A stretch of DNA of 30,472 nucleotides from a virus. Below are positions 1-30,472 of the stretch, one piece after another; the first letter of the stretch is position 1; the number at the start of each line of letters is the position of its first letter. The notes beneath the pieces are model-generated. The model was not told the DNA's origin, ran no database searches, and saw only the letters and a program-made list of their open reading frames with translations. Where the stretch lies: the IMG/VR virus record IMGVR_UViG_3300030419_001805, positions 1 to 30,472 of that record; one strand, given 5' to 3'. A program made the translations under genes and the position numbers.

Positions 1-2438
1 CCCCTACCCAACCCCATAAAGTCTTCATAATAACTAGGAAACGCATCGTCCATACTACCATCGTTCAACATACAAGTAGTATTTGGATACCAGGTAGCAT
101 CTATATTGGGCCTCATTCCTATACAATCACAAACCGCCTTTGCAAAAAACACTCTAGAAGCGGTGAACGGATCAAAAAAGCCCTGTTGAGTATAAAAATT
201 CGTCCACGACTCGTTGAGTGGAGTTCCCAAATTCAGATACCAAGGGTCAAAACAAAATTTTCTTCCATAATATGATGACTGCGGTCTTGTGTCAGTCCAG
301 CAACAAGAACCTATACTTATTGTATTGCGATCACCGCCGTTTATATTTTGTCCATATTCATTATATAAAGCATCACCATAAGTATAACAATAGCCACTAG
401 CATCTGGCTGCCAATCACCACCGACATCGGCCCAAGGATCAGTATCAGCACCCCATTCCCAGCCGGGAGGCGGCTCGCCACCAAAGGTGTATTCATAATC
501 TTTAAATGCTTCCTGATCTGCTGGGTGTCTTTGGTACAAATCAACTTCTGGTTTAAACCTAGTCCTCGCTGCTACATAAGCCTGCGCAGTATATCCAGAC
601 CAGTGCATCGAATGCCATAGTCGAATATCTTCAATACCTTCAGGACCGTTATAATATACTAAATTGTTCTTATCCCAAACCTTTTTGAAATCATCAGCGG
701 CATCAAAATCAGGAATATCTTCTGGTGGAACCTGAAGTTTGTCTCCAGTAGGGCAGGCCGCGAAAGTCTCGCAGTATAAATAATCGTGCAATTTCGTACC
801 TGGACCCAGTGTACCGTTCCAACCATAGTTAGTGGGGATGTCACAAAATCTATTGGTATAAGCAGGGACTTTAATTATCCCAGATCCTTCTCCACTAAAT
901 TTGTGAGGATAGAAATCCACATAGGTTGAATTATAGTAGTAATCATCTTCGTTGACAGAAACTTCTGTAACTATCCTACCATATTCGAAAGCGGGATTAG
1001 CGCATCCATTATCATAAAGACCATTAAATGTAGGCACATAATAATAACTTTCAAAATAAGGGTAGCAACCATACATAAATCCCTCTCTGAATAACGAATT
1101 CTCTCTTGGTTTCCAACTACCTACAAAACTATATTTTGATCCAGTAAAATTCGAATTGTTCAAGTTTATCCTGGCCCCGTGGAAAGTACTTTCAATAAAA
1201 TCCTTAAGTGTTAAACAGGGTTCAACCACTTCTCCGCTACCATAAAGCCACTTCGAACTAAAGGGACCACAACAAGACTTACCATCATTTATCTCTTTAC
1301 TTCCCCATAAAAACCCGTCCCAGTAATTCTCTACTGGCACCCAACATTGTTGGTTTGAATCGGTATCCAAATCATCCCATTCTTGCGTCTTTTTTGGTAA
1401 AGAACCAGATCTAGATATTGTAACAGTGCCATCAAAAGATGCTCTACCTGGAATATAATCATTAAAGTGGGGATACCTATCTACAGGTTCTTGAAAGTTA
1501 AATCCAAAATCATGAACTGGGTATGGACAGGTAGAACTAAAGGAACCGTCCGTTCTTGAGCAGCATGGAAGAAAGTTTGTTCCCGCTTCCTTTTGATAAT
1601 CACTTCTGTTAGCAGCAGCATATGAAATTGGACTTAATGTATTGGTGCCACCAACAACACCACCCATTCCCCCGTAATAAGTTCTCTTTGGTGGCCATTC
1701 TCCATACTGTCTAGCATAGTTATTAGAAAGATCCAAAGACATCCTATTCGTGTTCCAAATGACTCTAGGATCCATCTGAATCATCAGAGTATGTTGCTTC
1801 TTATTGTGAAGAGCATTTCTATACCCATATTCAGTTATTTCCTCAGAAGTAAATACATCTGATAGATATACTCTCTCTCTACCATATGATATATTTCCAC
1901 GGTCGTTGTTCTCCGTCTTTATCGCATTATCAAATGTTCTTCCATCAGACAAATTACAAAACACATCCTCATGGTACTTATAGAACAACCAATTGAATAG
2001 GTTTCCATAGTTATTCATTGGGTTATAGAACATCGCCCTTTTACCCGGTGGGGGAATATCTACCGGACCACCATAATGTGTCTTTGCATCATCCCCTGCT
2101 CTACCGGCGACAAGTTTTGCAACCCTTCCCATCTTATCACCCTTGGCTGCATTTATTCTGGGAATATTACCTGCCTGATAAAATTTTTCTGAGTCTGCTA
2201 TTGGAAGGTCAGTAAGATCGTCAAATTCAAAATCACCAACGGTGGTTTTAGTGAACGCACCACTGGAACCATCGACAAACACTAATGGTGTTTTATCATA
2301 ACTTCTACAGCCAGCACAATTACTATATGTTTTATATCCATCCTGCTCCGAGAATATAATATTCAGAGTATCTGTCTTCGGAGGGGCTTCGTATATGTTG
2401 GGCAGAATACACCAATAGTGATTATGAATACCAGACAT
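1..2438 (-). CDS. Large Cys- and aromatic-rich protein, probable virion/adhesion protein (partial, 3' end outside window)
   Basis: I translated this frame by hand from the ATG at 2436-2438 (MSGIHNHYWCILPN) and found no stop in 812 codons, so the gene leaves the window at its C-terminal end. It begins 12 bases after the stop of the upstream 670-residue gene, with an AAAGG ribosome-binding site. I do not recognise the family. The protein is rich in Tyr, Trp, Phe, Asn and Gly and carries scattered cysteines, several as CC doublets (CCSRTDG, SCCGPF, GSCCWTD). This composition is typical of extracellular or virion proteins and argues against an enzyme. No signal peptide, membrane helix or collagen-like repeat was seen. 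Its place at the end of a run of similar genes suggests a tail-fibre, adhesin or head-decoration role, which is inference. The reading frame itself is very secure because a chance open frame of this length in AT-rich DNA is improbable. Confidence 0.85.
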   Translation of the reverse strand, partial: MSGIHNHYWCILPNIYEAPPKTDTLNIIFSEQDGYKTYSNCAGCRSYDKTPLVFVDGSSGAFTKTTVGDFEFDDLTDLPIADSEKFYQAGNIPRINAAKGDKMGRVAKLVAGRAGDDAKTHYGGPVDIPPPGKRAMFYNPMNNYGNLFNWLFYKYHEDVFCNLSDGRTFDNAIKTENNDRGNISYGRERVYLSDVFTSEEITEYGYRNALHNKKQHTLMIQMDPRVIWNTNRMSLDLSNNYARQYGEWPPKRTYYGGMGGVVGGTNTLSPISYAAANRSDYQKEAGTNFLPCCSRTDGSFSSTCPYPVHDFGFNFQEPVDRYPHFNDYIPGRASFDGTVTISRSGSLPKKTQEWDDLDTDSNQQCWVPVENYWDGFLWGSKEINDGKSCCGPFSSKWLYGSGEVVEPCLTLKDFIESTFHGARINLNNSNFTGSKYSFVGSWKPRENSLFREGFMYGCYPYFESYYYVPTFNGLYDNGCANPAFEYGRIVTEVSVNEDDYYYNSTYVDFYPHKFSGEGSGIIKVPAYTNRFCDIPTNYGWNGTLGPGTKLHDYLYCETFAACPTGDKLQVPPEDIPDFDAADDFKKVWDKNNLVYYNGPEGIEDIRLWHSMHWSGYTAQAYVAARTRFKPEVDLYQRHPADQEAFKDYEYTFGGEPPPGWEWGADTDPWADVGGDWQPDASGYCYTYGDALYNEYGQNINGGDRNTISIGSCCWTDTRPQSSYYGRKFCFDPWYLNLGTPLNESWTNFYTQQGFFDPFTASRVFFAKAVCDCIGMRPNIDATWYPNTTCMLNDGSMDDAFPSYYEDFMGLGR

Positions 2439-2450
2439 AAAAAATAACCT

Positions 2451-4463
2451 TTATGGATTCGGTTGACTCAAATCTTTATGGACTATATAACTTCCCTGTA
2501 TAGGTTGAATACTGTTTGTGAATTGTTCATTGACATTCTCTAACTTGAATGGGAAAGGCAACTGTTTGAATGCACACGGATCATCCAGTGTATCTATAGA
2601 GTTAGCCATAGTAAACATGGGTGGATTAGCATTCGGTCTATTCTGTAATGGTACAGGAGCGCCAGCGTATTCGTGGTCTTCGGGGAACTTTATATCTGGA
2701 TGACTATAAAAACCAGTGGAAGCAAAATTCATGTGAACTATAGTACCAGGTCTAATAGGTTGAACTCTCATAAATCTAGGAAGTCTAGACATGTCCACAC
2801 CCGGTGAAACATATCGTGGAACTAATCTTCTATTACCCGTTGCTCCTCTCATACCAACATCTATATACTCATTGTCGGCTGAAACATTATAAAACTCACA
2901 AGTATTAAGTGCCAACGGATTCGATCTCGGTACATCACACCATAACAAGTACCGATCTATTGCTTGTATTTCTTCATCAGTAATTTCTGGATATTGACTA
3001 ATAGACGACTGATTAATTATACCAAGTTCAGCAGTAGCACCAGGACTGATATCCCAGTCAAAATCTCCAGTAGTGCCAAAGACTCCAGAGTTTAATACTC
3101 TTACTTCATTTGCCATAATTGACACTGCCTCGGCGGCACGGGGGAATACAACATCTGAGGGCGTGCTGGCCCACTCTTGATATAGTTTTAATTTTTCAAT
3201 AATTGTTTCTCTGAATAACCCCTTCTCCGTTACAAGATTAAAGGTGTAAGAATCAAAACCTTCTACTTCACCTGTTCCTAATCTACTACTTACCCAATGC
3301 TCAACATCAGCATTTGCAGTAAAGCCACCAACCTCTATGATAGGATCTTCACTTATTCTTCTACCACCAACTCTGTAATCAGTCCCATCCCGAACTGGAT
3401 AATCAAAACCTGTTACCGCTGTCTGCATATCTCTATCAAAGGCTGTCTTTGTCCAAGTATCATTTTCTTCGTCTTGGTGTTGCTTTGCAACATACTTGGT
3501 GCCTGTGAAATCTGGTGCGACATTAAATTCAACCTCTCTCCATTCATATGCCCACATTCTAAATTCTGGATCTTCTTCATCATCAACATTTGGTAAAGTA
3601 GGACCAATTGGATGCGCTCTTATAATTTTTGCCAACACAGTGCCTCTTGTCTCTGGTGCGTTGAACATATACCGAAATACACCAGTGCCCTCTCCACCCA
3701 CCTCAACCTCTTGCATCAAAACTATAGAACCAACAGGTGAAGCCGGGTTATGATACCGGTTATATTCAGACACATTGATAGCCAAACTACCGGCAAAAAT
3801 TGACTTTGTACTATCCGCTGTGCTTCCGGGAATATCTTTACACTCTAACCCCTCACAATCATCATCAGGACAACAAGAACAACCAGCGACATTTGGATGG
3901 TCTTTGTAATTGTTGCTACCTCCTGACCCATAATCAAAATCATTTATTCTATCAATACCCTCATCAATAAAGTCCCTGAAATAAGATCTATCTCTTAGAC
4001 TGGCATCGGGTGGAAGACCATCATCATCTCTAACACCTTCCGCACGAAAGAACGATTCAAGATTTGCTACTTGCTGGTGTAGAGCGGTGCCTGGTCCACC
4101 TGGATGTGGCGAACCATCTTCTGTCTTTGACCAGTCCATTCCTACTAAATTACCATCTTCGTCTTCATGACATTGCTTGGGGGCTGGGATATCATCATAT
4201 CTTCTATCATAAAAAGAATAGGAACTTCTACGCCCCTTAACCCATTGTGTGTAGTTACCTTCTACAATAGGGTCTACCTCTTCCCAGGCATATGTCGAAT
4301 AGATTTGTCTATCTTTTACTTGAATTTCAGCGACTGAATCTTCATTCAGTCCACCCATCGCACCACCAACATGATTACAACCTATAATTCTAGCAAAAAA
4401 GAACTGAGTTCCACTACCGGAAGGAAGCACATCACGATAAACCATTTCACCCTGTTTAGCCAT
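2451..4463 (-). CDS. Hypothetical 670-residue protein, probable virion structural protein
   Basis: The protein starts MAKQGEMVYRDVLPSG and I do not recognise it. It is acidic and rich in Gly, Asn, Tyr and Pro, with no visible membrane helix or signal peptide. A compact cysteine cluster lies near residues 195-210 (motif CSCCPDDDCEGLEC), which could bind metal or form disulfides. Stretches such as GSIVLMQEVEVGGEGTG look like short beta-rich modules, and the C-terminal third (RFMRVQPIRPGTIVHMNF) also looks beta-rich. It lies between the 324-residue Cys-cluster gene and the giant left-edge gene, and all read in the same direction, so a shared structural or adhesion role is the likeliest reading. 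There is no Shine-Dalgarno sequence directly next to the ATG. The nearest is GGAGG, 22 bases upstream, separated from it by a small hairpin that is listed on its own. Confidence 0.85.
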   Translation of the reverse strand: MAKQGEMVYRDVLPSGSGTQFFFARIIGCNHVGGAMGGLNEDSVAEIQVKDRQIYSTYAWEEVDPIVEGNYTQWVKGRRSSYSFYDRRYDDIPAPKQCHEDEDGNLVGMDWSKTEDGSPHPGGPGTALHQQVANLESFFRAEGVRDDDGLPPDASLRDRSYFRDFIDEGIDRINDFDYGSGGSNNYKDHPNVAGCSCCPDDDCEGLECKDIPGSTADSTKSIFAGSLAINVSEYNRYHNPASPVGSIVLMQEVEVGGEGTGVFRYMFNAPETRGTVLAKIIRAHPIGPTLPNVDDEEDPEFRMWAYEWREVEFNVAPDFTGTKYVAKQHQDEENDTWTKTAFDRDMQTAVTGFDYPVRDGTDYRVGGRRISEDPIIEVGGFTANADVEHWVSSRLGTGEVEGFDSYTFNLVTEKGLFRETIIEKLKLYQEWASTPSDVVFPRAAEAVSIMANEVRVLNSGVFGTTGDFDWDISPGATAELGIINQSSISQYPEITDEEIQAIDRYLLWCDVPRSNPLALNTCEFYNVSADNEYIDVGMRGATGNRRLVPRYVSPGVDMSRLPRFMRVQPIRPGTIVHMNFASTGFYSHPDIKFPEDHEYAGAPVPLQNRPNANPPMFTMANSIDTLDDPCAFKQLPFPFKLENVNEQFTNSIQPIQGSYIVHKDLSQPNP

Positions 4464-4490
4464 AATATTTACGAATTAAAATTCGCCTCC
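4461..4490 (-). promoter_or_regulatory. Hairpin-bridged ribosome-binding site
   Basis: Read on the minus strand, GGAGG (4490-4486) is followed by the inverted repeat CGAAT-TTTA-ATTCG (4485-4472), then TAAATATT and the ATG (4463-4461) of the 670-residue gene. Without the hairpin the Shine-Dalgarno lies 22 bases from the start, too far to work well. With the 5-bp stem folded it sits about 8 bases away. The stop codon of the upstream gene lies inside the hairpin, so ribosomes finishing that gene would melt and refold it. Gene 38 of phage T4 is the known precedent for a hairpin that brings a Shine-Dalgarno close to its start. The stem is short and AU-rich, so this is a moderate call. Confidence 0.45.
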
Positions 4491-5450
4491 ATCTAAAATG
4501 TTCTGGTCTATTGGTTTCCAACCAGTATTACTATGTATGGGAGTTCCAACCACAGCAGAAGTTTTTTGCGTAGCGACATATGTTCTGCTGTTAAATGTTA
4601 CTACATCACCAGCACTATAAATTATAGGGTTTCCCGCTTCGTCTGTTGATCGGAACCTTCCCTTATAAGTATCATCGCTAAAAGTAGCAGTCCTATTTTT
4701 AAACGAGGTGCATTTATAATGTGCTGATACTGCATTGTTCCATCTGTGACATTTACCAACTTTGTTACCACCAACATAGTTATAACAATTACCACAGTAT
4801 ATCTCACTGTTCTTGTCCTTCAACTTATATGAAAGTGGTAATCTCTTTTCCATATAAACAGGACCAGGATATGACCATGTAGTATCAATGACTGGAAGAG
4901 ATACATCCCGCAAAGCACTCTGTGGCAGGGTATCTACCTGAGAAACATACTCATCTAAAGCAGTTTTATACTTGTCATCTGATTTTATATCATTTATAAA
5001 CAGCAAAAGTTCAGTTACAAGAATCAACAAAGCCTCATTAACAGTTTCTCTCGATCTATCCAGAGATCTAAAATCAAATTCCACACCGCCAATTCCAAAT
5101 GTTCCAGCGTTCATATCATAGAAAAATGGACCCATCCTAGTATTGTTAACCATATTGGTCCCAAAGAATCTTCTTCCGGCCTCGCTAAATTTGGGGTCGG
5201 GTATAGCATCATAAGGATATTCGCCGCTATTATTTCTACCAAAAGATCTAGTTCCTGCCTCGGCTGCTCTGTCTCTAGCGTATTGCCGATTGGTAAGAAT
5301 TTCCTCCTTAGATAACGGAGAAGTTCTGGGCAACGCTCTACTACTCCTGTTGGGAGAAGAATTGTTTACAGAAGAATCCTCATCCGTCATTTTAGAAACG
5401 GTATCAGTCAAATATTTCTTAAATAGTTCTTCTTCTCTACTGTGAGTCAT
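4476..5450 (-). CDS. Hypothetical protein with four-Cys cluster and carbohydrate-binding-like C-terminus
   Basis: This 324-residue protein starts MTHSREEELFKKYL, overlapping the end of the upstream gene by 14 bases. The N-terminal 80 residues are Ser/Asn/Arg-rich and look disordered. A hydrophobic helical stretch follows around residue 140-155 (ALLILVTELLLFIND), flanked by charged residues. Residues 219-247 hold four cysteines spaced C-x2-C-x11-C-x12-C with aromatic neighbours, a layout that fits a zinc or iron-sulfur site and resembles the small HiPIP-type cluster motif. The last 50 residues (YSAGDVVTFNSRTYVA, then GW near the end) resemble the chitin-binding CBM5/12 pattern, in which a GD-V, a Y-A and a late W are conserved. 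That module is frequent in phage tail and fibre proteins. A virion component that touches a glycan is my inference. The purine-rich Lys codons of the upstream gene serve as its ribosome-binding region. Confidence 0.8.
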   Translation of the reverse strand: MTHSREEELFKKYLTDTVSKMTDEDSSVNNSSPNRSSRALPRTSPLSKEEILTNRQYARDRAAEAGTRSFGRNNSGEYPYDAIPDPKFSEAGRRFFGTNMVNNTRMGPFFYDMNAGTFGIGGVEFDFRSLDRSRETVNEALLILVTELLLFINDIKSDDKYKTALDEYVSQVDTLPQSALRDVSLPVIDTTWSYPGPVYMEKRLPLSYKLKDKNSEIYCGNCYNYVGGNKVGKCHRWNNAVSAHYKCTSFKNRTATFSDDTYKGRFRSTDEAGNPIIYSAGDVVTFNSRTYVATQKTSAVVGTPIHSNTGWKPIDQNILDGGEF

Positions 5451-5787
5451 CTTTCTTCTTCTTTTTTCTCTTCTTCTTTCCTCTCTCTAATGCATCCTTT
5501 ATGGCATCTATTTTTGGATTTGCCCATCTTCTCATATGAGATCTATCGTCATCATTCTTATTCGGCTGGTGCCAAAACTGTCTATCTACTATAAACTGAC
5601 TATTGGGTATTGGTTCACCTCTCCATGTAATCAAAACCCTATAATCCCTATCCTTGTCGAAGGTCATCTTTAACAATGGATCACCCCCTGCTCGCTTATA
5701 AACCTTGATAGCCAAATTAGAACTTAAGAGATCCAGTTCTTGTTTCATATACTTCTCATACGACAGGTTGTTTTTATACTTCGCCAT
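5437..5787 (-). CDS. Small basic hypothetical protein with poly-Lys tail
   Basis: This 116-residue protein starts MAKYKNNLSYEKYMKQELDL, with GGAGA nine bases before the ATG. I do not recognise it. The first 95 residues mix helical and beta-type sequence (DRDYRVLITWRGEPIPNSQF) with several aromatic residues. The C-terminus ends in a run of Lys and Arg (KKKRKKKKKDDSQ) that could bind nucleic acid or simply be disordered. It lies directly after gene 46, across a 29-base gap, and its end overlaps the next gene by 14 bases. It could belong to the recombination operon or to the virion genes that follow. The sequence does not decide between them. Confidence 0.75.
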   Translation of the reverse strand: MAKYKNNLSYEKYMKQELDLLSSNLAIKVYKRAGGDPLLKMTFDKDRDYRVLITWRGEPIPNSQFIVDRQFWHQPNKNDDDRSHMRRWANPKIDAIKDALERGKKKRKKKKKDDSQ

Positions 5788-5816
5788 ATCTTATATATCT
5801 CCAAAAAATAGTAGTA

Positions 5817-7529
5817 TTATTTTATCCTACTGAAGTTGTTCTTCTTTTCAAACACAATATGATTCTGAAACTTGTCTGTCATGGAATCAGACTTATGACT
5901 AATCACGAATATATTCGCACGATGTCCAAATGTCACCAACAATTTTAAAAACTCCTCTGTGCCAACAGAGTCCAGACTAGAGTCAAACACCTCATCCAAT
6001 ATCAGAAGATTGCAATTAACACTGTTCTTCAATCTAGCAATCTCTCTCCATGCTAGAAGAAGAGACAAATCTATTCGTAACCTCTCCCCCTCACTAAAAC
6101 TTTGGTATGTAAACTCATCCCTATGGCGACTTCGTATTGTCTCGTTGAAATTCTCATCCAAGTGAAACTGACAGAAGAAATCCATGTCTGCAAGATACTT
6201 ATTAATCAACTTGTTCATAACAGGAAGATAATGCTTTATTATCTTCGACTTAATTCCAGAGTCTTTCAAAATACCGGTTGCTATACCGTAATAATGTTTA
6301 TCTTCTATCAGTTGCTTTCTTCCCTGAACATGTCCCTTACCCTCAGTCACTAAGGCATTGAACTCATCCTTAGCATCTGATATTTCAGATCCTTCCATGA
6401 GAAGAGAGTCGCGTTTACTCTTCATCTTATTGATGTATTGATTCAACCCACCAATCTTACTTTGCTTATCAGAAACACTCTTCTCAAGAATCTTCACATC
6501 ACCAAGAACATAATTTATCTTACTCAATCTGTCCTCTAACAACTTAATATCACCGTCCAAATCTTCAATAATACTTAGATGTTTTTCCTTATCATCCTGA
6601 CCTTCTTTAAAGATACAATTCTTATGATGTTCCTCGATGGTCTGTTTACACGAAGGACATGTGTCATTGTCGTGGTAAAACTTCATATTGGAATCAATAC
6701 CCTTTACTTTATTTCGTAACTGTTTCTGTTCAGATTCCTTATTCAACAACTCCTTTGGTATAGAATCCTTGTCCTCTATACTTTCCAAATTTTCTCGAAT
6801 GAGTTTCTGCAACTCATCCCTCTCTCTGGTTAGTTCTTCTATCTGGGACAGAGATTCTTCTATCTCTTTGTTGTGCTTGTCAACAGACTCATTGGATTTC
6901 TTCTCCAATGCATCTATTAGTTTTTTCTTATCTTCAGTTTTACTTCTTACGAGTTCTATCTTGTGATCTATATCTTTAATATATTCTTTCACCAAATTCA
7001 TTTTAGATTTCACCAATGAATTCATCACAGAGAACACATCTATGTCTAATAGATTTTCAACCACTAACCGACGATCTGCTGCGGTCAACTGCATGAAAGG
7101 AATGTAATTTGAAGAACCCAATATCACCACCTGACAAAATGACTTATATGTCATCTTGAGAATCTGTTCTTCCAGCACTCTCTGATAATCCTTCGACTTA
7201 GAATCCTGCGGTATCAATACATCATTCTTGTATATCTCAAACTTCTTTGGCTTGAGATGTCTCAAGACACGATAATCATCTTTACCAACAGAGAATACAA
7301 TTTCCACCTCACAATTTTTATCGTTGATTGAATTGGGAAGTTGGGGAATGTTGATCCCACGAAATGATTTACCAAACAAAGCAAATGTTAGTGCGTCGAG
7401 CATCGTTGATTTACCCGCACCATTCTCACCCGACACAAGTGTATTTTCATGTCTTGTCAAATCTAATGTTGTCTTGTAATTACCAGTTGAAAGAAAGTTC
7501 CTCCAACTAAGTGTTTTAAATACTATCAT
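5817..7529 (-). CDS. 46: gp46, Rad50-like recombination endonuclease subunit
   Basis: gp46 is the ATPase/SMC-like partner of gp47. The T4 complex resects DNA ends for recombination-dependent replication and takes part in host DNA breakdown. The 570-residue product (T4: about 560) shows the full Rad50 layout: a Walker A motif GENGAGKST at residues 34-42, long Glu/Lys-rich coiled-coil arms from about 160 to 440, a zinc-hook CPSC at 291-294 between the arms, the ABC signature FSEGERLRIDLS, and Walker B LLILDEVFDSS with Asp512 and Glu513. I chose the ATG at 7529 (MIVFKTLSWRNF) over an upstream start because it overlaps the previous gene as ATGA and matches the family N-terminus. Three small genes separate it from gene 47. 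Confidence 0.97.
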   Translation of the reverse strand: MIVFKTLSWRNFLSTGNYKTTLDLTRHENTLVSGENGAGKSTMLDALTFALFGKSFRGINIPQLPNSINDKNCEVEIVFSVGKDDYRVLRHLKPKKFEIYKNDVLIPQDSKSKDYQRVLEEQILKMTYKSFCQVVILGSSNYIPFMQLTAADRRLVVENLLDIDVFSVMNSLVKSKMNLVKEYIKDIDHKIELVRSKTEDKKKLIDALEKKSNESVDKHNKEIEESLSQIEELTRERDELQKLIRENLESIEDKDSIPKELLNKESEQKQLRNKVKGIDSNMKFYHDNDTCPSCKQTIEEHHKNCIFKEGQDDKEKHLSIIEDLDGDIKLLEDRLSKINYVLGDVKILEKSVSDKQSKIGGLNQYINKMKSKRDSLLMEGSEISDAKDEFNALVTEGKGHVQGRKQLIEDKHYYGIATGILKDSGIKSKIIKHYLPVMNKLINKYLADMDFFCQFHLDENFNETIRSRHRDEFTYQSFSEGERLRIDLSLLLAWREIARLKNSVNCNLLILDEVFDSSLDSVGTEEFLKLLVTFGHRANIFVISHKSDSMTDKFQNHIVFEKKNNFSRIK

Positions 7530-7846
7530 AAGACACCTTCCGACCAAAGTTTATCTGTCACAGAATACTGCAAATGACTTGCTTCTGCTTCGCCGTCACC
7601 GTCCCATGTATCTGTTTCCCATTGCATAACATGAACCATTTCATGAACAATGGTAGCGACGAAATCTCTTAGACTTTGATTTGCTGAAACAACGATTCTA
7701 TATTTACCCTCATCCTCTTCACAAAAACCCCAACAATCCATATCGTCATAGATGTTAAGTTTACATGTTATCTCCACATCATCAGGAATGGAAAAATATT
7801 TCCTACACCACTCAACAATCTTATATGCTTGGTTCAGAGTATTCAA
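7526..7846 (-). CDS. HExxH zinc metallopeptidase-like protein (TTG start)
   Basis: This small protein of 106 residues carries HEMVH at residues 68-72, the zinc-peptidase signature, followed 14-16 residues later by acidic residues (Glu86 and Glu88 in DGDGEAEA) that could supply the third ligand. The layout resembles SprT/Wss1-type minimal gluzincin domains, but the protein is short and family membership is inferred. The frame opens with TTG at 7846, preceded by AGGAG at 7 bases and overlapping the upstream stop as TTGA. The next in-frame Met is at residue 36, so the TTG start is well supported. It lies immediately before gene 46 in the Mre11/Rad50 operon. A role in trimming protein-DNA adducts would fit and is speculative. 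Cysteines at 14, 28, 38 and 42 may add a second metal site. Confidence 0.8.
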   Translation of the reverse strand: MNTLNQAYKIVEWCRKYFSIPDDVEITCKLNIYDDMDCWGFCEEDEGKYRIVVSANQSLRDFVATIVHEMVHVMQWETDTWDGDGEAEASHLQYSVTDKLWSEGVL

Positions 7847-8028
7847 CCTCTTTCTCCTGCTGATGCTGCAAGAACAAGACCAACATTAGCAAGAGCGTAG
7901 GAAGCCCATACAAGACACCACGCCCATTCCTTTTTCATAGCATAACCCACAGCAACTATAGCATAGAGAATACCAGAAATCAAAGGGAGTGCCTTTGTTA
8001 GTGCATCAATCATACCAGGCTGGTACAT
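7843..8028 (-). CDS. Small two-helix membrane protein
   Basis: I place the start at the ATG at 8028 (MYQPGMIDALTKALPLIS), giving 61 residues, because GGAAAG lies six bases upstream of it. Longer starts up to 8064 and a shorter one at 8013 are possible. Two hydrophobic segments, about residues 14-33 (PLISGILYAIVAVGYAM) and 38-57 (WCLVWASYALANVGLVLAA), are joined by a short loop with KKEW, a hairpin topology with both ends on one side. The N-terminal part overlaps the preceding gene, and its stop overlaps the TTG of the metallopeptidase-like gene, so the three are probably translated together. No function can be assigned. Small membrane proteins inside phage recombination operons could anchor partners or act on the host envelope. 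Confidence 0.65.
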   Translation of the reverse strand: MYQPGMIDALTKALPLISGILYAIVAVGYAMKKEWAWCLVWASYALANVGLVLAASAGERG

Positions 8029-8461
8029 TGCCATCTTTCCACTTAGCGAATTTTGCTTTTTCATTTTTGTAGTAGTTGCGATATGAACTCACAACAGACT
8101 CCTCTTTACAGTAATCAGGCATACACTTCGGCCACTTTGATAAAATACCGATTGGTAAATCTGGTCTATTCTTGTCGCACCATTCAATCACCCTTTGAGT
8201 TTTATGAACCTTACCATACCGTCGTGTGTATTCTGCACACAGAGCCATGGCATGTTTAATCAACCAGTCATAATTTTCCGTAGAAGCACGAACCCACTTG
8301 GTACATGGGTGGTTATAGAATGATCTCTTGTATGGTGCATCACCATCTGGGTGTGCTGCACATAACATCTGCGCAGATTCCAAAATCATCTTCACCACAT
8401 GCTTGTCACACGCATAATTCGCGGCAACAACTGGATTCTCATCCAGTACAAAAATATTCAT
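8006..8461 (-). CDS. Conserved phage protein of unknown function (DKHVVKM family)
   Basis: The 151-residue product starts MNIFVLDENPVVAANYACDK and contains the pattern CDKHVVKMILESAQML, then HPCTKWVRAS, NYDWL, and EYTRRYGKVHK. I know this family from many marine T4-like phages but know of no proven function. It is a soluble, mostly helical protein with conserved His, Cys, Lys and Asp residues that could form an active site. The C-terminal end (KWKDGNVPAWYD) is also typical. The start is clear: GGAGAG lies nine bases upstream, and the ATG overlaps the gene 47 stop as ATGA. Its tight coupling to gene 47 suggests a DNA-metabolism role. Confidence 0.85.
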   Translation of the reverse strand: MNIFVLDENPVVAANYACDKHVVKMILESAQMLCAAHPDGDAPYKRSFYNHPCTKWVRASTENYDWLIKHAMALCAEYTRRYGKVHKTQRVIEWCDKNRPDLPIGILSKWPKCMPDYCKEESVVSSYRNYYKNEKAKFAKWKDGNVPAWYD

Positions 8462-9504
8462 AACGATAAACTCTCCATATACAGATCTTTCATAAGTCGT
8501 TTCATTCTATCCTTGTCCTGTATTTCTTCCAAGGTATCGATCTCATTGTTTATTATTGTAATGGTATCCTGCGCCAAGTCAACCATATCTTCGTCATCAC
8601 TGCTTGTACAATCGAATTCTTCGACCGTGGTTATCTTCGCTGCTCCACATTCATATAACTTATCCATATACCTGTCAAAACTATAGGGATGATTTTTATT
8701 AAGTACATCCACCCTAACATAGCAGTTATCCATGTCAGAAAAATTCAAAGAATCAATATCAAGTGGACCATCATGATCGCTATATGATAATCTACGAAAC
8801 ATTCTATTTGGGTTTTCTATAAACTGGATGTCTCTAGTGTCTGTATCTAATACATGAAAACCCTTCTTCTCCTCTAGGTCAGAGAATGTTATTTGGTATT
8901 GGGTTCCAAGATAATATATGTTTCCTCTATCCTGTCTGCAATGAAAGTGACCAGACAATACCTTTTCGTACCTGTCAAATATATCTGGGTTCATTCCACC
9001 GACATGATTAATTCCACGCATGACCTGATAACCATCCAACTCAAGGTGTCCTACTAAAATAGGCGCACTAGCAGTTTTGATAAAGTTAACAGACTCACTG
9101 TAATTTTCTTTATTGATCCAAGGCACTAGTGCTATGTCTAGACCATCGAAGTTCCTGACTACAGGCTCCTCGTAAATATTAATATCATCACTAAACAATT
9201 CTCTAATAGAATTTATTCGGTTTGTGTTTCTGTAGTAAACATCATGGTTACCGAGTATACAATGAAAATCAATACCGTCTTCAGAGAGTTTAGTCATGAA
9301 TCTTTCTCTGATTTGATTTAGTATATTGAAATTAACAAACTTGCGGCGATCCATTAGGTCACCAGCATGTATGACAGTTTTTATGTCATTCTCCTTGAGG
9401 TATGGGAAAAATACCTCGTCAAAGAACTTCATAAAATAATCAAAAAATAACTGAGAGTCTGATCTCGCTCCAAAATGAGTATCGTTAATCAGCGCTATTT
9501 TCAT
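8458..9504 (-). CDS. 47: gp47, Mre11-like recombination endonuclease subunit
   Basis: gp47 is the nuclease half of the gp46/gp47 complex, which resects double-strand ends so that UvsX-type strand exchange can prime replication. The 348-residue protein (T4: 339) has all the metallophosphoesterase motifs in order: DTH (Asp8, His10), GDLMD (Asp49), GNHD (Asn86, His87), GHLE (His153) and GHFH (His186, His188). These residues would hold two metal ions. The start overlaps the end of gene 55 by 20 bases, so the two are probably translationally coupled. The C-terminal acidic part, about residues 280-340, matches the region that binds the Rad50 partner in this family. It is intact and I see nothing missing. 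Confidence 0.97.
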   Translation of the reverse strand: MKIALINDTHFGARSDSQLFFDYFMKFFDEVFFPYLKENDIKTVIHAGDLMDRRKFVNFNILNQIRERFMTKLSEDGIDFHCILGNHDVYYRNTNRINSIRELFSDDINIYEEPVVRNFDGLDIALVPWINKENYSESVNFIKTASAPILVGHLELDGYQVMRGINHVGGMNPDIFDRYEKVLSGHFHCRQDRGNIYYLGTQYQITFSDLEEKKGFHVLDTDTRDIQFIENPNRMFRRLSYSDHDGPLDIDSLNFSDMDNCYVRVDVLNKNHPYSFDRYMDKLYECGAAKITTVEEFDCTSSDDEDMVDLAQDTITIINNEIDTLEEIQDKDRMKRLMKDLYMESLSL

Positions 9505-10078
9505 CAGTGTTCTCGTCCATAAACTGATCTAGTTTTCCAGATTTCTTAGCCCTTTTCTTTTTCTTAGGCTCGAACTTCTTTAATTCTTTTTCGTTTATTT
9601 GAAAGGCATCTTTCATAGCATCTTGAACATTCATATCGTCTTTCTTTTCAAAGTAATTCTCTCTGTACCACTTCTGTATTATGACATCTTCTTGACTCTC
9701 AAGCAACTTAAATTTTATATATGACTGCTTCTTTTCTTTTTCGATCCTTCGAAGAAAAGCATAGTAAGTTATCTGTGTAAAATATGAGAAGGGATTCTTT
9801 GATTTCTCTGAATCAAAATTATGAGCATACATGATGCAATTCTCAATAGCATCACCTATCATCTCTTCCTTATATGGGTAGTTTGCAAAATTAGTTTTGA
9901 ATGAAAGGTGTTCTGCTATCTTCATAAAGCATTCACCAATATAAGAAGTTACCGGTGGTCTTGGTTCTCCAAGATCATTGGCTTCATTTACCAACTCTTT
10001 CCATTCACACATAGCAGCAAAGAACTGCTTGTTGTCTATGTAATGGGGCTTCTTTTCACTGTCTTTATTTTCTTTCAT
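9485..10078 (-). CDS. 55: gp55, late-transcription sigma factor
   Basis: gp55 is a reduced sigma factor that directs host RNA polymerase to T4-type late promoters (TATAAATA). In T4, activation also needs the sliding clamp. The 197-residue protein (T4: 185) matches the family through YIDNKQFFAAMCEWK, the region-2-like core EEMIGDAIENCIMYAHNFD and NPFSYFTQITYYAFLRRIEK. The C-terminus is Lys-rich (KKKKRAKKSGK) and then LDQFMDEN, which recalls the C-terminal clamp-binding tail SLDFLYE of T4 gp55. No Shine-Dalgarno sits directly before the ATG. Instead an 8-codon leader ORF with a strong AGGAG ends on the start as ATGA. gp55 expression therefore probably depends on coupling to that leader. Confidence 0.95.
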   Translation of the reverse strand: MKENKDSEKKPHYIDNKQFFAAMCEWKELVNEANDLGEPRPPVTSYIGECFMKIAEHLSFKTNFANYPYKEEMIGDAIENCIMYAHNFDSEKSKNPFSYFTQITYYAFLRRIEKEKKQSYIKFKLLESQEDVIIQKWYRENYFEKKDDMNVQDAMKDAFQINEKELKKFEPKKKKRAKKSGKLDQFMDENTDENSAD

Positions 10079-10098
10079 GTGATTATTATAGTCCCCAT
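10075..10098 (-). other. Leader mini-ORF coupled to gene 55
   Basis: On the minus strand ATG at 10098-10096 opens a seven-residue peptide (MGTIIIT), and its TGA (10077-10075) overlaps the gene 55 ATG as ATGA. AGGAG at 10106-10102 precedes the mini-ORF by only a few bases, while gene 55 has no Shine-Dalgarno of its own. The arrangement predicts that ribosomes start at the leader, stop, and restart on gene 55. A competing reading is that TATAAT inside the leader is a -10 box, giving a leaderless gene 55 mRNA. Confidence 0.45.
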
Positions 10099-10210
10099 AC
10101 TCTCCTACACAAGTAATAAATAAAAAAAATAAAAACTACTTGACAACTTGAAAACCGGCATTATCATTGGGAGTGCCAACGAACATTAAAGCCTAATAGT
10201 ATACTTATAG
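10079..10210 (-). promoter_or_regulatory. AT-rich leader region of gene 55
   Basis: These 132 bases are the longest non-coding gap in the window apart from the mini-ORF at its end. A 14-bp perfect palindrome (TATAGTTAACTATA, 10206-10219) covers the stop of the upstream gene. Further along the minus strand come TTGTCA near 10154 and a T-rich run near 10120-10140, which could be an early-type promoter or the end of a transcript. Nearer gene 55, TTGTGT and TATAAT are 16 bases apart. None of these is strong enough alone to call a promoter. Confidence 0.35.
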
Positions 10211-10924
10211 TTAACTATAGTCTTCACCGTTAATATCAAAATCCCAATCACTGAACCTGTTTCCATAGTCAGGGTGATCCGTATCATCGCCTGTATACTC
10301 TGGTGGTTCCTTTATATTGTCCTTCATACCTTTCTCATATTCCTCAAGCATTGAAGTTAAATCTTCTTCGTCTAGATACCCATCACTTAAAAGATCTTTG
10401 ATGATGTCAGGTGGAATCATGAGAGTCATCATGATAAATTCAATATCATCTTCACTCATATCTTTACGATTCTTTTCCATCTTGCTTATCTCATCAAAGA
10501 GACTCTCAGGAGTTGAATCCATGTCTGGTCCTGCCATACCAGGTGGCATGGGTGGAAAATTAAACTTCTTCTTCATGATATCGTCTAGGTTTGTTATTCT
10601 CTTTTCGACCGGATTGTTATAAACCCTATCAATCTCCAATTCATAGAGTTCCACAGCAGACTTGGTAGGCTTCGTGATAAGAAGCACCATGCTCTTTGGT
10701 ATTTTTATTTTTCTATCTGCTGAATGTTCAGACCATTTCTTAAGAACGGTCATCTGGTTCACATTCATACCGTTAAAAATCGGCTGAATATGAAACGCCA
10801 TAGGGTCTGTTATTACATACTTGTCACCAACTTGACCCACAATTCTAGTTATTATTTCCTCACCAGTCGTTAACTTTAGTAATCTGTAAACCGTCTTATT
10901 CTTCTTACTGGTTTTTTTATCCAT
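10211..10924 (-). CDS. Conserved phage protein with Sm-like N-terminus
   Basis: The 237-residue product begins MDKKTSKKNKTVYRLLKLTTG. I prefer the ATG at 10924, which overlaps the uvsW stop by 8 bases and has GGGGA upstream, over a TTG four codons earlier. Residues about 12-90 (LLKLTTGEEIITRIVG, YVITDPMAFH, KIPKSMVLLIT) look like the five-stranded Sm/LSm small barrel, with the GEEI turn typical of strand 1-2. The rest is acidic, with PPMPPGMAGP linkers and a helical part (DDIEFIMMTLMIPPDIIKDLL). I remember similar proteins near uvsW and 55 in marine T4-like phages but know of no proven role. The Sm-like fold suggests RNA binding or a protein hub. Confidence is high that it is a gene, low on function. 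Confidence 0.8.
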   Translation of the reverse strand: MDKKTSKKNKTVYRLLKLTTGEEIITRIVGQVGDKYVITDPMAFHIQPIFNGMNVNQMTVLKKWSEHSADRKIKIPKSMVLLITKPTKSAVELYELEIDRVYNNPVEKRITNLDDIMKKKFNFPPMPPGMAGPDMDSTPESLFDEISKMEKNRKDMSEDDIEFIMMTLMIPPDIIKDLLSDGYLDEEDLTSMLEEYEKGMKDNIKEPPEYTGDDTDHPDYGNRFSDWDFDINGEDYS

Positions 10925-12407
10925 TGCTTTCCCCAATTGATATTAGATTATATCGAAACTTCTCATTATTATATATCTTAACTCGTTCATCCAAATGCCT
11001 CATAGTGTGGTTTCGCCATTTTTTGTAGCAAAGATTATCTGCTATATCATATACCTTTACTTTATCCTTTTGGTTCGATTTTCTTAGACCTCTTCCTATT
11101 GACTGTAGAACTCGTATCACAGATTTGGATGGTGATGTAAAAATGATGTTATGAATGTTCTTGATATTTATTCCCGTTGAGCATGTTCCATATGATGCAA
11201 CGAGTGTAGAGTTTTTATTATTGTCTACAATATGTCGAATTTCTTCTCGCTGATCTACATCGGTTCCACCGTGAATAAGGTATACATCATCCTTTTTGCC
11301 CTTCAGTTTATCATATAAAGGTATACCATGCTTTTCCACGAAGTTAAACAGAACAAGAGTATTTCCCTTCAGAGAAGCAGCCAGATCGCATATGAAGTCG
11401 TTTCTCCTCGTATTTTTAATTATCCATGCCATTTCATCCTGATATGAGGCTCTCTTTATAGTCTCTATCTCCTGCTGATTATAACCGAATATTAAGCAGT
11501 CAATTTCTAGTTGAGACAGAAGATCCTTCTCTATAAGTTCTTTCGTTGTAGTTGTTTTGAACACTCTACCAAATAGACCTTCAATCACTAGTTTGTGTGT
11601 CTTTGATCCATCCAAAGTACCTGTAGTACCGAATCTATACTTTGCTTTAGTCAGTTTCTCCATCAGACCTGTAAGAGATTTTGCTTTGAATAAGTGACAC
11701 TCATCTCCGAAAGCAACCTCGAAGTCCCAGAAATATCTGGGGTCTATTTTATAGAGGCTCTGCCAAGTGCTAATTATTACTTGCTTTTCTGTTTCTTTGC
11801 TTTGACCCGAGAAAATCTTATGCACATTATCGTCAACACTCCAATCATCCATAGATGAGTAATCCTTGAAATCGCTAAAGAGTTGAGATACAAGGCTAGT
11901 GGTTGGGACCACGATAAGTATTTTTTTATCTTTTGGAATGATTGAAAGATAGTATCTTAATAAAATGTAAATAATCAATGACTTGCCAGACCCGGTGGGG
12001 CTGAGGAGTAGCGACCTGCCGTTTTTTATAGAATGAGAAACTGCATCAATTTGATGAGAATGTGGCTCTATTTTCTTATTATTTACAGAAAGATTTAGAG
12101 ATTCTATAAACTCGTCGATGCCACCTGGGTACCCGGGTGAGCCGGAAGATGTTGTTTCTGATGTGTTAAATGTATAATTTCTATCTTTACAAAATGAGAT
12201 TACATAATCCAATAAACCTTTATAGATCACCCGCGTGTGAATGTTATATAACCTTATCTTTCCATCCCACTTTCTTTTCTTATACGCGGGAGTGAATTGA
12301 TAATTAGGGACTGTAAATGTAAAGAAATCTGATAACTCTTTTGCTATAGATCTTTCACAATCCACTTTAATATAAACATCATTTAAGTCGGAGATCTCTA
12401 AGTCCAT
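10917..12407 (-). CDS. uvsW: UvsW, RNA/DNA and recombination helicase
   Basis: UvsW is an SF2 helicase that unwinds R-loops, regresses stalled forks and branch-migrates Holliday junctions, switching the phage from origin to recombination-dependent replication. The 496-residue product starts MDLEISDLNDVYIKVDCERS, in line with the T4 N-terminus. An ATG 18 codons upstream would intrude into uvsY and is rejected. The N-terminal domain (FFTFTVPNYQFTP, KRKWDGKIRLY) is the UvsW nucleic-acid-binding domain. Then come Walker A SPTGSGKS (136-143), the DECH box at 235-238, STGINIKN and the arginine-finger motif QSIGRGLRKS. Its ATG overlaps the uvsY stop by one base (TAATG). Confidence 0.97.
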   Translation of the reverse strand: MDLEISDLNDVYIKVDCERSIAKELSDFFTFTVPNYQFTPAYKKRKWDGKIRLYNIHTRVIYKGLLDYVISFCKDRNYTFNTSETTSSGSPGYPGGIDEFIESLNLSVNNKKIEPHSHQIDAVSHSIKNGRSLLLSPTGSGKSLIIYILLRYYLSIIPKDKKILIVVPTTSLVSQLFSDFKDYSSMDDWSVDDNVHKIFSGQSKETEKQVIISTWQSLYKIDPRYFWDFEVAFGDECHLFKAKSLTGLMEKLTKAKYRFGTTGTLDGSKTHKLVIEGLFGRVFKTTTTKELIEKDLLSQLEIDCLIFGYNQQEIETIKRASYQDEMAWIIKNTRRNDFICDLAASLKGNTLVLFNFVEKHGIPLYDKLKGKKDDVYLIHGGTDVDQREEIRHIVDNNKNSTLVASYGTCSTGINIKNIHNIIFTSPSKSVIRVLQSIGRGLRKSNQKDKVKVYDIADNLCYKKWRNHTMRHLDERVKIYNNEKFRYNLISIGESNG

Positions 12408-12844
12408 TACTGAATTCCATGTGTAAATTTCATCCAATCTATCGCTGCTCGAATGTTCCACTGTCTGCCGTTAATTGCCTTTACCACAGAGTCTAGGTAA
12501 TTTATTTTTTCTTCCTGCATACGAACAATAGCACGCGAACGAAGTATCTCTGTATCGGAATCGATAAACTTGTCTATGTCTGTTTTAAGAATGTTGAGGT
12601 TAAATGGTTCCCAATCGTTTTCTTTTAATTCCTCTTCAGACATCTTTCCTGTATAGTACAACCATTTCTTTCTTACCAATACTCTCAAGTCCTGTTGATA
12701 TTTCTCCAACAGGATCTTTTCGTCAGTGAGAAAGACTAGGTATTTGTTATGTAACTGGGGTATTCTAAGGGATTCTTTATCTAATTCTGTTTCATCAAAC
12801 TCAATATCTTTTTCAACCATAATCTTAATATCACTCAGATTCAT
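12407..12844 (-). CDS. uvsY: UvsY, recombination mediator
   Basis: UvsY loads the UvsX recombinase onto ssDNA covered with gp32. The 145-residue protein (T4: 137) starts MNLSDIKIMVEKDIEFDETE and shows the family layout: an N-terminal IPQLHNKYLVFLTDEK segment, a charged central helix with KKWLYYTGKMSEEEL, an acidic stretch ILKTDIDKFIDSDTE, and the C-terminal helix INYLDSVVKAINGRQWNIRA, which drives hexamer formation. The ATG overlaps the upstream stop as ATGA with AAGGA before it. Linkage to uvsW is the same as in T4 and T4-like marine phages. Confidence 0.95.
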   Translation of the reverse strand: MNLSDIKIMVEKDIEFDETELDKESLRIPQLHNKYLVFLTDEKILLEKYQQDLRVLVRKKWLYYTGKMSEEELKENDWEPFNLNILKTDIDKFIDSDTEILRSRAIVRMQEEKINYLDSVVKAINGRQWNIRAAIDWMKFTHGIQ

Positions 12845-13389
12845 GTAAGATCCTTTACGATGTAACCACTATAAGAAAGAGTAAGATCTACCACGACAAC
12901 TTCAGTCATTGTTTGAGAAGATGTGAATGGTATATCTCCCAACCGCGTTGGGAACACATTATCAAATTCTATATCAATTACTCCTTTATATCCACTATTT
13001 AATACCAATAAATTTGCAGAACTGTAATACTGCTGTGGATTGGTCCCGTCTATGTCGTCCCTGAGATATACTGTTTCTTTTATCCAGTCGTACATCTCCT
13101 TCCAGTTTCTTAGTTTTTCATCCACAATCATTCGGACACTTAATTCCCCATGCTCTGCTAGATTACTGGGGATGTTTATTGGAGTGGCATACCTACTCGG
13201 TAGTTGTTGGGAACTTACATTAATGCCGGGTAGAGATATTGATTGTGTAAAATATGTTATCGTAGGACATCTATCTATGCTGAATTTAAAAGCATTTGTC
13301 TTTAGGTAATTATCGTTTGTGGGTTGTGATAAATTAGGATTTAATTGATCCGATGTCACACCACCAATAATAGGAAAATCTACGGACAT
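12841..13389 (-). CDS. Tail-tube-fold structural protein (gp19/gp54-like)
   Basis: The 182-residue protein has the signature of the tail-tube fold: FKFSIDRCPTITYFTQSISL, then LPGINV, LPSRYATPINIP, the strand ELSVRMIVDE and the helix WKEMYDWI. Phages use this fold for tail tubes, tube initiators (gp54) and terminators. Its place just after the gene 23 terminator and before uvsY matches a gene annotated in some marine T4-like phages as a tail completion protein, possibly gp3, but I cannot confirm the number. It is clearly different from the two gp19 paralogues at 19.3-20.4 kb. GGAGGT lies seven bases before the ATG. The strong terminator upstream means it needs its own promoter or read-through. 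Confidence 0.8.
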   Translation of the reverse strand: MSVDFPIIGGVTSDQLNPNLSQPTNDNYLKTNAFKFSIDRCPTITYFTQSISLPGINVSSQQLPSRYATPINIPSNLAEHGELSVRMIVDEKLRNWKEMYDWIKETVYLRDDIDGTNPQQYYSSANLLVLNSGYKGVIDIEFDNVFPTRLGDIPFTSSQTMTEVVVVDLTLSYSGYIVKDLT

Positions 13390-13402
13390 AACTATACCTC
13401 CA

Positions 13403-13420
13403 TTCTATGTAGGCATAGAA
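13403..13420 (-). other. Small hairpin directly after the gene 23 terminator
   Basis: A perfect 7-bp inverted repeat, TTCTATG-CCTA-CATAGAA on the minus strand, starts inside the T-run of the terminator and ends just before the GGAGGT of the next gene. It could protect a 5' or processed end or regulate the following start. It may also be incidental. Confidence 0.45.
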
Positions 13421-13447
13421 AAAGCACGGGAGTTTAAACTCCCGTGC
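13419..13447 (-). terminator. Intrinsic terminator after gene 23
   Basis: The arms GCACGGGAG and CTCCCGTGC flank TTTAAA (13424-13447), a 24-base perfect palindrome. On the minus strand TTTTT follows at once (13423-13419). It begins 31 bases past the stop of gene 23, so it would end the highly expressed capsid transcript. On the plus strand no T-run follows, so it works in one direction. Confidence 0.93.
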
Positions 13448-13477
13448 CTTCTCATTTAGGATTTAAGAAAACTGGAA

Positions 13478-14926
13478 TCAGTTACCGTGAATGTTATCCA
13501 CAAGGAAGATACGGTAGTACTGGTTCGCTCTCTTAGCGTTTGCACTGCTTGGATCGGAACGATCTGTTCCTACACCGATGGTTGAAACGAATGGGTTGTT
13601 GACCATGCCGTAGCGAGTCTTGAAACCAATTCGTGGCTGGAAGGAATCCTCACCAACCGCACGCACCATCTGGAGTGGGACATATGGGCAGTAGAACATA
13701 CCTGCGTCGTATGGGTTGCTACCTCTGTAACCGACACATACGAAGTTCACGCCTTCGTCGGCATAAGGATCTACATAGACCTTGATCTTACCGTTGAGCA
13801 GACCAGCGAATGTGTTACCAGTGTCATCGACATTGAGGCTCTGGTTAAGAGCGGGTGAGATGTTCAGGAATCCACCCATTGCGAGGGCTGAAGCAACATC
13901 TGCTGAACAGATGATGAAGTTACCCTTGCCTCTACGAGTCTGCTTCGCAATAACATTTGCTTCGCGCTCGATCTGATACATCAGACCACGGAAGCGTTCT
14001 GCTGACCAACGACCATCTGAGTCTGCGTTGAGGTCGTAACGACCACCCAACTGATCGGCAGGTGTATCTGCTTCCCATTCAGTCTGGTTGATCTGAAGAT
14101 CACGCTGACGGCAACCAAGTTTAGCACCGTAGTAGATTGCTCTCATGACCTCACGGTTGATTTCGGTTAAGATTTCAGCAGTGAGAATGTTAGCAAGTTC
14201 AGTCTCTGCATCAAGACCGTGGACTGCACGGAGATCCTGAGCGAGTTCTGTGCTGTAGGCAGCCTTGAGTGCGCGAGTTCTAGCAGTCACAGATGTGCGC
14301 TCGATGGTGAATGCCATCTCACGGAAAGTCTGTACAGTATCAGAACCTAGATCCTCAGAAGCAGTACGGGTCATACCGTCGAAGTCAGTGCTGTAGAGTG
14401 AAGTTAGCGTAGTGTTAACCTCGTCGTTCAGCGAAGCGTTCGCGGTGACACCGAGAGTTGTGCCTGGGAATGGGTTGGCTGAAAGACCAACATCCTCAGT
14501 GAATGCACCAGTGTTACCAGAGAAGCGTGGATCTGCTTCGTCAAAGAGTGCTTCGTCGCCACTGTTGTTGTTGTAGCGGGCACGCATTGCGAAGATAAGA
14601 CCGGTAGGTGCGCTCATTGGCTGGACACCTGCGACATCATACGCAACTAAGTTAGGCATAGCACGACGAACAAGGCTCATGAGGACCGGATCATAACCAG
14701 CCATTGTGCTTGTATCGTTGTAAGTTAAACCGTTAGAACCACCAGCGTTGTTGGTGGGAACGGCTTCGTTGAGGGACATTGCCTTCTCTTGGTTCTCAAG
14801 AAGAACGGCAGTGACCTTCTTACGATAGTTGTCTCCGATAGAGGGGAGTGAATCATGTTCGAGAACAGGGTTCCACTTCTCCTCTAGAAGATCATATCTA
14901 GGGGCATTTTCGAAATCCATTGACAT
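13478..14926 (-). CDS. 23: gp23, major capsid protein precursor
   Basis: gp23 forms the hexamers of the head shell. The 482-residue precursor (T4: 521) starts MSMDFENAPRYDLLEEKWNP. It carries the HK97-like capsid fold and family stretches such as DVAGVQPMSAPTGLIFAMRA, PFPGTTLGVTANASLN, and KVYVDPYADEGVNFVCVGYRG. The N-terminal helical propeptide should be removed by gp21 at SLNE-AVPTNN (after Glu54), which fits the L-x-E cleavage rule. AGGAG lies about ten bases before the ATG. Codon use looks different from the neighbours, with more C- and G-ending codons, as expected for the most highly translated phage gene. A strong terminator follows. Confidence 0.98.
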   Translation of the reverse strand: MSMDFENAPRYDLLEEKWNPVLEHDSLPSIGDNYRKKVTAVLLENQEKAMSLNEAVPTNNAGGSNGLTYNDTSTMAGYDPVLMSLVRRAMPNLVAYDVAGVQPMSAPTGLIFAMRARYNNNSGDEALFDEADPRFSGNTGAFTEDVGLSANPFPGTTLGVTANASLNDEVNTTLTSLYSTDFDGMTRTASEDLGSDTVQTFREMAFTIERTSVTARTRALKAAYSTELAQDLRAVHGLDAETELANILTAEILTEINREVMRAIYYGAKLGCRQRDLQINQTEWEADTPADQLGGRYDLNADSDGRWSAERFRGLMYQIEREANVIAKQTRRGKGNFIICSADVASALAMGGFLNISPALNQSLNVDDTGNTFAGLLNGKIKVYVDPYADEGVNFVCVGYRGSNPYDAGMFYCPYVPLQMVRAVGEDSFQPRIGFKTRYGMVNNPFVSTIGVGTDRSDPSSANAKRANQYYRIFLVDNIHGN

Positions 14927-14961
14927 TTGAGTTTATCTCCTAATTGAGTGTCTAAGTTTTA

Positions 14962-16023
14962 TTACTTAATTGTTCTACTGAGTGCATCAACATAATTTCT
15001 CATGATACCCTCAGTAATTGGTTCTTTTTGTTCTGAAAGATTCTCGGCATCTTCGTAGTCAAGTGCTGTTGGCTCTGACTCATCGCTTCCGAAATAACTT
15101 TCCTTAAGGACTGAAATCTTATCTTCGTACTGATCCTCAGTCTCAAACTCGATGCCTTCTGCTAATGTTCGAAGTTTCTCTGCTTCGGTATCAACTAGAT
15201 CACGACATGCGCTTTCGAGAATCTCGTTACAGCGATACTCAAGAATAGATTTCTTTAGTTCGATGTTAGCATTGATCTGCTCATTGAGAGCATTCTCAAT
15301 TTCCTCGTTCTTCTCATTGATCTCCACGAAGAGATCTGCTTTCTCCTCTGGAAGTTCAACATAGTTCTCTTGGAAGAGTGACTTAAGACCCTGAATAAAG
15401 TTCTCAGCGATCTCAGTTCTAAGACCGTTCTCAAGAACCAACTGGTTCTCCTTGACCCACTCCTCTACAACATAACCGAGGTAATCATCGATCTTCTCAG
15501 TTAGTTGAGAAGTAACTGTCTCAAGATGTTCTGCGAGTACTGAGTTATACTCTTCCTGAAGTTCTGCTTCTCTGGCTTCTACTCGTTCGTTGATGGCTGC
15601 TTCGAAAATGGTAGTTACCTTTAGCATAAAGTCTTCTGTAAGTTCTTCACCGTCAAAGATGGCTTCGAGGTGTTCGGCGGGCACAGTTACTTTACCAGCA
15701 TCACCCTTTACCTTACCTGCTACAGTAGCCTGATTTTTCTTTGCGTCTTTACTTGCTTTTGCAGCACCCTTGGCTGGTACTTCTGCATCCTTGCCGCCTT
15801 CGAGTTCATCGGTGTCAATCTTTGCACCCTTGCCCTCTGCGTCTTGGTAAAGATCTTTGTCCTCTTCATCCTTAGCGTTTACAACGCCCATCTTCTTGTC
15901 TGCCTCTTCAATAGACTCATCATCGTCATTGAAAGACTTCAGACCATATGAATTAGGATCAAGGTCTGCTTTTTCGCCAGACATGATTCTGCGAACTGTT
16001 TCGATTGGATCAGGCTTTGCCAT
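14962..16023 (-). CDS. 22: gp22, prohead scaffolding core protein
   Basis: gp22 assembles the internal core around which the prohead forms and is then cut to peptides by gp21. The 353-residue protein (T4: 269) starts MAKPDPIETVRRIMSGEKAD. Its first 110 residues are acidic, then Lys/Ala-rich (AKGAAKASKDAKKNQA). From about 120 on it is a long Glu-rich helical or coiled-coil region (ITEKIDDYLGYVVEEWVKE-type heptads). It ends in MRNYVDALSRTIK, the conserved C-terminal helix that contacts gp23. Several L-x-E and I-x-E sites are available for the protease. It is longer than in T4 because of the extended N-terminus. AAGGAG lies eight bases before the ATG. Confidence 0.92.
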   Translation of the reverse strand: MAKPDPIETVRRIMSGEKADLDPNSYGLKSFNDDDESIEEADKKMGVVNAKDEEDKDLYQDAEGKGAKIDTDELEGGKDAEVPAKGAAKASKDAKKNQATVAGKVKGDAGKVTVPAEHLEAIFDGEELTEDFMLKVTTIFEAAINERVEAREAELQEEYNSVLAEHLETVTSQLTEKIDDYLGYVVEEWVKENQLVLENGLRTEIAENFIQGLKSLFQENYVELPEEKADLFVEINEKNEEIENALNEQINANIELKKSILEYRCNEILESACRDLVDTEAEKLRTLAEGIEFETEDQYEDKISVLKESYFGSDESEPTALDYEDAENLSEQKEPITEGIMRNYVDALSRTIK

Positions 16024-16064
16024 CTGTATAACTCCTTGTTAGTTACTGATATTATATATAATTC

Positions 16065-16709
16065 TCATAATTTTGAGATAAAATCGCTGAATAGATTGAT
16101 TGCTCTTTCTTCTAAATTTTTTCTAGAAGTCCTCTTTATTTCCTGTTGGTACTCATGGATATGGACTTCTTTTACGATACCATTATCCCAAATCCATTCT
16201 TTACCTTCCATGATGCCATTTACAAATGCATTTGGAGCAGATGGATCTGCGACAATATCTACTGCGGCTAACATGAAGTCTTCTTGTACTTCATTGATGC
16301 CGTTATCTAGTTGTTTGATTGATCCCATTCCTCTAGAGGAAACCCCGAGTTTTGCGCCCTCGTCCATTAAGTTCTTTACAATCTTTCCGTAGGGTGTGTC
16401 TAGAATCTTTGCTCTACCGTTGATATTATCACCATCTTTATCAAGACCTGTGATAATATGGGATACTCTTTCAAGGTTTACTGTTGGACCGTCTGGATGA
16501 CCTAGTTCACCCATCGCTCTCTGATTCTTGACATAGACATCTGAGTAACGATCTACTTCCTTTGATAAGGTTTGCGTGGGATAGATTCTACCATTACGAT
16601 TCTTCACACCGGATTGCATGAACACACCCTCGATGTGGTAGTTCTTCTTTCCTTCTTTATCTTCGGTAATGAATTGTACCGATTCGGTCATTTCTGTTAT
16701 TAGTTTCAT
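16065..16709 (-). CDS. 21: gp21, prohead core protein and maturation protease
   Basis: gp21 is the serine protease that cuts capsid and core proteins after Glu during head maturation and then degrades itself. The 214-residue length equals T4 (212). The herpesvirus-protease-like core is visible: NRNGRIYPTQTL, GELGHPDG with His71 as the catalytic histidine, VSHIITGL, and LGVSSRGMG with Ser124/Ser125 as the nucleophile. GGGGGA lies ten bases before the ATG at 16709. A 41-base AT-rich gap to gene 22 holds TATATAATAT but no clear late promoter. Confidence 0.96.
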   Translation of the reverse strand: MKLITEMTESVQFITEDKEGKKNYHIEGVFMQSGVKNRNGRIYPTQTLSKEVDRYSDVYVKNQRAMGELGHPDGPTVNLERVSHIITGLDKDGDNINGRAKILDTPYGKIVKNLMDEGAKLGVSSRGMGSIKQLDNGINEVQEDFMLAAVDIVADPSAPNAFVNGIMEGKEWIWDNGIVKEVHIHEYQQEIKRTSRKNLEERAINLFSDFISKL

Positions 16710-16712
16710 GTA

Positions 16713-17108
16713 TCAATATCCCCCCATCTTCATAGTAGGCTTCTTTATTTTTATATTCATACCAGCCTCATCCAATTCTTCGTCTTCGTCATCGCCATTC
16801 TTCTTTTTCTTGATGGCTTTACCGACAGCCTTTCTTCGATTCTTGAGGTAGTCATCTGACTCATCGCTGTCGCCGTCATTGTCAACATCACTATCTTCTG
16901 CACCGACAGGATCCATACCTTCTCCGTCATCTTCCTTGTCTGTCTTCTTTGCCTTCTTGGCTTCGTTGAAGACTATTGCATAGATGTCTTCTCTAAGAAG
17001 ATCAATGGCGCTTCCCATCTTTGCGTACAGTTCTTCGTGGACTATCTCTTTTGTTGAAAGATAATCCTCGTTAATTAAAGCAGTGAGTAGTTCTTCTGAT
17101 CGGTTCAT
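16713..17108 (-). CDS. gp67-like prohead core protein
   Basis: I start this gene at the ATG at 17108 (MNRSEELLTALINEDY), because GAGGAAGG lies just upstream and the start is one base past the previous stop. An earlier in-frame start would overlap that gene. The 131-residue protein has an N-terminal amphipathic helix (ELLTALINEDYLSTKEIVHEEL) like that of T4 gp67, then a long Asp/Glu-rich stretch (EDSDVDNDGDSDESDDY), a Lys cluster and a short tail (KIKKPTMKMGGY). Position between portal and gp21 is the T4 place of genes 67 and 68. It is larger than T4 gp67 (80) and may do the work of both. Confidence 0.75.
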   Translation of the reverse strand: MNRSEELLTALINEDYLSTKEIVHEELYAKMGSAIDLLREDIYAIVFNEAKKAKKTDKEDDGEGMDPVGAEDSDVDNDGDSDESDDYLKNRRKAVGKAIKKKKNGDDEDEELDEAGMNIKIKKPTMKMGGY

Positions 17109-17109
17109 T

Positions 17110-17733
17110 TCAGCCTTCCTCTTTTGTGTTATTTCTATGAGCAAACTCTAGAATTCTACAGAAGTTGGCTTCGTCTTCCATGAGGTTGCTTCTTAACTTT
17201 TTCTGATTGTCGGCGTTGAGTGAATCGTGAAGATTGATAATAGAATCGCAATCCTCACTTTCCAGTACAACGAATGTTTCATCAGACAGAATGACGGGTA
17301 GTTTGGTATTTTCTGATAGACTTTCTTTCATAAGAAGGAGGATGTTCATTTCCTCTGTGATCTTTGCTTTCATGTCCTTTGCCATGCTAACAACCATCTC
17401 TTCCATGTCTCTATCAGGAATCTTGTTTATTGTCACAGTGTTTCCTCTAGAGAGGAACGACTTTTTACTCACACCAGCCTCACTAAGACCTTTAGTGAAT
17501 TCCATTGCATCTCTTCTAGATCTAAAAGTAAAGGACTTAGAGCCACTCTTGATTGCTTCATCAATTTCGTAGGTTTTCTCTAACAAACCAGAAGCGATCT
17601 CTTCCTTCAGATCGTTCATCTTATGCGCCAACTTATAAGACATTACACCTCTAAAGTTGTCCGTAAAGTTTGAAATGTCTTCGAACAAGGCATCTCGTAC
17701 CATGTCTTTATATGTTGGTTCTAGTGATTTCAT
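17110..17733 (-). CDS. Hypothetical protein between portal and prohead-core genes
   Basis: The 207-residue product starts MKSLEPTYKDMVRDALFEDI, one base after the gene 20 stop, with GGAG about ten bases upstream. I do not recognise a named family. Residues about 60-120 (KSFTFRSRRDAMEFTKGL, NTVTINKIPDRDMEEMVVSM) have the alternating beta-alpha-beta pattern of a small ferredoxin- or RRM-like domain. The ends are helical and charged (INLHDSLNADNQKKLRSNL). Position suggests a prohead core, portal-associated or packaged head protein, possibly in place of T4 gp68. No L-x-E site is needed for that reading, but several Glu-rich helices are available for gp21. Confidence 0.8.
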   Translation of the reverse strand: MKSLEPTYKDMVRDALFEDISNFTDNFRGVMSYKLAHKMNDLKEEIASGLLEKTYEIDEAIKSGSKSFTFRSRRDAMEFTKGLSEAGVSKKSFLSRGNTVTINKIPDRDMEEMVVSMAKDMKAKITEEMNILLLMKESLSENTKLPVILSDETFVVLESEDCDSIINLHDSLNADNQKKLRSNLMEDEANFCRILEFAHRNNTKEEG

Positions 17734-17734
17734 T

Positions 17735-19288
17735 TTAGATTTCTCCTAAGTCCTCTTCAGATTCTTCTTGAGGTTCTTCTTGTGCCTCTTTTTCTATTTG
17801 GCTTTCTATTTCCCTGAGTTCCTGTTCAGAAAAACGAAGAACTTTCTTCTTTATATATTCTTTTGAAAAATAGGTGCCTGTATATTCCTGCAATTCACGC
17901 ATTACATCCATTTTTTCCTTCAAAATTTCCATTTCTTTGAGATCTGTGAAGTGTGAATCGGTTTCGAATTTGTAGTTTATGTTCTGTTCTATGTTTTTCC
18001 AATCACTCTCACTCATAATTCCCTTGGTCAATAATTGGATTTTGAGTAGATTGGTAAAGAGATGACTAAATCTAGCGCGTAATCTGTCTATGAATTTACC
18101 AAACTTAATCTCATCTCTTGTTATCTCTGTGGATCTACCAAGATTGAATCCTGCTTCAGTTTCAAGTCTAGACAGGGGAACATTCAAAGCACGGAATAGT
18201 TTTCTCTGGAGATACATTACATCTTCCATCTCACCCAAGTTTTGACCACCATCTAATGTTGTTATCTCTGTGCTTCGACCACCTTCTCTTCTTGGAATCC
18301 AATAGTCTTCAAGCATGGACATATGTTTGCGGTCATCACGAATCTCACCAGTGGAGGCGTTATAGACTAGTTTGTTTCTATAACGGTTCATGATATCTCT
18401 TAGATACTGCTCTGCCTTTTGCTTTGGTAAGTTACCCACATCAATATAGAATATTCTTCTCTCTGGTGCGCGTGAGATGCGGTAGATGACAACTGCATCC
18501 TCTATCTGTCTAAGCATGTTGAGAGGTCTGATTGCTTTGTGTAGATAACCAACAACTCTCTTTGTGTTGCTGTCAACCTGTCCAGATGTTACATAACAAA
18601 TTGCATCCTTAGCAATCTTAATTCCAGACGCAGTTGTTGGTGTTAGTGTGTTTGGTGTTGTATCCGTAAAGAGGAAAAACTCTTGAACATTCTTTACAAG
18701 TGGAATAGTGGTTCTATTATTTTCATCTCTGACTTGTTCCTTCTGAACCTTTCGAACCTTTCTGATCTTTACTGGATCAACTGCACGAAGTTCAGAAATA
18801 CCTTTACGGACATTCTTTTCATTTTTCTCATCACCATGAAGGATGATGTGGTAATAAAGTTTACCATCAATGTACCAACGCTTGAATATCTCATAAGCCT
18901 TGTTGTTAAAGTTCAAAAGGCTTAACACATTGTCAAACTCTGCTGTTACCTTTTCTTTGATATTATCAGATAGTTTGGTGTGATCCAGATTGATATCTAC
19001 AATTCTATTGTTGGTTCCAACAATGATGGCATCATTTACAATGTCTTCAATTGCTTGATCGCATTCTGGAAACAGAGACATCGCTCTATATTTGTGTGTA
19101 AGATCGTTCTCTGTTTTTGAAGAACCAATGAAATCCACATACTGACCAAAGAAACCGCCTGCGGCTGATTCTTCTATCGTTTGCGCACCATCATATATTT
19201 CTGGTTCAACAAAGGATTTATTACTGTTCTGTACTAAATCTTTCTCGTTCTTTCTTCCAAACCTAAAACCAAAAAGGTCGATTGCCAT
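17735..19288 (-). CDS. 20: gp20, portal vertex protein
   Basis: gp20 forms the dodecameric portal at one vertex, initiates prohead assembly and is the channel for DNA packaging. The 517 residues (T4: 524) start MAIDLFGFRFGRKNEKDLVQ and include conserved pieces: DFIGSSKTENDLTHKYRAMS, ECDQAIEDIVNDAI, APERRIFYIDVGNLPK, RKHMSMLEDYWIPRREGGRS, LFRALNVPLSRL and the helical wing. The tail is acidic (EAQEEPQEESEEDLGEI). AGGAG lies six bases before the ATG. The gene is widely used as a marker for marine T4-like phages. Confidence 0.98.
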   Translation of the reverse strand: MAIDLFGFRFGRKNEKDLVQNSNKSFVEPEIYDGAQTIEESAAGGFFGQYVDFIGSSKTENDLTHKYRAMSLFPECDQAIEDIVNDAIIVGTNNRIVDINLDHTKLSDNIKEKVTAEFDNVLSLLNFNNKAYEIFKRWYIDGKLYYHIILHGDEKNEKNVRKGISELRAVDPVKIRKVRKVQKEQVRDENNRTTIPLVKNVQEFFLFTDTTPNTLTPTTASGIKIAKDAICYVTSGQVDSNTKRVVGYLHKAIRPLNMLRQIEDAVVIYRISRAPERRIFYIDVGNLPKQKAEQYLRDIMNRYRNKLVYNASTGEIRDDRKHMSMLEDYWIPRREGGRSTEITTLDGGQNLGEMEDVMYLQRKLFRALNVPLSRLETEAGFNLGRSTEITRDEIKFGKFIDRLRARFSHLFTNLLKIQLLTKGIMSESDWKNIEQNINYKFETDSHFTDLKEMEILKEKMDVMRELQEYTGTYFSKEYIKKKVLRFSEQELREIESQIEKEAQEEPQEESEEDLGEI

Positions 19289-19313
19289 AGTATACTCCTA
19301 GTCACTTGTTTTA

Positions 19314-19862
19314 TCAACCACTGGTGGGGAAGGTGTGGTCGTGGTATGAATACTGTATTGTAACATCAAATGTCAATAATGCATCAGTTGTTTCATGAGA
19401 AACTTCAACTGCACCAATACTTGTTGGTATAACACCGTATAGTGTGTATGAATGACCTGAAAGGATTGTATTTGGTGATGTGGGATCTCCTACAGAGATT
19501 TTCATGGTGTTAGCACTCAAATCCATTTGGTTTATACCAGGTGAATCAGATGGTTGTATCATATTCATAGCATCGTGAAATTTCTTATGAATGTTGTTAG
19601 TTTTATTGTAAATAATAGTCATTGACATGTCAGCGGGGACAGCCCTATCACCAGGCATGTTTACCTTTCTACCCTGATAAGGTATTTCTATATTACCTAT
19701 GGTAGTAGAGGGAAGTGTTGTGGTCTTTACGAGAATGGACTTGGCAATCGAGTCACCCTCTGTAATAATGGTCCCATATGGCATAATTGTACAATCCACC
19801 ATAAAAAGATACGGTCTTACAAATTTTTGCGTTGTCTGATTTAATAACTGGTCTATTGACAT
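19314..19862 (-). CDS. Second tail-tube protein (gp19 paralogue)
   Basis: The 182-residue protein is plainly related to the gp19 encoded just upstream. Both share the tube core, here LPSTTIGNIEIPYQGRKVNM, with a matching IEIPYRGRKV in gp19, and both end in a strand of the type FDVTIQYSYHD/FSATIYYSYHT. The rest differs strongly, and this copy has a longer C-terminus and more Met/Asn/Thr. It could be a specialised ring at one end of the tube, a baseplate-proximal or neck component, or a second tube subunit. AGGAAGGA precedes the start. T4 has a single gene 19 here. Confidence 0.9.
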   Translation of the reverse strand: MSIDQLLNQTTQKFVRPYLFMVDCTIMPYGTIITEGDSIAKSILVKTTTLPSTTIGNIEIPYQGRKVNMPGDRAVPADMSMTIIYNKTNNIHKKFHDAMNMIQPSDSPGINQMDLSANTMKISVGDPTSPNTILSGHSYTLYGVIPTSIGAVEVSHETTDALLTFDVTIQYSYHDHTFPTSG

Positions 19863-19881
19863 CTAATTCCTTCCTATAACT

Positions 19882-20382
19882 CTATGCTACTGTGTGGTAT
19901 GAGTAATAGATTGTTGCGCTAAACTCTGCTAGACTATCCGTGGTTTCTGTGTCCAAAGAAACGGTTCCTATTTCGCTAGGATAACAACCAATTAATGTAA
20001 ATTCAGAACCGGTCATGGGTGTTTTTGTTACAGGATCCAATAATGATACGGACCAATCTTCTCCCCAAGCAGCCAGATTATCATTATCTGCCTTTGGAGA
20101 TTGAATTGCATCAATCCAATTTTGGAAATCTGCTCTTATATCAGTATCACCGACAGCATATGTAACAGTTATGTTCCATGGCTCAAAAGTTCTGTTCGAA
20201 GGAATCTTTACCTTCCTACCTCGATAGGGGATTTCGATTGTATTTAAAGTTGCTGCGGGTAATTGCGCAGACTTTATCAAGAATTGCGAAACACTTACTC
20301 TACCACCTGGTGTCACCTCATAGAGCGAAGGTTTGGCAAAACCACCTTCGGTCGCTGCGTCTAAAATATTACTTAGTGCCAT
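19882..20382 (-). CDS. 19: gp19, tail tube protein
   Basis: gp19 hexamers stack to form the inner tube through which DNA leaves. The 166 residues (T4: 163) start MALSNILDAATEGGFAKPSL. Family features are SQFLIKSAQLPAATLNTIEI, PYRGRKVKIPSNR, the strand NITVTYAV, a short helix RADFQNWIDAI, and the C-terminal strands ETTDSLAEFSATIYYSYH. The position right after gene 18 is the T4 order. AGGAAAGGGA lies before the ATG. It is the better gp19 match of the two tandem copies in length and position. Confidence 0.95.
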   Translation of the reverse strand: MALSNILDAATEGGFAKPSLYEVTPGGRVSVSQFLIKSAQLPAATLNTIEIPYRGRKVKIPSNRTFEPWNITVTYAVGDTDIRADFQNWIDAIQSPKADNDNLAAWGEDWSVSLLDPVTKTPMTGSEFTLIGCYPSEIGTVSLDTETTDSLAEFSATIYYSYHTVA

Positions 20383-20402
20383 TTTTTCCCTTTCCTACCA
20401 GA

Positions 20403-22304
20403 TCAGAATCCTGACAATTCGTTTCGTACTACTCTATTCGATGCGATGTTCTCGCTAAACGCTGCTGTGTTGCTCTGAGCAGTGAAGTTTAGTGCGATGA
20501 CATTGATTGCGTTGAGAGGCTTGATGAATATGTCTGCTACGAATCTTCCATCCTTAATCACATTAGCATCGTTGTTAGTATCATCGCATACGATTGAGAA
20601 TGACTCGATACCGTTTCTTGCTTGAACACTTCTTAGGAAAGGTTCAACAAGGTTTACGAATGATCTTTGTGTGAATGTGTCGTTAAACTCGAAGAGTTGT
20701 AGTTTTGCTGCTGTAGCAATCTGCTTCTCTAGAACATTGAATAGTCTTCGGACATGAATTCTATCGAATGCACTTGGTCTACTCTGACATGTTCTATCAC
20801 CGAACAGTACTGCGCCCTCGCCGGGGAATACTGTTACTGGGTTAATCTGAGCAGCGTAGAGTTCGTCCCTCTGTGTTCTTGTTGGGTTGAGAGATAGTTT
20901 AATTACATTGTTAAGTCTACCTCTGTTTAGACCACCGGGTGAGAACCAAGGATCGTTTGTGTTCGTTGTTCTTGCTACGATACCAGCAGTATCGGAGTTC
21001 ATTGGAACCCAACGACCAACATCGTTTCTGTTGTCGTACATGTACTTGTAACCGCTGTCCATGACCACATAGGAGTTATCTCCGATATCATCTCTTGCTG
21101 TTTTTGCAGCAGCGACTGTGGTTGTTGGAGTGGAGTCGTTGACAACATGGAATGTCGCAGCATTTGATGAAGTTGGTGATACGAATGCGATGCAGTCCTT
21201 TCGGTCAAGAGCAATCTCAGCAACTTTCTTGTTGGTGTCATTATCATTTTCACCAGCAAGTAAGAGGTCGATATCACTTTCCTCTGGATCACCGAATGCG
21301 GTTGAGTAACTTCCACTTCTACCACCGTACCACTCTGTTGAGTCTGCTGCACCTGATAGGAAGGTTATCGCAACATTTCCTGTTACACCACCTGTACCCG
21401 AAGCAACTGCTTCATAGCGTGCAATTCCACCACCGTTATTAGCGGTTACACCATTAAACCAACCTGTTAAACCAGCCGTGGCTTTACTTGCCCATCTGGT
21501 AATATCTACACCAGTATTATCTTCGCTATTATCTGATAAAGTTTGGTCTGCGTCTGTAAACAGTTCCCCATTAAGTCGAATATAATTTGAATTGTTGTTG
21601 ACATAATCTTTGTAATAGATGTTAGACCCATCAACCGCCTTTGCATTCTTAAATCGTGAAAGACCGGTGTATACCTCAAGTATTTCGTCGGCATTTCCTA
21701 GTGCAGTATCTGATTTACCTGTTACAACACCAATATGCAATTCGTCATTGGTAACACCCCTTGCTTCTGCAAATGCAGTTGTAGAAGGAATGTATCCATA
21801 GTTGTATGGGTTGAAAATACCTAAAGTTGTTCCCAAAGCAGCAGAAGTTGGTCCAGAATCAAAATCAGTTGGACCAATGACTGCTACTCTTAAGTTGTTT
21901 GCCAATTTACCAGAATAAAGAGATTCAATATCTGCGACCGAATCAATATGTCCCTCAAACTGCCCTGCTCCTGCTCCAACCGATCCACTCGCTGCGGCAC
22001 TAAACCCATGAGCAACAGCCCGTGAGGCAGCATCTGCGTAGTCGATACTTCTTCTACAAGTGAGCGCGTTACCGTAACTTAGGAAGTTTGCTGCCGTCCA
22101 CCAGTCCATACCACCAGTTGCACTTGCAGCGGGGGGACCGAAGGTGGAGTATAGTTCCCCTTCGCTAGAAATTACTACATTGTCGGTTGTTGGTCCGTAA
22201 TCAAAACGACCTACGAAACCCGCTACAACATCTGTAGCATTTTGGCTAAATGCTTTCAGGTTTTTTCCTGTAACATCTATGTTTGGGCTAACGGTAAAAG
22301 GCAT
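20403..22304 (-). CDS. 18: gp18, contractile tail sheath protein
   Basis: gp18 forms the sheath around the tube that contracts on infection. The 633 residues (T4: 659) start MPFTVSPNIDVTGKNLKAFS. The N-terminal domain (GFVGRFDYGPTTDNVVIS, ANFLSYGNALTCRRSID) and the C-terminal domain (RRLFNVLEKQIATAAKLQLF, FTQRSFVNLVEPFLRSVQ, IFIKPLNAINVIALNF) match the sheath fold. The middle, about residues 100-420, is Gly/Asn/Thr-rich and would be the variable outer domains. The gene starts 53 bases after gene 17 with AAGGAG before the ATG. The gap has no clear terminator. Confidence 0.97.
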   Translation of the reverse strand: MPFTVSPNIDVTGKNLKAFSQNATDVVAGFVGRFDYGPTTDNVVISSEGELYSTFGPPAASATGGMDWWTAANFLSYGNALTCRRSIDYADAASRAVAHGFSAAASGSVGAGAGQFEGHIDSVADIESLYSGKLANNLRVAVIGPTDFDSGPTSAALGTTLGIFNPYNYGYIPSTTAFAEARGVTNDELHIGVVTGKSDTALGNADEILEVYTGLSRFKNAKAVDGSNIYYKDYVNNNSNYIRLNGELFTDADQTLSDNSEDNTGVDITRWASKATAGLTGWFNGVTANNGGGIARYEAVASGTGGVTGNVAITFLSGAADSTEWYGGRSGSYSTAFGDPEESDIDLLLAGENDNDTNKKVAEIALDRKDCIAFVSPTSSNAATFHVVNDSTPTTTVAAAKTARDDIGDNSYVVMDSGYKYMYDNRNDVGRWVPMNSDTAGIVARTTNTNDPWFSPGGLNRGRLNNVIKLSLNPTRTQRDELYAAQINPVTVFPGEGAVLFGDRTCQSRPSAFDRIHVRRLFNVLEKQIATAAKLQLFEFNDTFTQRSFVNLVEPFLRSVQARNGIESFSIVCDDTNNDANVIKDGRFVADIFIKPLNAINVIALNFTAQSNTAAFSENIASNRVVRNELSGF

Positions 22305-22357
22305 ATTGAAACTCCTTTAGATCTTCGAATAAATAGGCTTTTATCAAGAATATGTCA

Positions 22358-24498
<2,141 letters not shown>

Positions 24499-24506
<8 letters not shown>

Positions 24507-25344
24507 ATGTATTTCCAATAATATCAATACCATCAGATCCAGATGCACCACCAACGAACCTCTCGGTGCTTATGTCACTTGTATAACCAAATGTATGTAT
24601 GGTTTCATTCTCACCGCTGACTCCATAGATACCTCTTAGGATTGCGCCAGTTGGTCCAGAACCACCTCTTCTTCTGGTTAGGAAGTTATCACCCTCAAGA
24701 TCAAAGAAGGTAATATCTGCACTGCGAATAACTTCGGATTCTGTTTTCTTTGTTGGTCCAAACACATATGACTTTGCCGTGAATGTGTATTGAGTGGTTA
24801 TCAGTCTTCTAGTATCAAACGAACCTTCGTATTCCTCTGTGATGGAAACATCGTTTAAAGTGATAGGAACATCTACCTTTTCGTTTATATCATTGAAGTT
24901 AATGGTCACCGTAAAGTCTGGTGCAAAGTAGGGAAGTATTTGCTCTGTTATCTGAAGAGCATCATCCATATATCTGACATAGGACTGAAGAGTGAAGGAT
25001 ATATCATAAGGAACTTCTGCGTAAGTATATTCATACCTGTCCGGTATTGTTTGAGTTGCTTTTCTTCTTGTGAGTGAGTTTCTTTTTCTTTGAGGATCAT
25101 ACGCATAGTTTGTTATCTCGAACGATAATCTGGGAACCTCAATGACTTTATTATCATCAGAGATGCTGCTAGTCTCTCTTATTCTTCTAAGAAACTTTTC
25201 TTTTGGTCCATATGCTAACGGAAGTCTTATCTGTTCTTTCTCTGTACCATCTGCATTTTTTCTAGAGATACGAATGTCATTGAAAAGTGAACCAAAGGCT
25301 ATCACCATTTTTCTTATAGATTCTTTATAGAAATGAGTAAACAT
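24499..25344 (-). CDS. 15: gp15, tail sheath stabiliser / tail terminator
   Basis: gp15 caps the finished tail as a hexamer and joins it to the neck. The 281 residues (T4: 272) start MFTHFYKESIRKMVIAFGSL, close to the T4 start pattern MFGYFYNSSFRR. Shared pieces include LFNDIRISRK, EKFLRRI, the beta segment PYDISFTLQSYVRYMDDALQ, ILPYFAPDFTVTIN, and the C-terminal part with LITTQYTFTAKSYVFGP. Its ATG overlaps the gene 14 stop by one base (TGATG), and GAGGGT lies eight bases upstream. Confidence 0.95.
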
Positions 25345-26273
25345 CAGTAATTACCCTCACTAAATGGATCTATGTCGGTGAAGTCGAATATGTCTTCGCT
25401 ATCTGCCAAGAATCCTAGTTCTTCATTTTCACCGCTGTCTTCTCTTGTTTGACTGGGTTCCTGTGGAATGATGAGGTTGGTTGTTTCTCTTGTGGAGATG
25501 TAATATTCCACACCAGAACTTGCACCCTTTATGCTGTCGGATGCACCACCAACATTTAGCGTGCCGTTGATATTGGATATACCCAAAGTCTTCCCTGTTC
25601 CGTTCCAGTCTATTACTGTTGCTGTTGTGGTAGCATTGCTGAATGTTCCACCAGTAGAACCACTTATTTGGAAGACAGTTTCGCCCTCATAGTATGCAGT
25701 AGCACCGGTGGTGATCGCATTACCCATCTCTAAGTTTATCATAAAGTATTGTCTATCACTCTCGACATTATCGATCTCAGTTATTCCAGTATCGATATCT
25801 TCCTGACTGTAGGTGAATACCTCACAGGAGAGAACATAGGTGTAAAGTTTTCCCAGTTGATAGAATGGGTTTTCGTGTTCGACAAAGTTGATTTCAAAGA
25901 GAGTTTTGCTGAGTGGGAAATAAATCAAGTCACCCTCTCTTGGTCTTGTTATCTCTCCCTCATGTATACCGACTGTATTTTCAAATCTTCTCTTGGATAA
26001 TACCAGAGTCATTCTATCACGAATCTCTAAACCAAACTTGGTTAATATATCTCCCTCACCCTCGAACCCATCGACATTTTGGATATACATTTCCAACTCA
26101 TAACCATCATCAAATTTAGATGAGGTGTCTTCACCAAACAAATCATCTGTATTCATTAATGTTCTTGGTATGTAAACGAAGTCGTGGCCCATAGCCTTTA
26201 TTGTTTCAATCGTTAGATCTTCAACAATACTGGCATCGCCAGAATATTTTTTAAAGTATGGATTGATAGCCAT
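25344..26273 (-). CDS. 14: gp14, neck protein
   Basis: gp14 and gp13 form the neck ring that seals the packaged head and receives the tail. The 309 residues (T4: 256) start MAINPYFKKYSGDASIVEDL. Family marks are ETIKAMGHDFVYIPRTLMN, LFGEDTSSKFDDGYELEMYI, GDILTKFGLEIRDRMTLVLS, and the beta-rich GDLIYFPLSKTLFEINFVEH. It is longer than in T4 because of an inserted Gly/Thr-rich segment around residues 190-240 (ATAYYEGETVFQISGSTGG), a beta-type addition. The ATG lies two bases past the gene 13 stop with AGGA six bases upstream. Confidence 0.95.
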   Translation of the reverse strand: MAINPYFKKYSGDASIVEDLTIETIKAMGHDFVYIPRTLMNTDDLFGEDTSSKFDDGYELEMYIQNVDGFEGEGDILTKFGLEIRDRMTLVLSKRRFENTVGIHEGEITRPREGDLIYFPLSKTLFEINFVEHENPFYQLGKLYTYVLSCEVFTYSQEDIDTGITEIDNVESDRQYFMINLEMGNAITTGATAYYEGETVFQISGSTGGTFSNATTTATVIDWNGTGKTLGISNINGTLNVGGASDSIKGASSGVEYYISTRETTNLIIPQEPSQTREDSGENEELGFLADSEDIFDFTDIDPFSEGNY

Positions 26274-26275
26274 GT

Positions 26276-27100
26276 TTATCCTGTCATGAAGTCAATGGGT
26301 AACTCGTATGTCAAGCGAACCTCTTCTTCCAATCGTGTGATTTCTTCCTCCGCTTCTCGATATATCTCCCCACCCCTCATCGTTGCTCCACCGGGTAATG
26401 CCACATTATCAAATTTAGATAAGTTAACTCCCCACTGTCTTTTTACCAAAGCAGTAAAATATTTTTTAAGAAGTATGTCGTTGTATATTTCAGTAAACTT
26501 TTCAGGACTTAGTGCTACATACGCTTCGATTACTAAATATCTGTCAACCTCTGTGTCGTCTGACCAAGGCATATCTATGTGTAACCTATTGGTCACTTTA
26601 TTGAACCGTATCATTTTTTCCGGTTCAAAAATTTGCTGTATGAGACTGGTATACCTTTTCGTGCTATCGAAGGTTGCTATACCCATACCCTGTCCCATGA
26701 ACAGGTTTCTATTAATACCGAAGTAATCGTTGAGAGCCATTTGATATCTAACATCAAACATATTTGCTGTACTATCACCGAACCTAAAAACTCGTATGAC
26801 GCTTACAACATCTTCTCCTGTTGGTGCGCTACCAGCGGTTGCACCACTAGCACCGTTAACAACACCCAATTCATCCATATCAACAAACCCGTTGTCAATA
26901 TCTGTTTGAGTTACTTGATATTGGAACAATGCCCTTTCAACCCCATCGAAATGTCTTTCGGTAAAGAATTGAAGAGCATCGTCTAATCTTTCTTCTGCTT
27001 GTTGACGATCTACATTTACATCAATAACAGGCTCACCGAGCCGTCTAAAAGCATAGTCAATAATTTGATCTCTTGACGCTAATGCCGAGGTATTTGCCAT
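26276..27100 (-). CDS. 13: gp13, neck / head-completion protein
   Basis: gp13 closes the head after packaging with gp14. I use the ATG at 27100 (MANTSALASRDQIIDYAFRR), which has AGGAG eight bases upstream. The codon before it is a TTG that would add one residue. The 274 residues (T4: 309) show IIDYAFRRLGEPVIDVNVDR, the helix AEERLDDALQFFTERHFDGV, RFGDSTANMFDVRYQMALND and LLKKYFTALVKRQWGVNLSK, all typical of the family. It is the first gene behind a T4-type late promoter, which suggests that it heads the late structural transcript. Confidence 0.95.
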   Translation of the reverse strand: MANTSALASRDQIIDYAFRRLGEPVIDVNVDRQQAEERLDDALQFFTERHFDGVERALFQYQVTQTDIDNGFVDMDELGVVNGASGATAGSAPTGEDVVSVIRVFRFGDSTANMFDVRYQMALNDYFGINRNLFMGQGMGIATFDSTKRYTSLIQQIFEPEKMIRFNKVTNRLHIDMPWSDDTEVDRYLVIEAYVALSPEKFTEIYNDILLKKYFTALVKRQWGVNLSKFDNVALPGGATMRGGEIYREAEEEITRLEEEVRLTYELPIDFMTG

Positions 27101-27122
27101 CAATTATACTCCTATTCCTAGT

Positions 27123-27130
27123 TATTTATA
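27123..27130 (-). promoter_or_regulatory. T4-type late promoter for gene 13
   Basis: The minus strand reads TATAAATA here, the exact late -10 box recognised by gp55-RNA polymerase. It lies in the 51-base gap between the upstream gene and gene 13, 22 bases before the ATG. No other exact copy was found in an intergenic gap by eye. Confidence 0.75.
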
Positions 27131-27136
27131 AAAGAT

Positions 27137-27160
27137 GGTAATAATGTTTTATTATTTACC
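27137..27160 (-). terminator. Possible weak terminator before the gene 13 promoter
   Basis: Arms GGTAaATAAT and ATTATTACC, nine pairs with one bulged A and the loop AAAAC, overlap the stop of the upstream gene and are followed on the minus strand by ATCTTTT. The stem is AT-rich, so it is weak. It would separate the flank genes from the late unit. Confidence 0.3.
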
Positions 27161-27628
27161 TTTTGTTGGTTCTGGGGGTTCTGGGGGTTCTGGTAAAGAA
27201 ACCTCTATATCTTTCATGTCTTCTGGGGACATATTTTCAATATAATACCTTCTTGTAACTGGTTCTTCTGACTCATCCTCACCGGATTCCTCGTAGTTTG
27301 CGAATCCCGGCATGTTTAATGGGCAGTGTAATTTGGGATAGTCTAATTTACTATAATTCTCACCATCTGCCATTAACCATGTTCCCTTTTTGTCTCCACA
27401 GCCACAACCACCGCAGAAATGTTTACCTTCTCCAGTCTTACTTTCACGGAGATACTCACAAGGAATCAATTCACCATTGTCTCCAAAACAACTCAAAACT
27501 CTAAGTTGCTTTGTTGCCTGATCGATTTTTTTGTTTTTGAAACCTCTGGAAGTTATTGCCGAAGCAAAATTTTTCATCATACCGAGTTTTTCTGTGAAAG
27601 AAGAATTACCAAAACTTTTATCTTCCAT
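27152..27628 (-). CDS. Conserved Cys-rich protein of marine T4-like phages, function unknown
   Basis: The 158-residue protein starts MEDKSFGNSSFTEKLGMMKN. I recall close relatives just upstream of gene 13 in marine T4-like phages, without a proven role. Six cysteines are conserved in type: Cys47, Cys57, the cluster CGGCGC at 72-77, and Cys102 in PKLHCPLNMPGF. The spacing allows an iron-sulfur or zinc site. TKQLRVLSCFG and GTWLMADGENYSKLDYPK are the characteristic core. The C-terminus is Pro/Glu-rich with PPEPPEP repeats. AAGGA lies seven bases before the ATG. No signal peptide was seen. Confidence 0.85.
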   Translation of the reverse strand: MEDKSFGNSSFTEKLGMMKNFASAITSRGFKNKKIDQATKQLRVLSCFGDNGELIPCEYLRESKTGEGKHFCGGCGCGDKKGTWLMADGENYSKLDYPKLHCPLNMPGFANYEESGEDESEEPVTRRYYIENMSPEDMKDIEVSLPEPPEPPEPTKGK

Positions 27629-27655
27629 TATAAATCCTTTATAATAAAAATACCA

Positions 27656-30472
27656 CTAATCATAAATAACGGTTAACTTACTTCCCCATACATTCCTAAT
27701 TCTATTTATCTGAAGTTCGTTGACTGTTACGCCGTTATTTTTTATATTTATTACTAATTTTCCAGCATCATGTAAAGAATAAGAATTCAACAGCACATCA
27801 AGCATAAGTGTAACAGCATTATTATCTAGCGAATTGTTTGCCATGTTCAGATACTCTAGATGTCTTGGGAAAGATCCTTGTGCCATGAAGGGAATTGTCG
27901 TCAAGTTGTTGTTAGAAGCGTCTATTATTTTACAACTTTCTAGCGTGTTGTCAATAGTACCGTTCATACTTATTGACCCAAGACCAGAATTGTTTAGGTA
28001 TAATTCCTTTACTTCTGTTCCATGTGGTATAGTTAGATTAGAAAGATTGGTGTGTGATAAATCTATAACATCAATTTTTGTATTGTCTTGAATGTTTGCA
28101 ATAACTAATGGGTTGTCACTAGCATCCAAGTATTGAAGTCTGGTATTACCATAGAATGGTGGAAGGTCCAACAAGGTTATATTGTTGTTTGAAATATCAA
28201 TAGTACCATGTCCATCAAAGGAACCAAACCCAGATAGATTAATCGACGATAGTTGATTATATGAAACATCTAGACTGTAGATGTATGGATGACCTGATAT
28301 ATCAAGAGAGTCAATACTATTACCCGCACAATGAAGAATATTAAGTGTATCACTTGCTGGAAGTGTTAAGTTTTCCAAATGAACATCATTCGCAAATAGT
28401 TTCTTGATCGATGTCTTGCTGGATAAGTCCAGTGAGTTATCTAAGAAGTGTCTTCTAACTTCTATGCTACCTCCCATACCAGCGTGGTTATGACAATAGT
28501 AGTATAGGATTTCTGGTGTATTTTCATCTATCGTTATGTCTATGTACGCACCGTTATCCCCAGCATTTTTGTTTATCGATATACCGTTGGTGTATGGTAT
28601 TCCACCTTCGTGTTCACCATCTATAGTTTCTGAGAATCTTAATGGGTGGTGCGTTGTAAAATCCTCAGAAGGTGCCAGTGATTCGTCTGATAAATTAAAT
28701 CTATAGGTATGACCTCTATACAAGAATAGGGTGTCCCGTGAAACTCCATCAATTACATATTGATTACCACTAATCGGTTTGGGTTCTACCGTCACTGATA
28801 TTGGTTTTCTAGATCCTTGTAGATTTAGTTCTTGAATCGTGTTTGAAACTGATTCGATAGACACATCATGATCGGGCATAATTTCTAACTTTTGAATACC
28901 ACTAAGTAAACCAAAGTTTACACCATGAATGTCTAGAGCAGAATATCTACCATTAACATCACTAGTGATAAATGATAATGTCTTGATTGCTGATAAATCA
29001 GATCCTGTTTTCACTCTTAGTTTTTCACCGTGTATTGCTCTAACAGCCTCGTTATGGGTTGGATGACTAATCGCCAAATTGTCATTTGGGAATAACATCG
29101 GTGGATGTATTCCAAAGTTAGTTCTGTAATGGAATGAAGGTAACATTCTTACATCATCCTCGTATGAGGAAGAGATGAACTCAATAAACTGTCCGAATGT
29201 TTTTCTGGTTATCCAATTCACATAATTCGAATATGAAGGATCATTTACGGAACCACCTGTTGAAATCTCTGGGTGACTGCAATGTGTGCCATTACCCATA
29301 TACACACCACCCTGACTCTGACAAGCGTCTTTGGTTAGGTCATTATGACATACCCCATTTATCGAACATGAGCCTACAGCATAACCATCTTCTAGAGAAC
29401 CATAGTAATTAAATGAGTATCCGTCCATATAAGAATCTGCGTTATTATAAGGCAAAGATGTTAAGAGACTCAGATGCGAAGCATCCGTGCCACAACCTTT
29501 GAACAAAATTGATATTGGTGTAGAAGGTGACCAGTCACCGCCCAATTTTCTACACCATTTTCTCGTCGTACTAAAAGCAGATCTGTTTCTTGGGTTGGTA
29601 CTTAGTTGATCGGATGCATGAGAGTAAATACACATACCGACTTCATCCTCTGCATCGTAGCACGAATAAGATTCTTGACATTCATCACAATGTCCACCCT
29701 CAATAAATACCCACTCTGTGTCATTGTAATCAGCGGTAACAATTTCCATTGCCTGTGTTTCTGTTATATTGTCGATACACTGCGGTTCACCAAATACTCT
29801 GCAAACTTTACCCAATTTAGAATTATTATAGGAACCTCTTAAAGAAGTGGAGTCGCAAGCATAACCCGAGAACCACTCACCGGAATATTCATGACAGGTA
29901 TTTGCATCAGTTTGGACACACATGTTATTTGTTATACACGCTCCCCATTCTATATTTCCACAATTTGCATTGTTGCAGCCAATTTCTCCAAGATATATCC
30001 CGTTGGAGTTAACACAAATTTCTTCTGGTAGACTGAAGCACCCGTCGTGCCTGCAACATGCGTGCATTGCAGTTTCTGAAGTTGCACAGAAACCATCTGC
30101 ACATGTTTCATCTTGAAAGAATGTTCCACCTAGAGATACACACATTCCTTCTGGATTTCCGTGCCACTGGGGATCTTGAACATCCATATAATGGCAAGGT
30201 CTGTTATAACCAGCCACTGTTATATTGCAACACGCACCAGAGTATGCTACTAGATTGCTGTTGTCACACCCCTGTCCAAAGTCAGCAGTATGTCCACCTA
30301 ATTCTCTGCACAAATCACCGTTACATATTCCAGCAAAAACAACACCATTTGAACAACAATCAAAAGTATCTAATGACGGACACTCTACTTCGGTACATCG
30401 TTTTCCAATATGGAATGATGCTCTCGGTGTAGTGGGATCTAGTTGTCTACTATTGCACCAATCTTCTGTAAC
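27656..30472 (-). CDS. Cys-rich repeat / LRR / cupredoxin-like protein, probable adhesin or fibre (5' end outside window)
   Basis: The frame stays open to the right edge, so the true start lies outside. A TTG at 30313 is only an internal codon. Of the 938 visible residues, 1-398 are a cysteine-rich region with repeated units of the type GACC-x-C-GG-C (DCCSNG, GACCNIT, HACCRHDGCF, ACQSQGGVYMGNGTHC). Residues about 490-560 begin a leucine-rich solenoid (LDIHGVNFG, TIQELNLQGS). Residues 569-675 form a cupredoxin-like domain with His609 in HPLRFS and Cys660, His663 and Met666 in YYCHNHAGMGG. Residues about 680-900 resume the solenoid (LDVSYNQLSSINL, IDLSHTNLSNL, IDASNNNLTTIPF). Marine phage fibre proteins often carry the same CxxHxxM domain. 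An adhesin or fibre on the virion is the best inference. No membrane helix was seen in the visible part. Confidence 0.85.
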   Translation of the reverse strand, partial: VTEDWCNSRQLDPTTPRASFHIGKRCTEVECPSLDTFDCCSNGVVFAGICNGDLCRELGGHTADFGQGCDNSNLVAYSGACCNITVAGYNRPCHYMDVQDPQWHGNPEGMCVSLGGTFFQDETCADGFCATSETAMHACCRHDGCFSLPEEICVNSNGIYLGEIGCNNANCGNIEWGACITNNMCVQTDANTCHEYSGEWFSGYACDSTSLRGSYNNSKLGKVCRVFGEPQCIDNITETQAMEIVTADYNDTEWVFIEGGHCDECQESYSCYDAEDEVGMCIYSHASDQLSTNPRNRSAFSTTRKWCRKLGGDWSPSTPISILFKGCGTDASHLSLLTSLPYNNADSYMDGYSFNYYGSLEDGYAVGSCSINGVCHNDLTKDACQSQGGVYMGNGTHCSHPEISTGGSVNDPSYSNYVNWITRKTFGQFIEFISSSYEDDVRMLPSFHYRTNFGIHPPMLFPNDNLAISHPTHNEAVRAIHGEKLRVKTGSDLSAIKTLSFITSDVNGRYSALDIHGVNFGLLSGIQKLEIMPDHDVSIESVSNTIQELNLQGSRKPISVTVEPKPISGNQYVIDGVSRDTLFLYRGHTYRFNLSDESLAPSEDFTTHHPLRFSETIDGEHEGGIPYTNGISINKNAGDNGAYIDITIDENTPEILYYYCHNHAGMGGSIEVRRHFLDNSLDLSSKTSIKKLFANDVHLENLTLPASDTLNILHCAGNSIDSLDISGHPYIYSLDVSYNQLSSINLSGFGSFDGHGTIDISNNNITLLDLPPFYGNTRLQYLDASDNPLVIANIQDNTKIDVIDLSHTNLSNLTIPHGTEVKELYLNNSGLGSISMNGTIDNTLESCKIIDASNNNLTTIPFMAQGSFPRHLEYLNMANNSLDNNAVTLMLDVLLNSYSLHDAGKLVINIKNNGVTVNELQINRIRNVWGSKLTVIYD

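Follow-up and report, generated by a model that had tools for sequence, protein, structure and literature searches.

A predicted minimal gluzincin-type metallopeptidase encoded among the exchangeable genes between genes 47 and 46 of a T4-like marine virus

Introduction

Minigluzincins such as abylysin, jannalysin and selecase combine an HExxH motif with a glutamate as metal ligand. In SprT-type proteins and in Wss1 the third metal ligand is a histidine, in SPRTN H130, which lies 15 residues past the motif. The IrrE/PprI and CapP proteins (PF06114, M78) carry an HExxH peptidase domain at their N-terminus, to which PprI adds HTH and GAF-like parts responsible for ssDNA binding. Both PprI and CapP are activated by ssDNA (PMC10904395). 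A mycobacteriophage protein with an SPRTN-like structure has been noted earlier (PMC12363180), so that SprT-fold proteases of phages are not new as such, and small genes near gp46 have been described as forming hot-spots in cyanophages (PMC3037559).

Here we analyze a window of 30,472 nt, positions 1-30,472 of IMG/VR record IMGVR_UViG_3300030419_001805, which derives from a T4-like marine virus. A first-pass annotation had described an HEMVH gene with a TTG start in the 47-46 (Mre11/Rad50) operon, coupled to gene 46 by an ATGA overlap, and had raised the idea that an SprT/Wss1-type protease might be paired there with a resection nuclease. We refer to this 106-aa HExxH ORF as hex, and to two neighboring genes as pex and tm73.

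Results

The hex locus

Six neighboring genes lie on the minus strand of the window, listed here in the order in which that strand is read:

9485-10078, minus strand: gene 55-like late sigma factor, heading the 55-47-46 block
8458-9504, minus strand: gene 47, Mre11/SbcD-like (phrog_100, 2.2e-101)
8006-8461, minus strand: pex, pyrimidine-glycosylase-like (Pyr_excise, PF03013/phrog_624)
7843-8064, minus strand: tm73, small membrane-type two-helix protein, conserved part from near 8013
7526-7846, minus strand: hex, 106 aa, metallopeptidase-like, HExxH
5817-7529, minus strand: gene 46, Rad50/SbcC-like (phrog_77, 1.3e-162)

The TTG start codon of hex is preceded at a distance of ~8 nt by AGGAG and aligns with the ATG start of the close orthologues L002 and L004 (L numbers denote loci of our surveys), while the TGA that ends the gene and the gp46 ATG at 7529 run into each other as ATGA, from which we infer translational coupling of the two genes. 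HEMVH occupies residues 68-72; of the 62 stop-to-stop frames in the window that reach a length of 80 aa, hex alone contains an HExxH motif. Comparison with relatives gave dN/dS values of 0.06-0.13 for the measurable pairs, the most diverged pairs yielding no value, probably because synonymous sites are saturated. Hex is a real gene on which purifying selection acts, and the original observation was borne out. One detail of its placement inside the 47-46 operon can be added: hex is flanked by both genes and adjoins gene 46, with pex and tm73 separating it from gene 47.

No T4-type late promoter octamer was found near the operon, and the window as a whole shows no excess of this octamer over chance. 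A TGEE-type motif opens proteins encoded upstream of gene 55 (window positions 10211-10936; phrog_527/471); proteins of this type also occur near hex at several unrelated loci (L005, 3933-4274; L006, 2752-3090; L023, 5431-5802).

Sequence family and motif conservation

Our homologue survey comprised 81 hex loci with 55 distinct untruncated sequences. In all 55, HExxH is retained and followed further on by an E-x-(E/Q)-(A/C) element, so that the loss of the motif in homologues, which would have spoken against the first-pass annotation, was not seen; the sole dropout, L186, is cut by a contig end. The pattern that seeded our final scan included the first motif histidine and left out the remainder of HExxH as well as the later glutamate, so that conservation of these residues was not built in for the loci which that scan added. 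The spacing between the motif histidine and the glutamate amounts to ~14-15 residues in most homologues and reaches 39 in some (for L131 the regular expression gives 12, with the aligned Glu at 14). In hex the conserved downstream glutamate is E86, 14 residues past the motif, and no histidine is conserved downstream of HExxH. Conservation and spacing thus point to H68, H72 and E86 as metal ligands, with E86 as the likely third one, and to E69 as the putative general base.

Among Pfam families, hex scored 27.9 bits against PF20573 (DUF6782, a putative metallopeptidase family), slightly above the cut-off of 27, and 26 bits in the six-frame genome search, just below it. The match covers the HExxH region and the strands upstream of it, although only residues 28-87 of hex align, to positions 57-115 of the 241-position model. 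All 21 aligned hex members matched DUF6782 at E <= 1, and all 21 matched phrog_10499 and phrog_16532, two PHROGs families with no functional annotation, as does hex itself; L054, L016 and L039 fell below the DUF6782 cut-off, and L062 gave no match at E <= 0.01. The hex family is best explained as a DUF6782-like family of marine phages corresponding to phrog_10499.

Hex reached 13.7 bits against the SprT-like profile PF10263 (cut-off 25.6), which had no match in the profile search of the record and was weakly matched by 11 of the 21 aligned members (best E-value 1.1e-4). It likewise reached 13.7 bits against IrrE/M78 (PF06114; cut-off 22). WLM (PF08325) was absent both from the Pfam matches of hex up to E = 10 and from the 25 families listed at E <= 1 for the 21 members. 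An NCBIfam search with the hex protein returned no match, defense-system profiles no meaningful one, and a pattern scan of GTDB genomes for cellular hex homologues no confirmed case. Our literature search found neither a mention of DUF6782 nor WLM and cyanophages mentioned together.

Predicted structure and fold relatives

The AlphaFold2 model of hex, built from 21 sequences, is of high confidence (pLDDT 91.9, pTM 0.86) and depicts a compact zincin with a helix, three strands, the HExxH helix (residues 59-78) and a last helix (86-102) that starts at E86; it contains no membrane segment. Foldseek against the PDB gave no match at E <= 0.001; the top match was SPRTN (E = 1.5e-3, TMq 0.62), whose fold is common to minigluzincins and IrrE, followed by abylysin (3.3e-3), PprI/IrrE (8e-3), CapP (1.1e-2) and then selecase. 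SPRTN also headed the results of a PDB-sequence profile search (E = 0.0078), in an alignment that takes in the GxC hairpin with the HExxH helix behind it. Among viral models, the structural matches of hex were phage proteins labeled SprT-like, IrrE-like or uncharacterized.

Hex differs from SPRTN and other SprT-like proteins in its putative third ligand, a glutamate in place of the histidine, which also sets it apart from Wss1, and in comprising 106 aa in all, with no extra subdomain and no DNA-binding or partner motifs. Strict membership in the SprT or Wss1 families is rejected on the profile and third-ligand tests. Of the initial family assignment there remain an intact HExxH motif and SPRTN as the closest solved structure; the profile that rises above its cut-off is DUF6782. 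Minigluzincins resemble hex in size (~105-110 aa) and single-domain build, with TM-scores of 0.46-0.56, but share only ~8-14% identity with it and are cellular archaeal proteins. The features that define the minigluzincin type, a single domain of ~100 residues with HExxH and a glutamate on a second helix, are all present in the hex model and its conservation pattern. Judged by model and sequence, hex belongs with the SprT, minigluzincin and IrrE folds as a minimal relative of gluzincin type.

Gene content between 47 and 46 across related phages

We collected 80 gp46 loci from related phages, in 76 of which the 47-46 gap was readable, and tallied the gap contents ourselves. No gene was present in 31 gaps (<=13 nt). 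The commonest cargo was pex without hex (27 gaps, spread across L051-L127); hex occurred in four (L049, L050, L054, L062), in L049 as a trio with pex and tm73. An N6/N4 DNA methylase gene sits in two gaps, L073 having been tested and L101 judged from its resemblance. The other 12 contain different genes, namely SET-like (L115, L125, L128; confirmed by Pfam for L115 only), HNH-like (L078, L093) and glycosyltransferase-like ones (L117, L118), the latter two kinds assigned by eye, as well as small or unassigned ORFs. The SET-domain-like proteins of L115, L125 and L128 end in a C-terminal GCGCGK-type motif. In the two isolated cyanophages that we examined, the gap is occupied by an unrelated small ORF. 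The 47-46 gap is a cargo hotspot, and hex is one of many exchangeable genes found there.

Other searches located hex in the 47-46 gap of L002 and L004 as well, yet most homologues lie away from 46/47: of the 81 hex loci only 6 adjoin both genes, though flanks are short at some of the 81. In IMGVR_3300030419_004788 and IMGVR_3300030107_005430 (contigs of 123 and 157 kb; L087 and L110) hex and gp46 are ~70 kb apart, and the 47-46 gap carries pex. Conserved synteny of hex with 46/47 is rejected on these counts, and the proposed pairing of protease and resection nuclease is not general. On a tree with an unresolved backbone, the six 47-46 hex sequences fall into two separate well-supported clades, and none of 200 bootstrap trees united them. 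Hex may have entered the gap at least twice; a single origin is also compatible with the tree.

Other neighbors of hex

The commonest recognized neighbor of hex homologues is a tm73-like two-helix membrane protein, encoded near hex at 14 of the 81 loci, mostly directly upstream with overlapping codons. L027 has the pex-tm73-hex trio with neither 46 nor 47 in its flanks; at L004, L054 and L062 only hex is present, and at L045 and L046 only tm73, beside a portal-like or primase-like gene. A search for tm73 in named phages gave no match. The protein contains a conserved WASYALANVGL-type stretch (L022, L027, L028, L036, L044) and is better conserved than hex at most loci that have both.

Elsewhere hex has a DNA ligase gene in its vicinity (L028), or genes for a UvsW-like helicase (L016, L014) or a DUF6267 protein (L014). 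Genes of the destabilase type (i-type lysozyme), to our knowledge unusual in phages, were found near hex in L022 (6297-6680), L044 (2534-3070) and L010 (7934-8314). No single partner of hex is universal.

Discussion

We consider it probable, from the conserved motif and the predicted fold, that hex encodes a minimal zinc metallopeptidase which belongs to the exchangeable cargo of the 47-46 gap and most likely trims a small number of proteins. Its active site looks intact, and the protein is apparently an active metallopeptidase. The product would be soluble and single-domain, with H68 and H72 on helix 59-78 holding the metal and E69 activating a water molecule; E86, the residue with which the last helix opens, would complete the metal site. 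Metal binding and catalysis would then proceed as in the gluzincins that share the SprT/minigluzincin/IrrE fold. Hex and gp46 would be translated together through the ATGA overlap, and the enzyme would most likely act during infection on a single protein of phage or host, or on a handful of them. A fold retained for a non-proteolytic role is possible.

What such a protease might cut is a matter of several narrower readings. Hex could be a regulatory protease of the IrrE/PprI or CapP kind, directed at one particular regulator of host or phage and perhaps responding to ssDNA. PprI, IrrE and CapP rank among the top PDB fold matches, the activation of PprI and CapP by ssDNA would suit this role, the putative glutamate ligand is that of gluzincins, and a homologue in cyanophage S-SCSM1 is annotated as IrrE. 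However, hex has no counterpart of the HTH and GAF-like domains, its M78 score stays well below the cut-off, and no repressor gene was recognized next to it, which makes this reading rather unlikely.

We regard as unlikely, too, that hex acts as a DNA-protein-crosslink protease trimming end-bound proteins so that the Mre11/Rad50-type nuclease gp46/gp47 can resect. Here SPRTN as the best fold and profile match, the overlapping start and stop codons in the gap and the relatives near ligase or helicase genes are in favor, and the two separate hex clades in the gap keep an end-processing role possible. Against it stand the low share of gaps with hex, the presence of unrelated cargo in the same gap, the lack of a DNA-binding domain beyond the 106-aa core and the SprT and WLM profile results. 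As hex is swappable and in related viruses usually located elsewhere, any intrinsic tie to break repair is hypothetical. An elaborated form, in which a stripped-down SprT-fold protease with a Glu ligand clears DNA ends for gp46/gp47, was gained at the 47-46 gap at least twice and in this window forms an exchangeable repair cassette with the base-damage glycosylase-like gene, appears more doubtful still. That hex and tm73 constitute a membrane- or lysis-linked unit is highly improbable: the tm73-like genes at 14 loci, mostly directly upstream, and the destabilase-type lysozyme genes next in L022 and L044 speak for it, but most homologues have no recognized tm73, either gene also occurs alone, and the hex model is devoid of a membrane segment.

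Should hex indeed serve the Mre11/Rad50 pair of the phage by cleaning up DNA ends, it would represent a minimal model of crosslink repair. Regardless of the role of hex, the space between these core recombination genes in marine T4-like phages swaps repair, methylation and protease genes, and this exchange of cargo at the 47-46 position matters whenever function is guessed from operon context.
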